Shown: one piece after another, positions 1-51,843 of the stretch
How positions within the stretch are numbered: the stretch's first letter is position 1
Layout: each line of letters starts with the position of its first letter
Assembly (NCBI GenBank): GCA_021740085.1
Contig: JAIPAL010000007.1
Span: 1 to 51,843 of the forward strand
DNA length: 51,843 nucleotides
Source of the DNA: Crocinitomicaceae bacterium
GTDB taxonomy: Bacteria > Bacteroidota > Bacteroidia > Flavobacteriales_D > Crocinitomicaceae
Reading direction: 5' to 3'
Program-made: the position numbers and the translations under genes
Notes under the pieces: generated by a model
The model's input: only the letters and a program-made list of their open reading frames with translations
The model's database searches: none
What the model was told of the DNA's origin: nothing

Positions 1-878
1 TATTTTATATTTTTTTTATACATCTCGTAAATCAAACCATCCGCTAGACCTACTTTAGGAACCATCAATGAGTCAGCTCCAATTTCATTTAAAATATAAC
101 TATAAATATCCAAGGCCGGAACGATTACATCCGCCCTATCAGGCTTCAATTGATATTGATTGATTCGTTCATCATTCGTTAAAGATGCCAAATTATCTCT
201 TAATTCTTTCATTTCGGTTAATAAAATGGGCTCTTCAAAACTATTACCCAGCATTTTATGTGCTTTATTTATGTTTCCCCCTGTACCAAAAATGCGATGT
301 TCACTCGACAAGTCAACATATTTAAGAATCCAATCGTGCATATTTGCCCATACAGAAGGGTCCGATTTTCCTTTTAAGATTCGAATAGTACCCACATTAA
401 ATGACATGGAGGCAACACGTTGCCCATGTTCAAAAACACTTATTTCAGTAGAACCTCCTCCCACATCAATCACGATGAAAGGTATGGAAAAATCCATTTT
501 AATGATCAAAAAATTACTAAAGATTAATTCTGCTTCTTCATTTCCTGATATAATTTCAAGGTTAATCCCTGTTTCTTTTAAAATACGCTCTGTAATTTTT
601 GCCGCATTAGATGCCTCTCTCATGGCAGAAGTTGAAACAGCGCGTATTTCTTCCACATCAAAAATTTCAGTAATTAATTTGAACGCTTTCATCGTTTTTA
701 CAAAATCATCCGCTTTATTTTTGGAGATTTTACCATCTTCAAAAACATCATCCCCTAATCGCAAAGGAAGTCTTGTATAGGAAATCTTCTTAATAAAAAT
801 ACCTCCCTCATTTGACACCACCTCCCCAACGAGTAAACGGGCTGCATTTGTTCCTATATCGATTGCTGCGTATTTCAT
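1..878 (-). CDS. Ppx/GppA family phosphatase (exopolyphosphatase-like), C-terminus at window edge
   Basis: The start codon at 876-878 gives MKYAAIDIGTNAARLL, the phosphate-1 loop of the actin-like ATPase fold found in exopolyphosphatase and pppGpp phosphatase. The second phosphate loop is visible as VIDVGGGSTEISVF, followed by FGTGGNINK. The frame stays open to base 3, and bases 1-2 supply the first two letters of a TAx codon, so the stop is probably just outside the window; about 292 residues are present, the length usual for the short Bacteroidota members. The family removes terminal phosphate from polyphosphate or pppGpp in the cytoplasm. It has its own promoter and is divergent from algH. 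A distant paralogue lies at 39417-40304. Which of the two substrates it uses cannot be told from sequence. Confidence 0.9.
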   Translation of the reverse strand, partial: MKYAAIDIGTNAARLLVGEVVSNEGGIFIKKISYTRLPLRLGDDVFEDGKISKNKADDFVKTMKAFKLITEIFDVEEIRAVSTSAMREASNAAKITERILKETGINLEIISGNEEAELIFSNFLIIKMDFSIPFIVIDVGGGSTEISVFEHGQRVASMSFNVGTIRILKGKSDPSVWANMHDWILKYVDLSSEHRIFGTGGNINKAHKMLGNSFEEPILLTEMKELRDNLASLTNDERINQYQLKPDRADVIVPALDIYSYILNEIGADSLMVPKVGLADGLIYEMYKKNIK

Positions 879-887
879 ATTTTAGGG

Positions 888-895
888 CAAAGTTA
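888..895 (-). promoter_or_regulatory. Promoter -7 element of the ppx/gppA gene
   Basis: Read on the minus strand this is TAACTTTG, a full match to the Bacteroidota -7 consensus TAnnTTTG, ending 9 bases before the start codon, so the 5' untranslated region would be very short. I see no convincing -33 TTG at the usual spacing. Confidence 0.55.
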
Positions 896-918
896 GAAAT
901 TCAAAACAAAGTTCATCG

Positions 919-926
919 TATGTTTG
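919..926 (+). promoter_or_regulatory. Promoter -7 element of the algH/yqgE gene
   Basis: TATGTTTG matches TAnnTTTG and lies 21 bases upstream of the algH start. The -33 region is A-rich without a clear TTG. With the element at 888-895 it makes a compact divergent promoter pair in a 69-base spacer. Confidence 0.5.
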
Positions 927-947
927 TAAATAGATCAAAAGTAAATT

Positions 948-1532
948 ATGAAAAAATTGGATTTATCCTTTAAAAACAATCGTAAAGCAACACAGGGATG
1001 CCTCTTACTTTCCGATCCATTTATTAACGACCCCTATTTTACTCGGGTGGCAATTTTGCTGTGCCGACATAATAAAAAAGAAACTTTTGGCTTCGTACTA
1101 AACAACTTTATTGAACTCAATTTAAATGAACACGATGGGAATTTTATAGAAATTCCTTCAAAAATAAGTATCGGAGGACCAGTAGAAGAGAACAACTTAT
1201 TTTATATTCATGCGCTTGGGAATAGGTTGAAAGGCTCAGAACAAATAGTGGGGAATCTTTATTTTGGTGGTGATTATGACAGCCTTAGCGAATTAGTTAA
1301 TCAAGAACCAAGTTTACTGAAAGAAATTCGGTTTTTTATTGGTTATTCTGGGTGGGATTACCAACAACTTGAAGACGAAATGAAAGAACATGCCTGGGTG
1401 GCGGTTAGTAATATAACTGAAAATGAAATCCTTTACTCAACATCCGATGATTTTTGGAAAGAATGTATGAATAAACAAGGTCCTAAATTTCAAATGATTT
1501 CTCAATTCCCACTAGACCCGAATGATAATTAA
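948..1532 (+). CDS. YqgE/AlgH family protein (UPF0301)
   Basis: 194 residues, the usual length. Family hallmarks are visible: an N-terminal GCLLLSDPFINDPYFTRVAI block, the segment TFGFVLNN, then SIGGPVEENNLFYIHAL and FFIGYSGWDYQQLEDEM. These conserved blocks define the AlgH/YqgE fold, a cytoplasmic protein whose biochemical role is not settled; the AlgH name comes from an alginate regulation phenotype in Pseudomonas and should not be read as function here. It is transcribed alone from a TAnnTTTG promoter, with rpsA downstream under a separate promoter. Confidence 0.9.
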   Translation: MKKLDLSFKNNRKATQGCLLLSDPFINDPYFTRVAILLCRHNKKETFGFVLNNFIELNLNEHDGNFIEIPSKISIGGPVEENNLFYIHALGNRLKGSEQIVGNLYFGGDYDSLSELVNQEPSLLKEIRFFIGYSGWDYQQLEDEMKEHAWVAVSNITENEILYSTSDDFWKECMNKQGPKFQMISQFPLDPNDN

Positions 1533-1601
1533 GGATGAATAACTTTTATCCGATATTTTAATGTAAAATATTGTTTCTCAACAAAAAAAAACTCTAAACT
1601 A

Positions 1602-1632
1602 TTTCCAACTAAAAAAGAAAATACTATCTTTG
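1602..1632 (+). promoter_or_regulatory. rpsA promoter
   Basis: The -7 element TATCTTTG at 1625-1632 fits TAnnTTTG exactly. A TTTC at 1602-1605, 19 bases upstream, is in the right place for a degenerate -33 TTTG. Transcription would start close to 1640, giving an 85-base A/T-rich leader before rpsA. Confidence 0.65.
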
Positions 1633-1724
1633 CACCCGAATTTAGCGTCGAATCTCTATTAATCGACATTTTTAAACCCCTTTCCCTTGAGTAGAGACAA
1701 GTGAAATACAAAACTTAAAGCCAA

Positions 1725-3566
1725 ATGGCAGAAGATACAAGAACGCAGGGAACTGCAGATTTTGATTGGGAAGCGTTAAACCTAGATGGTTATACCCTAA
1801 TCGAACGATCAGAAATGTCTGATCAATACGAAAAAACCCTTACATTAATTAACGAAAAAGAAGTAATTAAGGGAACCGTAGCAATTATCACAAAGAAAGA
1901 AGTAATCGTTAATATCGGTTACAAATCTGAAGGTGTTATCGCATCAAACGAATTTAGGTACAATCCAGATTTAAAAGTGGGCGATTTAGTTGACATCTAT
2001 GTTGAATGTCAAGAGGACAAAACAGGTCAACTTGTTGTATCTCACAGAACAGCCAGAATGCATAGCGCTTGGTTACGTGTTAATGACGTACTTCGAACAG
2101 GAGAAATCATTACAGGTTTCGTGAAATGCAGAACTAAAGGTGGATTAATTGTAGATGTTTTCGGAATAGAAGCTTTCTTACCTGGATCTCAAATCGATGT
2201 GAAGCCAATTCGTGATTATGATGTGTATGTTGGAAAAAACATGGAATTCAAAGTTGTTAAAATCAACGAAGAATTTAGAAATGTAGTTGTTTCTCATAAA
2301 GCACTTATCGAAGCGGAAATTGAAGAACAGAAAAAACAAATTATTTCGGGTCTTGAAAAAGGTCAGGTATTAGAAGGAATAGTTAAAAACATCACTTCTT
2401 ACGGTGTATTCATCGATTTAGGAGGGGTTGACGGACTAATTCACATTACTGACTTATCATGGGGACGTGTTACGCACCCTGAAGAGTTATTAGAACTAGA
2501 CCAGAAAATCAATGTAGTTATTCTTGACTTTGATGACGAGAAAAAACGTATTGCTTTAGGTTTAAAACAATTACAACCACATCCATGGGATGCATTGGAT
2601 ACCGCACTTAACGTTGGTGACAAAGTAGCAGGTAAAGTAGTTGTTATGGCTGATTACGGTGCATTTGTAGAAATTGCAGCTGGCGTAGAAGGATTAATTC
2701 ACGTTTCAGAAATGAGTTGGTCACAGCACTTACGTTCGGCTCAAGACTTCTTGAAAATCGGCGACGCTGTTGATGCTGTTATTTTAACACTTGATAGAGA
2801 AGAACGCAAAATGTCACTTGGAATCAAGCAATTAATGCCAGATCCTTGGGAAGCGATTGAATCTAAATACGCTGTTGAAACAAAACACACGGCTAAAGTT
2901 AGAAACTTTACCAATTTTGGAGTTTTTGTTGAATTAGAAGAAGGAGTTGATGGCTTAATCCACATCTCTGATCTTTCTTGGCAAAAGAAAATTAAGCATC
3001 CTTCAGAGTTTTGTAAGGTAAATGATGAAATGAATGTGATTGTATTGGAAATCGATAGAGAAAATCGTCGAATTTCATTAGGACACAAGCAATTGGAAGA
3101 AAATCCATGGGATGTATTTGAATCTACTTTTGAAGAAGGATCTGTTCATCAAGGAACGATTATCGAAATGAAAGATAAATCAGGAATTGTTTCACTTCCT
3201 TATGGTGTTGAAGGTATTTGTCCTGCTAAACACATGAGAAAAGAAGATGGAAACAATGCAGTTCTTGAGGAAATATTAGATTTCAAAGTAATTGAATTCA
3301 ATAAAGAATCAAAGAAGATTGTTGTCTCTCATACTCGATTATTTGAAGAAGGAGAAGATCGTCCAACAACAGCCTCTTCGTCTGCTACTTCAGCTGCAAC
3401 TGCAACAGGGACTGCTAAAACAACCAAAGCATCCAACAAAAAAGCTGCAGGCACTTCAAGTACAGATCAAGCTGTTAAAGCCAACAATAAAAATTCTGAA
3501 AAATCTACCTTAGGTGATTTAGATGCGCTTTCAGCTCTAAAAGAGAAAATGGAAAAAGAAGAGTAA
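1725..3566 (+). CDS. rpsA: 30S ribosomal protein S1
   Basis: 613 residues with six S1 (OB-fold) RNA-binding repeats, roughly at residues 47-115, 130-200, 213-283, 298-370, 387-458 and 472-542. Repeats 3-5 carry the typical ITSYGVFIDLGGVDGLIHI pattern and variants of it. An acidic N-terminal extension starts MAEDTRTQGTADFDWEALN, and after repeat six there is a Ser/Ala/Thr/Lys-rich low-complexity tail of about 65 residues ending in charged residues, a feature I associate with Bacteroidota S1. S1 holds mRNA on the 30S subunit; in a phylum with few Shine-Dalgarno sites this contact is expected to matter more (inference). It has its own promoter and an intrinsic terminator. Confidence 0.97.
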   Translation: MAEDTRTQGTADFDWEALNLDGYTLIERSEMSDQYEKTLTLINEKEVIKGTVAIITKKEVIVNIGYKSEGVIASNEFRYNPDLKVGDLVDIYVECQEDKTGQLVVSHRTARMHSAWLRVNDVLRTGEIITGFVKCRTKGGLIVDVFGIEAFLPGSQIDVKPIRDYDVYVGKNMEFKVVKINEEFRNVVVSHKALIEAEIEEQKKQIISGLEKGQVLEGIVKNITSYGVFIDLGGVDGLIHITDLSWGRVTHPEELLELDQKINVVILDFDDEKKRIALGLKQLQPHPWDALDTALNVGDKVAGKVVVMADYGAFVEIAAGVEGLIHVSEMSWSQHLRSAQDFLKIGDAVDAVILTLDREERKMSLGIKQLMPDPWEAIESKYAVETKHTAKVRNFTNFGVFVELEEGVDGLIHISDLSWQKKIKHPSEFCKVNDEMNVIVLEIDRENRRISLGHKQLEENPWDVFESTFEEGSVHQGTIIEMKDKSGIVSLPYGVEGICPAKHMRKEDGNNAVLEEILDFKVIEFNKESKKIVVSHTRLFEEGEDRPTTASSSATSAATATGTAKTTKASNKKAAGTSSTDQAVKANNKNSEKSTLGDLDALSALKEKMEKEE

Positions 3567-3585
3567 TTGCTTTCGCAAACTTGAT

Positions 3586-3615
3586 AAAGAGGCTTTAGGG
3601 CCTCTTTTTTTTTTT
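3586..3615 (+). terminator. Rho-independent terminator of rpsA
   Basis: Perfect 8-bp stem AAAGAGGC (3586-3593) with GCCTCTTT (3600-3607), six-base loop, and a run of T to 3615. It lies 19 bases after the rpsA stop. Confidence 0.9.
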
Positions 3616-3659
3616 GCTAAAAAGTGACAATACTCAATGAATGCCATTAAATTTACCTA

Positions 3660-4949
3660 ATGAATATTTCAAGCCCACTAGCCGAACGTATGCGTCCCAA
3701 GAAATTGGATGAATACATTGGGCAAGAACATCTTTTGAACCCTGAAGCTTCTCTGCGCCGTGCCTTAGAAGGAGGAATGGTTCCATCTATGATCCTTTGG
3801 GGACCGCCAGGAGTGGGAAAAACAACCTTGGCTTATCTTATTGCCCAACACCTCAATAGACCTTTTCAATCCTTATCTGCGATCTCCTCGGGCGTAAAAG
3901 ATGTACGCGAAGTAATTCAACGAGTTGAAAATGCAGGAATGTTTCAAGAGAAAGGTACCATTCTATTTATAGATGAAATTCATCGCTTTTCAAAATCACA
4001 ACAAGATTCACTCCTTGGCGCTGTGGAAAAAGGCACCATCACATTGATTGGCGCAACAACAGAAAATCCCTCATTTGAAGTCATTTCCGCTTTGTTATCG
4101 CGATGTCAAGTCTACACCTTAAAAGAGCATACAAAAACAGATTTAATCGCATTACTTCAAAGAGCGATCGAAAAAGATACCTTTCTCAAAACCAAAACCT
4201 TTAAACTAACCGAATTAAATGCCCTACTACTTTTATCAGGAGGTGACGCGAGAAAGCTATTAACCATTTTTGAGATTATTGTAAGTACTTTTCAAAATGC
4301 GGATACCATAGAAATAAACGATGACGTTGTCCATAAAAATGCGCAGCAAAGTTTAATTCGTTATGACAAAGAAGGGGAACAACATTACGATATCATTTCC
4401 GCCTTTATAAAATCAATAAGGGGCAGTGATCCAAATGCTTCTATTTATTGGTTAGCACGAATGGTGGAAGGTGGTGAAGATCCCAAATTCATTGCTCGTC
4501 GATTAATTATTTCTGCAGCAGAAGATGTTGGATTAGCTAATCCAAATGCTTTATTGATGGCAAATAATTGTTTTCAAGCAGTTGAAAGTGTCGGTTTTCC
4601 AGAAGCACGAATCATCTTAGCCCAATGCACCCTTTATTTAGCAACAAGTCCGAAAGGAAATGCTGCCTACATGGCCATAAATAAAGCACAAATAACCGTG
4701 AGAGAAACTGGTAATTTAGGCGTCCCCTTACCTCTACGGAATGCACCAACCGCACTCATGAAAGAATTGGGTTATGGAGAAGGCTATTTTTATTCACACG
4801 ATTATCCCAATAATTTTAAGGAACAAGAATTTTTACCCGATGAATTAATAGGAAAGAATTTCTTCAAAGCTGGAAGTAGTCCCAAAGAACAAGAAATAGG
4901 AAAATCAATAGAACGAAATTGGAAAGAAAAATATAAGCCGAATGAATAG
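3660..4949 (+). CDS. rarA: Replication-associated recombination protein A (AAA+ ATPase)
   Basis: 429 residues, the usual length for RarA/MgsA, the bacterial relative of Mgs1/WRNIP1 that acts at stalled forks. The Walker A loop GPPGVGKT is at residues 48-55, Walker B is ILFIDEIHR near 100-108, and sensor 1 is IGATTENPSFEV. The C-terminal half has the clamp-loader-like tetramerisation region (IKSIRGSDPNASIYWLARM, then RRLIISAAEDVGLANPNAL). The start at 3660 gives MNISSPLAERMRPKKLDEY, which matches the family N-terminus. The 3' end overlaps the downstream acyltransferase by 8 bases, so the two are probably translated from one message. Confidence 0.95.
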   Translation: MNISSPLAERMRPKKLDEYIGQEHLLNPEASLRRALEGGMVPSMILWGPPGVGKTTLAYLIAQHLNRPFQSLSAISSGVKDVREVIQRVENAGMFQEKGTILFIDEIHRFSKSQQDSLLGAVEKGTITLIGATTENPSFEVISALLSRCQVYTLKEHTKTDLIALLQRAIEKDTFLKTKTFKLTELNALLLLSGGDARKLLTIFEIIVSTFQNADTIEINDDVVHKNAQQSLIRYDKEGEQHYDIISAFIKSIRGSDPNASIYWLARMVEGGEDPKFIARRLIISAAEDVGLANPNALLMANNCFQAVESVGFPEARIILAQCTLYLATSPKGNAAYMAINKAQITVRETGNLGVPLPLRNAPTALMKELGYGEGYFYSHDYPNNFKEQEFLPDELIGKNFFKAGSSPKEQEIGKSIERNWKEKYKPNE

Positions 4950-5856
4950 AATTGCCTATTATCTTTTCGTTTTACCCCTTTCCTACTTTCCGTTATATCT
5001 CTTATATGGACTAAGTCCAATCATTTATTTTATATGTTACTATGTTATTTCCTATCGGAAAAATATAGTCAGATTAAACATTCAACATAGCTTTCCAGAA
5101 AAGACAGCGAAAGAACATGAATTTATAATACAAGCCTTTTACCTTCATCTAAGTCAGGTCATCATAGAAGGAATTAAGAATTTAACTATATCAAAAAAAG
5201 AATTAAGTAAGCGATTTAAAATTACTAATCCTGAAGTAGTTAATGATTTATTAAAAGTACAAAAAAGTGTTATTTTAGTTGGAGGGCATTGTGGGAATTG
5301 GGAATGGTTAATTACCAGTCAAGCATTTCAATTTGATGGAAAAGCGTTTGGTTTAGGAATGCCCATGAGCAATAAATTTTGGGGACAAGCCATTAATAAT
5401 AAAAGGGAACGCTTTGGATTGAAGGTCATACATTCTAAAAATTACAAAGAGGCATTAGCAGCAGAAAAAAATCCATACACACTTCTGATGCTCGGGGATC
5501 AAAGTCCAGGAGATACCAATAAAAGTTATTGGATGAACTTTCTGAATCAGCAAACAGCGGTACAATTCGGGACAGAAGCATTGGCGAATACGTATGATCT
5601 AGCAGTTGTTTATTTCAACATCGATAAAGTGCATTATGGCCGCTATGAAATGACGCTTACCTTACTAACTGACAGTCCAAAAGAATTGAAATGGGGAGCC
5701 ATAACCCAACAACACACTGAGTTATTAGAACAGCAAATTAGGAAGAAGCCCTACTTGTGGATGTGGTCGCATAAACGATGGAAAAGAGAGTTGCCTGAAG
5801 ATTTAGACTCCTTAAAAATAGAACAAGAACAACGCTTTAATGAGCAATTTAGATAA
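4942..5856 (+). CDS. LpxL/HtrB-family lipid acyltransferase
   Basis: 304 residues. A single N-terminal membrane segment (residues about 5-35) is followed by the acyltransferase motif VGGHCGNWEW, with the catalytic HxxxxE pair at His116 and Glu121. Later blocks include LMLGDQSPGDTNKSYWM, typical of the lysophospholipid acyltransferase superfamily branch that acylates lipid A. The enzyme would sit at the inner face of the cytoplasmic membrane and add a secondary acyl chain during lipid A assembly. It overlaps the end of rarA by 8 bases. Whether it works on lipid A or on another lipid, such as an aminolipid, cannot be decided from sequence. Confidence 0.85.
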   Translation: MNRIAYYLFVLPLSYFPLYLLYGLSPIIYFICYYVISYRKNIVRLNIQHSFPEKTAKEHEFIIQAFYLHLSQVIIEGIKNLTISKKELSKRFKITNPEVVNDLLKVQKSVILVGGHCGNWEWLITSQAFQFDGKAFGLGMPMSNKFWGQAINNKRERFGLKVIHSKNYKEALAAEKNPYTLLMLGDQSPGDTNKSYWMNFLNQQTAVQFGTEALANTYDLAVVYFNIDKVHYGRYEMTLTLLTDSPKELKWGAITQQHTELLEQQIRKKPYLWMWSHKRWKRELPEDLDSLKIEQEQRFNEQFR

Positions 5857-5886
5857 GATGGTGTTAATAAATTTTAAATTTCAATA

Positions 5887-6996
5887 ATGATAAAACACCT
5901 ATTCATTCTTTTTGCCTCTCTTTATTCCCCGTATTACTTCGCACAAGAAAATGCAATATTGCAATATTGCAATAAACCACTTCATGCAAGAGGTATAACA
6001 ATAAAATACCTACTTATTCTGTTCGTCTCTCTTTATTCCCCGTATTTCTTTGCACAAGAAATTGCAATATTGCAATATTGCAATAAACCACTGCATGCAA
6101 GAGGAATAGCAGTAAAAGGCAACTTTATTTTTCTAGGAAATAACAACGGAGAAGTAATACGCTACCATCTCAAAAATGGAAAAAGCAAATCGCTTAATCC
6201 GAAAGATACCTTTCCTGAAATAAGAGATCTTGCGCTGCACAAGAATTCCATTTATGCCATGCAAAGTGCCGACTACAGCATCATTCTTAAGTTTAGTCGC
6301 TTTGGGAAGATTATGAAGCAGATTCATTTAGTCACCGCGGAATTAAACCCGCAATTATTTTTAGATGGAATGGCTATAGAAAATAAAAAGGCATTCGTGA
6401 TGGGCGATCCCGTTGGAAATGAATTTTCTTTATTTCATTCCAGCGACCTGAAACATTGGGAGAAAATCACACCTGCTCTTCCCTCTTTCGATGGAGAAGC
6501 TGGATTTGCCGCAAGTGGCAGTACCGTACAAATTAGCAATGGCGTTTATTATTTTGTTTCTGGAGGAGATAAATCGCGCTTTTTCAGGAGCAAAGATAAA
6601 GGTCTTACGTGGATCCAAAGTGAACTTCCTTTTAAGAAGAGTAATGCAAGCGGTGCTTTTTCATTAGCCATGAAAGACACTAACAACGGAATCGTAGTGG
6701 GCGGAGATTACCTTGCGCCGAATTCACGTGAAAATGTTTGTTTCATCACCAAAGATGGCGGCATCACTTGGAGCGCATCCACTAATGGACCATTCGGTTA
6801 CCGTTCCTGCGTTCATTTTACAGATGGCGTTTATTATTCGTGCGGAACCAATGGAATCGATTATTCGAAGGATAATGGCACTACATGGACCCAACTAAGC
6901 AATGAGAATTGCTTCAGTATTTGTTCGGACACCGAATTTGTTTATGCTTCGAGCACCAATGGGAGAATTCTGAGGATTTCAAAGCTTGGCTTATGA
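5887..6996 (+). CDS. Secreted beta-propeller protein with Asp-box (BNR) repeats and a duplicated signal peptide
   Basis: 369 residues. Three Asp-box motifs of the sialidase/Ycf48/photosystem-assembly propeller type are visible: SKDKGLTW, TKDGGITW and SKDNGTTW, plus several looser blades. Such propellers are binding scaffolds; an enzymatic role is not shown. The N-terminus is odd. Residues 2-38 and 39-75 are near-identical, each a hydrophobic stretch followed by LYSP then YYFAQE or YFFAQE, so a whole signal peptide plus the first mature residues has been duplicated in tandem. The second copy begins with ATA rather than ATG, so translation should start in the first. There is no T9SS tail: the protein ends in ILRISKLGL. 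A broken homologous 3' end lies at 8873-8938. Confidence 0.75.
   Translation: MIKHLFILFASLYSPYYFAQENAILQYCNKPLHARGITIKYLLILFVSLYSPYFFAQEIAILQYCNKPLHARGIAVKGNFIFLGNNNGEVIRYHLKNGKSKSLNPKDTFPEIRDLALHKNSIYAMQSADYSIILKFSRFGKIMKQIHLVTAELNPQLFLDGMAIENKKAFVMGDPVGNEFSLFHSSDLKHWEKITPALPSFDGEAGFAASGSTVQISNGVYYFVSGGDKSRFFRSKDKGLTWIQSELPFKKSNASGAFSLAMKDTNNGIVVGGDYLAPNSRENVCFITKDGGITWSASTNGPFGYRSCVHFTDGVYYSCGTNGIDYSKDNGTTWTQLSNENCFSICSDTEFVYASSTNGRILRISKLGL
5890..6111 (+). repeat. Tandem 111-bp duplication of the signal-peptide region
   Basis: Unit 1 is 5890-6000 and unit 2 is 6001-6111, exactly 37 codons each. They differ at about a dozen bases, some of them synonymous. Both contain an internal GCAATATT direct repeat that forms the palindrome TTGCAATATTGCAA. 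Confidence 0.95.
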
Positions 6997-7141
6997 GATA
7001 GAGCTGCTGCGGACAGTCATTCTTTATGCACCCGCTCATTTTTAATTTAGTGTTTCAAACACCACTGATATATTACCCAGCAAAATGAAAAGTCAAAAAA
7101 GCAAGTTTAATTGAGGGGAAGTTGGATTTAAGAGCAAGATA

Positions 7142-7897
7142 TTATCTACCATATTTGATTTTTCCAATCGAATAATTAGTTACTCCACTTTCGTTTGTAT
7201 AAAAAATTATTCCCTCAATAGCTCTTTTTTTCTGTTTAATAATGAATATGTATTCTTTAGTTTCTGTTGGTTCATCTGAATTCTCTTTCTTTTCGGAATA
7301 AACCACCCTAGTTATTGTATTCGTTCCTTCTACGGAACCTCTTGTAAACTTATTAATTACGGTCGAACTTCCAAATTCATCAACCCAATAATTAACTGTA
7401 ATCGTTGAATCATTATAATGAGTCGAAATGCTAGTACACTTATAATTAAAGAAACCGTAAGAATAGTCTACAATAGAATCCGGGTAAACATAAGTTTTGA
7501 AATAAAGCTTCACTTCACCGGTATCATCTTTAGGTTCATAATATTCGGTTATTTGAACATTAATTGAATCGTATTTTTTCATTGTCTTATTCTTCCAGAA
7601 ACTGTAGAATTCAAGACTGTCTATTTCATCAAGAATAGGTAAAACGAGATCATTCCTTAAAACATACTTAGCATCGGTTTTTTTTGAAACAATAATCGAA
7701 TCATTAATGAATAAAAATTGATGTTTATGATTTGTAGAATGATCTGATAAATCAAATGATTTTGCATTATTCTCCTGCAATTTGAAAATAGGCTCGCTAA
7801 ATTCTTTCGGTCTAAATCTATTCCAAAAAGGTTCTTGTGAGTAAAGATTTGTTAACGAATAAAGAAAGGTCAAAATTATGATAAAAATATTTTTCAT
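7142..7897 (-). CDS. Secreted protein of unknown function (251 aa)
   Basis: I do not recognise the family. The N-terminus is a clear Sec signal peptide (MKNIFIIILTFLYSLTNLYS, cut before QEPFW). The mature part is rich in Asp/Ser/Thr/Tyr and beta-prone segments, with no cysteine pair, lipobox or sorting domain, so it should be periplasmic or surface-exposed. It is the second gene of a minus-strand pair with 7941-8747 (43-base gap). The start region is unusual: a 24-bp perfect inverted repeat spans from 18 bases upstream of the ATG into codons 14-21. The pair sits inside what looks like a disrupted duplication of the propeller gene. Confidence 0.65.
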   Translation of the reverse strand: MKNIFIIILTFLYSLTNLYSQEPFWNRFRPKEFSEPIFKLQENNAKSFDLSDHSTNHKHQFLFINDSIIVSKKTDAKYVLRNDLVLPILDEIDSLEFYSFWKNKTMKKYDSINVQITEYYEPKDDTGEVKLYFKTYVYPDSIVDYSYGFFNYKCTSISTHYNDSTITVNYWVDEFGSSTVINKFTRGSVEGTNTITRVVYSEKKENSDEPTETKEYIFIIKQKKRAIEGIIFYTNESGVTNYSIGKIKYGR

Positions 7898-7938
7898 TGC
7901 CAGATTTTAATTGGTCGTTAACAAATCTTTACTCACAA
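7835..7938. repeat. 24-bp perfect inverted repeat flanking a start codon
   Basis: Bases 7835-7858 are the exact reverse complement of 7915-7938; the core of the left arm reads GTGAGTAAAGATTTGTTAAC. The 56-base spacer holds the ATG (7895-7897) and the first dozen codons of the 251-aa gene. In the minus-strand mRNA the arms could pair into a 24-bp stem that presents the start codon in the loop. There is no T-run, so it is not a simple terminator. Confidence 0.9.
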
Positions 7939-7940
7939 AC

Positions 7941-8747
7941 TTAATAAGATTTAAATAAACTATTCATTTGTTTCTTGCTGTATTTCTTAAGCTCAAATTT
8001 TTTATAATTTCGAGGGGTAATAATGTGAACTATTTCCGATTCACTTATTTTCATAAACCTAAACTTATCAGAAGAATAAATACCTTTCGGAACAGAAAAT
8101 AAAAAGGTTCCCTTTTGAAATTTTATATCTAAAAAGTAATCATAAATATCTGAACAGTAGCCATAAATTTTCATTGTATCGCTAGATTCAATATCTACCA
8201 TACCTATCCCGAAAGTGCTTTCGTTTATATTAGTTTCATTTTTAATAGGGAAGTATTTTAAATTTATGACGTTGCTTTTATCTGTCAAATTTTGAATCCT
8301 GACATGAGACGGAAGCCATAGGTATTCGTTAGAATATTTAAAACGATGGGTAAAAGTGTCTACTGTTGCAATAGTAAAACCTAGTTTTGCATCATCCAAT
8401 TCGAAAAGTAAATAATTGCCTACTTGACTATTATTCCCACTCTTTTGAGGATCAGTTAAGTTAGTTTCCTGCTCACTAAACAGCTCCTTGCCTTCTTCAT
8501 TTAAAATTCTGAAATAAATTCTATGCTCAATTGGCATAACCGATAAAGGTTCCAGATCCCACTTCCAAAAAATACTATCCGAATTGATCTGTAAAGACGT
8601 AGTTTGAATCTCCAAAGGGGAAGAATCCATAATTACGTAATTACTATCTATTGAAAGGATTGTAACCAAAGGATTAACTTCTTTTTGAGAAAAACAATTA
8701 GGTAGAATAGTTAACATTAAGACAAAAAGAACCGTTTGTATGCTCAT
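7941..8747 (-). CDS. Secreted protein of unknown function (268 aa)
   Basis: I do not recognise the family. A Sec signal peptide is visible (MSIQTVLFVLMLTILPNCFS, cut before QKEVNP); the cysteine in it does not fit a lipobox. The mature part alternates beta-prone stretches and ends in a lysine-rich tail (KKFELKKYSKKQMNSLF). It leads a two-gene minus-strand unit with 7142-7897. No catalytic motif is evident. Base composition resembles the neighbours, so no recent foreign origin is indicated. Confidence 0.6.
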   Translation of the reverse strand: MSIQTVLFVLMLTILPNCFSQKEVNPLVTILSIDSNYVIMDSSPLEIQTTSLQINSDSIFWKWDLEPLSVMPIEHRIYFRILNEEGKELFSEQETNLTDPQKSGNNSQVGNYLLFELDDAKLGFTIATVDTFTHRFKYSNEYLWLPSHVRIQNLTDKSNVINLKYFPIKNETNINESTFGIGMVDIESSDTMKIYGYCSDIYDYFLDIKFQKGTFLFSVPKGIYSSDKFRFMKISESEIVHIITPRNYKKFELKKYSKKQMNSLFKSY

Positions 8748-8872
8748 CTATTTCTATATTAAATCCAGTATTAGATTTAGAATTCTACTCGCGAAAGTTT
8801 TTTTTTTACGAAGTTACCATAAATATTATCTTCAAGTACTTAACTGAAAAGGTGGACTTTTGGTAGCGCTAG

Positions 8873-8938
8873 GATATTTATGTTTCGAGTACCAATGGGA
8901 GAATTCTGAGGATTTCTAAGATTGGTATTTCAAAGTAA
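8873..8938 (+). pseudogene. 3' remnant of a second Asp-box propeller gene
   Basis: Twenty-one codons and a stop (DIYVSSTNGRILRISKIG...) match the last residues of the 5887-6996 protein (EFVYASSTNGRILRISKLG). At the DNA level 8877-8928 aligns with 6941-6992 with only a few mismatches. Immediately upstream the frame is closed by TAG codons and nothing else of the gene remains within the 125-base gap back to 8747. This is the tail of a deleted or interrupted tandem copy. Confidence 0.8.
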
Positions 8939-9021
8939 TGGGAGGATTAGATCTAAACTCCCTTTGCCAATAAATCAGAATAACAAATTGGATTTTCTAA
9001 TAATAATTATATACTTAGTAA

Positions 9022-9252
9022 CTATTGGCTTTCTTCCGAATCTTCGTTAGTAAGATAAGCAAGAATCATAAATATCAACCCCATACCTGAAATTAATAAT
9101 CTGCTTGTAAGTCCATCGCCAAGCAAATTAACGATTTCATTTGCAATAGATTTTAAGCCAATGCAGATAAGGAATTCATATTCAAATCCAACGTAATTTA
9201 ACATGATAGAAAATAATCCAAAAAGGACCAAAACAGCACCAAATTTTTTCAT
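9022..9252 (-). CDS. Small two-pass membrane protein of unknown function (76 aa)
   Basis: MKKFGAVLVLFGLFSIML begins a first hydrophobic segment (residues about 4-20), and LLISGMGLIFMILAYL near the end is a second; the tail NEDSEESQ is acidic. The order suggests a small inner-membrane protein. I do not recognise the family. It follows the repeat-protein gene 9339-9674 on the same strand after an 86-base gap and could be co-transcribed with it. The good start context and clean hydrophobic pattern support a real gene, but it is short. Confidence 0.5.
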   Translation of the reverse strand: MKKFGAVLVLFGLFSIMLNYVGFEYEFLICIGLKSIANEIVNLLGDGLTSRLLISGMGLIFMILAYLTNEDSEESQ

Positions 9253-9338
9253 GTAATTATAATAAAATACGGACTATTTTAGGTTTCTGAATTCAGCTTG
9301 TTAATTTAAGTGTTTTTATAACTGAAAGACAAGCTAGT

Positions 9339-9674
9339 TTAATACATCAAACTTTTCTTAGCGGAATTTCTCCAACCGGCATAAGATTCGCGGTCTACAA
9401 AATAAATTTTTATATCCGCATAGGACTCCCTATCTACGAAAAATATTTTTTTTTGAGCATATGATTCACGATCTACAAAAAACCATTTACCATCATTTTT
9501 GCCCGCATAACTTTCGCGATCCACTTTATAAACTAATAAATCAGCGTAGCTCTCACGATCAACAACAAATACTTTTACATCTGCATAAGACTCTCTGCTA
9601 ACTGCATATACCTTTTGAGCATTTGCCACTACAAACGTGAGTAAAAACGTTGCTAAAATCAATAATTTTCTCAT
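9339..9674 (-). CDS. Secreted 7(1) septoil-knot / DUF6150-like repeat protein, copy A
   Basis: 111 residues: a signal peptide (MRKLLILATFLLTFVVANA, cut before QKVYAV), then six repeats of about 13 residues, each with a beta strand followed by (S/D)RESYA, and a C-terminal tail WRNSAKKSLMY. The periodic V-x-RESYAD pattern is, as I recall, that of Pfam DUF6150, renamed the 7(1) septoil knot domain because its small all-beta fold is predicted, and I believe also shown experimentally, to be a 7-crossing knot. Function is unknown. The six RESYA motifs are spelled by six different 15-base sequences. The gene has the same length as copies B and C, shares its upstream leader with B, and would be exported to the periplasm. 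Confidence 0.75.
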   Translation of the reverse strand: MRKLLILATFLLTFVVANAQKVYAVSRESYADVKVFVVDRESYADLLVYKVDRESYAGKNDGKWFFVDRESYAQKKIFFVDRESYADIKIYFVDRESYAGWRNSAKKSLMY

Positions 9675-9687
9675 AACACTTAATTTT

Positions 9688-9739
9688 TAAATTTTCTCCT
9701 ACTCTTATCGATTTTCGGATTACTCGGTGTATTTTCCGC
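9688..9739 (-). repeat. Conserved 52-nt leader upstream of knot gene A
   Basis: Identical base for base to 10632-10683, and at the same distance (about 13 bases) upstream of the start codon. The coding sequences downstream are far more diverged. I see no TAnnTTTG box in it, so it may be transcribed leader rather than promoter. It is absent upstream of copy C. Confidence 0.85.
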
Positions 9740-9804
9740 CAGAGCGGAGTTTTTTTTTTCTTGGCTCTACTTATTATTTTGCGCAGTAATTAATAGGTAT
9801 TATT

Positions 9805-10185
9805 CTAATTTAACTCTTTAAGCAATTCCCAATGAAAACCTTCATCTTCTTGTTCTTCATCTTGCCAACCATGGTAAAGAGCAACACCAGTAACTGAAGG
9901 AATGATATAATAATAATCCCCTGCTCCAGCCCACCAGCCTCCACAAGCTGAAATTGCAGTTTTAGGAACGCCTAAATAAAATTCACTTTTATCCACAATA
10001 CTTGCATTACCATGAATTGTTTCTATTAGGATTTTCTTTTCATTGTATTGCACGTATATTGCAGATGTAGGATTTTCATCCTCATCAACTATTTCTACGA
10101 TAATAAATTTAGCATCTGCATTTGATTGTGCATTAGCAACTGCAAAAAACAGCATCATTAGTGCCAATGTAAATATTTTTCTCAT
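9805..10185 (-). CDS. Small secreted protein of unknown function (126 aa)
   Basis: Signal peptide MRKIFTLALMMLFFAVANA is followed by QSNADAKFIIVEIVDEDENP. The mature part of about 107 residues is acidic, with a Gly/Trp/Tyr-rich stretch (CGGWWAGAGDYYYIIP) near the middle and an acidic HGWQDEEQEDEGFHWEL near the end. The signal peptide closely resembles that of 11169-11669 (MKKIFALILMMLFFAVFDVYS), but the mature parts do not obviously match. It sits between knot genes B and A on the same strand. Family not recognised. Confidence 0.6.
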   Translation of the reverse strand: MRKIFTLALMMLFFAVANAQSNADAKFIIVEIVDEDENPTSAIYVQYNEKKILIETIHGNASIVDKSEFYLGVPKTAISACGGWWAGAGDYYYIIPSVTGVALYHGWQDEEQEDEGFHWELLKELN

Positions 10186-10283
10186 TTTACTTTGTTTTGG
10201 TTTAATTTAATTCCCTTCTCATTTGGATAAGTAGATTACGCCTTGATTATTTAAGTGAATTTATAACAGAAAGACAAGCTAGT

Positions 10284-10619
10284 TTAATACATCAAACTTT
10301 TCTTAGCGGAATTTTTCCAACCAGCATAAGCTTGATTATCTACAAAAAATATTTTCAAATCTGCATAGGCTTGATTACTCACGAAAAATATTTTCTTGTC
10401 AGCGTATGCTTGATTATCTACGAAGTACCATTTACCATCATTTTTCCCTGCATAAGCTTGATTGGATACTTTATAAACCAACAAATCGGCATAGGCCTGG
10501 TTATCCACAACAAATACTTTAACATCAGCATAAGCTTGATTTGAAACACTAAATATTTTCTGTGCATTGGCAAACCCAAGCGTGAGCAACATAGTTGCTA
10601 AAATCAATAAATTTCTCAT
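10284..10619 (-). CDS. Secreted 7(1) septoil-knot / DUF6150-like repeat protein, copy B (NQAYA type)
   Basis: 111 residues when started at the ATG at 10617-10619 (MRNLLILATMLLTLGFANA signal peptide). The frame continues to an ATG at 10688, but that extension is basic, runs over the conserved leader and would bury the signal peptide. The mature chain has six repeats aligned one-to-one with copies A and C, yet every RESYA is replaced by NQAYA, while the strands between (VKVFVV, LLVYKV, KNDGKWYFV, KKIFFV, LKIFFV) and the tail KNSAKKSLMY are kept. The residue before each motif alternates Ser, Asp, Ser, Asp, Ser, Asp. Same fold assignment as copy A, by inference. Confidence 0.75.
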   Translation of the reverse strand: MRNLLILATMLLTLGFANAQKIFSVSNQAYADVKVFVVDNQAYADLLVYKVSNQAYAGKNDGKWYFVDNQAYADKKIFFVSNQAYADLKIFFVDNQAYAGWKNSAKKSLMY

Positions 10620-10631
10620 ATTTTTAAATTT

Positions 10632-10683
10632 TAAATTTTCTCCTACTCTTATCGATTTTCGGATTACTCGGTGTATTTTCCGC
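10632..10683 (-). repeat. Conserved 52-nt leader upstream of knot gene B
   Basis: Exact copy of 9688-9739, 12 bases upstream of the copy B start. It lies in the 103-base gap between B and C, so B may have its own expression signal even if C is transcribed through it. Confidence 0.85.
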
Positions 10684-10722
10684 TGCAAAAGAGTTTGCTT
10701 TTGGAAAAAAAGAAAACTTAGT

Positions 10723-11058
10723 TTAATACATCAAACTTTTCTTAGATGTATTTCTCCAACCGGCATAAGACTCACGGTTAACAAAATAAATTTTAATATC
10801 TGCATAGGACTCTCGATCGACGAAATATATTTTTTTTTGAGCATATGATTCACGGTCAACAAAAAACCATTTACCATCATTTTTACCTGCATAGCTTTCG
10901 CGATCCACTTTATAAACTAATAAATCAGCGTAGCTCTCACGATCGACTACAAATACTTTCACATCCGCATAAGACTCACGGTCAACGGAATAAATTTTTT
11001 GAGCATTAACAGCTCCAAATGTGAGCAACATAGTTGCTAAAATCAATGAATTTTTCAT
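10723..11058 (-). CDS. Secreted 7(1) septoil-knot / DUF6150-like repeat protein, copy C
   Basis: 111 residues, with signal peptide MKNSLILATMLLTFGAVNA cut before QKIYSV. Six repeats carry RESYA as in copy A, with the final one preceded by Asn instead of Asp, and the tail is WRNTSKKSLMY. Codons at repeats 2 and 4 are the same as in copy A, showing that the repeats correspond position by position and that A and C share an ancestor with repeats already diverged. The gene is upstream of copy B on the same strand, and its upstream region differs from the leader shared by A and B. Function unknown; expected periplasmic or outer surface. Confidence 0.75.
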   Translation of the reverse strand: MKNSLILATMLLTFGAVNAQKIYSVDRESYADVKVFVVDRESYADLLVYKVDRESYAGKNDGKWFFVDRESYAQKKIYFVDRESYADIKIYFVNRESYAGWRNTSKKSLMY

Positions 11059-11168
11059 ATTGTTTATTTATAATAGTTGTTATTCCTTTTTCATTAAAGG
11101 ATGATTTTACAATTACATTTTATTTCCTCTAGCATGAATCAATAAATTGACCAAACTTCTCGGGGATG

Positions 11169-11669
11169 TTAATTAAATTTCTTATAAAAAGTAGTTGGAC
11201 CTTTGCATGATTCACTCGAAGTATTCGTGATCCGAATTTCAGTTAAATCATAACCAATAAAAGTTTCTACCGATTTCATTTTTACTAAAATAGTTAAATT
11301 TTCATCTTTATACTGCCAAGTTAAACCTGAAATATTTGTTAAATCATATAAAGTTACATCTTCGCATAAAAGTGATATTTTGGGAAAATAAGAAAAATGC
11401 ATTTTTGATCTAGTAACTACCGAAGGATCTGGAAAACCATTTTCTGAAACCAAATAATAACCAATTCTCCAACAACTATCGAGTCGACTATCACTATTGT
11501 CTTTATCAGACGTGTTATATATTTCATAATAAAATTCTCCTTCATACAATTCTTCATATTTATTAAGTATATCATTCACTTTTTCTTCTTTGGTTCTTAA
11601 GTCTTGTGAATAAACATCAAAAACTGCAAAGAACAGCATCATTAATATTAGAGCGAATATTTTTTTCAT
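11169..11669 (-). CDS. Small secreted protein of unknown function (166 aa)
   Basis: Signal peptide MKKIFALILMMLFFAVFDVYS, cut before QDLRTKEEK. The mature region begins with a charged helical stretch (KEEKVNDILNKYEELYEG), then a beta-rich part with two central cysteines (DSCWRIGYYL and SLLCEDVTLYDL) and a third near the end (SESCKGPTTFYKKFN). No family recognised. It is the first gene of the minus-strand run leading into the knot array, and its signal peptide resembles that of 9805-10185. The 211-base gap to the divergent T9SS gene is A/T-rich with no full TAnnTTTG box that I could place for this gene. Confidence 0.6.
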   Translation of the reverse strand: MKKIFALILMMLFFAVFDVYSQDLRTKEEKVNDILNKYEELYEGEFYYEIYNTSDKDNSDSRLDSCWRIGYYLVSENGFPDPSVVTRSKMHFSYFPKISLLCEDVTLYDLTNISGLTWQYKDENLTILVKMKSVETFIGYDLTEIRITNTSSESCKGPTTFYKKFN

Positions 11670-11880
11670 TTTAATTTGTTTGGGTTTATTTATTTTTATT
11701 TTCGTTTAACCAAATAGTTTTCACTTTGTTGTTCTGTCGCTGCGGAGTGGTTTCTGATCTCCACTTTTTTAATTATCAACTAATGTACTGTTTTTTAATT
11801 AATTATTTGAATTAATTAATTCTAAATAAAAAAAATCCATTACTGAAGTTTTCTTTATCTTTAACACTTAAAATAGTATT

Positions 11881-14800
11881 ATGAAATTGCTTGTCTTAAT
11901 TTGTCTCTTGACCGTTACTTTCATTTGCAAAGCGCAGCAAATCCCATCAGCTACAGAAATAGCTAGCCTACCTTTATGGGCGCAAAAAATGTATGGTGAG
12001 CATCCAAATGTGCTGGAGGTTTCTACACTCTACACGGAATATTACAGAGCTAATTCTTTTGAAAAAAATTACCATACGCAATATTTTAAAAGATGGAAGC
12101 GTAAGTACATTGCTCAACTAGACGATCAAGGTTTTCCTATCGTTTATTCACCGGAAGAACAAGCGCTAATCGACCAAACTTATTTACACAAACAAAGCGT
12201 TAACAAGAGTTCGAATTGGTCTGTTGTTGGTCCAATTACAAATTATCAAGAAAATAATACCCAAGGCTCTGGTCAAACGAATGTGTATGCTGTCGACCAA
12301 TGCTTGGCACAGCCTAATTTCATGTTTTGTGGTACAGAACCTGGGGAAGTATACAAAAGTATAGATGGTGGTCAAAATTGGACGAACAGCTCCATGTCAC
12401 TCGATTTTGGAAGTGGTGTCACTGCTGTTGAAATAAGTCCTACCAATCCTTTAGTTGTTTTCGCAGGTGGAAATAAAGGCGTTTTTCGTTCTACTGATGG
12501 CGGCGCATCATGGACCAACGTCCTACCCCAAACTAATTTTGGGGTCAACGAAATCCTTATCAACCCAGGAAATGAACAACTAGTATTCGCAGCAACGGAT
12601 AAAGGGCTTTACCGATCGACAGACGGCGGCGCGAATTGGACGCAATTATACACGACTGCCTGCTATGATATTAAATGTAAAGCCAATAGCAATAGCGAAA
12701 TGTACTGCGTAAAGAATAACAACGCACTCATTAAATGTGAATTCTTTAAATCTACTGATTTTGGCGCTACCTGGACCATTCAGTCAGCTGGTTGGTACAA
12801 TTCAACAGATCCAGCGAGAAATGACGGAGGTGCTAGAATTGCTGTAACACCCGCCAATCCTAATCGAGTATATGTCTATTTAATTGGGGAATCCAAAGCC
12901 AACGATTATGGATTTATTGGAATCTATAAAAGCGATGATAGCGGAACAACTTGGAGTAATCCCAGCGGAATTGACGGAGGACCTTACGACGCTACCCATA
13001 TCAACTTAGCCATTGGTTGGGCCACTTGGCTGTATCACCAGGGATTTTATAATTGTGCCATCGCAGCGTCGCCTACCAACGCAGACGAAATCTTGATTGG
13101 TGGCTTGAACTTGTATCGCTCGACCAACGGAGGACAAACTTTCACATCTGTTTCGGGCTATGTAGGTGGACCTTTGGGACTACACGTCGACAACCAAGAC
13201 TTTCGAGTGATTGGAAATACTACTTGGATTTCTACCGATGGAGGGATTTATAAATCCAATGATTTTTTCACTTCGCAATTCCTTTTTAAAATGTCGGGCG
13301 TACACGGATCCGATTACTGGGGATTTGGAAGCGGATGGAATGAAGATGTATTGGTCGGAGGATTATACCACAATGGAAACATAGCCTATCATGAAAATTA
13401 TGGCAACGGAAACTTTTTAGAATTAGGCGGTGGTGAAGCACCGACAGGATACGTTAATCCGGGTATAAATAGAAAAACCTATTATTCAGATATAGGCGGG
13501 AAATTTATTCCTTTACAACTAGCAGACCCAATTACCGGAACACCATTTGGTATGGCTCCTAACGAAAGCTATTATGCAGCCGAATCGAGTGAATTTGAAT
13601 TTCATCCCAATTGCTACAGCATTGGTTATTTAGGAAAAGAAAATGCAATATGGAAAACCACGGATGCAGGTGCTTCTTTTAACCTACTCTATACATTTGG
13701 TACGAACGTGAACAATGGAGTTCGTTATATAGAAGTAGGATCAAATAATCCCAATATTTTATATGTGAATCAACAACCGGCGTCAGGAAATATCGGGACA
13801 CTTTGGAAATCTATTGATGGAGGTATTTCATGGAATACATGCTTCATTCCAGCCGGTAACAGTAGAAGAATGGTCTTAAGTTTGGATCCTACCAACGCAA
13901 ATAATTTATGGATCGCCTACCCAGATGGCTCAAATGGCTTTAAAGTATTTAAAACAAGTGATGGCGGTTCCACATGGACAAATTTATCCTCGTCCATTCT
14001 CAATAATGAAAGCATACAATCCATAGTTCACATTCCTGGTACAAATGGAGGAATTTATGCAGCAACCAACAAAGCCGTTTATTACAGAAACAATACGACC
14101 AATTGGGTAATAGACAACGCCGGTTTACCCACTTTTACGAACGGGAATATTTTACGTCCATTTTTTAGAGACAATAAAATTAGATTAGCTTCTTATGGAA
14201 AGGGAATTTGGGAAAGCCAATTAAATGAAACACCCAGCTTTCCAATAGCACGAATAAACGTGGATAAATTAAGTCAAATGGGAATTTGTGATTTAGATTC
14301 CTTCTACTTTGAAGACCATTCTTTTTTAAATCACACTAATGCACAATGGAATTGGACTTTCCCGACAGGTTCTCCATCGACATCGTCACAGAGAAACCCA
14401 TCGGTGCTATTTAATCAAGCGGGTTCCCATTTAGCTGTTTTACAGGTTACCGATGCCAATGGCCAAAGCGACATCGACAGTTTGTATGTGCAAGTCAGTT
14501 TTTACACCTTACCGACCTTGGTTCAAGAAGATTTTGAAGGTAATTTCATTCCCAATGGATGGTCAATTGACAATCAAGACAACGGGGCATCATGGACCCT
14601 ATCTAGCACAGCGGGTGGATTTGGGAACTCTTCGAAGTCGGCACTTTTCAACAACTACGATAATGACTCCCAGGGCAGCTTTGACGACTTAATTGTCAAT
14701 TTTGATGCGAGTACTATTGCAGCAAATCCATACTTGACCTACGATGTTGCCTATGCACGATGGGGAGCTGGTTATTCAGACACCTTGGTCATTCTAGCTT

Positions 14801-15279
14801 CAACAGACTGTGGTCTTACTTACCAAGAATTGTATATGGATGGCGGTGTCACCTTAGCAACAGCTCCAGACATCCAAAGTTTCTTTACACCAAGTGCTAC
14901 ACAATGGCGTAAGGACAGTTTAAATTTACTTTTCTACGATGGGGTGAATAACTTACAAATTGCCTTTAGAAACAAAGGTGATTGGGGGAATAACCTTTAC
15001 ATTGATAATGTTAATCTTGACAATCAATCAGGCTTGTTAGAGCCAAAAGAAGAATACCTAAGTATTTTTCCAAATCCAACCCAAGGAGACGCCCTATTAA
15101 CCATTAAAACAATTCCATTTTCAAAAATAAAAATCATTGATATGAACGGGAAATTAGTCCAAGAAGCAAAAGGAGAGGGAATCCTTACTATTCCTTTAAA
15201 TAAATTAAAATCTGGAACCTATATGGTTAATATTGAGAGTGCCACTAAAATTTGGAATAAACCCTTGATTATTCGTTGA
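11881..15279 (+). CDS. T9SS type A sorting-domain protein with Asp-box propeller and PKD-like domain
   Basis: 1132 residues. A signal peptide (MKLLVLICLLTVTFICKA, cut before QQIPS) precedes two seven-bladed-type propeller regions with about ten Asp-box or near Asp-box motifs, for example SIDGGQNW, STDGGASW, STDGGANW, SDDSGTTW and TSDGGSTW. Near residues 800-870 there is a PKD-like segment (WNWTFPTGSPSTSSQRNPSV), then a jelly-roll-like segment with FEGNFIPNGWSIDN, and last a type A sorting domain (SIFPNPTQGDALLTI, GKLVQEA, SGTYMVNIES). The protein should cross the outer membrane through the type IX system and be anchored or released at the surface. The blade motifs are related to VPS10/sortilin and sialidase propellers; enzymatic activity is not implied. 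Confidence 0.9.
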   Translation: MKLLVLICLLTVTFICKAQQIPSATEIASLPLWAQKMYGEHPNVLEVSTLYTEYYRANSFEKNYHTQYFKRWKRKYIAQLDDQGFPIVYSPEEQALIDQTYLHKQSVNKSSNWSVVGPITNYQENNTQGSGQTNVYAVDQCLAQPNFMFCGTEPGEVYKSIDGGQNWTNSSMSLDFGSGVTAVEISPTNPLVVFAGGNKGVFRSTDGGASWTNVLPQTNFGVNEILINPGNEQLVFAATDKGLYRSTDGGANWTQLYTTACYDIKCKANSNSEMYCVKNNNALIKCEFFKSTDFGATWTIQSAGWYNSTDPARNDGGARIAVTPANPNRVYVYLIGESKANDYGFIGIYKSDDSGTTWSNPSGIDGGPYDATHINLAIGWATWLYHQGFYNCAIAASPTNADEILIGGLNLYRSTNGGQTFTSVSGYVGGPLGLHVDNQDFRVIGNTTWISTDGGIYKSNDFFTSQFLFKMSGVHGSDYWGFGSGWNEDVLVGGLYHNGNIAYHENYGNGNFLELGGGEAPTGYVNPGINRKTYYSDIGGKFIPLQLADPITGTPFGMAPNESYYAAESSEFEFHPNCYSIGYLGKENAIWKTTDAGASFNLLYTFGTNVNNGVRYIEVGSNNPNILYVNQQPASGNIGTLWKSIDGGISWNTCFIPAGNSRRMVLSLDPTNANNLWIAYPDGSNGFKVFKTSDGGSTWTNLSSSILNNESIQSIVHIPGTNGGIYAATNKAVYYRNNTTNWVIDNAGLPTFTNGNILRPFFRDNKIRLASYGKGIWESQLNETPSFPIARINVDKLSQMGICDLDSFYFEDHSFLNHTNAQWNWTFPTGSPSTSSQRNPSVLFNQAGSHLAVLQVTDANGQSDIDSLYVQVSFYTLPTLVQEDFEGNFIPNGWSIDNQDNGASWTLSSTAGGFGNSSKSALFNNYDNDSQGSFDDLIVNFDASTIAANPYLTYDVAYARWGAGYSDTLVILASTDCGLTYQELYMDGGVTLATAPDIQSFFTPSATQWRKDSLNLLFYDGVNNLQIAFRNKGDWGNNLYIDNVNLDNQSGLLEPKEEYLSIFPNPTQGDALLTIKTIPFSKIKIIDMNGKLVQEAKGEGILTIPLNKLKSGTYMVNIESATKIWNKPLIIR

Positions 15280-15282
15280 TAC

Positions 15283-15307
15283 TAAAATAGCAACAAAGCC
15301 TATTTTA
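15283..15307. terminator. Possible bidirectional hairpin between convergent genes
   Basis: TAAAATAG (15283-15290) pairs with CTATTTTA (15300-15307) over a nine-base loop, midway between the stop codons of two convergent genes. The stem is A/T-only apart from one pair and lacks a strong T-run. Confidence 0.35.
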
Positions 15308-15315
15308 CTACTCCC

Positions 15316-16707
15316 CTACTTGCCTTTCGCTTTGAGAACGATGGCTATCGTGTAAAACATAATTTTAACGTCTAAGGCGATGCTTCTGTTTTTTAGATAC
15401 AACAAATCAAATTTCATTCGATCCAACATTTGCTCTACGTTTTCAGCATAGCCATATTTCACCTGTCCCCAAGAAGTAATGCCAGGCCTTACTTTTGTCA
15501 GGTGTACATATTGAGGAGCCAGCTCCATGATTTTATCAATATAAAATTGACGTTCAGGTCTTGGCCCTACCAAAGACATATGTCCTAAAATAACATTGAT
15601 AAATTGAGGAAATTCATCGAGGCGGGTTTTTCGCATAAAGCGACCCGCTTTTGTAATACGTGAATCATTTGTAGAAGAAAGTTGTGGCCCTCCCTCTTCT
15701 GAATTTAAATACATCGTTCGAAACTTAATAATCCTAAAATTTCGACCATCCAATCCGACACGATCTTGTAAGTAAAATATAGGTCCTGAGGACGAGAATT
15801 TAACTGCACAAGCACAAATAAGATAAATTGGAATAAGGAGAATCAACGCGACGAATGAAACGATCAAATCCATTACTCTTTTTAAGGCCTGTTGCCAAAT
15901 TGGCATTGAATCACCCACAATTTCTAAGAGCAATGCACCATAAATATCCGTCATCTTTAAGCTGCCCGAAAGTAATTCATACATGTCTGGAAGAATTTTA
16001 ATCTTCACCCTACCATCTTGAATTCTTGTAATAATTTTTTGGATTCGGTTATGGTCAGAACTTTCAATAGCAATAATAACCTCTTCGACTTTATATTGAC
16101 TAATCAATACCTCCAACTTATCACAATGACCTAAATAATCTAATTGGTCCTCTAATAAGCGATCAGTACCATTGATGTTAATGTATCCAATCACATTATT
16201 TACTTGCCATTTCTGCGCTTTCAAGTCATTCAAAAGTCCCACAGCTTTCTCACTCCCACCAATAATGACCGTCCGGAAACCATTTCCTTCTTTACGCAAC
16301 GATTTTATTAAAACAGTAGCTAAAACAAGTCTAGAGGAAATTGCCAAAACGAACTCAAGAGAAAACAACAAGCCAAATGACCAATAATACATTTGATAAT
16401 TCGTAACCTTATCATCTAGAATTAGAAGAAAAAAGATGAAAACAGATCCAATGACAGTACCAAAAAAGGTTAGATTTAAAATTTTCAAGCGATAAATCCT
16501 GCGAATTTCATGGTAACTTCCTTGTAAATAGAAAATAAACAACCACAACAAGGGAACAATAATAATTCCTACCACAAAATTTTGATCGATCTCAAAGGGC
16601 TTATTTTCGAGCCATGTTTTTCGGAAGAAAAAAAATAGACTCCAAGCAATAACGGACATTAGCCAATCCAACAACAAAAAAAGACCAACCCAGGCTTTAT
16701 TATTCAT
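15316..16707 (-). CDS. Polyprenyl-phosphate sugar-1-phosphate transferase (WcaJ/WbaP type)
   Basis: 463 residues. The N-terminal third has about five membrane segments (residues 7-150); a Rossmann-like cytoplasmic domain follows (FRTVIIGGSEKAVGLLNDL), then one more hydrophobic segment (near 275-297) and the bacterial sugar transferase domain with FKFRTM-like IKFRTMYLNSEEG, TRLDEFPQFINVILGHMSLV, GPRPER and RPGITSWGQV. This is the full-length polyisoprenyl-phosphate hexose-1-phosphate transferase architecture, which starts capsule, exopolysaccharide or O-unit assembly on undecaprenyl phosphate. The upstream neighbours are a lipoprotein (2-base gap) and a Gfo/Idh dehydrogenase, consistent with an envelope-glycan operon. 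The sugar is unknown. Confidence 0.92.
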   Translation of the reverse strand: MNNKAWVGLFLLLDWLMSVIAWSLFFFFRKTWLENKPFEIDQNFVVGIIIVPLLWLFIFYLQGSYHEIRRIYRLKILNLTFFGTVIGSVFIFFLLILDDKVTNYQMYYWSFGLLFSLEFVLAISSRLVLATVLIKSLRKEGNGFRTVIIGGSEKAVGLLNDLKAQKWQVNNVIGYININGTDRLLEDQLDYLGHCDKLEVLISQYKVEEVIIAIESSDHNRIQKIITRIQDGRVKIKILPDMYELLSGSLKMTDIYGALLLEIVGDSMPIWQQALKRVMDLIVSFVALILLIPIYLICACAVKFSSSGPIFYLQDRVGLDGRNFRIIKFRTMYLNSEEGGPQLSSTNDSRITKAGRFMRKTRLDEFPQFINVILGHMSLVGPRPERQFYIDKIMELAPQYVHLTKVRPGITSWGQVKYGYAENVEQMLDRMKFDLLYLKNRSIALDVKIMFYTIAIVLKAKGK

Positions 16708-16709
16708 TT

Positions 16710-17582
16710 CTAAAAATGTATCAATTTTAGATTGTCAATTTCGATTTCCGTTGAGGTTAATCCTGCTTCTAAATAAGCTTCAAACGACTGCTCAAAATAG
16801 GCTGAATTAGCAGATGCAGCAACAATTTCTCGAAGATCAATATATATTTTCTTCCAAACTGGAGGATTTGTCTTTTGTACATTCAAGCGAATATTCGGAT
16901 TAGGGAGCGTTCCAGAAGGAGAAATGGCGATTAAACCTGTTGTAACAGAATTTGTATTTCGGTAATCTATTTCGAGGTAAACTTCCTTTCCTTTAGAAAT
17001 ATACGATGTCCAATTGGTATAAGCTACCCAACTTGAATCAACCGAATTTAAGCCGATATGGGCATAAAAGTTACCATTAAACCATTCTAAATTCGTGTTC
17101 TGCAAGGTGAAATTAGCTGCGGAAGTATTAGGATCATTAATAATACTGGTATTGATATCTTCGAAGTCTTCAATTGTGAATGACAAATTATCCTTGTATT
17201 TGGTAGTCGGATTTATGGTTAAACTATTATTTGCTACTAAAACTCCCGTTGTTTGATACTCAACTAAAAATGGATAAACCTTTTTGGTAGAGGAGATTCC
17301 ATTATTTTTTATAGCTGGAAATACCTTAATATCGACAGTACCCGTCTTTAAAATTGGAATTTTAAAAGGAACTTCAAAAACGCCGATTAGCTCATCATTG
17401 ACATACACCCAAGCATCCGTAATATTATCCGTTAATTCACCTTCGGAACCCGCATAATTAGAATTTGGCAATAAAGTCCAATCATTAACAATAAGCCAGG
17501 AAGGATCGGGATTATTTTTTATACACGTAGAAAGCAAGAAAATTAAGGGAAGAAGTAGTGTAAATAATTTCATATTTTTCAT
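16710..17582 (-). CDS. Lipoprotein of unknown function in glycan operon
   Basis: About 290 residues. A start at 17582 (MKNMKLF) or 17573 (MKLF) puts a signal peptide directly at the N-terminus with lipobox LSTC; the frame is open further to 17606, but that adds a charged tail before the signal and is less likely. The mature part has an early Ig-like beta segment (DAWVYVNDELIGVFEVPFKI) and a C-terminal half resembling a carbohydrate-binding jelly roll (SFTIEDFEDINTS, FNGNFYAHIGLNSV, KKIYIDLREIV, EIEIDNLKL). It should be anchored in the outer membrane. Position between a sugar dehydrogenase and the initiating sugar transferase suggests a role in glycan export or attachment, which is inference only. 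Confidence 0.75.
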   Translation of the reverse strand: MKNMKLFTLLLPLIFLLSTCIKNNPDPSWLIVNDWTLLPNSNYAGSEGELTDNITDAWVYVNDELIGVFEVPFKIPILKTGTVDIKVFPAIKNNGISSTKKVYPFLVEYQTTGVLVANNSLTINPTTKYKDNLSFTIEDFEDINTSIINDPNTSAANFTLQNTNLEWFNGNFYAHIGLNSVDSSWVAYTNWTSYISKGKEVYLEIDYRNTNSVTTGLIAISPSGTLPNPNIRLNVQKTNPPVWKKIYIDLREIVAASANSAYFEQSFEAYLEAGLTSTEIEIDNLKLIHF

Positions 17583-17619
17583 ACCGGTGCGTGAACGATT
17601 AAGCAAATTAATTATTGTA

Positions 17620-18603
17620 TTAATTGATAGAATTATCTTTTAATTTCTCGATAATTTTATAAGCCACATCCATGGCATTAAATCCATCCTCAATAGTTAC
17701 TTTGGCAGGCACCTTATTATTTATAGAGAAAGCGAAAGCTTTCAATTCCTCTAGTATCGCATTGGTAGCAGCTAATTCAGGTTTATCAATAAGGATTTTC
17801 TTTTTTGATTTATTTTCTCCTAAATCCATTATCAAATCAAAAGGATCCGCTTCGCCATCTAAGTCTTGCATTCGAACGACTTCTAAAGTTTTATTAAGAA
17901 AATCAACTCCTACGTAGGCGTCTTTTTGAAAGAAGCGTGATTTACGCATATTTTTCAGTGAAATCCGTGAGGCAGTTAAATTAGCGACACAGCCATTTTC
18001 GAATTCAATTCTTGCGTTCGTGATATCGTGTGAATCACTTACAATCGCAACACCAGATGCCGCAATTTTCTTCACATTCGATTTAACAATACTGAGAATC
18101 ACATCGATATCATGTATCATTAAATCCAAGACCACAGGGACATCTGTTCCTCGGGGATTAAATTGTGCCAAGCGATGCGTTTCAATAAACATGGGATTAT
18201 TAAGAAATGGAAGCGCTGCTTGAAAAGCAGGATTGAAACGCTCCACGTGTCCTATTTGCACCACAACAGACGCTTCATTCGCCAATTGCACAAGAATACG
18301 AGCTTCCTCCATCGTTTCGGATAGAGGTTTTTCAATAAAAATATGTTTCCGATTTCTCAGCGATTCGGCCGCAACAACAAAGTGATTAAGTGTAGGAGTA
18401 ACAATATCCAAACAATCAACCGCTTGGATTAATTCAGTGACACTTGAAAAAGCTTTTACCTTAAAATCCTTTTCGACCGCGCTAGAAGCTAAAGGATCAA
18501 TATCATAAAAACCCACCACCTCAAAAATATCCGTTAATTGAAGGAGTAAACCTAGGTGAATTTTCCCAAGATGACCAACTCCTAAAACACCAATTTTCAA
18601 CAT
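17620..18603 (-). CDS. Gfo/Idh/MocA family NAD(P)-dependent oxidoreductase
   Basis: 327 residues. The dinucleotide-binding loop GVGHLGKIHL is at the N-terminus, the family motif HIFIEKPLSETMEEA follows near residue 90, and the C-terminal substrate domain has VLDLMIHDIDVILSIV, containing the catalytic His region. Members oxidise or reduce sugars and inositols and are common in nucleotide-sugar pathways. It is the first gene of the three-gene minus-strand unit ending in the sugar-1-phosphate transferase (13-base gap to the lipoprotein frame). Substrate cannot be assigned; a UDP-sugar dehydrogenase role of the WbpB/WlbA kind is one possibility. Confidence 0.88.
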   Translation of the reverse strand: MLKIGVLGVGHLGKIHLGLLLQLTDIFEVVGFYDIDPLASSAVEKDFKVKAFSSVTELIQAVDCLDIVTPTLNHFVVAAESLRNRKHIFIEKPLSETMEEARILVQLANEASVVVQIGHVERFNPAFQAALPFLNNPMFIETHRLAQFNPRGTDVPVVLDLMIHDIDVILSIVKSNVKKIAASGVAIVSDSHDITNARIEFENGCVANLTASRISLKNMRKSRFFQKDAYVGVDFLNKTLEVVRMQDLDGEADPFDLIMDLGENKSKKKILIDKPELAATNAILEELKAFAFSINNKVPAKVTIEDGFNAMDVAYKIIEKLKDNSIN

Positions 18604-18614
18604 AAATAGAGGCT

Positions 18615-18652
18615 AAAAATAAAAAAGCCATCGGTATAATACAGATGGCTTT
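18615..18652 (-). terminator. Terminator of the thrS-infC-rpmI-rplT operon
   Basis: On the minus strand AAAGCCATC (18652-18644) pairs with GATGGCTTT (18632-18624) over an 11-base loop, followed by a T-rich stretch. It begins 19 bases after the rplT stop and immediately precedes the Gfo/Idh gene. Confidence 0.88.
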
Positions 18653-18671
18653 ATGCTGATAATTTTATAAA

Positions 18672-19019
18672 CTAGTTAGTTACTTTGTCAAATACTGCTT
18701 TAAAAGCATCGGGGTGATTTAAAGCTAAATCCGCTAATACCTTTCTATTTAAAGCGATACCACTTTTGTGAACAGCACCCATAAACTGAGAATAACTCAT
18801 ACCATATTGACGAGTTCCAGCGTTTATACGTGTTATCCAAAGTGATCGATAACTTCTCTTTTTTTGTTTTCTACCGATGTAGGCATAAACAAGACCTTTT
18901 TCAATTGCATTTTTAGCAACGGTCCATACATTTTTTCTTCTACCAAAGTAACCTTTGGCTAACTTCATCAAGTTTTTTCTTTTCGCTCTTGAAGCTACGT
19001 GATTTACTGATCTAGGCAT
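18672..19019 (-). CDS. rplT: 50S ribosomal protein L20
   Basis: 115 residues, canonical length. It begins [20 protein letters not shown] and contains [12 protein letters not shown], the long basic helix that threads into 23S rRNA, then the globular part [21 protein letters not shown]20 is needed early in large-subunit assembly and, in other bacteria, represses its own operon. It is last in thrS-infC-rpmI-rplT, 89 bases after rpmI. I did not find a recognisable L20-binding pseudoknot in the gaps. Confidence 0.98.
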
Positions 19020-19108
19020 AATTTTAAGTTTTTTGACAAGAAGTGCTTCACTATCTCAGAAGGCTTAGAGACTTGTTATCGGGTTAAACATTTAAGAACC
19101 AATGGAGA

Positions 19109-19306
19109 CTATTTCATGCAAAGCATCAACTTTACGTTAGGAAGATCGGCACTATGTACCAAGCCTGCATGCGTAAGGTTGCGTTTACGTTTCGTAGCCA
19201 TTTTAGTTAGTATGTGGCTTTTAAAAGCGTGTTTACGCTTAATCTTTCCACTTCCAGTAATAGTGAATCTCTTCTTAGCACTGGATTTTGTTTTCATTTT
19301 TGGCAT
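19109..19306 (-). CDS. rpmI: 50S ribosomal protein L35
   Basis: 65 residues, canonical length. [20 protein letters not shown] is the family N-terminus, followed by [19 protein letters not shown]. It is the conserved partner of rplT, placed 40 bases after infC. Confidence 0.98.
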
Positions 19307-19346
19307 TGTGTGACGTTTTAATTGTTTTTATTTATTATCAGCTTCT

Positions 19347-19892
19347 TTATTTCTTTTTCGAATTAATCATTAATATCATTTTCTTCCCTTCTAATTTTGG
19401 AAGTTGTTCTACCACCCCTACTTCCGCCAATTCTTGCGCAAATTTCAACAAAAGAATTTCACCTCTATCCTTAAAAACAATCGTTCTACCTCTAAAGAAA
19501 ACGTATGCTTTCACTTTATTCCCTTCCTCTAAAAACTTCTTCGCGTGCGTTAATTTGAAGTTAAAATCGTGATCATCCGTGTTAGGACCAAAACGTATTT
19601 CTTTCACTACAATCTTGCTCTGCTTAGCCTTTAGTTCCTTTTGTTTTCTTTTTTGATTATAAAGAAATTTCTTATAATCCATTATTTTACAAACGGGCGG
19701 CTTCGCATTCGGCGATATTTCAACTAAATCCAATTCCTGTTCTTCCGCTAATAAAATTGCCTTAGCGACCGATATTAATTGAGGCTCTTGTCCTTCTGTA
19801 AGTAATCTTACTTCGGTTGCAAAAATCTTATCGTTAATACGATGTTGTGCCTCTATTTCCCTTTTAACAAAAGGTCTTGGATTTCTTCTCAT
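19347..19892 (-). CDS. infC: Translation initiation factor IF-3
   Basis: 181 residues. The N-terminal domain contains [14 protein letters not shown] and [14 protein letters not shown], the signature segment leading into the interdomain linker; the C-terminal domain has [18 protein letters not shown] and the RGR(T) segment [14 protein letters not shown]-3 prevents subunit joining and checks start-codon pairing. The gene begins with ATG eight bases after thrS, unlike the rare AUU start that gives autoregulation in Escherichia coli, so that control is not expected here. An in-frame start a few residues further on is not excluded. Confidence 0.97.
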
Positions 19893-19900
19893 TCGTTAAT

Positions 19901-21844
19901 TTAGCTATTCATTGACAACTGCATTTCTATTTCATTTTGAACCAAAGAAACAAAATCTTCATAAGGCATCTTACCGAGGTCACCTTTGCCTCTTTGCCTT
20001 ACTGAAATAGTGTTTGCTTCAACTTCTTCTTCTCCTACAATAAGCATAAAAGGCACTTTTGCCAATTCAGCATCTCGTATTTTCTTCCCTACTTTTTCGT
20101 TACGGTCGTCTACAAGACCGCGAATATCGGAATTATTTAGGAATTCTGAAACTTTTTTTGCGTAGTCGTTATATTTTTCGGATACTGGGAGGATAATAAA
20201 TTGATCAGAAGCGAGCCACAAAGGAAAATCACCGGCACAATGTTCTAGTAAAACGGCTACAAATCTTTCCATCGATCCAAAAGGAGCGCGGTGAATCATA
20301 ACGGGTCTATGTTTTTGATTATCCGCTCCAACGTACTCTAATTCAAAGCGTTCTGGTAAATTGTAATCCACTTGGATAGTACCCAATTGCCATTCTCTCC
20401 CCAAAGCATCCTGCACCATAAAGTCTAGTTTCGGACCATAAAAAGCCGCCTCGCCATAGGCAACAACTGTTTCTAAGTTTTTTTCTGCCGCTGCTTCAAT
20501 AATTGCTTGTTCAGCCTTGGCCCAATTTTCATCAGAACCTATGTATTTCTCACTTTTTTCTTTATCACGCAATGAAATTTGAGCAGTAAAATTTTGAAAG
20601 TCTAATGTTTTAAGAACATATAAAACAATATCGATTACATTTTTAAATTCATCCTTTACTTGTTCTTGCGTACAAAAAATATGCGCATCATCTTGAGTAA
20701 AACTCCTTACACGCGTCAATCCATGCAATTCACCTGATTGCTCGTAGCGATAAACGGTACCAAATTCAGCAAAACGAACTGGCAAGTCTTTATACGAACG
20801 AGGTCTAGCCTTGAAAATCTCACAATGATGTGGGCAATTCATAGGTTTTAAATAAAACTCTTCGTTCGGATCGGGTGTTTTGATTGGCTGAAATGAGTCG
20901 GCGCCATATTTTTCATAGTGACCAGAACAAACATACAACTCTTTGTTTCCAATATGAGGGGTAATTACTTGCTGATAACCCGCTTTACGTTGTGCTTTCT
21001 TTAGAAAATTTTCAAGACGCTCTCTTAATGCTGCTCCTTTCGGTAACCATAAGGGTAAACCTTGTCCAACTTTTGCTGAAAAAGTAAAAAGATCTAATTC
21101 CTTTCCTAATTTACGATGATCCCGTCGCTTTGCTTCTTCTAATTTCTCAAGATAAGCCACTAGTTCACTTTGTTTTGGAAATGTTATCCCATAAATACGC
21201 GTTAATTGCTTATTCTTTTCATCGCCTCGCCAATAAGCACCCGCAATGGATAATAATTTGATAGACTTGATGAATCCAGTATCAGGAATATGCGGCCCAC
21301 GACATAAATCCGTGAAATTACCTTGCGTGTAAAACGTAATCGTTCCGTCTTCTAAGTCCTCTAGTAACTCTAATTTATAAGGATCTTTTTTTTCTGTAAA
21401 ATAAGCGATCGCCTCTTTTTTAGAAATTTCTTTCCGAACAAAAGGATTTTTAGCTTTCGCTAATTCCTTCATTTTTTCTTCAACCGTTTCTAAATCTTTC
21501 TCTGTGATCGTATGTTCACCCAGATCGATATCATAATAAAATCCATTGGTTATCGGAGGACCAATTGCTAGCTTAACACCTGGAAAAACAAACTCCAATG
21601 CTTCAGCCATAAGGTGAGCGGAGGAATGCCACATAGTAGATTTTCCTTCTGCATCATTCCATGTGAGCAACTGTAATTGACAATTAGTATGCAACGAAAA
21701 GCTAGCATCTTGAACAACACCATCAATTTTTGCTGCTAGCACGTTACGCGCTAATCCTTCCGAAATACTTAATGCCACATCCATAGCGGAACTACCAATT
21801 GGGTATTCACGCATGGAACCATCGGGCAAAGAGACTTGAACCAT
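19901..21844 (-). CDS. thrS: Threonyl-tRNA synthetase
   Basis: 647 residues, the full bacterial architecture: a TGS domain (about 1-62), the second additional domain for editing with the HxxxH pair at His73 and His77 ([10 protein letters not shown]) and CRGPHIP, the class II catalytic core with motif 2 [16 protein letters not shown] and zinc-binding MNCPHH, and a C-terminal anticodon-binding domain (from about 545). It charges tRNA-Thr and hydrolyses Ser-tRNA-Thr. It heads the operon with infC, rpmI and rplT, behind a strong TAnnTTTG promoter and a leader of only about a dozen bases, which leaves no room for a T-box or operator-type leader. Confidence 0.98.
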
Positions 21845-21862
21845 TTTTTATTTTTGAGAGTA

Positions 21863-21892
21863 CAAAGATAAAAAAATCCCTTGTTATTCAAG
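21863..21892 (-). promoter_or_regulatory. thrS operon promoter
   Basis: On the minus strand the -7 element is TATCTTTG (21870-21863) and the -33 is CTTG (21892-21889), 18 bases apart, close to the consensus of this phylum. The -33 lies within a small palindrome CCTTG-TTATT-CAAGG. Confidence 0.75.
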
Positions 21893-21911
21893 GCCTTTCA
21901 ATGACAATAAA

Positions 21912-22712
21912 CTACGATTTATTTCCATTTAGCAAACGATGTACATCAATTTGAATCGACCGAATGGAGGAACTTAGGTCATCATCTGCCATTTTCAACT
22001 CGGGCAACACGGAAGAAATATAATTAACAAAACGCCAAACTTCATGCACCTCCTCTACAGCAACTTGATACGGTTGGTAAAAACTATTTGTTGAAACTAA
22101 GAGAAAAGATTTAGAATTATCCAGCTCATTGTAGAGCAATTTAAAAACAATTCCTTCATTTTTAGTCACTAAAATATACGGCTCTCCAGACTTGATGGTC
22201 GTCCAATCTTGCACAAACTCACCAACCACGAATGAACCTTCCACAACGGGAGGCATTGAATCTCCACTAATCGGAAAGGTTCTATATTTTTTATTTTTAG
22301 AAAGAAAGGGTAATCGAAGCGTCGGTAATTCACTAATAAATTCAAGATCTGCATACGCACTTACATAACCAGCACTTGCCTTTTGCGTTACCAATTCTAT
22401 TAAATCCTCATTGTCTTCATTCACCATGCTTGTTAAAACGCGCAAACTACTTCCGACTGCTTTCTCCTTCCAATTTTTATCGAAATTATTCCAATCCGAT
22501 GGGGTAAATTCTAAAAAATTTTCACTCAATAGTGCATCGATCGATAACTTGTAATAGTTGCTTAATGCGATTAAATTCTCAATATTGGGTTGTGCTACGC
22601 CATTTTCATAACCGCTGTAGGTAGAACGATTAAATCCTAAATCATTGGCAACATCTTCTTGCGATTTTTCTGCCCGCTTTCGTAACAACTTTAAATTATC
22701 TCCAATTTTCAT
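21912..22712 (-). CDS. XRE-S24 (LexA/CI-like) transcriptional repressor
   Basis: 266 residues. An N-terminal HTH of the XRE type (LKLLRKRAEKSQEDVANDLG, residues 7-60) is joined to a C-terminal S24 peptidase domain. The catalytic Ser152 is in ISGDSMPPV and the general base Lys191 in GIVFKLLYNE. An Ala114-Gly115 bond (KASAGYVSAY) lies 37 residues before the Ser, close to the spacing of the self-cleavage site in LexA, so RecA-stimulated or spontaneous self-cleavage is plausible (inference). This architecture is widespread in Bacteroidota as a stand-alone regulator. It has its own promoter with flanking half-sites that could be an autoregulatory operator. There are no phage genes nearby. Confidence 0.85.
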   Translation of the reverse strand: MKIGDNLKLLRKRAEKSQEDVANDLGFNRSTYSGYENGVAQPNIENLIALSNYYKLSIDALLSENFLEFTPSDWNNFDKNWKEKAVGSSLRVLTSMVNEDNEDLIELVTQKASAGYVSAYADLEFISELPTLRLPFLSKNKKYRTFPISGDSMPPVVEGSFVVGEFVQDWTTIKSGEPYILVTKNEGIVFKLLYNELDNSKSFLLVSTNSFYQPYQVAVEEVHEVWRFVNYISSVLPELKMADDDLSSSIRSIQIDVHRLLNGNKS

Positions 22713-22726
22713 CTTTTGATTTTAAA

Positions 22727-22767
22727 CAAAGTTAAAAAATAATCAATAAAAAGATTACTTTTTAATC
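22727..22767 (-). promoter_or_regulatory. Promoter and putative operator of the XRE-S24 repressor gene
   Basis: The -7 element TAACTTTG is at 22734-22727 (minus strand), 15 bases before the start codon. Just upstream lie three half-sites on the plus strand: TAATC (22740-22744), GATTA (22753-22757) and TAATC (22763-22767), which form overlapping inverted repeats. This is the right place for a repressor to block its own promoter. The half-sites are A/T-rich, so chance is possible. Confidence 0.45.
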
Positions 22768-22830
22768 ATTATTTTTATTTTGCCTTAATTTAGGAACCTG
22801 AACGATACTGAAAGCTATATTATGATTCTT

Positions 22831-22848
22831 GTCCGATACATATCGGAC
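22831..22848. repeat. Perfect 18-bp palindrome
   Basis: GTCCGATACATATCGGAC has 8-bp arms around a 2-base centre. It lies about 120 bases upstream of the repressor start, in the non-coding gap. Confidence 0.7.
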
Positions 22849-22849
22849 C

Positions 22850-23190
22850 TTATATTCTTTGTCCTTTTGTCTTGATACAAAAGAACGAAAAAATCAATTC
22901 TCGATTGAAGACGTTCGGCGAAAATTTATCATCGACCGATACACGAAAAGACTGATAAGCTAAGCATATCAAACGACAAGCGCTTTTCCGTATCGCGCAC
23001 GCCTCCAAATTTTCTTCATCCTCTCTTTGCCAATCGAGACAGCAGAAAAACGAATAGTAAGCTATTTGTATTTTTAAATGAAAGCTTGCATAAGAGAATG
23101 ATTGTATTGAAACTTGAAATGCGCATCTCGACTCCGCTCGATGCCCATTAAGTGAATCGAGCGAAGCCGAAAGACACGGTAAATCGATGC
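22850..23190. other. Non-coding gap with hairpins resembling a dispersed intergenic repeat
   Basis: The 500-base stretch 22713-23213 has no convincing gene. It contains the hairpin CTTTTGT-cttgat-ACAAAAG (22864-22883), which resembles a string common in intergenic repeats of Flavobacteriales genomes, as I recall, and a long imperfect inverted repeat between 23128-23142 (TCGACTCCGCTCGAT) and 23156-23170 (ATCGAGCGAAGCCGA), 13 of 15 positions pairing plus wobble. GC is higher here than in neighbouring genes. A 126-codon open frame on the minus strand has no family features. Confidence 0.5.
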
Positions 23191-23213
23191 GGTTATTTCT
23201 AAATAGAAGAAAT

Positions 23214-25301
23214 TTATTTCGGCTGAACAAAACTACCTGTTGTCAAAAAATAGAAGGAAATACCATCGTTCTTATACAAAATCAGTACATCCTTTTCATG
23301 ATACTTTATTTGGCTATACATGGCAGGGATTCGAATTTGACCATCGCGTGTAGAGACACCAAATCCATTTTTATCTTCTACTAACAATAAATTAGCACCT
23401 AATTGCACGATCGATTTATAAACCAGCGGCAAAACGAAAGATCCATTCGTAGTTAACAAACCACTAAGTCCATTCTTTTCGACAATAAATAAGTTATTAG
23501 AAACTTTCTCCACGAAATCATATTCAAAAAGAGTCATTTCCTTTGCTTTTTGATTGATAAATCCCCATTTAAAACCTTTCATAACAGGCATCCACTCTCC
23601 CCATTCCCCAATAGATTCATACGGTAAAGGCAAGGTGATTTTACCTTTATCATTAATCAACATGTACTTTCCTTTCTTTTTTATCAGGGCGCCATCTTTC
23701 GTAAAAGCTCCAACTTTAGAAAAATTAGGGAATTGCTCAAATTGCATAGCCAAAATTAAGTTGCCTTTCGCATCAATATATCCCAGTTTATCTTTCGTTC
23801 TTACCATCGATATTCCATAATGAAGGGGATAAATCTCATCGTATACGGCATTCGTTTTCCAATTATTTTTGATGTGCACCAAGCCCATTTTATCCGCAAT
23901 GGTATAAATAAATGAACTATCCGTAAAAGGAATCAAATCATCAAATTCAGCCTGAAGCACCAACGATAACTCCCGATTGATATACCCTATTTTTCCATTT
24001 TTAACTACCCTAGCTAATTCTCCATCAAAGGGAATAATATCCTCAAAAAATAGCTCGCTTTGAACTACATTCGCTGAATTATAAATTCCAAACACGCCAT
24101 TTTTCTTTACGTACAACAAACTATCGGTTAACCAACCAATATCTTCATACTCCAATGGAAAAATAAAATTTCCAACACGATCCAGCAAACCAAAAACATT
24201 GTCTTTTTCCACAATTGATTTGCCCAAATTAAAATCTTCCATGTCATCAAACTTAGCATCGATCACCAAGTGATTTCTTTTATCGATCGCCCCATAAAAT
24301 TCACCCGATAAAACAATGGACAAACCTTCTCTGAAAGGACTCACTTGATCGTATTTAGCCTCGATAACTATGTCCCCATTACTTTGAATAAAACCATATT
24401 TCCCGTCCGTCTTGTAGGGATAAAAAGTAGATTTGAAAAGGTCAATTTCGTTATCCAATTCCGTCATAAACGGAAAGTCGGCGTATAATCCCTTAAATTC
24501 TTCCAAGCGCTGATCGGAATAATCTTTCATGAAAAGTTGAAATAATTTACGCCAAGCGCTGTTAACATTTCTATTCGTTGAAAAATTACGGACGAAATAA
24601 GTAAGTTCATTCATATCATTTCCCATTTCGTAATGACTAAACACCCTGTCTTCCACCTCTTCTCTGTAGGGGTTTTCTGGGTGATTGACAAGGAAAGCTT
24701 CTAAATCTTCCAATTTATTTGAGCCCGTATTTTCCTTGTATTGACAATCAAAAAAATGAACTTGTGCCTCCTTCAACAACTTAGAATTTGGACAATTTGC
24801 CATATAATCCTGGAAACCTATCGAAGTGTTTTCAACTAGTGCATCTGAGAAGGCAAGAGAATCGCGGGTATCGATAGCTGATGGGATTCGAAAAGACCAG
24901 GCATGCGATTGGATAAAATCATTGACAGTTGCTAAGTTTGGCGACTTCATCAAACGCTCATAAAACAAATTACTGATCGTCATTTTCAGTTCAATGATAG
25001 CCATTGAATCACATTGAAACTCCTTTATTTTTAACCGCTTTTTTGAATCTAATACCGCAAATGATTGCTCGCTCAACAAGATGTACTTAAAACTAGAATC
25101 AATGTTATACATGCCTGACGCAAGGTATAACTTTGTCAGTCCATAAGCCGAAACAGCCTTGTCTTTTTTGAGCGCTTTGTGAAAATGAAATAAGGAATAG
25201 GAATAATTTGAAGCTGCTAATTCCTTAAATCCTTTTTTAACATGATTCGCCGATAAATGAAAAGAGACTAAAATCGAAAATAAAATAATTAATGTTCGCA
25301 T
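23214..25301 (-). CDS. WG-repeat protein, secreted
   Basis: 695 residues when started at 25299-25301 (MRTLIILFSILVSFHLSA signal peptide); the frame is open 14 codons further, but those would precede the signal. The N-terminal 300 residues look like helical TPR-type repeats (NYSYSLFHFHKALKKDKAVS, YGLTKLYLASG). From about residue 310 there are many WG-type repeats of about 45 residues with the pattern KYGFIQSNGDIVIEAKYD, VFGLLDRVGNFIFPLEYE, KIGYINRELSLVLQAEFD, KLGYIDAKGNLILAMQFE and KWGFINQKAKEM. WG repeats form beta structures of unknown use, often in periplasmic proteins. It stands alone and is divergent from the hydroxylase gene at 25396. Confidence 0.85.
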   Translation of the reverse strand: MRTLIILFSILVSFHLSANHVKKGFKELAASNYSYSLFHFHKALKKDKAVSAYGLTKLYLASGMYNIDSSFKYILLSEQSFAVLDSKKRLKIKEFQCDSMAIIELKMTISNLFYERLMKSPNLATVNDFIQSHAWSFRIPSAIDTRDSLAFSDALVENTSIGFQDYMANCPNSKLLKEAQVHFFDCQYKENTGSNKLEDLEAFLVNHPENPYREEVEDRVFSHYEMGNDMNELTYFVRNFSTNRNVNSAWRKLFQLFMKDYSDQRLEEFKGLYADFPFMTELDNEIDLFKSTFYPYKTDGKYGFIQSNGDIVIEAKYDQVSPFREGLSIVLSGEFYGAIDKRNHLVIDAKFDDMEDFNLGKSIVEKDNVFGLLDRVGNFIFPLEYEDIGWLTDSLLYVKKNGVFGIYNSANVVQSELFFEDIIPFDGELARVVKNGKIGYINRELSLVLQAEFDDLIPFTDSSFIYTIADKMGLVHIKNNWKTNAVYDEIYPLHYGISMVRTKDKLGYIDAKGNLILAMQFEQFPNFSKVGAFTKDGALIKKKGKYMLINDKGKITLPLPYESIGEWGEWMPVMKGFKWGFINQKAKEMTLFEYDFVEKVSNNLFIVEKNGLSGLLTTNGSFVLPLVYKSIVQLGANLLLVEDKNGFGVSTRDGQIRIPAMYSQIKYHEKDVLILYKNDGISFYFLTTGSFVQPK

Positions 25302-25395
25302 AGACCTATATAGAAAACAAAAGTAAAGAAAAACAAGAACCATAAAAAATCAATCTTGCTAGAGATTTATTATTTTCGTTCGACCAACAGAAAAC

Positions 25396-26079
25396 ATGAC
25401 TACAGATAAGAATCCCAACCATTTCTATTCCAGCGACGATTTCAAAGAGTTATTGTTTTTAGAAGAGCATGTTGCCACCATTAAAAAGGAACTTTTAGAC
25501 CTTTTAAACCTACGTAATGATAATTGGCTGAGCACCTTCCCCAGCTATGTAAATTCAAGCGAACAACATGCTTGGCAGGTATTCACCTTTTCCTTTTTTA
25601 CCATGGAAAATACACTGAATCAGCACACTTGTCCGATAACAAGTTCAATTATCAATAAAATTCCAGCACTTATTTCATGTGATTTTTCACGATTAAAGAA
25701 AAAAACACACATAGCACCCCATAAAGGGTATTCCAAAATGATATTACGATGTCACTTACCCCTACTAATTCCCAATGGATCCGCCTGTAAACTACGAGTT
25801 GGCGATGAAACAAGACATTGGGAAGAAGGGAAACTGTTAATTTTTGATGATTCCTATGAGCATGAGGCGTGGAATGAGAGCGATGAAGATCGTTTTATCT
25901 TAATGTTTGATATCCCGAACCCTTTGTGGGGATATTCGGCTGAACAAATAGCGCGCTATAAAATAGAAAACTTAGATGACCCCTTCCTACTCCAATTTGC
26001 AAGTAAGGAGGAATGGCTTTCGGCTTATGAGCAGCGAAAACTCCCCATTGAAAAAATTAATTTTCGAACAAACGATTAA
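25396..26079 (+). CDS. Aspartyl/asparaginyl beta-hydroxylase-family 2-oxoglutarate dioxygenase
   Basis: 227 residues. The jelly-roll iron site is visible: His120 in MILRCHLPL and His156 in FDDSYEHEAWN, with Arg166 (DRFILMFDI) in the place that binds 2-oxoglutarate. The family includes AspH and LpxO, the enzyme that 2-hydroxylates lipid A acyl chains, but this protein lacks the membrane segment of LpxO. It has no signal peptide, so it is cytoplasmic. It is convergent with the acyl-ACP/glycan operon and overlaps the GNAT gene by 23 bases. A role in hydroxylating the acyl group made by that operon is tempting but unproven; a protein or small-molecule substrate is equally possible. Confidence 0.85.
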   Translation: MTTDKNPNHFYSSDDFKELLFLEEHVATIKKELLDLLNLRNDNWLSTFPSYVNSSEQHAWQVFTFSFFTMENTLNQHTCPITSSIINKIPALISCDFSRLKKKTHIAPHKGYSKMILRCHLPLLIPNGSACKLRVGDETRHWEEGKLLIFDDSYEHEAWNESDEDRFILMFDIPNPLWGYSAEQIARYKIENLDDPFLLQFASKEEWLSAYEQRKLPIEKINFRTND

Positions 26080-26665
26080 TTTGAGTTAAATTATTGCTTG
26101 CTTTTTCTCCCTGAAGAATCAAGGCGTCATCCCCTTTAGAAAGTTTAGACAACGTTGACTTGAGCAAATTATATTTCTTAAAGAAATCCGCTTTATCTAA
26201 GACCATTCTGATTTCATTAGCATCCTCGAATTCAATTTTATACCCCAACTGTCGATTATAAGAAATGGCACTTTTATTTTGTGCTTGAACACGAACGATT
26301 GACCGATTGATTTCCAATTTAGTAAAAATAAAATTGAGAAAACAAATAGAAGCCATCACACTGGCCCATGTTTCAAGGTAGTCATTCTCACCAATAAAAA
26401 TCCCTCCTTCTCCAATTCCTTCTTCCTCCGAAAAGTTTTTGGCATGAATTAAACCCACCTTTTTGCCTAAATATTCAATAATAAAGTAATAGTTGAAAGC
26501 ATTGTTTATGGAATGAAACCAAGTCAATTGATCCTTTTCCTGCAAGAGATCCTGAATAAACATGTTTTTCCTAACCCCATCACTGTTTCTCCACCTCAGA
26601 ATTAATCCTAAATCCGTTGGTTGAACTCGAATCAATCGAACATCATATTGTGCAACAATTAACAC
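26057..26665 (-). CDS. GNAT acyltransferase, PseH-like
   Basis: About 202 residues from a GTG at 26663-26665, which overlaps the stop of the glycosyltransferase gene. The frame is open to an ATG at 26749, but that extension lies wholly inside the upstream gene and is not family-like. After the start, VRLIRVQPTDLGLILRWRN and GVRKNMFIQDLL, then LTWFHSI, VGLIHAKNF and the acetyl-CoA-fold end VQAQNKSAISYNRQLGYKI match the RimJ/PseH branch. PseH N-acetylates a 4-amino sugar nucleotide. As last gene of the KAS III-ACP operon, it may transfer an acyl group from the carrier protein to an amino sugar (inference). Confidence 0.8.
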   Translation of the reverse strand: MLIVAQYDVRLIRVQPTDLGLILRWRNSDGVRKNMFIQDLLQEKDQLTWFHSINNAFNYYFIIEYLGKKVGLIHAKNFSEEEGIGEGGIFIGENDYLETWASVMASICFLNFIFTKLEINRSIVRVQAQNKSAISYNRQLGYKIEFEDANEIRMVLDKADFFKKYNLLKSTLSKLSKGDDALILQGEKASNNLTQINRLFEN

Positions 26666-27567
26666 GACTTTTCTGCTACATGAAACAATGGTTTTTGGTT
26701 TGTTTTTAGCAATAAATGCCTTAAATACATGGCAATAATTCCAATACAAGTAATGATCATTCCCGTTGAGAATAAAATACTTACGATTAACGAAGTATAG
26801 CCATCTACTTCAATTTTTCCAAAATATTTTTTATAGAGAATAAATCCTCCAAAAATGAAATTAATCAGCGCCAGCAGAAAACCAAAAAAAGTGACTAATC
26901 GAAGAGGAATCGCCGATGAAAAAAGCATGATATTGATGGTGGTTAAGATCAAGCCCGGTAATTTATATCTACTAATCGATGATTTATTGTCACTGCGATT
27001 AATGGGTACAAACTCGATGGACTTAGTATACCAAAGAATCAATTCATCAATAAATGAAAACTGATGATTACTAGAAACAATCTTTCTTGCCAATTCGCCC
27101 TCTATCAATCGAAAACTACTTCCCTGCCCCCTATTTTTACCATTTAATCGAGAAACAAATCGGTAAAGCGTTTTCATGGAACGAATCAAAAAGGAATCAA
27201 CAGAGGGAAAAGTACCATAAACTATCGCCGCACTAGTTAGTTTTTGATGCTCAATCATTTTCATCGCCTCACTCGGATGAATTTCCCTGTCATCGTCTAG
27301 GGTAATAACATATTTTCCCTTTGAAAATTGAATCCCACATAAGGTAGCTGGATGTTGTCCAAAATTCATTGATAAGCGCAACGCTGTAATAGTTTTATCG
27401 TTTTGACTGAGCGTGTGAATTACCTCCCACGTATTATCAGAACTTCCATCATCTACTAGAATAATTTCATGAGAAAAGTCGTGAAAAACAAGTGCAATAT
27501 CCTCACAAATTGAGGGAAGATCTCCACTGTTATTAAAAGTTGGAATTACAAAACTAAACTCAATCAT
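26659..27567 (-). CDS. Family 2 glycosyltransferase, polyprenyl-phosphate type (GtrB/ArnC/DPM1-like)
   Basis: 302 residues. A GT-A domain is at residues 1-210 (SFVIPTFNNSGDL, ILVDDGSSDNTW, and the metal-binding VITLDDDREIHPSEA). Two C-terminal membrane helices (about 228-252 and 262-290, GMIITCIGIIAMYLRHLL) give the architecture of enzymes that load a sugar on polyprenyl phosphate at the cytoplasmic face. The start codon lies 36 bases downstream of the SDR gene and the 3' end overlaps the GNAT start, so it is in one operon. The sugar donor is unknown; a 4-amino sugar as in ArnC would fit the neighbouring acyltransferase. Confidence 0.88.
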   Translation of the reverse strand: MIEFSFVIPTFNNSGDLPSICEDIALVFHDFSHEIILVDDGSSDNTWEVIHTLSQNDKTITALRLSMNFGQHPATLCGIQFSKGKYVITLDDDREIHPSEAMKMIEHQKLTSAAIVYGTFPSVDSFLIRSMKTLYRFVSRLNGKNRGQGSSFRLIEGELARKIVSSNHQFSFIDELILWYTKSIEFVPINRSDNKSSISRYKLPGLILTTINIMLFSSAIPLRLVTFFGFLLALINFIFGGFILYKKYFGKIEVDGYTSLIVSILFSTGMIITCIGIIAMYLRHLLLKTNQKPLFHVAEKSC

Positions 27568-27603
27568 GCGACGGATATCTTGAACGAAGATACATTAAAA
27601 GAA

Positions 27604-28347
27604 TTATTTCTTACTGTTTAATAACAAACCGCCGTCCAAGGTTAGCACAGAACCTGTCATCCAAGAGGCTTGATCACTTAGCAGAAAAGCCGATGCGTGA
27701 GCCACATCCATTGGTTTTCCAATTCCTAATGGATACGAACTCAAAATGCCTAACAGTTCTGTTTCCGAAAGCGCATTTTTAGTTTTCTCAAACATCTCAG
27801 TGTCAACAAGAGCAGCAGAAATACAATTAGAACGAACCCCTTTTGAGGCAAACTCTAAGGCGATGGAACGAGAAAAAGATTCTAAAGCAGCTTTGGATGC
27901 GGCGTATAAACTTCCACCATTGTAAGGATGTAAGGCTGAAACAGAAGACATAAAAACAAAGGATGATGCATTATTAACCTTTTTATGTTGCATTAATTTA
28001 CTAATGAGTAGACAGGCACTATTAAAATTCACCGAAAACATAGTATCAATATGTTTGACCTGAATATATTTTATAGGAAAAGGTTCAATAATTCCGGCGC
28101 AATGTACCCAACCATCAATTGATGGCAAGGCCTTCACTAAATCATCTATATCCTTTTCTAATGTTAAATCAGCTTGAAAAAATTCTGACTCGATACTAAG
28201 TTGTTTGGACACCTCAATTAAGCGATCTATATTTCGACCCGTTATGCAAACCTTAGCACCTAAATCCGAGCACAATTTCGCCACAGCAGAGCCAATACCT
28301 GCAGAAGCACCAGTTACCAGAATAGTTTTTCCTTTAAGATTAATCAT
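27604..28347 (-). CDS. Short-chain dehydrogenase/reductase (FabG-like)
   Basis: 247 residues, a typical single-domain SDR. The cofactor loop TGASAGIG is at residues 12-19, the HCAG motif (variant of NNAG) at 82-85, and the catalytic set Ser135 (FMSSVSA), Tyr148 and Lys152 (YAASK) is intact. The C-terminus has ASWMTGSVLTLDGG. It overlaps the upstream KAS III by 8 bases, so translation is coupled. Next to two KAS III enzymes and an ACP, a 3-ketoacyl-ACP reductase role is the most economical reading, giving a 3-hydroxyacyl group. A sugar reductase role cannot be excluded. Confidence 0.88.
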   Translation of the reverse strand: MINLKGKTILVTGASAGIGSAVAKLCSDLGAKVCITGRNIDRLIEVSKQLSIESEFFQADLTLEKDIDDLVKALPSIDGWVHCAGIIEPFPIKYIQVKHIDTMFSVNFNSACLLISKLMQHKKVNNASSFVFMSSVSALHPYNGGSLYAASKAALESFSRSIALEFASKGVRSNCISAALVDTEMFEKTKNALSETELLGILSSYPLGIGKPMDVAHASAFLLSDQASWMTGSVLTLDGGLLLNSKK

Positions 28348-29392
28348 ATTCTAACAATTTTGTAGCGACATTATGAGTGGATAAAAGTAAACTAGCCCAA
28401 GAAAAACCCACACCAAAACCGCAAAGCAATAGGCATAAGCGTTCCTTTTTCAACACTTCACTTAATTCTGAACAAAGCGTTAAAGGAATGGAGGCAGAAC
28501 TTGTATTTCCATATTTACCAATTGAACTTGGGCATTTTTCCTTCGGCAATTTCATTTTTTTTCGAATACTATCTGTGATCAATTGATTTGCCTGATGCAA
28601 CACGAGGTAATCAAGTTGCTCCGTTCTTAATTTTGATAAGTCGAGTACATTATTAATCGACTTAGGGACATTTTTCAGCGCAAAATTAAATACCGCCATG
28701 CCATCAATTGCCAAATGTTTTTTAGAGCGCACAACACCCGGTGCCACCTCAATATCTTGATCATCAAAACTTTGGTAAGGCATTCGAGAATGACCCGCCT
28801 CAATAATAATTGCATCAGCACCACTTCCATCCGTCCCTGCATCAAAAAACCAATCTTTTCCTTTGGCATCGTATTCCAGTAAAGTTGCTGAGCCTGCATC
28901 TCCAAAAAGAGGAAAGGCGGTTTTATCTTGTTCGTGCGTCGAAATGGTTGATTTATCACCAGCCAAAAGCAATACCTTTCTCAATCCACCCTGTTGCAGA
29001 TAACGATTAGCAAGGAGCAAACCATGAACGTATCCTGAACATCCTAAATTCACATCAAAAGCCATACAAGCCGTTGGCAATCCTAATTTATCTTGCAGAA
29101 TAGCTGCACTTGCCGGTAAAAAATAGTCGGGAGATTGCGTTACAAATACTAATAAATCTATTTCATGATGACAATTCATATCCTCCAAAAGCGACTGAGC
29201 AGCTTTGAAACACATATCTGAAGCAGTAACATTAGTTGCCGCAACTCTTCGCTCAATTATACCTGTTGTATTAGCGAACATTTTTGCTTCATCTTCCGAA
29301 AAATAAGGATAATCATGCGTTTTATACACCCTCTTAGGAATAACAGAATATATTGCTTTTACAGCAGTATGTTTAAGCCTTAGCTCCGCCAC
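28340..29392 (-). CDS. 3-oxoacyl-ACP synthase III family protein (first of two)
   Basis: 350 residues with the full thiolase-fold layout. The catalytic triad is present: Cys118 (DVNLGCSGYVHGL), His266 (LVLHQANQLI) and Asn296 (GKYGNTSSAS). The N-terminal TTGIIERRVA segment near residue 42, which in FabH lines the primer CoA pocket, is retained. KAS III enzymes condense an acyl-CoA primer with malonyl-ACP. Here the gene overlaps the ACP gene by 20 bases and the SDR by 8, inside a glycan-type operon rather than a fatty-acid operon, so it probably serves a dedicated carrier. Sequence is not close to housekeeping FabH at the ends. Confidence 0.88.
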   Translation of the reverse strand: MAELRLKHTAVKAIYSVIPKRVYKTHDYPYFSEDEAKMFANTTGIIERRVAATNVTASDMCFKAAQSLLEDMNCHHEIDLLVFVTQSPDYFLPASAAILQDKLGLPTACMAFDVNLGCSGYVHGLLLANRYLQQGGLRKVLLLAGDKSTISTHEQDKTAFPLFGDAGSATLLEYDAKGKDWFFDAGTDGSGADAIIIEAGHSRMPYQSFDDQDIEVAPGVVRSKKHLAIDGMAVFNFALKNVPKSINNVLDLSKLRTEQLDYLVLHQANQLITDSIRKKMKLPKEKCPSSIGKYGNTSSASIPLTLCSELSEVLKKERLCLLLCGFGVGFSWASLLLSTHNVATKLLEYD

Positions 29393-29624
29393 CGTTTAAT
29401 TTTAAGCGTGTAATATCAAATAAATCGTTAATGGTGACACACGATTTCAATTCTTCTCCATTTAGAAGAACATCATACTTTGAATCAATAAGTGCAACAA
29501 AAATAAGCGCATGCATACTACTCCACCCCTCCATATCACGAAACACGCTATTCGGAGTTACATCTCCTGGATTTAGATTGTCAAACTCTTCTTCAATCGC
29601 TGTAATAAAATCATCTATTTCCAT
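29373..29624 (-). CDS. Dedicated acyl carrier protein
   Basis: 83 residues, acidic N-terminal helix MEIDDFITAIEEEF, then DVTPNSVFRDMEGWSSMHAL. The second Ser of WSSM (Ser36) aligns with the phosphopantetheine serine of the DSL motif. It differs clearly from housekeeping AcpP, resembling the stand-alone carriers found in secondary-metabolite and polysaccharide loci. It lies between two KAS III genes (19-base gap on one side, 20-base overlap on the other), the strongest sign that the three work together. Confidence 0.85.
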   Translation of the reverse strand: MEIDDFITAIEEEFDNLNPGDVTPNSVFRDMEGWSSMHALIFVALIDSKYDVLLNGEELKSCVTINDLFDITRLKLNGGGAKA

Positions 29625-29643
29625 AAGTCAAATATACATTTTT

Positions 29644-30606
29644 CTACCATTCAATTACGGTTCCAATACAAGAAAAACCAATCCCAAAACCGAGTAACAC
29701 TATCTTATCACCTTTTTTAAATGTGCCTAGCGCTGCTGCTGTTTCTAGTGCAATGGGAATAGAACATGACACAGTATTGCCAACTTCTTCAAAATTAGAA
29801 ATGAATTTATGCTCGGGAATATTGCATTTTCGCTGAAGGGATTTCAAAATCATTTCACTTGCTTGATGAAAAATGAAAAAATCTATTTCTGAAATTGTTA
29901 AGCCATTTTTCACTAATGTCTGTTCCAAAAACCCAGGAATTTCCTTTAAAGCAAAGCGCAGCACTTCCAGCCCATTCATTTCGATACGTCCAAAAGACAA
30001 TTGATTCACTTGATCGGAATATTTATTTATCCATGCCTCATCTATTGGATGGCGACCTCCTCCACGTTCCACCTTTAAAAAATCAAATCCATTCCCAAAA
30101 GTTGCAAATGTAAACTTTCCAATGGCTTTAGTATTATTTTCCGAAACAACAATAGCGGCACCAGCATCACCAAAAATCGATCGCAATACGCTATCCTCAC
30201 TATGGATTGCTTTTGAAGGCACTTCCCCTAATAAGATTAACACATTCCTTGCATTCCCGGAAGAAATCATAGCATCTGCAACACTTAAACTATACAAAAA
30301 TCCCGAACAGCCTTGAGGTAAATCAATTGTACCACAAGTTGAAGACAATCCTAATTTATGATGCAAGACACTTGCAGTTGTTGGCGAATTATAATCTAAA
30401 ACAAGCGTTGAAACAATAAGAAAATCAATTTCGCGCTTATCTATTTCTGGATATTCATTGAAGAGCTTTAATACAGCTTTAAAGGCAAGATCAGAACCAA
30501 TTTCATCTTGACTGGCATGATAACAATTGTTACTATTGTTTTCAATAGAAACTGGTAGTCCAGGAAGATAATGACTTATTTTTCTAATTTTAGCAAACAA
30601 TTTCAA
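29644..30606 (-). CDS. 3-oxoacyl-ACP synthase III family protein (second), shortened N-terminus
   Basis: 320 residues. The triad is intact: Cys100 (DLPQGCSGFLYSL), His247 (IFHQASEMIL) and Asn277 (EEVGNTVSCS). The segment that carries the WxxxRTGI-type motif in FabH is missing: YLPG at residue 14 is only about 25 residues from the helix SDLAFKAVL, against about 45 in its neighbour. That region binds the adenine of CoA in FabH, so this protein may take an ACP-bound or different primer, or may act as an acyltransferase/esterase rather than a condensing enzyme. It is the first gene of the operon, and the 127-base upstream gap has no perfect TAnnTTTG box on this strand. Confidence 0.85.
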   Translation of the reverse strand: MKLFAKIRKISHYLPGLPVSIENNSNNCYHASQDEIGSDLAFKAVLKLFNEYPEIDKREIDFLIVSTLVLDYNSPTTASVLHHKLGLSSTCGTIDLPQGCSGFLYSLSVADAMISSGNARNVLILLGEVPSKAIHSEDSVLRSIFGDAGAAIVVSENNTKAIGKFTFATFGNGFDFLKVERGGGRHPIDEAWINKYSDQVNQLSFGRIEMNGLEVLRFALKEIPGFLEQTLVKNGLTISEIDFFIFHQASEMILKSLQRKCNIPEHKFISNFEEVGNTVSCSIPIALETAAALGTFKKGDKIVLLGFGIGFSCIGTVIEW

Positions 30607-30733
30607 CTGTATTTTAGGTGATATTTTTACAATATTAAAAATTACAAGTTGATAAGTTGAGTAATTTTAAATAATTAACAAGTTATTATGGCAACTTTTA
30701 ATTATCTTTAACGTCAAGAAACAAATTTATATA

Positions 30734-31081
30734 ATGAATAAATTATACTTAATTATTATCCTTCTTTCTGTTTTTGGCACAACTACTTACAGTCAAATCA
30801 ACCAAACAAATTCAAGGAAAGACCTAAACAAAAAAGTGGTTATCATCGATAAAAAAGATGAGCAAGCAATCGCAAGCGAAGTTCCCTACGTGCATTTTTG
30901 GAAATACCTATTCGACGACAAAAAAATGAAGTCTATTTTTATAGACGGAAAAATACCCGCTTCTTTTCCACTTTACGATAAAGCTAAATCGCACGGAGAA
31001 AATAAACAACTAGCAAAAGAATGGGGTTTAAAGAATAAAAAGCTTATTAAAAAAGAATTTCGAAGTAAATTAGATAAATAA
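30734..31081 (+). CDS. Small secreted basic protein of unknown function (115 aa)
   Basis: Signal peptide MNKLYLIIILLSVFGTTTYS, cut before QINQTN. The mature part is lysine-rich (KKVVIIDKKDEQ, KKLIKKEFRSKLDK), with an aromatic stretch YVHFWKYLFDDKK. No family recognised. It is five bases upstream of a T9SS type B giant and probably co-transcribed with it, which suggests a joint surface role. A near-consensus TATCTTTA lies about 25 bases upstream of the start. Confidence 0.6.
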   Translation: MNKLYLIIILLSVFGTTTYSQINQTNSRKDLNKKVVIIDKKDEQAIASEVPYVHFWKYLFDDKKMKSIFIDGKIPASFPLYDKAKSHGENKQLAKEWGLKNKKLIKKEFRSKLDK

Positions 31082-31086
31082 ACGGT

Positions 31087-33678
31087 TTGATAAAAAATAT
31101 ATTCTTCTTATCCTTTTGCTTGTCTTTATCGCAAGTTTATTTTTCGCAATGTAACGGTGCATTACCTTTTTGTACGGGAACCAATTACTCCTTCCCGAAT
31201 ACAACAAACGTACAAAACTTAGGAGCAGTTAGTTGTTTAGGTTCTACTCCTAATCCTGTTTGGTATTTTATGGAAATTGACCAAAACGGCCCCATGACAT
31301 TCAGTATTAGTCAATCCACAGCGGGAGGATCAGGAATAGATGTCGATTTTGCCTTATGGGGGCCATTTACCTCTCTTGCAGCTGGATGTGGAGGAAGTAC
31401 ATTTCCATCAGGAAGCACTGTTGACTGCAGTTATTCTCCAAGTCCTACAGAAACCGCCAACATACCAAATGCACAAATTGGCCAATTCTACATTTTATTA
31501 TTGACTAATTTTTCAAATCAAGCAGGAACCATTTCCTTTTCGCAAACAGGAGGAAGTGGCTCAGCAGATTGCTCCTTTATTTGTGGAGTAACTGGCTTTA
31601 CCGCCATCCCTAGCGCTTGTAATCCCGCCACCAATACCTATGGATTAACGGGTACGTTAAGCATCACCAATCCACCTGGCTCGGGGACCCTAACCATCAC
31701 GAATAGTTGCGGTGGCTCTCAGGTATTCAATGCCCCTTTTTCAAATAGTATCAATTATAGTTTCCCAGGACTTGCATCAAATGGTTCCACCTGTACGGTT
31801 ACGGCTTCTTTCTCAGCAAATGCGAATTGCAACACATTCCAAACTTATAATGCACCTGCTTCATGCTCGGGTGGAAATCCTTGTTCATTTAGTAATTTCA
31901 CAGGAAATATTACCAATTGTGATGCTATAACCAATCAATATACCATTACAGGCTCAATCAATTACACGAATGCCCCTGGATCGGGAACCTTAACCCTAGT
32001 AAATTCGTGTGGTGGCCAGCAAGTTTTTAACGCACCATTTGGTAGCTCTTCCAATTTCTCATTTACTGGTCCAGCGAATGGTGTAAGTTGTATTGTTACC
32101 GCTTCTTTTTCAGCAGATCCAAGTTGTAGTGCCACCTTAACTTATGATATTCCACCTTCGTGCAATTGTACAGCCATGATGGGGACATTTACCACTAGTT
32201 TAAGTCCAATGCCAACGATTAATAAAATATGTTTTGGAGATTCACTTTCTATTACTACTAATAATGACTTCTTTGTTCCTTCTGAATTAATTGGCGCAAC
32301 TACACCTGGGTCTCCTACATATGACCCAACAGCACCGCCTTATGATCCAGGGATTGTATGGTTAGCTTATTCTTGTCCTCCAACAGTATCCTTAACCCCG
32401 CAACAAGCAAATACCTCAGGATTAGATATCCCAGACGATCCTTGTTTAGTTTCTATTGTTACTGGAAACGGAAATTTACTTGATATGAACGATTTAAGCT
32501 TTATCAATTCATTTCCAGCAGGAACTTTTACCAATAATACCGTTTACTTTGTACCCTTAACCATGTACAGTATACAAACTGGTACCTACAGTTACGTTAC
32601 GCTTCCTGCTTTACAATGTTTTGATTTAGGAAATCCCATCGCAGTTCAATACCTTCCAGAAATTACTGCTACCTCTACTTCCAATTGTGCCAATGGAACA
32701 GCAACTGTTACCATTTCAGGAGGTTCTCCACAATTAAATGGAACATCCTTTAATGCTATCGTGCCTTCGTTACTTCCTAACACAGCAAGTTTTGCAACAG
32801 CCACCTGCTTAAATGGAGGTAATATCATCGTAGACAATTTAACAGTTGCAGGGCCTTATTCTTTTTCAGTACTTGATGATAATGGTTGTCAATTTGATTA
32901 CACAGGTAATTATATAGGCGGAGAAGCAGCAGGTCTTAGCTACCCAGACAATGTTTATTGTCAAACTGATGCCGATCCTATCGCGACGATTACTGGTACT
33001 CAAGGCGGAACTGTAACAAGTGGTCCAGGATTATCTTTAAATCCAACAACAGGGGCGATTGACCTTTCAAATTCAAACATTGGAGCCTATTTGGTAACCT
33101 ATACAACTGCGGCTGCTGTTTGTCCTGGAATTGCCACCTATAATCTTTCCATATCTCCATCACCTGATGTTGATGCTGGATCCGATCTAACCGTTTGTTT
33201 GGGAAATTCTGTTATTTTAGATGCATCGGGCGCTACCTCTTACGTTTGGAGCACCAATACATCCAACGGAATGTCTTACCAACCACCAGTTGGGATAAAT
33301 GAATACATTGTAGTTGGAACTAACGGCGCGGGCTGTGTTGGAACAGACACTTTACAAATAACAGTACTCGATGACTGTTATGGACAAGAAATTATCTATT
33401 GGGTACCCAATACATTTACACCGGATGGCGATCAATTTAATCAAACTTTTAAACCAGTTATGTATTCTGGTTTTGATCCATTTGAATATGAATTTTTAAT
33501 ATTCAATCGTTGGGGAGAATTAATTTGGGAAACGCACAATGTAATTTTCGGATGGGATGGATCGTATAATGATGGGATGAAATCACCAGATGGAATCTAT
33601 ACATGGAAATTAACCTTCAAAACAATGAATAACGATGAAAAGTTAATGAAGACTGGACACGTTACCCTCATACGCTAA
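31087..33678 (+). CDS. T9SS type B sorting-domain (gliding-motility-associated C-terminal) surface protein
   Basis: 863 residues from a TTG start five bases after the previous gene; the first residues form a signal peptide (IKNIFFLSFCLSLSQVYFS, cut before QCNGAL), and there is no ATG that would keep it. The N-terminal domain (CNGALPFCTGTNYSFPNTTN, GIDVDFALWGPF) is the common Bacteroidota adhesin-like domain. Two consecutive repeats of about 95 residues follow (around 163-258 and 264-358), both with GSGTLT, NSCGG, QVFNAPF and TASFSA. After several Ig-like parts it ends in a type B domain (NTFTPDGDQFNQTFKPV, FLIFNRWGELIWET, PDGIYTWKL, GHVTLIR). It should be secreted by the type IX system and stay at the surface. 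Confidence 0.9.
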   Translation: MIKNIFFLSFCLSLSQVYFSQCNGALPFCTGTNYSFPNTTNVQNLGAVSCLGSTPNPVWYFMEIDQNGPMTFSISQSTAGGSGIDVDFALWGPFTSLAAGCGGSTFPSGSTVDCSYSPSPTETANIPNAQIGQFYILLLTNFSNQAGTISFSQTGGSGSADCSFICGVTGFTAIPSACNPATNTYGLTGTLSITNPPGSGTLTITNSCGGSQVFNAPFSNSINYSFPGLASNGSTCTVTASFSANANCNTFQTYNAPASCSGGNPCSFSNFTGNITNCDAITNQYTITGSINYTNAPGSGTLTLVNSCGGQQVFNAPFGSSSNFSFTGPANGVSCIVTASFSADPSCSATLTYDIPPSCNCTAMMGTFTTSLSPMPTINKICFGDSLSITTNNDFFVPSELIGATTPGSPTYDPTAPPYDPGIVWLAYSCPPTVSLTPQQANTSGLDIPDDPCLVSIVTGNGNLLDMNDLSFINSFPAGTFTNNTVYFVPLTMYSIQTGTYSYVTLPALQCFDLGNPIAVQYLPEITATSTSNCANGTATVTISGGSPQLNGTSFNAIVPSLLPNTASFATATCLNGGNIIVDNLTVAGPYSFSVLDDNGCQFDYTGNYIGGEAAGLSYPDNVYCQTDADPIATITGTQGGTVTSGPGLSLNPTTGAIDLSNSNIGAYLVTYTTAAAVCPGIATYNLSISPSPDVDAGSDLTVCLGNSVILDASGATSYVWSTNTSNGMSYQPPVGINEYIVVGTNGAGCVGTDTLQITVLDDCYGQEIIYWVPNTFTPDGDQFNQTFKPVMYSGFDPFEYEFLIFNRWGELIWETHNVIFGWDGSYNDGMKSPDGIYTWKLTFKTMNNDEKLMKTGHVTLIR

Positions 33679-33706
33679 GAGCACGACTTAGTAATTTGGC
33701 ATTCAT

Positions 33707-34237
33707 TTACTTCAAACGATCCGAAAAAACTTCCTTAAACTTTTCAATTTTAGGTTTCACCACGAATTGACAATATTGATTAAGTGGGTTCCGATCAAAA
33801 TAGTTGTGGTGATATTCTTCCGCAGGATAAAAAACGACAAGCGGTTCTATAGTGGTTACGATCTTATTTTCCCAAACCTTACTTCTCTCTAAATTTTCCT
33901 TAACTGTTTCAGTCTTTAGTTTATGTTCTTCAGAATGATAAAAAATAGCTGATCGGTATTGCGTTCCCACATCGTTCCCTTGTCGATTTAACTGCGTAGG
34001 ATCATGGATCCACCAAAACAATTCCAGGACAGTATCAAGAGAAATAATTTCGTCATCGAAAGACACCTCCACCACTTCAACGTGTCCGGTAGTTCCCGTG
34101 CAGACCTCCTCATAACTTGGATTAGCAGACAATCCACCTGTGTAACCTGGAATAGAGGAAACAACCCCTTCTAACGAACGCATAGTAGCATCTAAACACC
34201 AAAAACAACCAGCACCCAACGTAATTTTAGCTATCAT
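33707..34237 (-). CDS. msrA: Peptide-methionine (S)-S-oxide reductase
   Basis: 176 residues from the ATG at 34235-34237 (MIAKITLGAGCFWC); the frame is open further upstream, but that runs into msrB and is not family-like. Catalytic Cys11 is in GCFWC, followed by GYTGG, the substrate-pocket region FWWIHDPTQLNRQGNDVGTQ and EEYHHNYF. It reduces the S epimer of methionine sulfoxide. No signal peptide is visible, whereas the partner MsrB just upstream is a lipoprotein. Spacing to msrB is 10 bases, so the two are one operon with the transporter at 34729. Confidence 0.95.
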   Translation of the reverse strand: MIAKITLGAGCFWCLDATMRSLEGVVSSIPGYTGGLSANPSYEEVCTGTTGHVEVVEVSFDDEIISLDTVLELFWWIHDPTQLNRQGNDVGTQYRSAIFYHSEEHKLKTETVKENLERSKVWENKIVTTIEPLVVFYPAEEYHHNYFDRNPLNQYCQFVVKPKIEKFKEVFSDRLK

Positions 34238-34247
34238 AAAATAGAAA

Positions 34248-34724
34248 TTAATGATTAGGGATAAAATCCAACGCAGCAGAATTAACACAATAACGCATTC
34301 CCGTTGGCTGAGGACCATCATCAAAGACATGACCGAGGTGCGCATTGCAATTAGCACATAGAATTTCAAAACGGACCATACCGAAAGAGTCGTCTCTTTT
34401 CTTTAAAACATTTTTAGAATCAATAGCATTATAGAAACTAGGCCAACCGGACCCCGAATCATATTTTGTTTCACTTTCAAACAAAGGTTTATCACAGCCA
34501 ATACAGATATAGGTCCCTGCCTCATGATGATCGACATATTTGCCCGTAAATGGTTTCTCAGTGCCACCATCTTTAATAACATAACACACATTTTCAGGAA
34601 GCATTTTTTTACCATATGGCACCAAACTATCGCTTGATGTTGTTGCATTCCCTTTACTCTTTTGTCCGTAAGAGCAAGAAATCAATAAAAAGAGCAATAA
34701 AAAAGAACTAATTTTCAAATACAT
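34248..34724 (-). CDS. msrB: Peptide-methionine (R)-S-oxide reductase, lipoprotein
   Basis: 158 residues. The N-terminus carries a lipoprotein signal (lipobox LISC, Cys17). The MsrB domain has all four zinc ligands (Cys74 and Cys77 in CIGC, Cys123 and Cys126 in CANC), GSGWPSFY, and the catalytic Cys146 in RYCVNSAAL. It reduces the R epimer of methionine sulfoxide in exported proteins and would be tethered to a membrane, probably facing the periplasm. Between yhhQ (4-base gap) and msrA (10-base gap). Confidence 0.95.
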   Translation of the reverse strand: MYLKISSFLLLFLLISCSYGQKSKGNATTSSDSLVPYGKKMLPENVCYVIKDGGTEKPFTGKYVDHHEAGTYICIGCDKPLFESETKYDSGSGWPSFYNAIDSKNVLKKRDDSFGMVRFEILCANCNAHLGHVFDDGPQPTGMRYCVNSAALDFIPNH

Positions 34725-34728
34725 AGAT

Positions 34729-35457
34729 TTAAGATTTAAGGTTGTTTACTTTTTGATCATTTAATGAAAAGAAATACTTCTTCACCCACCAATGACCTAA
34801 ATAGATTAAAGGAGTTAACGAAATGGCAATTATAATCTTTAACACATAATTAGTTGGTGCAATTGTTAAATAATCAGCGAAATCCATTTTACCGGGTAAA
34901 ACAAAGCCAATATACAAAACAATAAACGAATCGATGAGTTGTGAAAAAAGCGTGCTACCGGTACTTCGAAGCCATATATACTTGTTTCCTGTTCTTTTCT
35001 TGATAAAGGTAAAAATGGTAGCATCGAGTAATTGCGATACAAGAAATGCAGTAATACTGCCAATTATTACCATTTGTGCTTGACCAAAGACTAAATTATA
35101 GGATTTATTATCCGACAAGCCCGAATTCGGTAATTCTACAGCAGGAAGCAACAAAGAAAAACCGACAATGATAAAACAGTAGAAAATTAATCCCGCTGTA
35201 ATCCACGATAAGCGAGTGATAACCTTAGGGCCATAAAATTCATTGATCAAATCGGTTAAGAGAAAAACAATGGGCCAAGGAAGAATTCCAACAATAGTAA
35301 CAAAAGGACCTAATTTCCAATCCCCTAATTGAAAAGAAAGCGGAATTTCAATTAATTTATTACTAATCAATTCAGCAGTAATCGCGGAGGTAATAAATAA
35401 GCCTGCTAGAATAATGAAAAGATAATGCTTTTTATCAAAAATTGTTGGATGAACCAT
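34729..35457 (-). CDS. Queuosine precursor transporter (YhhQ family)
   Basis: 242 residues with about six membrane helices. Family features are ITAELISNKLI, the helix end PWPIVFLLTDLINEFYGPK and a C-terminal half with LDATIFTFIKKRTGNKYIWLRSTGSTLFSQLIDSFIVLYIGF. YhhQ/VUT proteins import the queuosine precursors preQ0 or preQ1 across the cytoplasmic membrane for tRNA modification. It is the first gene of a minus-strand unit with msrB and msrA; no functional link to methionine sulfoxide repair is known to me. No queuosine biosynthesis gene is in the window. Confidence 0.88.
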   Translation of the reverse strand: MVHPTIFDKKHYLFIILAGLFITSAITAELISNKLIEIPLSFQLGDWKLGPFVTIVGILPWPIVFLLTDLINEFYGPKVITRLSWITAGLIFYCFIIVGFSLLLPAVELPNSGLSDNKSYNLVFGQAQMVIIGSITAFLVSQLLDATIFTFIKKRTGNKYIWLRSTGSTLFSQLIDSFIVLYIGFVLPGKMDFADYLTIAPTNYVLKIIIAISLTPLIYLGHWWVKKYFFSLNDQKVNNLKS

Positions 35458-35487
35458 GTGAAATCAACAAATAAAAAAGCGAAATGT

Positions 35488-36030
35488 TTATTTCTTTTTA
35501 TAGGTGTTATAATCGAGTCTTTTTGCCTTTAAATACCTAGATATATAGTACTTACTCGTTTTAAAATTATTTATTTTAACACCTGAACTGGAAGAATGGA
35601 TAAAATTAATGGCATCAGGTGTGACCTCAATTACCATTGCAACGTGACCCACCGTTGTTGATTTAGGGTTAGTTCCTCTAAAAAACAATAAATCGCCAGG
35701 TTGTAAATTTTCCAATTTAACTGTTTCGCCTAATTCAGCTAAGTTATAACTAGTTCGGGTCAAAGAGAAACCAAAATTTCCGAAAATATAGTTTATAAAC
35801 CCTGAACAATCAAATCCAGACGGCGTTGTTCCTCCCCAATGATATGGAGTTCCGATGAATGTTTTGGCGAAAGCAATAATTGAATTTATTTTCTCGCTAT
35901 TTTGATTATTAAAAGTAGGCAGGGCAACATCAGCTGGTTTTATGGTAGCACCCTCCGGTTTTTGCGCCCAGGTAAAGGACGAAAAACATATTAATAAAAA
36001 ACCAAAAAATATTTTCTTAAGTCTAATCAT
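35488..36030 (-). CDS. NlpC/P60 (C40) cell-wall peptidase
   Basis: 180 residues from the ATG at 36028-36030 (MIRLKKIFFGFLLICFSSF signal peptide, cut after WA); an upstream in-frame ATG at 36090 would lengthen the leader without benefit. The papain-like triad is visible: Cys75 (SGFDCSGFINYIFG), His129 (VGHVAMVIEV) and His145 (INFIHSSSS). These enzymes cleave gamma-D-glutamyl-diaminopimelate bonds in peptidoglycan stem peptides, in the periplasm. Only the catalytic domain is present, with no SH3 or LysM domain. Divergent from the MerR gene. Confidence 0.9.
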   Translation of the reverse strand: MIRLKKIFFGFLLICFSSFTWAQKPEGATIKPADVALPTFNNQNSEKINSIIAFAKTFIGTPYHWGGTTPSGFDCSGFINYIFGNFGFSLTRTSYNLAELGETVKLENLQPGDLLFFRGTNPKSTTVGHVAMVIEVTPDAINFIHSSSSGVKINNFKTSKYYISRYLKAKRLDYNTYKKK

Positions 36031-36063
36031 ACTATTAACTATTGCTAAATTATAACTATTTTC

Positions 36064-36075
36064 GGAATTAATTCC
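36064..36075. promoter_or_regulatory. 12-bp perfect palindrome in the nlpC/merR divergent spacer
   Basis: GGAATTAATTCC lies 8 bases upstream of the MerR start and 33 bases upstream of the peptidase start. Position and symmetry would suit an operator for the MerR protein. It is A/T-rich and short, so chance cannot be excluded. Confidence 0.3.
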
Positions 36076-36083
36076 TATAATGT

Positions 36084-36428
36084 ATGGCAAATTTTGAAAT
36101 TAGCGCACTTACGAAGCTATATTATTCGATTGGAGAAGTAGCAAAGATATTCGATGTAAACGCTTCATTATTAAGATTTTGGGAAAAAGAATTTGATATT
36201 CAAATCGCAAAAAAGAATAAAAAAGGGAACCGCTTATATTCCGTCAAAGAAATAGCTGTAATCCACACCATATATGATTTTGTGAAATTACAAGGCTATA
36301 CGATTGAGGGGGCAAAGAGGGCATTAAAAGGTAACCACCCTATCCAGCTTAAAGAAAAAGATACGAATGAAATAATTATTGAACAACTAGAAAAAATAAA
36401 AGAAAAACTTCAGCAATTAAAGTCCTAA
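36084..36428 (+). CDS. MerR-family transcriptional regulator
   Basis: 114 residues. The winged HTH begins LYYSIGEVAKIFDVNASLLR and continues FWEKEFDIQIAKKNKKGNRL, then ISLI-type helix NEIAVIHTIYDFVKLQGYTI and GAKRAL. The C-terminal 35 residues form a short coiled coil (EIIIEQLEKIKEKLQQLK). No cysteine sensor residues are present, so it is not a metal sensor of the classical sort. This short form is common in Bacteroidota. It overlaps the convergent DUF1295 gene by 4 bases. Confidence 0.9.
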   Translation: MANFEISALTKLYYSIGEVAKIFDVNASLLRFWEKEFDIQIAKKNKKGNRLYSVKEIAVIHTIYDFVKLQGYTIEGAKRALKGNHPIQLKEKDTNEIIIEQLEKIKEKLQQLKS

Positions 36429-37351
36429 TTTTTTTTCATTTTAGTAAAGGGAATAAACCTAGGCACTGTTTTTTGATACGTTAAATAAGCCGGATATTTC
36501 CCAGCCGATATTTCTTCAGAAAAATCAGAACTTCCTTTAAATAGAATAAGCAGCAAAGCGCAACCCGCTACCGACCAATTGACCCACTCCCCTGTAACAT
36601 TAACACTAAAGAAGTAAAATACCAGCCAAATCGCTTGTTCCATGGCATAATTGGGATGACGTACGATTCCCCAAAGACCTGTATCAATGAATCCTTTTTC
36701 GTAATCGCCCAAGGCTTCTCCCGCCTTCATCCTTCTATGTTTTTCTGTTTGAAAAACATATTGTTGATTATCAGCAATAAACTCAAAGAGCACAAAAAGC
36801 ACAAAAAGAAAAGAGAGCAGGTAATCTATCCAATTAAGTGGCGAATTATCCCCCACAGCCGTCAGGATTGGAATTGTAAATAAAAAAATCAGGATATTTT
36901 GATACGAACAGATAAAAAACAAGTTAAACAACATCCAAATAAATGGTTTATTAAACCCAGGTCTTTTTCTAAGAACCTCCCACCTATAATCTTCTTCTCC
37001 TGCCCAAAACTTCCACGTATAGGCTCCTCTTCTTGCAAAATTATACGTTAAGCGTACTGCCCATATGGTAACAAGAATAGACATTAACACCATGCGTTGA
37101 TTCCAATCCGCCAAGTACGTCATATCCCAAACATAAATTATTGGTACTATGCTCCATAACTTATCTACCTGCGAATTATTTTTACTTAATTCCCCCACAA
37201 CAAAACAATACATTATAACCGCAGCAACAATATAAAGCAGGTGATTAAACAAGATATCGTTTTGAAGATCCGTCAATGGTGTTCCAAAATAAAAACTAGT
37301 AATTGGAACAACAACAACTGTAAAAATCAATAATAAAATAGTACCTAACAT
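36425..37351 (-). CDS. DUF1295 membrane protein (steroid 5-alpha-reductase-like fold)
   Basis: 308 residues, with about seven membrane helices. Family features are SQVDKLWSIVPIIYVWD, RLTYNFARRGAYTWKFW, GEEDYRWEVLR, and the C-terminal cofactor region GLWGIVRHPNYAMEQAIWLVFYFF, related to the NADPH site of 5-alpha reductases and isoprenylcysteine methyltransferases. Substrate is not known. It is the last gene of a minus-strand unit with a thioesterase and an MscS channel. Confidence 0.85.
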   Translation of the reverse strand: MLGTILLLIFTVVVVPITSFYFGTPLTDLQNDILFNHLLYIVAAVIMYCFVVGELSKNNSQVDKLWSIVPIIYVWDMTYLADWNQRMVLMSILVTIWAVRLTYNFARRGAYTWKFWAGEEDYRWEVLRKRPGFNKPFIWMLFNLFFICSYQNILIFLFTIPILTAVGDNSPLNWIDYLLSFLFVLFVLFEFIADNQQYVFQTEKHRRMKAGEALGDYEKGFIDTGLWGIVRHPNYAMEQAIWLVFYFFSVNVTGEWVNWSVAGCALLLILFKGSSDFSEEISAGKYPAYLTYQKTVPRFIPFTKMKKN

Positions 37352-37368
37352 TTGAATAAGTTTTAAAG

Positions 37369-37794
37369 TTAATAACCAGCTTTCATTGCATCATAAGGCA
37401 TAAAAGTACCTGAAGCCAAAGCTAACAATTCTTTTTTTTCATTTCGAATTTCAGCCTGCATAACAATGATTTTATTTCCATTTTTCACCACTTTAGAAGT
37501 TGCTAATAATTGATCATTTAAAATAGCTCCTTTTAAAAAGTTAATTTTCATTTCAACGGTAGCCACCACTTGATTCTTCGCGGAAACCAATGACAAGGCC
37601 CCTACTCCCATTGTTGCATCAAGAAGTGAAGCGATACAACCACCATGCGCCGTGAAAGGTGTTGCTAAGTGGTTCTCATTAATTAGTAATGAATAATTTA
37701 CAAGACCAGGCTCAAGAATACTGAAATTCATTCCCAATAATTTCCCGTATTTATTATTGCTTATGTATTGCTCAATTAGATTCATTCTCACCAT
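37369..37794 (-). CDS. PaaI-family hotdog thioesterase
   Basis: 141 residues (or 138 from the second ATG at 37785). The hotdog signature HGGCIASLLDATMGVGAL is visible, followed by ATVEMKINFLKGAI and KNGNKIIVMQAEI. Such enzymes hydrolyse acyl-CoA thioesters in the cytoplasm. It overlaps the MscS gene by about 23 bases and is 17 bases from the DUF1295 gene. Substrate unknown. Confidence 0.88.
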   Translation of the reverse strand: MVRMNLIEQYISNNKYGKLLGMNFSILEPGLVNYSLLINENHLATPFTAHGGCIASLLDATMGVGALSLVSAKNQVVATVEMKINFLKGAILNDQLLATSKVVKNGNKIIVMQAEIRNEKKELLALASGTFMPYDAMKAGY

Positions 37795-38608
37795 TAATTA
37801 CAGGTACTATTAACCGGCCCTCCTTGTTTATTAAATTATAAATCAATTCATTCAAGGTAAGGGACAACTTTGCAAATTCAGATGATTTCACCCAGATAGA
37901 AATTGAAATGGAAGCATTTGTTTCGTTGATAGCAGCTAGCTGAATCAAGGGTTCTGTATCCTTTAAGACTTTTACATTATCTACTAGCAACTTCGAAATT
38001 TCTTTGCGAATCAATTCAATATCTTCCCCATAACTTATAGGTACTAACAGGACTATTTTTCGCTTATTTTCTTTTGTGAAATTCACAATATTTCCATTTA
38101 CCAATGGACCATTAGGGAGAATTATAACTTTATTATCATCCGTCAAAATATAGGTATTGAAAATAAGAATATCCGTTACCCTACCTTGAATAGTTTGAGA
38201 GACAATAACATCATTTATTTTAAATGGCTTCAAAACTAAGATCATTATTCCACCGGCAATATTTGATAACGTTCCAGAAAATGCTAAACCAATTGCGATA
38301 CCTGCCGCTCCAAGAATAGTGACAAAAGATGTCATAGCAATTCCCAATTGCGACATAGCAGAAAGCACGACCAATATTTTACAAGAAATTACCGTCAAAT
38401 TGGAAAGAAAAGAAACCAAGCTTTCATCGGTCTTACTTTTAACCAGGACTCTCCTTACGAGATTCCCAAGGCGTTTGGTTAACCAAAAACCGACAATAAT
38501 AATTATAACACTTAAAACGAGATTGATGGCAATATCGGATACATTATGTACTAAATCCTCGTACTTATAACCTAAAATTGACCCACCATTATTATTGATT
38601 TTACTCAC
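37772..38608 (-). CDS. Small-conductance mechanosensitive channel (MscS family)
   Basis: 278 residues, the short three-helix MscS type. The pore-lining third helix shows the Gly/Ala packing GAAGIAIGLAFSGTLSNIAGGIMILV, split here by the family's GLA...L pattern, and the beta domain follows with FKINDVIVSQTIQGRVTDI and IILPNGPLVNGNIVNFT. It releases solutes when membrane tension rises. It is first in the unit with the thioesterase and DUF1295 genes. Confidence 0.92.
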   Translation of the reverse strand: MSKINNNGGSILGYKYEDLVHNVSDIAINLVLSVIIIIVGFWLTKRLGNLVRRVLVKSKTDESLVSFLSNLTVISCKILVVLSAMSQLGIAMTSFVTILGAAGIAIGLAFSGTLSNIAGGIMILVLKPFKINDVIVSQTIQGRVTDILIFNTYILTDDNKVIILPNGPLVNGNIVNFTKENKRKIVLLVPISYGEDIELIRKEISKLLVDNVKVLKDTEPLIQLAAINETNASISISIWVKSSEFAKLSLTLNELIYNLINKEGRLIVPVINGENESN

Positions 38609-38686
38609 AGTAAAAATTTAGACTCCAAAATTAATAATTTTATGGAAACATAGTGAATAATCTGTTTATCATGGGCTAGCCTATCG

Positions 38687-39250
38687 TCATTTTTCAATCT
38701 CAATATCGTAGTTGTCTAAAAGTCCTGAAAGACCCAAAACAGAAAATTTCGCTTTCTTAATTCGGTTATTTTCTGGATTAATGGAATAATTATAAGCGGT
38801 CCGAAAGTCCGCTTTTTCGAGTATCGAAAGGTCAAAAATGGCTTGTGACAAATCGCAATTATCAAACACCGCACTTGTCAAGTCGGTTTCTGTAAAGTCT
38901 ATTCCTTGTAATTGCGAATTTTTGAATAAGGTCATTTTTATTTTCGTTTTGTAAAAAGAAGAATGATTGAGTTGACACGCGTCAAAAGAAAATGATAATC
39001 CAAACGAGTTGCAAGTATCAAAAAGAAGGCCGACCATTTTACAGTCCTTAAATTTTACATCCTGGAAAACTGTATTGTTAATTTTTACCAGACTAACATT
39101 ACAAGCGTTAAAAGAACAGTCAATAAATTTAAAATCAGAAAGATCGCTATCGGAAAAATTACAACTATTAAATTGGCAGTTTTCGTATTCGCCTTTTATT
39201 GGGAGCTCGTTTTTTTCAAATGTTTTGTGTTGAATAAATGTTTCTTTCAT
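38687..39250 (-). CDS. Pentapeptide-repeat protein
   Basis: 187 residues. Quasi five-residue repeats with Phe or Leu at the centre run almost throughout: CQFNSCNFSDSDLSDFKF, CSFNACNV, CQLNHSSFYKTKIKMTLF, then LQGIDFTETDLTSAVFDN and CDLSQAIFDL. They form a right-handed quadrilateral beta helix. The pattern resembles the McbG/Qnr branch, which can bind DNA gyrase, but similarity at this level does not show quinolone protection. Cytoplasmic (no signal). Stands alone. Confidence 0.88.
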   Translation of the reverse strand: MKETFIQHKTFEKNELPIKGEYENCQFNSCNFSDSDLSDFKFIDCSFNACNVSLVKINNTVFQDVKFKDCKMVGLLFDTCNSFGLSFSFDACQLNHSSFYKTKIKMTLFKNSQLQGIDFTETDLTSAVFDNCDLSQAIFDLSILEKADFRTAYNYSINPENNRIKKAKFSVLGLSGLLDNYDIEIEK

Positions 39251-39416
39251 TTGGAAGTTAAATCAATTGGAATCAATAATGAGAAATTACCAAGCGCGCT
39301 CTTTACCCTAATTTAGTAGCTAAGGAGATACTGTAAGGAATCAAAAGTAAAACTTATTTATATTTGAAATAAGAATTATTTTCTCATTACCATATTGTGG
39401 GAAGGAAGCAGCTATT

Positions 39417-40304
39417 CTAGCTCAACAATACGCCTTCTTTGAGCGAGCAAGGAGAAAAAATAATTTTCGTTGCGTTGATTTTTTCAAGGATCCAACGTGT
39501 TTTTACTGCCGCGATGGGTGCTAATCGCTTCCTGATTTCTATGATATGTGGGTGTACATTTCTTTGTTCAAAGCTGGAATTGATTACCTCCTCTATTATT
39601 TGCTTAAACTGTTGCATTGGTATTTCTACTGATTCATAGGTGACAGGATATTTTGATTTTTTAATCATTTCATAAAAAGTATCGAAGCTACCCGCCGCAC
39701 CAATCAAAACGTCTGTCTTTATGTTTTTGAAAAAATCACCCGTGTTTTCATCTAAATACCGTTCTATTTTTTGGATATCATCTATGCTCAGTGGATCAGA
39801 CAAATCAAATAGTTGATAAATACGAGAAATACCCATGTTAAAGGAATTTAAAGCAATAATGCCATTTTGATCTGCGAATATCAATTCCGTACTTCCTCCA
39901 CCAATGTCAATTATTAGGGATGGAACCGAAAAGACGTGCGCGTAGGCGATGCCTTTATAAATATAATTGGCCTCTTGAATACCATCAATAATCGAAATGT
40001 CGAATTGATACTGTTCCTTTACTTTTTGAATTAATTCGTTGGCATTTTTCGCATCGCGAATAGCCGAAGTGCCGATCGCACGAATTTCATGTACACCGTA
40101 TTTTTCGCAACTTAGTTTAAATCTACCTAAACAATCCATCGCACGTTTAAAGGCATCATCGGTAATCGTCCCTAGATTAATTCCACCCATTCCGAGTTGA
40201 ACGCCTTCTTTTTCCTGATGTAACAAGGTGAGTTTTCGATTTGCCAAATTACAAATTGATAAACTAAAAGTATTGGTACCAAGATCGATTGCAGCAATAA
40301 TCAC
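39417..40304 (-). CDS. Ppx/GppA family phosphatase, second paralogue
   Basis: 295 residues. It begins MIIAAIDLGTNTFSLSICNL (phosphate-1 loop) and has IIDIGGGSTELIFADQ (phosphate-2 loop) and LIGAAGSFDTFYEMI. The C-terminal segment FSPCSLKEGVLLS differs from that of the copy at 1-878 (VGLADGLIYEMYK), so these are old paralogues, not a recent duplication. Either could be the exopolyphosphatase or the pppGpp phosphatase. The gene ends one base after the NatB-like permease gene starts its own frame (1-base gap), so it is probably translated from the ABC transporter message. Confidence 0.92.
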   Translation of the reverse strand: MIIAAIDLGTNTFSLSICNLANRKLTLLHQEKEGVQLGMGGINLGTITDDAFKRAMDCLGRFKLSCEKYGVHEIRAIGTSAIRDAKNANELIQKVKEQYQFDISIIDGIQEANYIYKGIAYAHVFSVPSLIIDIGGGSTELIFADQNGIIALNSFNMGISRIYQLFDLSDPLSIDDIQKIERYLDENTGDFFKNIKTDVLIGAAGSFDTFYEMIKKSKYPVTYESVEIPMQQFKQIIEEVINSSFEQRNVHPHIIEIRKRLAPIAAVKTRWILEKINATKIIFSPCSLKEGVLLS

Positions 40305-40305
40305 C

Positions 40306-41637
40306 TTACTGTTTTTTTAACCACTGAAAAATAGTCTTCCAATTCAAGCGATGCCCCGAATTCAATATGCCATTTTTAAACAACCTGGCCGCGATTGCTA
40401 AAAATACAAAAGCATTGAAGAGAAGAAATAGGAAGGAAAAAATGATTTGAAAAATGCCACTCGTCGTTACGCCTATGGATACATTTATTAATGTTGTCAT
40501 CGCCGCGGTAAAAGGGAAATAAGCGAAAAAGACAGCTAAAAAAGACTCGGGTGCATAAATGGCTTCGAAACCTGCATAAAATGAAAGGAATAGCAGGAGA
40601 AAAATAGGAATGATAAACTGCTGGCCATCGCTTTCAGAACCGGCTGTTGCACCAATCGTCATGAAAAATGACGCATAAAAGAAATAAGAAGCCGCAAAAA
40701 ACATAAAAAAGACAGGAAGCATCACCCCATAATTAATGCGGTGATAAATCAATTCTATAAACATATTGTAGCGTGAGGCGCTTGAATTCAATAGGATATC
40801 ATTTTTTACATCGGTAGCAAATTGCATCCCCTCATAATTGGAAGGGTCAAAAATATCTGTAAAAATATATTCTTTAAAAATTAGCAGTCCAACAATAATA
40901 AAGAAAGCCCAAACCAATAGTTGAAACACAGCCGAAAGTCCAATACCGATAATTTTTCCCAACATCAATTCTGAAGAACGAACACTAGCAAGTAAGACTT
41001 CGACCACTCTATTGCTTTTGTCTTTCGAGGTACTGCGGAGGATTGTCATGCCAAATAGGCCAATAAATAACAAAATTATAGCTCCAAAGAAGAGACCTAC
41101 CCAACCTCTTTCATTTTCTGCTTGATTCTTGGGGTCATATACATTAAGAAAATCAATATTTAAAGGTTGCTTTATTTGGCGATATTTATCAATACTTAAA
41201 TCCGTGAATTGGTCGATCATTATTTCTTCCACCCTTCGTTCTAACTCAAACTTAAGTTTGATTTTAACTTCCATGGAAGGTCTTTCACGGTAAAACAATT
41301 TCACTGTTTTATTATTCAATATTTTCTCATTAATTTCAACAAAGGCATCAAATTCTTTAAAGCGATTTCCGTCTCGAAATTCTTCAAAATCAAGGTAAGT
41401 GGTGTAAAAGGAATATTCAACAGCTCTGGTAGGATTTGAGGTAATTTTATTACCGAATAAATCAGTTGGGTCAGCGATTAGTACTCTGAGAGAACTTTTT
41501 CCTTGGTCGCCAAATTTCAATAAAAAATAAGTGAAAACAAGAATCAATATTGGTCCAACAACAAGCATTAATTGGTACGATTTACTTGTCCAGCGATCCA
41601 TGAATTCACGAGAAGCAATTAAGAAACTATTCCTCAT
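40306..41637 (-). CDS. ABC-2 type exporter permease (NatB-like)
   Basis: 443 residues. One helix is near the N-terminus (YQLMLVVGPILILVFTYFLL), then a large extracytoplasmic domain of about 150 residues and five or six helices in the C-terminal half (for example WVGLFFGAIILLFIGLFGM). The motif SKDKSNRVVEVLLASVRSSE, as in NatB and related sodium or bacitracin-type exporters, precedes the second membrane block. It pairs with the ATPase gene just upstream (11-base overlap). Substrate unknown. Confidence 0.88.
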   Translation of the reverse strand: MRNSFLIASREFMDRWTSKSYQLMLVVGPILILVFTYFLLKFGDQGKSSLRVLIADPTDLFGNKITSNPTRAVEYSFYTTYLDFEEFRDGNRFKEFDAFVEINEKILNNKTVKLFYRERPSMEVKIKLKFELERRVEEIMIDQFTDLSIDKYRQIKQPLNIDFLNVYDPKNQAENERGWVGLFFGAIILLFIGLFGMTILRSTSKDKSNRVVEVLLASVRSSELMLGKIIGIGLSAVFQLLVWAFFIIVGLLIFKEYIFTDIFDPSNYEGMQFATDVKNDILLNSSASRYNMFIELIYHRINYGVMLPVFFMFFAASYFFYASFFMTIGATAGSESDGQQFIIPIFLLLFLSFYAGFEAIYAPESFLAVFFAYFPFTAAMTTLINVSIGVTTSGIFQIIFSFLFLLFNAFVFLAIAARLFKNGILNSGHRLNWKTIFQWLKKQ

Positions 41638-42556
41638 TTTTCACCTCCTCTTTTGCTATTAGTTCTAAAAATACCTCTTGCATACTTGGCAAACGTTTTT
41701 CAATCGCTTCCAATTTCAATTTTCCCATCAAATTAGAAGCAAGTTCTTCAAAGGTCCTTTCACCTCGTTGTCTAACCACAATTTGAAACCTATTTTCCCC
41801 AATTTCTTTTGTATCAATTAATTCAAATTCCGTCCAAAGAGCGTTCGCCAAGGCAATCATATTCCCACTAAATCGGACAATAAATTCACCATTAAGGGCT
41901 TTTTCACGTAAAGCATGTACTTTACCTTCCGCTATTAATTTTGATTTATGAAGTAATGCAACGTGATCACAAATCTCCTCGACACTTTTCATATTATGCG
42001 TCGAAAGAATGATTGTTTTTCCGTCCGCCCTCATACTTTTCAATTCACTTAAAATCAATTCAACATTAATTGGATCAAATCCTGAAAGAGGTTCATCAAG
42101 AATTAGGTAATTGGGTTGATGAACAACCGCGGCAATAAATTGAACTTTTTGAGCCATTCCTTTGGACAAGGCCTCTATTTTTGTTTTAGCCCAAGAAGAT
42201 ATCTCGAATTTTTCAAGCCAAAACCGCACACTTGCTTGTGCATCATATTTCGTTAGGCCACGAAGCCGAGCCAAAAACACCAAAGTATCATTAACGTTCA
42301 TTGATTTATACAAGCCTCTTTCCTCGGGTAAATAGCCAAAATCTTTCCAATGATTCGCAGAAAGAAGCTTACCATCAACCTGAATTATTCCTTGATCCGC
42401 CTTTAATATCTGATTCATGATACGAATAAGGGTCGTTTTACCGGCACCGTTTGGTCCCAACAAGCCATAAATTTGACCAGAAGGAATAGTCAAAGAGACA
42501 TCTGATAAGGCAGGCTTTCGATTAAACGATTTTGACAATTGATCAATGTGAATCAT
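41627..42556 (-). CDS. ABC transporter ATP-binding protein (NatA-like)
   Basis: 309 residues. Walker A GPNGAGKT is at residues 34-41, then the signature ALSKGMAQKVQF (LSKGM in place of LSGGQ, as usual in this subfamily), Walker B YLILDEPLSGFDP and the switch His in IILSTHNM. The C-terminal 85 residues are the extra domain of NatA-type ATPases, ending MQEVFLELI. It drives the permease encoded next, by an overlap of 11 bases. Together they form an exporter of unknown cargo. Confidence 0.92.
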   Translation of the reverse strand: MIHIDQLSKSFNRKPALSDVSLTIPSGQIYGLLGPNGAGKTTLIRIMNQILKADQGIIQVDGKLLSANHWKDFGYLPEERGLYKSMNVNDTLVFLARLRGLTKYDAQASVRFWLEKFEISSWAKTKIEALSKGMAQKVQFIAAVVHQPNYLILDEPLSGFDPINVELILSELKSMRADGKTIILSTHNMKSVEEICDHVALLHKSKLIAEGKVHALREKALNGEFIVRFSGNMIALANALWTEFELIDTKEIGENRFQIVVRQRGERTFEELASNLMGKLKLEAIEKRLPSMQEVFLELIAKEEVKNEE

Positions 42557-42636
42557 ATAGGTAAAATTAAAAATTAAATCTCGCGAAGTAATACCTTGCT
42601 ATAGATTTTATTTAATTGTTATGAACGATGAGCAAA

Positions 42637-43533
42637 TTATGCCGGAATTCCCTTCCAACGATACTTTTTCTTTAGGATAAAAAAGAATAAGCAGAGCATT
42701 ATGAAAGCAAAGAAAATTCCCATAAAACCATTACCTGGCGGGTTATTATCCTTTATTATTGCATCTGTTTGAAAAGCTTGCCAATCAGATGTAATTAGCA
42801 GCGCAGTAATTAAATTATTTGCAGCATGAAATCCCAATGTTAGTTCTAATCCCGAATCAAAATAAACAATAAATCCAAGTACAATTCCGACAGCGACATA
42901 ATATATTAAGATATGATAGCCCATTTTAGCAATTTCAGGATTAGAAATATGCATCATTCCAAACATTAAACCGCTTATGATAACAGAGAGTATTGCATTT
43001 CCCGTACGTTTATTGACTCCCTGCAAAACATACCCTCTAAATATCAATTCTTCCGCACTCGTCTGTATTGGCAGTAAGATAATCGACAAAAAGAACAAGG
43101 TCATAAATTTCTTCGCATTAAAAATAATCTCAAAATCAGCATTTAAAATCAATTCCAAAGCAGTAACCGTAACTACCATTAAGGACCACAACGAAAATGA
43201 AACAAAAAAACGTTTCCAATCGAATGCATCCCTTGAGGTGAAAATTTTTAAAAAAGGAAGCTGATGAATTTTAGTTAAGCAGATTAGTAGGGTTACGAAA
43301 ATGAAAGAAAAAGGCAACATCATCCATAAAAAAAGACGATTTTTTCCCATTAATAGCGATAGGTCTTTAATAGAAGATTGATCTACTAAATCGGAATTCG
43401 GGAAATTCAGGTATAAATCTAGGAATAAGAATGAGCTACTGACAAGATATACCAAAACGATTAACAGCAAGGTAGTTAGAACCCGTTTGGCCTCGAAATT
43501 TCCTTTGTTCCAATAATCTATAAAATTCATCAC
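42637..43533 (-). CDS. CPBP-family intramembrane metalloprotease
   Basis: 298 residues, with about eight membrane helices. The three CPBP (Abi/Rce1) motifs are visible: [11 protein letters not shown] (EExxxR), MMHISNPE (second His) and [10 protein letters not shown] (third His). The family includes CAAX prenyl proteases and bacteriocin self-immunity proteins. It overlaps the 3' end of dnaJ by 4 bases (ATGA), so translation is coupled to the heat-shock operon, which may hint at a role in membrane protein quality control (inference). Confidence 0.88.
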
Positions 43534-44648
43534 GAAAAGATATCCCTCATTCGTTTAAAAAAGCCCGGATCTTTCGTATCGGCACTTGGAGAAAAATTTT
43601 CACTCGTTTTTAATTTCTCAAGGATTTCTTTTTCTTCTTTACTTATTTTAACAGGCGTCCAAATATGGATATGAACAAATTGATCACCTGTTCCATATCC
43701 TTGAACACTTGGCAAACCCTTTCCTCTTAATCGCAGCACTTTTCCACTTTGCGTACCTGGTTCAATTTTTATTTTTGCTTTGCCATTAATTGTTGGCACC
43801 TCAATACTTTCTCCAAGAACAGCATCCGAAAAATTAACAAAAGCATTGTAATGAACATTTTCACCGTCCCGTTTTAGTTCGGCATGTTCAATTTCTTCAA
43901 TGACAACAATTAGGTCTCCATTCACTCCATTAAATGGCCCTGCATTTCCTTTACCTTGAACACTTAATTGCATTCCTTCTTCCACACCAGCGGGAATTGA
44001 AATCTCAATAACCTCTTCTTGCTTTCGAAGTCCGTGAGCATCGGTATCACTTGGTTTTTTATCGATTATTTTTCCAGAACCTTGACAAACATGACACGTA
44101 GATTGGGTTTGCATAGCTCCCAAAAATGTTTGAGCTACACGCGTAGTTCGTCCTTGACCATTACACGTAACACATGTTTTAAAAGTAACCCCCTCAACCA
44201 CCACTAATTTCTGAACCTTTATTTTCTTTGAAACACCGTTCGCTATTTCTTCCAGCGTTAGTTTCATTTTAACACGAAGATTGGAACCTTTTACCATTCG
44301 GCTTCCGCCCCCACCTCTACTTCCACCAAAGCTTCCGCCAAATCCGCCACCAAATACATCACCGAACTGAGAAAAAATATCGTCCATGTTCATTCCACCA
44401 CCACCACCAAAGCCACCTTGTCCCATTCCAGCATGACCGAAGCGATCATATTGTGATTTTTTCTCCGCATTACTCAACACCTCATAAGCAGCCGCTGCCT
44501 CCTTGAATTTCTCCTCAGCTCCAGCGTTATCCGGATTTTTATCTGGATGATACTGCAACGCAAGTTTTCGGTAGGCTTTTTTTATTTCGGATTCATCTGC
44601 TGACTTTGAAACCCCTAACACCTCATAATAATCTCTTTTCTGACTCAT
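43530..44648 (-). CDS. dnaJ: Chaperone DnaJ (Hsp40)
   Basis: 372 residues. The J domain (1-70) has the HPD motif at 34-36, followed by a long Gly/Phe-rich linker (about 72-118). The zinc region is reduced: only CVTCNGQG (Cys159/162) and CHVCQGSG (Cys185/188) remain of the usual four CxxCxGxG motifs, with [16 protein letters not shown] where the fourth would lie. The C-terminal substrate-binding beta domains are complete ([39 protein letters not shown]). As I recall, this two-motif form is usual in Flavobacteriia. DnaJ stimulates the ATPase of DnaK. grpE is 10 bases upstream; dnaK is not in the window. Confidence 0.97.
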
Positions 44649-44658
44649 CTACTCTATT

Positions 44659-45216
44659 TTATTGACCAACAACAACTTTAGCGAATCGAATCACCTTATC
44701 ATTTAACAAATATCCTTTTTCAACATCTTCCACAATTTTCCCTTTAAGTTCGGGGTCTTCCACAGGCAAGTTTACGATTGCCTCGTGTAATTCACTGTCA
44801 AAAACTTGATTTTTACATTCCATTGCCTTCACTCCTTTCGATTCAATAATGCCCTTAAACTTATTGAAAATTAGTGTAAATCCTTCTTTAACACTAGTTA
44901 CATCAGTCGCCTCAACATTATTCGCCATGCCACGCTCAAAATCATCTAAAATCGTAAGTAAATCTTTAAGTAAGCCAGCATTTGCGGAGGAAATCAACTC
45001 TACTTTTTCCCTATTTGACCTTTTTCGGTAATTATCAAATTCAGCATGAAGACGGAGAAATCGGTCATTGAGGTCATTGTATCTTGCTAATTCATCAACA
45101 ACGGTTTCGGAATCTACGGTTTCATCGATTACCTCTTCACTTCTCACCTCCTCCATATTCGTTTCGATTGCATCGTCTACTTTATCGGTATTTATTGTGT
45201 CTTTTTTATTTTTCAT
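44659..45216 (-). CDS. grpE: Nucleotide exchange factor GrpE
   Basis: 185 residues. An acidic, disordered N-terminus (about 50 residues rich in Asp, Glu and Val) is followed by the long dimer coiled coil DLNDRFLRLHAEFDNYRKRS and the beta wing with VKAMECKNQVFDSELHEAI and KGYLLNDKVIRFAKVVV. It exchanges ADP for ATP on DnaK. It heads the grpE-dnaJ-CPBP unit; the upstream 115 bases hold an imperfect AATCTTTG in place of TAnnTTTG, so regulation is unclear. Confidence 0.97.
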   Translation of the reverse strand: MKNKKDTINTDKVDDAIETNMEEVRSEEVIDETVDSETVVDELARYNDLNDRFLRLHAEFDNYRKRSNREKVELISSANAGLLKDLLTILDDFERGMANNVEATDVTSVKEGFTLIFNKFKGIIESKGVKAMECKNQVFDSELHEAIVNLPVEDPELKGKIVEDVEKGYLLNDKVIRFAKVVVGQ

Positions 45217-45331
45217 TGTCTATTTTTAAGCGTAAAATTATTTTCAAAGATTTTGCCACTTTAATAAAAGCGACATGATGGCATACATAAAGTTGATTTA
45301 AGGAAAAATTGTCATAATTTATGCCCCACCT

Positions 45332-46030
45332 CTATCCCCTAATTGAATGAATTAATTTCTCCACTTTACTTTTATCAATTTGAAGAAGCGTTTCAGAGAA
45401 ATAGGAATTTTCATCAAGAATTAGCTTAGAAGTACCTGAAAAATGAATCGCATCTGGCTGAACATCGAGTAAAATACGTTGAACATTCCCGAGATTAACG
45501 CCACCACCGACCATAATTTCGATGCGAGATTTAGCATATTTCATCATCTCTGTTAAAATTGGCAAACCCAGTTCCACAGAAGAAGATAAACCCGAACTTA
45601 AAATTCGATTGATTCCTGCTTCTATTAAAACATCCATCGAATTTTTCCAATCAAAACTATCATCAAATGCCCTGTGACAAGTTATCTCTAAATCTTTAGC
45701 CACCTCTTTCATTCTGAGCATAGCATCTCGATCAATTGTTTTATTTAGGTTCAAAGCCCCAATAACAATTCCTTTCACGCCCAATTCGCGGCAGTCCTTA
45801 ATGTCACTCAACATCAATTGAATTTCATCTTCGGAATAGGTAAAACCGGCAGCTCTTGGGCGAATTAAAACATGGGTTTCAATTTCATTTAAAAGCGCCA
45901 TTTCGATAAAGCCATGAGAGGGCGTCATACCTCCTTGCTCTAAGTTTTGACAAAGTTCTATGCGATCAATGCGTAAGTCCTTTACAATTTGTAATGCTTC
46001 AATAGAAGCGACACAAAGTTCTATTTTCAT
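45332..46030 (-). CDS. cutC: CutC-family copper homeostasis protein
   Basis: 232 residues, a TIM-barrel of the CutC type. It begins MKIELCVASIEALQIVKDLR and has RIELCQNLEQGGMTPSHGFI, HVLIRPRAAGFTYSEDEI, GIVIGALNL, ITCHRAFDDS, ILSSGLSSS and MVGGGVNLGNVQRI. The link to copper rests on old genetic data and is debated. Transcribed alone, divergent from the E1 dehydrogenase gene. Confidence 0.93.
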   Translation of the reverse strand: MKIELCVASIEALQIVKDLRIDRIELCQNLEQGGMTPSHGFIEMALLNEIETHVLIRPRAAGFTYSEDEIQLMLSDIKDCRELGVKGIVIGALNLNKTIDRDAMLRMKEVAKDLEITCHRAFDDSFDWKNSMDVLIEAGINRILSSGLSSSVELGLPILTEMMKYAKSRIEIMVGGGVNLGNVQRILLDVQPDAIHFSGTSKLILDENSYFSETLLQIDKSKVEKLIHSIRG

Positions 46031-46106
46031 AAACTAATTAAGAAATATCTGCAAAGGTGCCAAAAAATATCCAAATTGAAGGACGAAAAGTAAACACACT
46101 TTTACC

Positions 46107-46114
46107 TATATTTG
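46107..46114 (+). promoter_or_regulatory. Promoter -7 element of the E1 dehydrogenase gene
   Basis: TATATTTG is a full TAnnTTTG match, 19 bases upstream of the ATG. No good -33 element is seen at 17-20 bases spacing. Confidence 0.5.
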
Positions 46115-46133
46115 CACCTAATAAAAGTTAGCA

Positions 46134-48572
46134 ATGCCAACAAAACATGAGTCTCAAGTTGATATTGATTTTGAAACATTTCGTTCAGAAATAATAAATG
46201 ATTATCGTTTAGCTTGTGAGTCGCGCGAAGCTTCAATACTCGGGCGAAAAGAAGTATTAACCGGTAAAGCAAAATTCGGAATCTTTGGAGACGGAAAAGA
46301 AATTGCTCAATTAGCCTTAGCAAAACAATTCAAAAACGGTGATTTTCGTTCAGGATATTACCGAGACCAAACCTTAATGATGGCAATAGGGCAATTAAGC
46401 TTGGAAGAATACTTTGCTGGACTTTACGGACATCCTGATGTAACATTAGAACCTCAATCAGCAGGAAGACAAATGGGCGGACATTATGCGACCAGGAGTT
46501 TAGATGAAGACGGGAATTGGATTGATTTAATGTCTCAAAAAAATAGCTCAGCTGATATTTCACCAACTGGTGGACAAATGCCCCGATTACTAGGTTTAGC
46601 ATTGGCTTCAAAAGTCTACAGAAACAACAAAGATTTATCCTCACTCCCATCATTTGATAAATTCACAGCGAAAGGGAATGAAGTAGCGTTTGGAACAATT
46701 GGTGATGCCTCTACCTCTGAAGGACCTTTTTGGGAAACAATAAATGCTGCTGGGGTTTTGCAAGTTCCTATGGTTATGTCAGTATGGGATGATGGGTATG
46801 GCATTTCTGTTCCAAGAGAATTTCAAACAGCCACAGGAAGTATATCACAAGCTTTAGCTGGGATGCAACGAACAGCCGAATTTAAGGGCTATGAAATATA
46901 CGAAAGTAACGGGTGGGATTATGCAGACCTTTGTGCTACCTATGAAAAAGCAGTTACATTATCAAGAAATGAACATGTGCCAACATTTGTTCATGTAAAA
47001 GAAGTTAATCAGCCACAGGGCCATTCAACATCAGGATCTCACGAACGCTATAAATCCCCTGAAAGATTAAAATGGGAAAGTGAATTTGATTGCATTGCTA
47101 AATTTAAAGAATGGATTCTGAATTTTAAAGCAGGTGATTTAACTATTGCAGACGAATCTATTTTATCAGAAATTCAAGTCGCAGCTAAGAATAAAGTCCG
47201 TGAAGCTAAAAATAAAGCTTGGGCCAATTATTCACAAAGCATTCAAACTGATTTAAAAGCATGTTTGACATTATTAGAAAATGTTCTTGCTAAAACAAGT
47301 CACAAAGAATCCGTAACTAATGAAATTACATTACTAAAGAAATCTTTCGAACCCGTTCGAAAAGACATACTTACTAATGCAAGAAATGTATTGCGCATCA
47401 TCCGTCACGAAGAATACGCTGAACGAGAGGCCTTATCCAATTGGGTAAAAGCATCCATCAGTGAGAATGAAGAGCGTTACAGTTCATTTTTGCATTCTCA
47501 ATCTGATTTAGCAGCGACAAAAATAAGCGCGGTCGCTCCCGAATTTTCAGAAGAAATTATCATGGAGGACGGACGCATAATTTTACGAGAAAACTTCAAT
47601 AAATTATTAGAAAGCCATCCTGAAATGTTGATTTTTGGTGAAGATGCTGGAAAAATTGGAGGTGTTAATCAATCGCTTGAAGGCCTACAAGATAAGTATG
47701 GAGAACTTCGCGTTTTTGATACAGGAATTAGAGAATGCACGATTATCGGACAAGGGATAGGAATGGCAATGAGGGGATTACGGCCAATTGCTGAAATTCA
47801 ATACCTTGATTATTTATTGTACGCAATTCAATTATTATCCGACGATCTTTCCACCTTACAATACCGGACTAAAGGTGGCCAAAAAGCGCCTTTGATTGTC
47901 AGTACCCGCGGGCATCGCTTAGAAGGAATTTGGCATAGCGGTTCACCCATGGGAATGATTGTTAATTCGTTGCGTGGCATGCATGTTTGCGTTCCAAGAA
48001 ACATGACAAAAGCTGCAGGATTTTACAACACACTCATGGCAGGAGATGAACCCGCCTTGGTTATTGAGCCATTGAATGGCTATCGTACCAAAGAAAGAAT
48101 GCCAAGTAATTTAGGTTTATTTAGAGAACCATTAGGTGTACCAGAAATCGTAAGACAAGGGAAAGATTTAACCTTAGTTTCGTATGGTTCAACGTTTAAC
48201 CTTTGTGAAATTGCGGCTGCAAGCCTAGCTCAAATGGGCATAGAAATTACATTAATAGATGTCCAAACATTATTGCCTTTTGATGTGAATCATTTAATTG
48301 TTGATTCTTTGAAAGAAACAAGCAGGTTATTGATTGTCGATGAAGATGTAAGCAGCGGTGCTACAGGATTTATCTTGGATAAAATCTTAGTGGAACAAAA
48401 GGCCTATTTTTATTTGGATAGCGAACCAAGTACGCTAAGTGCAAAAGATCATCGACCAGCATACGGAACGGATGGTGATTATTTCTCAAAGCCAAGTGTA
48501 CACGATATAGTTGAGAAAGTATATGCAATAATGTCGGAAACGGACCCAACAAAGTATCCTTCCATCTATTAA
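46134..48572 (+). CDS. 2-oxoacid dehydrogenase E1, alpha and beta subunits in one chain
   Basis: 812 residues. The first 370 or so form the alpha part with the thiamine diphosphate site IGDASTSEGPFW (190-200) followed by NAAGVLQVPMVMSVWDDGYG. A helical linker of about 100 residues leads to the beta part from about residue 480 (FNKLLESHPEMLIFGEDAGK, IIGQGIGMAMRGLRPIAEIQ, LIVSTRGHRLEGIWHSGSPM, then VSYGSTFNLCEIAAASL). This fused form is typical of Bacteroidota branched-chain or acetoin/pyruvate-type E1. It decarboxylates a 2-oxoacid and passes the acyl to a lipoyl E2; no E2 or E3 is adjacent, so the substrate is unassigned. Branched-chain 2-oxoacids are likely in this phylum, which uses iso-fatty acids. 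Confidence 0.92.
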   Translation: MPTKHESQVDIDFETFRSEIINDYRLACESREASILGRKEVLTGKAKFGIFGDGKEIAQLALAKQFKNGDFRSGYYRDQTLMMAIGQLSLEEYFAGLYGHPDVTLEPQSAGRQMGGHYATRSLDEDGNWIDLMSQKNSSADISPTGGQMPRLLGLALASKVYRNNKDLSSLPSFDKFTAKGNEVAFGTIGDASTSEGPFWETINAAGVLQVPMVMSVWDDGYGISVPREFQTATGSISQALAGMQRTAEFKGYEIYESNGWDYADLCATYEKAVTLSRNEHVPTFVHVKEVNQPQGHSTSGSHERYKSPERLKWESEFDCIAKFKEWILNFKAGDLTIADESILSEIQVAAKNKVREAKNKAWANYSQSIQTDLKACLTLLENVLAKTSHKESVTNEITLLKKSFEPVRKDILTNARNVLRIIRHEEYAEREALSNWVKASISENEERYSSFLHSQSDLAATKISAVAPEFSEEIIMEDGRIILRENFNKLLESHPEMLIFGEDAGKIGGVNQSLEGLQDKYGELRVFDTGIRECTIIGQGIGMAMRGLRPIAEIQYLDYLLYAIQLLSDDLSTLQYRTKGGQKAPLIVSTRGHRLEGIWHSGSPMGMIVNSLRGMHVCVPRNMTKAAGFYNTLMAGDEPALVIEPLNGYRTKERMPSNLGLFREPLGVPEIVRQGKDLTLVSYGSTFNLCEIAAASLAQMGIEITLIDVQTLLPFDVNHLIVDSLKETSRLLIVDEDVSSGATGFILDKILVEQKAYFYLDSEPSTLSAKDHRPAYGTDGDYFSKPSVHDIVEKVYAIMSETDPTKYPSIY

Positions 48573-48641
48573 CTAAGTACGTTACTTGTGAATTCAGGTG
48601 ATCAGTAGAAATACCTTTTTAACTCCCATAATTATTAAGAA

Positions 48642-49190
48642 ATGACTCCATCGGAATACATTGATACATTTCAACTTGAACATCCCGGCTATTCAAGCTA
48701 TCCAATTAACTATCAGCATTACATCCCTCTAAATAAAAGTCGCTTTGCACGTAACTTAAAACAAGGATTAATTACCCAAGAACTCGCGGAAGTCATTCAA
48801 TCAATAAACGAGAAACAAGACTGGATTATCATCACGGAACCTTGGTGCGGTGATGCAGCGCAAATCGTTCCTTATTTATTTAATATGGCGGAACTAAATC
48901 CACTTATTAATGTGGTGGTTCAACTAAGAGATAGCAATTCGGAAATTGATTCCTACTTAAGCGATGGAAAAATGAGCATTCCAAAGCTAATTGTGCGTAA
49001 TAAAGAAGTAGCTGACCTATTTGTTTGGGGACCAAGGCCGCAGGTATTAGAAACCATATATTTGGAACTAAAAAATAAAAACGAAAATATAGACGACGTG
49101 AAAACCATTTTACAAAAATGGTATAATGAAGATAAAGGTCAATCCTTACAATTGGAGCTACTCGAACTGCTTTCTACTAATCAAATTTAA
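48642..49190 (+). CDS. Thioredoxin-fold protein with one redox cysteine
   Basis: 182 residues. The active-site loop reads EPWCGDAAQIVPYL: Cys69 is present, but the second cysteine of CxxC is replaced (CGDA). The cis-proline segment MSIPKLIV is kept. The family is common in Bacteroidota and Firmicutes as an uncharacterised thioredoxin-like protein. With a single cysteine it could not act by the classic dithiol cycle unless partnered. Cytoplasmic (no signal peptide). It is convergent with sppA, the 3' ends overlapping by 14 bases. Confidence 0.88.
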   Translation: MTPSEYIDTFQLEHPGYSSYPINYQHYIPLNKSRFARNLKQGLITQELAEVIQSINEKQDWIIITEPWCGDAAQIVPYLFNMAELNPLINVVVQLRDSNSEIDSYLSDGKMSIPKLIVRNKEVADLFVWGPRPQVLETIYLELKNKNENIDDVKTILQKWYNEDKGQSLQLELLELLSTNQI

Positions 49191-50979
49191 TATCAAAAGG
49201 CAAGCGCATTTGAATTCCCATTCGACCTTCAATCTTCTTAATTTCTTGATAATAACTCAATAAATCAGCGGGGATTGAATTAAGATTAATTTTCATTTCT
49301 GATTCCTCCGTTTCATCTTTTAACAACTTAAAAAGAGATTCAAATTTATCTTCTTTCATGAGTGGGTAATAAATAACTTTCGCAGCTGCCACATTTGAAC
49401 TTTTTATCGCAAAATTGATGGCATCTTGCAAGGACCCAATTTCATCCACCAGTCCAATAGCAAGCGCATCTTTACCTGTCCACACGCGACCTCGTGCAAT
49501 TTGTTTAACGCGTTCCAAACTTAATTTCCTTCCATCTGCTACCCTTTTAAGAAATTGATTGTAGATATTATCCACTTCTCCTTGCACACGCAACAATTCT
49601 TCCGGACTTAATTTTTGATTCAAGGAAAGTACCGAATGCTTATTCGTAGCTACCCTATCAAAGTTGATCCCTAGTTTATTTTCAAACATTTTTCCAGTAT
49701 AGGGAATCATACCAAATACCCCAATTGACCCTGTAATGGTGGTTGCTTCGGCAAAAATACGAACAGCAGGCGTTGCGATATAATAACCACCAGAAGCTGC
49801 TACGTCGCCCATGGAAACGATGACCTTTTTAACTTTATTTGTAATGGCTACTTCCCTCCAAATTTCCTCACTAGCTAAAGCGCTACCACCGGGACTATTG
49901 ATACGAAAAACCACCGTTTTAATAGCAGGATTATTCCTTACTTTCTCGAATAACTTACAAATTTTAGCAGACGAAATCCCATCTCCCTCACGATTAACAT
50001 CCCCTTCAGCGAGAATCACCGCCACGTTTGCATTTTGAGCTTGAATCAAGACTTGATTATCCAACAAGGCATTACGGGAATAATCTTCAAAATTACAAAA
50101 AGATAGATCTGCCATTTTATCAACTTTCAATCTTTTCATAAAATCCGACATCACTTCATCGCGGTATTTAAGTGCATCGATCAATTTATAATTAAAAGCA
50201 TCTTCCGTACTGGTCACCTTCATAGAATCAGCCAATACATTAAAATTTTCACTTGAAATATTTCTAGAAACTGCCATTTCAGTGCACATATCTTCCCAAA
50301 TAGAATGAAGCAACCTTTCAGATTGAACACGGCTTGAATCGCTCATATTTGTTCTAAAGAAAGGTTCTACCGCACTTTTGAAATCATTATTAGATCCACG
50401 AACGATTTCCACTTCGATTTCTAATTTGTCCAATAAATTTTTAAAAAACATCATTTCACCCCCTAAGCCGTTCATTTGAAAAGCAGAAGTTGGGAAAGCA
50501 TACGTTTCCTTTGCAACCGATCCGATGTAATATGCTTTTTGAGAAATCATTTCACCAGAGAAATAAGCGACTACGAATTTTCCTGATTTTTGAAAATCTG
50601 TTATCGCCTTGCGCAGCGCTTGAGCAGAAGAAAAACCACATTGAACATCATCAATATCAATGAACAATCCTTTTATTTTAGAATCATTTTTAGCCTTATC
50701 CAAGCCATAAATTAAACTAGCTAATCCTATCGATTGATTAAAATCTAAACTTCCAGCATCAAAAGTTGAATTTCCTTTGTCTTGAATTTGCCCATCCAAT
50801 TTCATATGCAAAATCGCATTATCATTTATAGCAAAAGGAGCCGGTCCAAATTCACTAATTGAACCGATAATCCCTCCTAAAACGAGAAAAAAGAAAATCA
50901 TAGCCACGCCTGAAGCGATAACAACAGCCACAAAACTTGGCCAAAATATTTTTGAAAAAGACAATTTAGATTCAGTCAT
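49177..50979 (-). CDS. sppA: Signal peptide peptidase SppA, 67K type
   Basis: 600 residues, with one N-terminal membrane helix (about 13-40) and two tandem ClpP-like domains. The catalytic pair is split between domains as in the Escherichia coli protein: Lys201 in DFKSAVEPFFR of the first domain and Ser396 in MGDVAASGGYYIATPA of the second. INSPGGSALASEEIW is also present. The enzyme degrades cleaved signal peptides in the cytoplasmic membrane as a bowl-shaped tetramer. The outer-membrane gene is 6 bases upstream on the same strand, so they may share a message. Confidence 0.95.
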   Translation of the reverse strand: MTESKLSFSKIFWPSFVAVVIASGVAMIFFFLVLGGIIGSISEFGPAPFAINDNAILHMKLDGQIQDKGNSTFDAGSLDFNQSIGLASLIYGLDKAKNDSKIKGLFIDIDDVQCGFSSAQALRKAITDFQKSGKFVVAYFSGEMISQKAYYIGSVAKETYAFPTSAFQMNGLGGEMMFFKNLLDKLEIEVEIVRGSNNDFKSAVEPFFRTNMSDSSRVQSERLLHSIWEDMCTEMAVSRNISSENFNVLADSMKVTSTEDAFNYKLIDALKYRDEVMSDFMKRLKVDKMADLSFCNFEDYSRNALLDNQVLIQAQNANVAVILAEGDVNREGDGISSAKICKLFEKVRNNPAIKTVVFRINSPGGSALASEEIWREVAITNKVKKVIVSMGDVAASGGYYIATPAVRIFAEATTITGSIGVFGMIPYTGKMFENKLGINFDRVATNKHSVLSLNQKLSPEELLRVQGEVDNIYNQFLKRVADGRKLSLERVKQIARGRVWTGKDALAIGLVDEIGSLQDAINFAIKSSNVAAAKVIYYPLMKEDKFESLFKLLKDETEESEMKINLNSIPADLLSYYQEIKKIEGRMGIQMRLPFDIKFD

Positions 50980-50985
50980 TTCTTT

Positions 50986-51843
50986 TTATTTTAATAGTTT
51001 ATTAAATAATAGAGGTTTCGCAACCGGGTTAAATTTCAATGTTAATCGAATTTCCTTCGCGTAATTATCATATAGGTTGGCTCCCATATTTGCGGTGCGC
51101 CAAAGCGGGAAATACACTCCCAATACATTACCTAATTTAATTCCGAGACCTGCATTTACAAAGACATTTAAAGGAACTGCGCCAACATCAACAAAGCCTA
51201 CAAAAAAATTAGGTTTAATAGGCAATTGTATCGTTGTATTGACCGAAGCCATCCACGATTTTGAATATAATAATGCATTACTTCTGAAGCCCCCCATATT
51301 TTCATCGCGCTGCATAGTATTAGCAGAGAATCGATCAAAATAATAATTTTCCAAGAAATTATCTTGTATTCCACTTGCACCAGAAATTGACATAAAATAC
51401 TTTTCTTGATTGATCCAAGACACCGAATTTTGAAAAATATTGTATCCAGCAAAGGCACGAACACTTACCCATCTATTCATGCTATTACGTAAATACTTAG
51501 ATTCAAAAGTACTCGCTGTAGAAACTCGAAGCATATTATCATTTTGATCAGTGTTACTAACAAACTCGAACCTAAGAAGATTTGAATAGCTATAATCTGT
51601 TTTGTTTTTTTGGTAGTTGTATTCGGCCATCGCTCCTATTTTATTGAGCGGATTTAAATAGGTTCGGTATTGGTTTAAAATCCCTTTAAATGTTATAGCT
51701 CTTCCTATTGATTTAGGTACATTTTTTCCTAAATTAAACGTTAAATATGGATTAATTCCAACGAAATATTCTCCGGATGGTCCATTATTTAATTGGGAAG
51801 CAGGAGCAGTTGAAAATGATTTAATCGATAGTCCTACTTTAGC
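50986..51843 (-). CDS. Outer-membrane beta-barrel-like C-terminal region, cut by the window edge
   Basis: 286 codons are visible, the frame being open to base 51843, so the start lies outside; the internal ATG at 51628-51630 is not the start. The sequence alternates short amphipathic strands ending in aromatic residues (EYFVGINPYLTFNLG, WVSVRAFAGYNIF, FFVGFVDVGAVPLN, GLGIKLGNVLGVYFPLW, EIRLTLKFNP) with polar loops, as expected for an outer-membrane barrel. It could be the barrel end of a large metalloprotease of the M1 type or a surface antigen; the visible part does not decide. It is just upstream of sppA. Confidence 0.7.
   Translation of the reverse strand, partial: AKVGLSIKSFSTAPASQLNNGPSGEYFVGINPYLTFNLGKNVPKSIGRAITFKGILNQYRTYLNPLNKIGAMAEYNYQKNKTDYSYSNLLRFEFVSNTDQNDNMLRVSTASTFESKYLRNSMNRWVSVRAFAGYNIFQNSVSWINQEKYFMSISGASGIQDNFLENYYFDRFSANTMQRDENMGGFRSNALLYSKSWMASVNTTIQLPIKPNFFVGFVDVGAVPLNVFVNAGLGIKLGNVLGVYFPLWRTANMGANLYDNYAKEIRLTLKFNPVAKPLLFNKLLK

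Follow-up and report, generated by a model that had tools for sequence, protein, structure and literature searches.

Six adjacent minus-strand genes of an uncultured flavobacterium (Crocinitomicaceae bacterium, GCA_021740085.1) combine an acyl chain-building module with a GNAT N-acyltransferase and a glycosyltransferase of the polyprenyl-phosphate kind, and they co-occur in related genomes with a TMTC-like GT-C glycosyltransferase carrying TPR repeats, encoded outside the window. The window, i.e., the whole stretch of DNA analysed, comprises 51,843 nt (contig JAIPAL010000007.1, positions 1-51,843, forward strand). We propose a route in which an acyl group would pass from its carrier protein to a nucleotide-activated amino sugar (GNAT), the acylated sugar to polyprenyl phosphate (GT2), and from there to protein (GT-C), a proposal whose chances we regard as evenly balanced. 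Judging from sequence, the content of the acyl module is that known from the wfp genes of F. psychrophilum, and what appears to differ is its link to a GNAT, a GtrB/ArnC-type GT2, and a TMTC-like GT-C. A literature search found no description of the combined system.

Gene organisation and family assignment

The six open reading frames (26057-30606) are given in transcription order, followed by a conserved neighbour:

KAS1, 29644..30606, minus strand: KAS III-type ketosynthase, 320 aa from TTG, start uncertain (PF08545/PF08541)
ACP, 29373..29624, minus strand: dedicated acyl carrier protein, 83 aa (PF00550, PP-binding, E 0.0017, 19.0 bits, under the cut-off of 20.8)
KAS2, 28340..29392, minus strand: KAS III-type ketosynthase, 350 aa, GTG start (PF08545/PF08541)
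SDR, 27604..28347, minus strand: short-chain ketoreductase, 247 aa (PF13561/PF00106)
GT2, 26659..27567, minus strand: polyprenyl-phosphate glycosyltransferase of the GtrB/ArnC kind, 302 aa (PF00535)
GNAT, 26057..26665, minus strand: N-acyltransferase, 202 aa from GTG, start uncertain (PF13302)
AspH, 25396..26079, plus strand: Asp/Asn beta-hydroxylase-family dioxygenase (PF05118, E 1.6e-44)

The tight spacing described in the initial annotation was found when the junctions were measured, with all reading frames present: KAS1 and ACP are 19 bases apart, ACP and KAS2 overlap by 20, KAS2 and SDR overlap by 8, and SDR and GT2 are separated by 36. GT2 and GNAT overlap by 7 bases if the GTG at 26665 is taken as the GNAT start, as alignment with orthologues supports, or by 91 with a start at the TTG at 26749 (longest reading frame). 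AspH is convergent with GNAT and overlaps it by 23 bases. Promoter- and terminator-like matches around the unit showed no excess over shuffled sequence in a scan, so it is spacing and conservation that suggest a single transcript for the six genes.

Pfam and NCBIfam models likewise bore out the family names (KAS III, ACP, KAS III, SDR, GT2, GNAT). The carrier serine is kept in all 68 aligned ACPs, Cys-His-Asn is conserved in KAS1 (31 rows) and KAS2 (35 rows), and the SDR conserves Ser-Tyr-Lys, with TGxxxGIG, Ser, and YxxxK kept. KAS2, whose closest solved chains are KAS III enzymes, has the conserved motifs GCSGY, HQAN, and GNTSS. Homology, with gene content as in wfpC-F, supports the predicted building of a short acyl chain on the dedicated ACP. 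In the window KAS1, the TGIxERR loop region is shorter by ~17 residues; KAS1 of L032 and of L033 also lacks the loop and that of L036 has it in altered form, but most other orthologues retain it, and its loss was thus rejected as a family trait.

The structure model of GNAT (pLDDT 96.2) has PseH as its top fold match (4ri1, E 3.4e-12), followed by SpeG polyamine acetyltransferases, which fit nearly as well, and, at rank 13, by FdhC, whose product is a 3-hydroxybutanoyl amino sugar. Against the NCBIfam PseH model, GNAT reached E 9.3e-13 and 48.5 bits, under the equivalog cut-off of 93.1 bits. GT2 shows near full-length homology to characterised polyprenyl-phosphate GT2s, matching sll0501 (5eke, E 1.4e-27, residues 2-298 of 302 on 5eke 26-327) and ArnC (9hwj, E 9.2e-23, residues 4-297), and it scores 86.9 bits against the NCBIfam ArnC equivalog, under the cut-off of 529 bits. 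AspH matches the OlsC and LpxO models below their cut-offs.

Conservation of the gene order

GT2 is held by 39 genomes, represented by 38 fetched loci and the window's own locus; all 38 fetched loci were recounted by tblastn, since gene maps based on open reading frames hide some ACPs beneath reading frames on the opposite strand. The order KAS III-ACP-KAS III-SDR-GT2-GNAT, which the initial annotation had suggested looking for elsewhere, is complete in 23 of these 39 genomes, six of the 23 belonging to two other families of the order. The remainder comprise four loci cut by contig ends, 11 in which the unit is split, and one (L048) of indeterminate order, as just 230 bases precede its GT2. 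GNAT adjoins GT2 in 39/39 genomes, and AspH lies beside GNAT in 29/39, with the contig ending there in five of the other ten. The six-gene order is more than a chance arrangement.

The ketosynthase and carrier genes do occur apart from GT2 and GNAT, an arrangement that the initial annotation had held to speak against a joint module: the two halves are non-adjacent in the 11 split genomes, and PglD stands in place of the GT2 and GNAT pair at 18 of 80 named loci (the best 80 of 586 relatives). Against this, a close KAS2 is retained on another contig in nine of the 11 split genomes, which indicates that the halves still travel together.

Co-occurrence with a TMTC-like glycosyltransferase

Homology and fold agree with the earlier suggestion of an acyl-ACP, an amino-sugar GNAT, and a polyprenyl-phosphate GT2 acting in succession, which had nevertheless missed the TMTC-like GT-C, as well as the sulfotransferases and Asp/Asn-hydroxylase-family enzymes that also co-occur with the unit. 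Presence was called at best E-values of 1e-40 for GT2, 1.1e-27 for TMTC, 1e-50 for AspH, 2.3e-20 for sulfotransferase, and 1e-70 for KAS2. Among 150 genomes, TMTC was found in 38/39 with GT2 versus 4/111 without it, and G067 and G086 have TMTC but no GT2. Of the 39 GT2 genomes, nine lack the window-type AspH, seven the sulfotransferase, and three KAS2; the KAS2 counted for G001 sits on another contig (L120, ~40% identity) and is possibly paralogous. Within 50 near-complete genomes of the genus (at least 90%; the own genome, at 87.6%, falls outside this set), GT2, KAS2, and TMTC occur together in 20/20 and are all absent in 30/30. APS kinase, which supplies PAPS, is present in 19/20 of the GT2-positive versus 12/30 of the GT2-negative near-complete genomes; Fisher tests on these and the co-occurrence counts ignore ancestry. 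Mapped on a ThrS tree, the distribution of GT2 requires six changes, three of them forced by supported branches, and the three supported independent pairs give a p of only 0.25. Co-occurrence is partly due to ancestry. A TMTC-like gene directly precedes KAS1 in eight genomes from two further families (L054, L055, L058, L061, L062, L067, L096, and L097); the own-genome copy is on contig C18.

The structure of the TMTC-like protein was modelled for the L169 member rather than for the own-genome copy, and displays a GT-C membrane fold followed by C-terminal TPR repeats. Its N-terminal half matches STT3 (8age, Z 20.1 over 342 residues) and Pmt (6p25, Z 18.0 over 350 residues). With the whole model, the 50 matches listed by Foldseek were TPR and other repeat proteins, and a second fold comparison placed STT3 and Pmt amid TPR proteins; a sequence profile of the membrane half had no match among solved chains. 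DD and YRP are invariant in 20/20 TMTC-like proteins. For Pfam PMT_2 (cut-off 26.1), the L057 protein scores over the cut-off (29.9 bits) and the own-genome copy under it (22.6 bits), and TMTC_DUF1736 scores of 18.6 and 24.8 bits lie under the cut-off of 27, this family being matched at E 0.01 by 6/20 members.

The human O-mannosyltransferases TMTC1-4 are described as having a GT-C half with DD and YRP, then TPR repeats, and as using a monophosphate lipid-linked sugar (PMC7801869). The TMTC-like GT-C shares this layout and both motifs; it differs in being bacterial, in scoring below the Pfam TMTC cut-off, and in its predicted donor, an acylated amino sugar. Prokaryotic TMTC homologues are, according to the same source, typically not yet well characterised.

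Proposed pathway and acceptor

In the proposed pathway, KAS2 would join a starter carried on CoA to malonyl bound to the dedicated ACP; after reduction of the keto group by SDR, KAS1 would add a two-carbon unit, and SDR would reduce again. Enzyme families and the wfp precedent point to 3,5-dihydroxyhexanoyl-ACP as the most likely product. With this acyl group GNAT would then N-acylate a nucleotide-activated amino sugar, probably of the 4-amino-6-deoxy type and derived from the general PseC-like aminotransferase pathway of the cell, and GT2 would put the acylated sugar on polyprenyl phosphate. After flipping, the TMTC-like GT-C would transfer it to a periplasmic acceptor, most likely Ser/Thr of exported proteins, while AspH-family dioxygenases and sulfotransferases may add hydroxyl and sulfate to the acyl chain or sugar. 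The co-occurring GT-C, sulfotransferases, and hydroxylases speak less for an O-antigen unit than for an acceptor in the periplasm, such as a protein. Nearly universal (128/150 genomes at E 1e-60), the PseC-like aminotransferase does not track the unit among the 150 genomes, GT2 occurring without it in G003, G025, G052, and G110.

If true, this would provide a pathway for prokaryotic TMTC homologues and connect the chemistry of acyl-ACPs with a sugar donor of the monophosphate-lipid kind. Only tentatively can it be extended to a protein O-glycosylation widespread in Bacteroidota, in which a mini fatty-acid synthase would build a polyketide-like hydroxyacyl group, and GNAT, GT2, and TMTC-like GT-C would place the resulting acyl-sugar, with added sulfate and further hydroxyl groups, on exported proteins. 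Such a system would supply bacterial TMTC-like enzymes with a donor and yield a sulfated, acylated protein glycan.

A comparable route is the Arn pathway (ArnA/ArnC/ArnT), where a GT2 loads an N-blocked amino sugar on undecaprenyl phosphate and a periplasmic GT-C donates it; there, however, the blocking group is a formyl rather than an ACP-derived acyl, and ArnT, which modifies lipid A, is not known to carry a TPR domain. ArnT and GtrC-type enzymes donate sugar to lipid A, LPS core, or other glycolipids, and we consider it unlikely that the GT-C of the present system does the same instead of modifying protein. Such an acceptor would suit both the nearest relatives of GT2, since the pathways of sll0501 and ArnC relatives end on lipid or polysaccharide, and the sub-threshold resemblance of AspH to lipid hydroxylases, but not the TPR repeats of the GT-C nor its matches to the protein-glycosylating STT3 and Pmt.

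Partner genes of the acyl module

The 80 named loci, the best of 586 relatives, include no F. psychrophilum record; 40 of the 80 hold GT2 and GNAT without PglD, and 18 hold PglD without the GT2 and GNAT pair. TMTC, sulfotransferases, and AspH are absent from all 18 PglD loci, and of the 40 GT2 and GNAT loci no more than 14 have TMTC within ~10 kb. A DegT aminotransferase is nearby in 6/40 versus 16/18, respectively, and no DegT/VioA-like aminotransferase is found within the window unit, so the identity of the sugar is a guess. This choice of partners (GNAT and GT2 or PglD and DegT) suggests one acyl module serving two surface-glycan routes. Bacteroidales relatives additionally carry tandem B12-radical-SAM genes, AMP-ligases, and sulfotransferases.

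These Bacteroidales additions, together with the SpeG-like folds matched by GNAT, would also fit a small-molecule route in which the acyl acceptor of GNAT is an amino acid or polyamine and sugar transfer is a natural-product side branch; this is a doubtful reading, as GT2 and GNAT remain paired even where KAS1, SDR, or both are absent, and GT2 co-occurs with a GT-C enzyme.

Closest in gene content are two described systems. The wfpC-G genes of F. psychrophilum O-polysaccharide R1, predicted to place 3,5-dihydroxyhexanoyl on a 4-amino sugar, comprise two ketosynthases, a dedicated ACP, a ketoreductase, and an acyltransferase, and wfpC-F would have the same order as the unit if the letters follow the wfp map (PMC6519341). 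The described wfpG is PglD-like, unlike the GNAT of the window, and the wfp sugar enters a Wzy-dependent O-antigen by way of the PglC-like WfpB, in contrast to the GtrB/ArnC-type GT2 of the window and its co-occurring TMTC-like GT-C. The viosamine island of P. syringae (vioA, vioB, vioS, vioR, acp, vioT) shares a KAS III, an ACP, a ketoreductase, and an acyltransferase with the unit, and provides the protein glycan of flagellin with an N-(3-hydroxy-1-oxobutyl) amino sugar (PMC3927599). It differs in its single KAS III, the linked aminotransferase vioA, and the 1,173-aa transferase vioT, and neither a GtrB-type GT2 nor a GT-C is among the seven genes listed for it.

It is improbable that the unit is an O-antigen substituent system of this kind, placing the acyl-sugar in a surface polysaccharide or glycan by known routes, in spite of the likeness of its gene content to wfpC-F and to vioS/vioR/acp/vioB and of predicted sugar-aminotransferase loci in the own genome, one of them beside a PglD-like gene: PglD occurs in none of the 40 GT2 and GNAT loci, for which reason the unit is no longer read primarily as an ordinary O-antigen R-group cassette, and a GtrB/ArnC-type GT2 is expected to yield a monophosphate-linked sugar, not a Wzx/Wzy diphosphate primer.

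Under the preferred pathway, the acyl group could be predicted from gene content: an acetoacetyl sugar with one KAS and no reductase, a 3-hydroxybutyryl sugar with one KAS and a reductase, and a 3,5-dihydroxyhexanoyl sugar with two KAS and a reductase. A second KAS without SDR was found just once in the 40 GT2 and GNAT loci (19/12/8/1), as expected if reduction precedes extension; KAS genes were counted up to 5 kb before GT2, and L138 has a second KAS farther away.

Conservation of the six-gene unit

Six minus-strand genes fill positions 26057-30606 of the window, and both Pfam and NCBIfam placed them in the families assigned by the initial annotation.

Genes of the unit and the adjoining hydroxylase gene
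29644-30606, minus strand: KAS1, KAS III-type ketosynthase
29373-29624, minus strand: ACP, acyl carrier protein (Pfam score slightly below the cut-off)
28340-29392, minus strand: KAS2, KAS III-type ketosynthase
27604-28347, minus strand: SDR, ketoreductase (Pfam/NCBIfam)
26659-27567, minus strand: GT2, polyprenyl-phosphate-type glycosyltransferase (Pfam/NCBIfam)
26057 to a GTG at 26665, minus strand: GNAT, N-acyltransferase (Pfam/NCBIfam)
25396-26079, plus strand: AspH, Asp/Asn-hydroxylase family, convergent with GNAT and overlapping its end by 23 bases

Intergenic spacing from KAS1 to GNAT is 19, -20, -8, 36, and -7 bases. The carrier serine is present in all 68 aligned ACPs, while Cys-His-Asn in KAS1 and KAS2 and Ser-Tyr-Lys in SDR are retained across orthologues. 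KAS1 lacks approximately 17 residues around the TGIxERR loop; core FabH and KAS2 keep them, as do the majority of KAS1 orthologues, and two relatives (L032, L033) share the loss.

GT2 was searched in 150 genomes and matched at E 1e-40 or better in 39, including the genome under study. The same gene order, sought in other genomes as the initial annotation had proposed, was assessed on gene maps with a tblastn recount: it was complete in 23 of the 39 and intact up to a contig end in four (L031, L037, L053, L065), GT2-GNAT was separate from the KAS genes in 11, and one (L048) had too short an upstream sequence for a call. The initial annotation took adjacency as its criterion, for which co-occurrence is the better choice. 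In 9 of the 11 split genomes, KAS2 lies on another contig, accompanied by KAS1, SDR, or both. KAS2 was not found at E 1e-70 in G014, G052, and G065 (85-87% complete). GNAT adjoins GT2 in 39/39 genomes (in L041 as a fragment at a contig end), and AspH adjoins GNAT in 29, with the contig ending there in 5 of the remaining 10 and AspH a few genes distant in L054. The six-gene finding is real and conserved.

Two routes for the acyl module

The 3,5-dihydroxyhexanoyl group of the Flavobacterium psychrophilum O-antigen has been attributed to the ketosynthases wfpC and wfpE, the ACP wfpD, the reductase wfpF, and the PglD-like wfpG (PMC6519341), and the hydroxybutyryl-type group on Pseudomonas syringae flagellin viosamine to vioS, vioR, acp, and vioB (PMC3927599). 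In gene content, the wfp ketosynthases, ACP, and reductase correspond to those of the window, whereas the wfp acyltransferase is PglD-like instead of a GNAT.

The best 80 of 586 KAS2 relatives from a genome scan, sorted by gene content, comprised 40 GT2+GNAT loci, 18 PglD loci (16 with DegT), and 22 others (10 with none of these genes, 5 with GT2 only, 4 with DegT only, 2 with GNAT without GT2, and 1 without a complete KAS2 ORF). Pfam was used to check one member per cluster. These numbers, together with named Flavobacterium genomes in the PglD class, e.g. F. johnsoniae CI04 (L160) and F. defluvii (L179), argue that the acyl module serves two routes, that of the window being the less known one. 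The gene families are known and their combination is a new variation; no description of the combined system appeared in searches of an open-access collection that covers few subscription journals.

In the versions of the locus labelled Bacteroidales (L155, L172, L176, L180, L184, L185, L188), genes for B12-binding radical-SAM proteins or for AMP-ligases lie close by (one member per cluster checked by Pfam), which points to heavier tailoring there.

Predicted acyl chain and sugar

For the 40 GT2+GNAT loci drawn from those best 80 relatives, KAS genes were counted in the 5 kb preceding GT2. Two KAS with SDR occurred in 19, one KAS with SDR in 12, and one KAS without SDR in 8 (L138 was scored as one KAS, its second lying further upstream). 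Two KAS without SDR occurred in a single locus, so that loci equipped for a second extension hardly ever lack the reductase (Fisher p 0.02, uncorrected for ancestry). The counts fit an order in which KAS2 would act first, SDR second, and KAS1 third. Since the window carries both KAS genes and SDR, its acyl product is predicted to be 3,5-dihydroxyhexanoyl.

No aminotransferase was linked to the six-gene unit; a PseC-like aminotransferase, on contig C72 of the same genome, is near-universal (128/150 genomes) and absent in four GT2 genomes.

The predicted GNAT model (pLDDT 96.2) matched PseH best, followed by SpeG, with FdhC at rank 13. The FdhC product named in the structure entry, 3-hydroxybutanoylamino-dideoxygalactose, is an amino sugar bearing a short hydroxyacyl; polyamine acceptors would also be compatible with the modelled fold. 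GT2 aligns almost end to end with ArnC and with sll0501, known as GtrB.

GT-C, sulfotransferases, and AspH as candidate partners

The initial annotation had proposed that a hydroxyacyl made on the ACP is moved by the GNAT to a sugar amino group, with GT2 loading the sugar on polyprenyl phosphate. This pathway is plausible in outline but omits a GT-C glycosyltransferase, sulfotransferases, and hydroxylases. In eight loci from two further families of the order (L054, L055, L058, L061, L062, L067, L096, L097), KAS1 is directly preceded by a gene for a TMTC-like GT-C of ~740-880 aa with TPR repeats, and many such units are flanked by sulfotransferases (PF13469) and further AspH copies. After the own-genome GT-C copy (L081:10810-13239, contig C18) come two sulfotransferase genes, with a single opposite-strand gene in between. 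Beside this GT-C, a block in the opposite direction (L081:6333-9826), found in several genus members, contains SDR, a weak GNAT (PF13480), a weak polysaccharide deacetylase, and an AAC(3)-like acetyltransferase.

GT-C occurs in 38 of the 39 GT2 carriers (the exception, G062, is 82% complete) and in 4 of the 111 genomes without GT2 (G144, G109, G067, G086), the loci of G144 and G109 being cut at contig ends. Among 50 genus genomes at least 90% complete, GT2, KAS2, and GT-C are jointly present in 20 and jointly absent in 30. Within the best 80 of 586 relatives, GT-C lies within ~10 kb in 14/40 GT2+GNAT loci versus 0/18 PglD loci (Fisher p 0.003). On a ThrS tree (61 rows), the presence of GT2 has to change 6 times and that of GT-C 7 times. 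Of its three supported independent pairs, a number with which significance is unreachable, an average of 2.9 show GT-C changing in the same direction as GT2, and 3.0 show the same for KAS2. The GT2/GT-C link is strong, but partly reflects shared ancestry.

A GT-C model built from the protein of relative L169 (pLDDT 85.5) aligns with STT3 over residues 18-457 (Z 20.1, 342 residues, rmsd 4.4) and with Pmt over residues 22-461 (Z 18.0, 350 residues, rmsd 4.9). The DD and YRP motifs are invariant in 20/20 GT-C sequences. Human TMTCs have the same motifs, to which metal and donor binding is ascribed in a paper that also mentions full-length homologues in prokaryotes, as a rule still little characterised (PMC7801869). 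A protein acceptor for GT-C is predicted from two features only, this likeness to STT3 and Pmt and the TPR domain.

Sulfotransferases are present in 32/39 GT2 genomes and window-type AspH in 30/39. Sulfotransferases require PAPS, and APS kinase occurs in 19/20 near-complete genus genomes with GT2 versus 12/30 without, a distribution consistent with a sulfation step, though no proof of it. AspH, whose nearest solved chain is the Asp/Asn beta-hydroxylase 5apa, could have as its target either the acyl chain, in the manner of OlsC/LpxO, or a protein. Three to four AspH-family genes stand side by side in some loci (L053, L062, L098), and L053 additionally carries an MBOAT gene.

Short-repeat paralogues

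Elsewhere in the window, three small paralogues are built of a short repeat, and the repeats within one paralogue look as if they were changing together.

Short-repeat paralogues
9339-9674, minus strand: RESYA-type repeats
10284-10688, minus strand: NQAYA-type repeats throughout
10723-11058, minus strand: RESYA-type repeats
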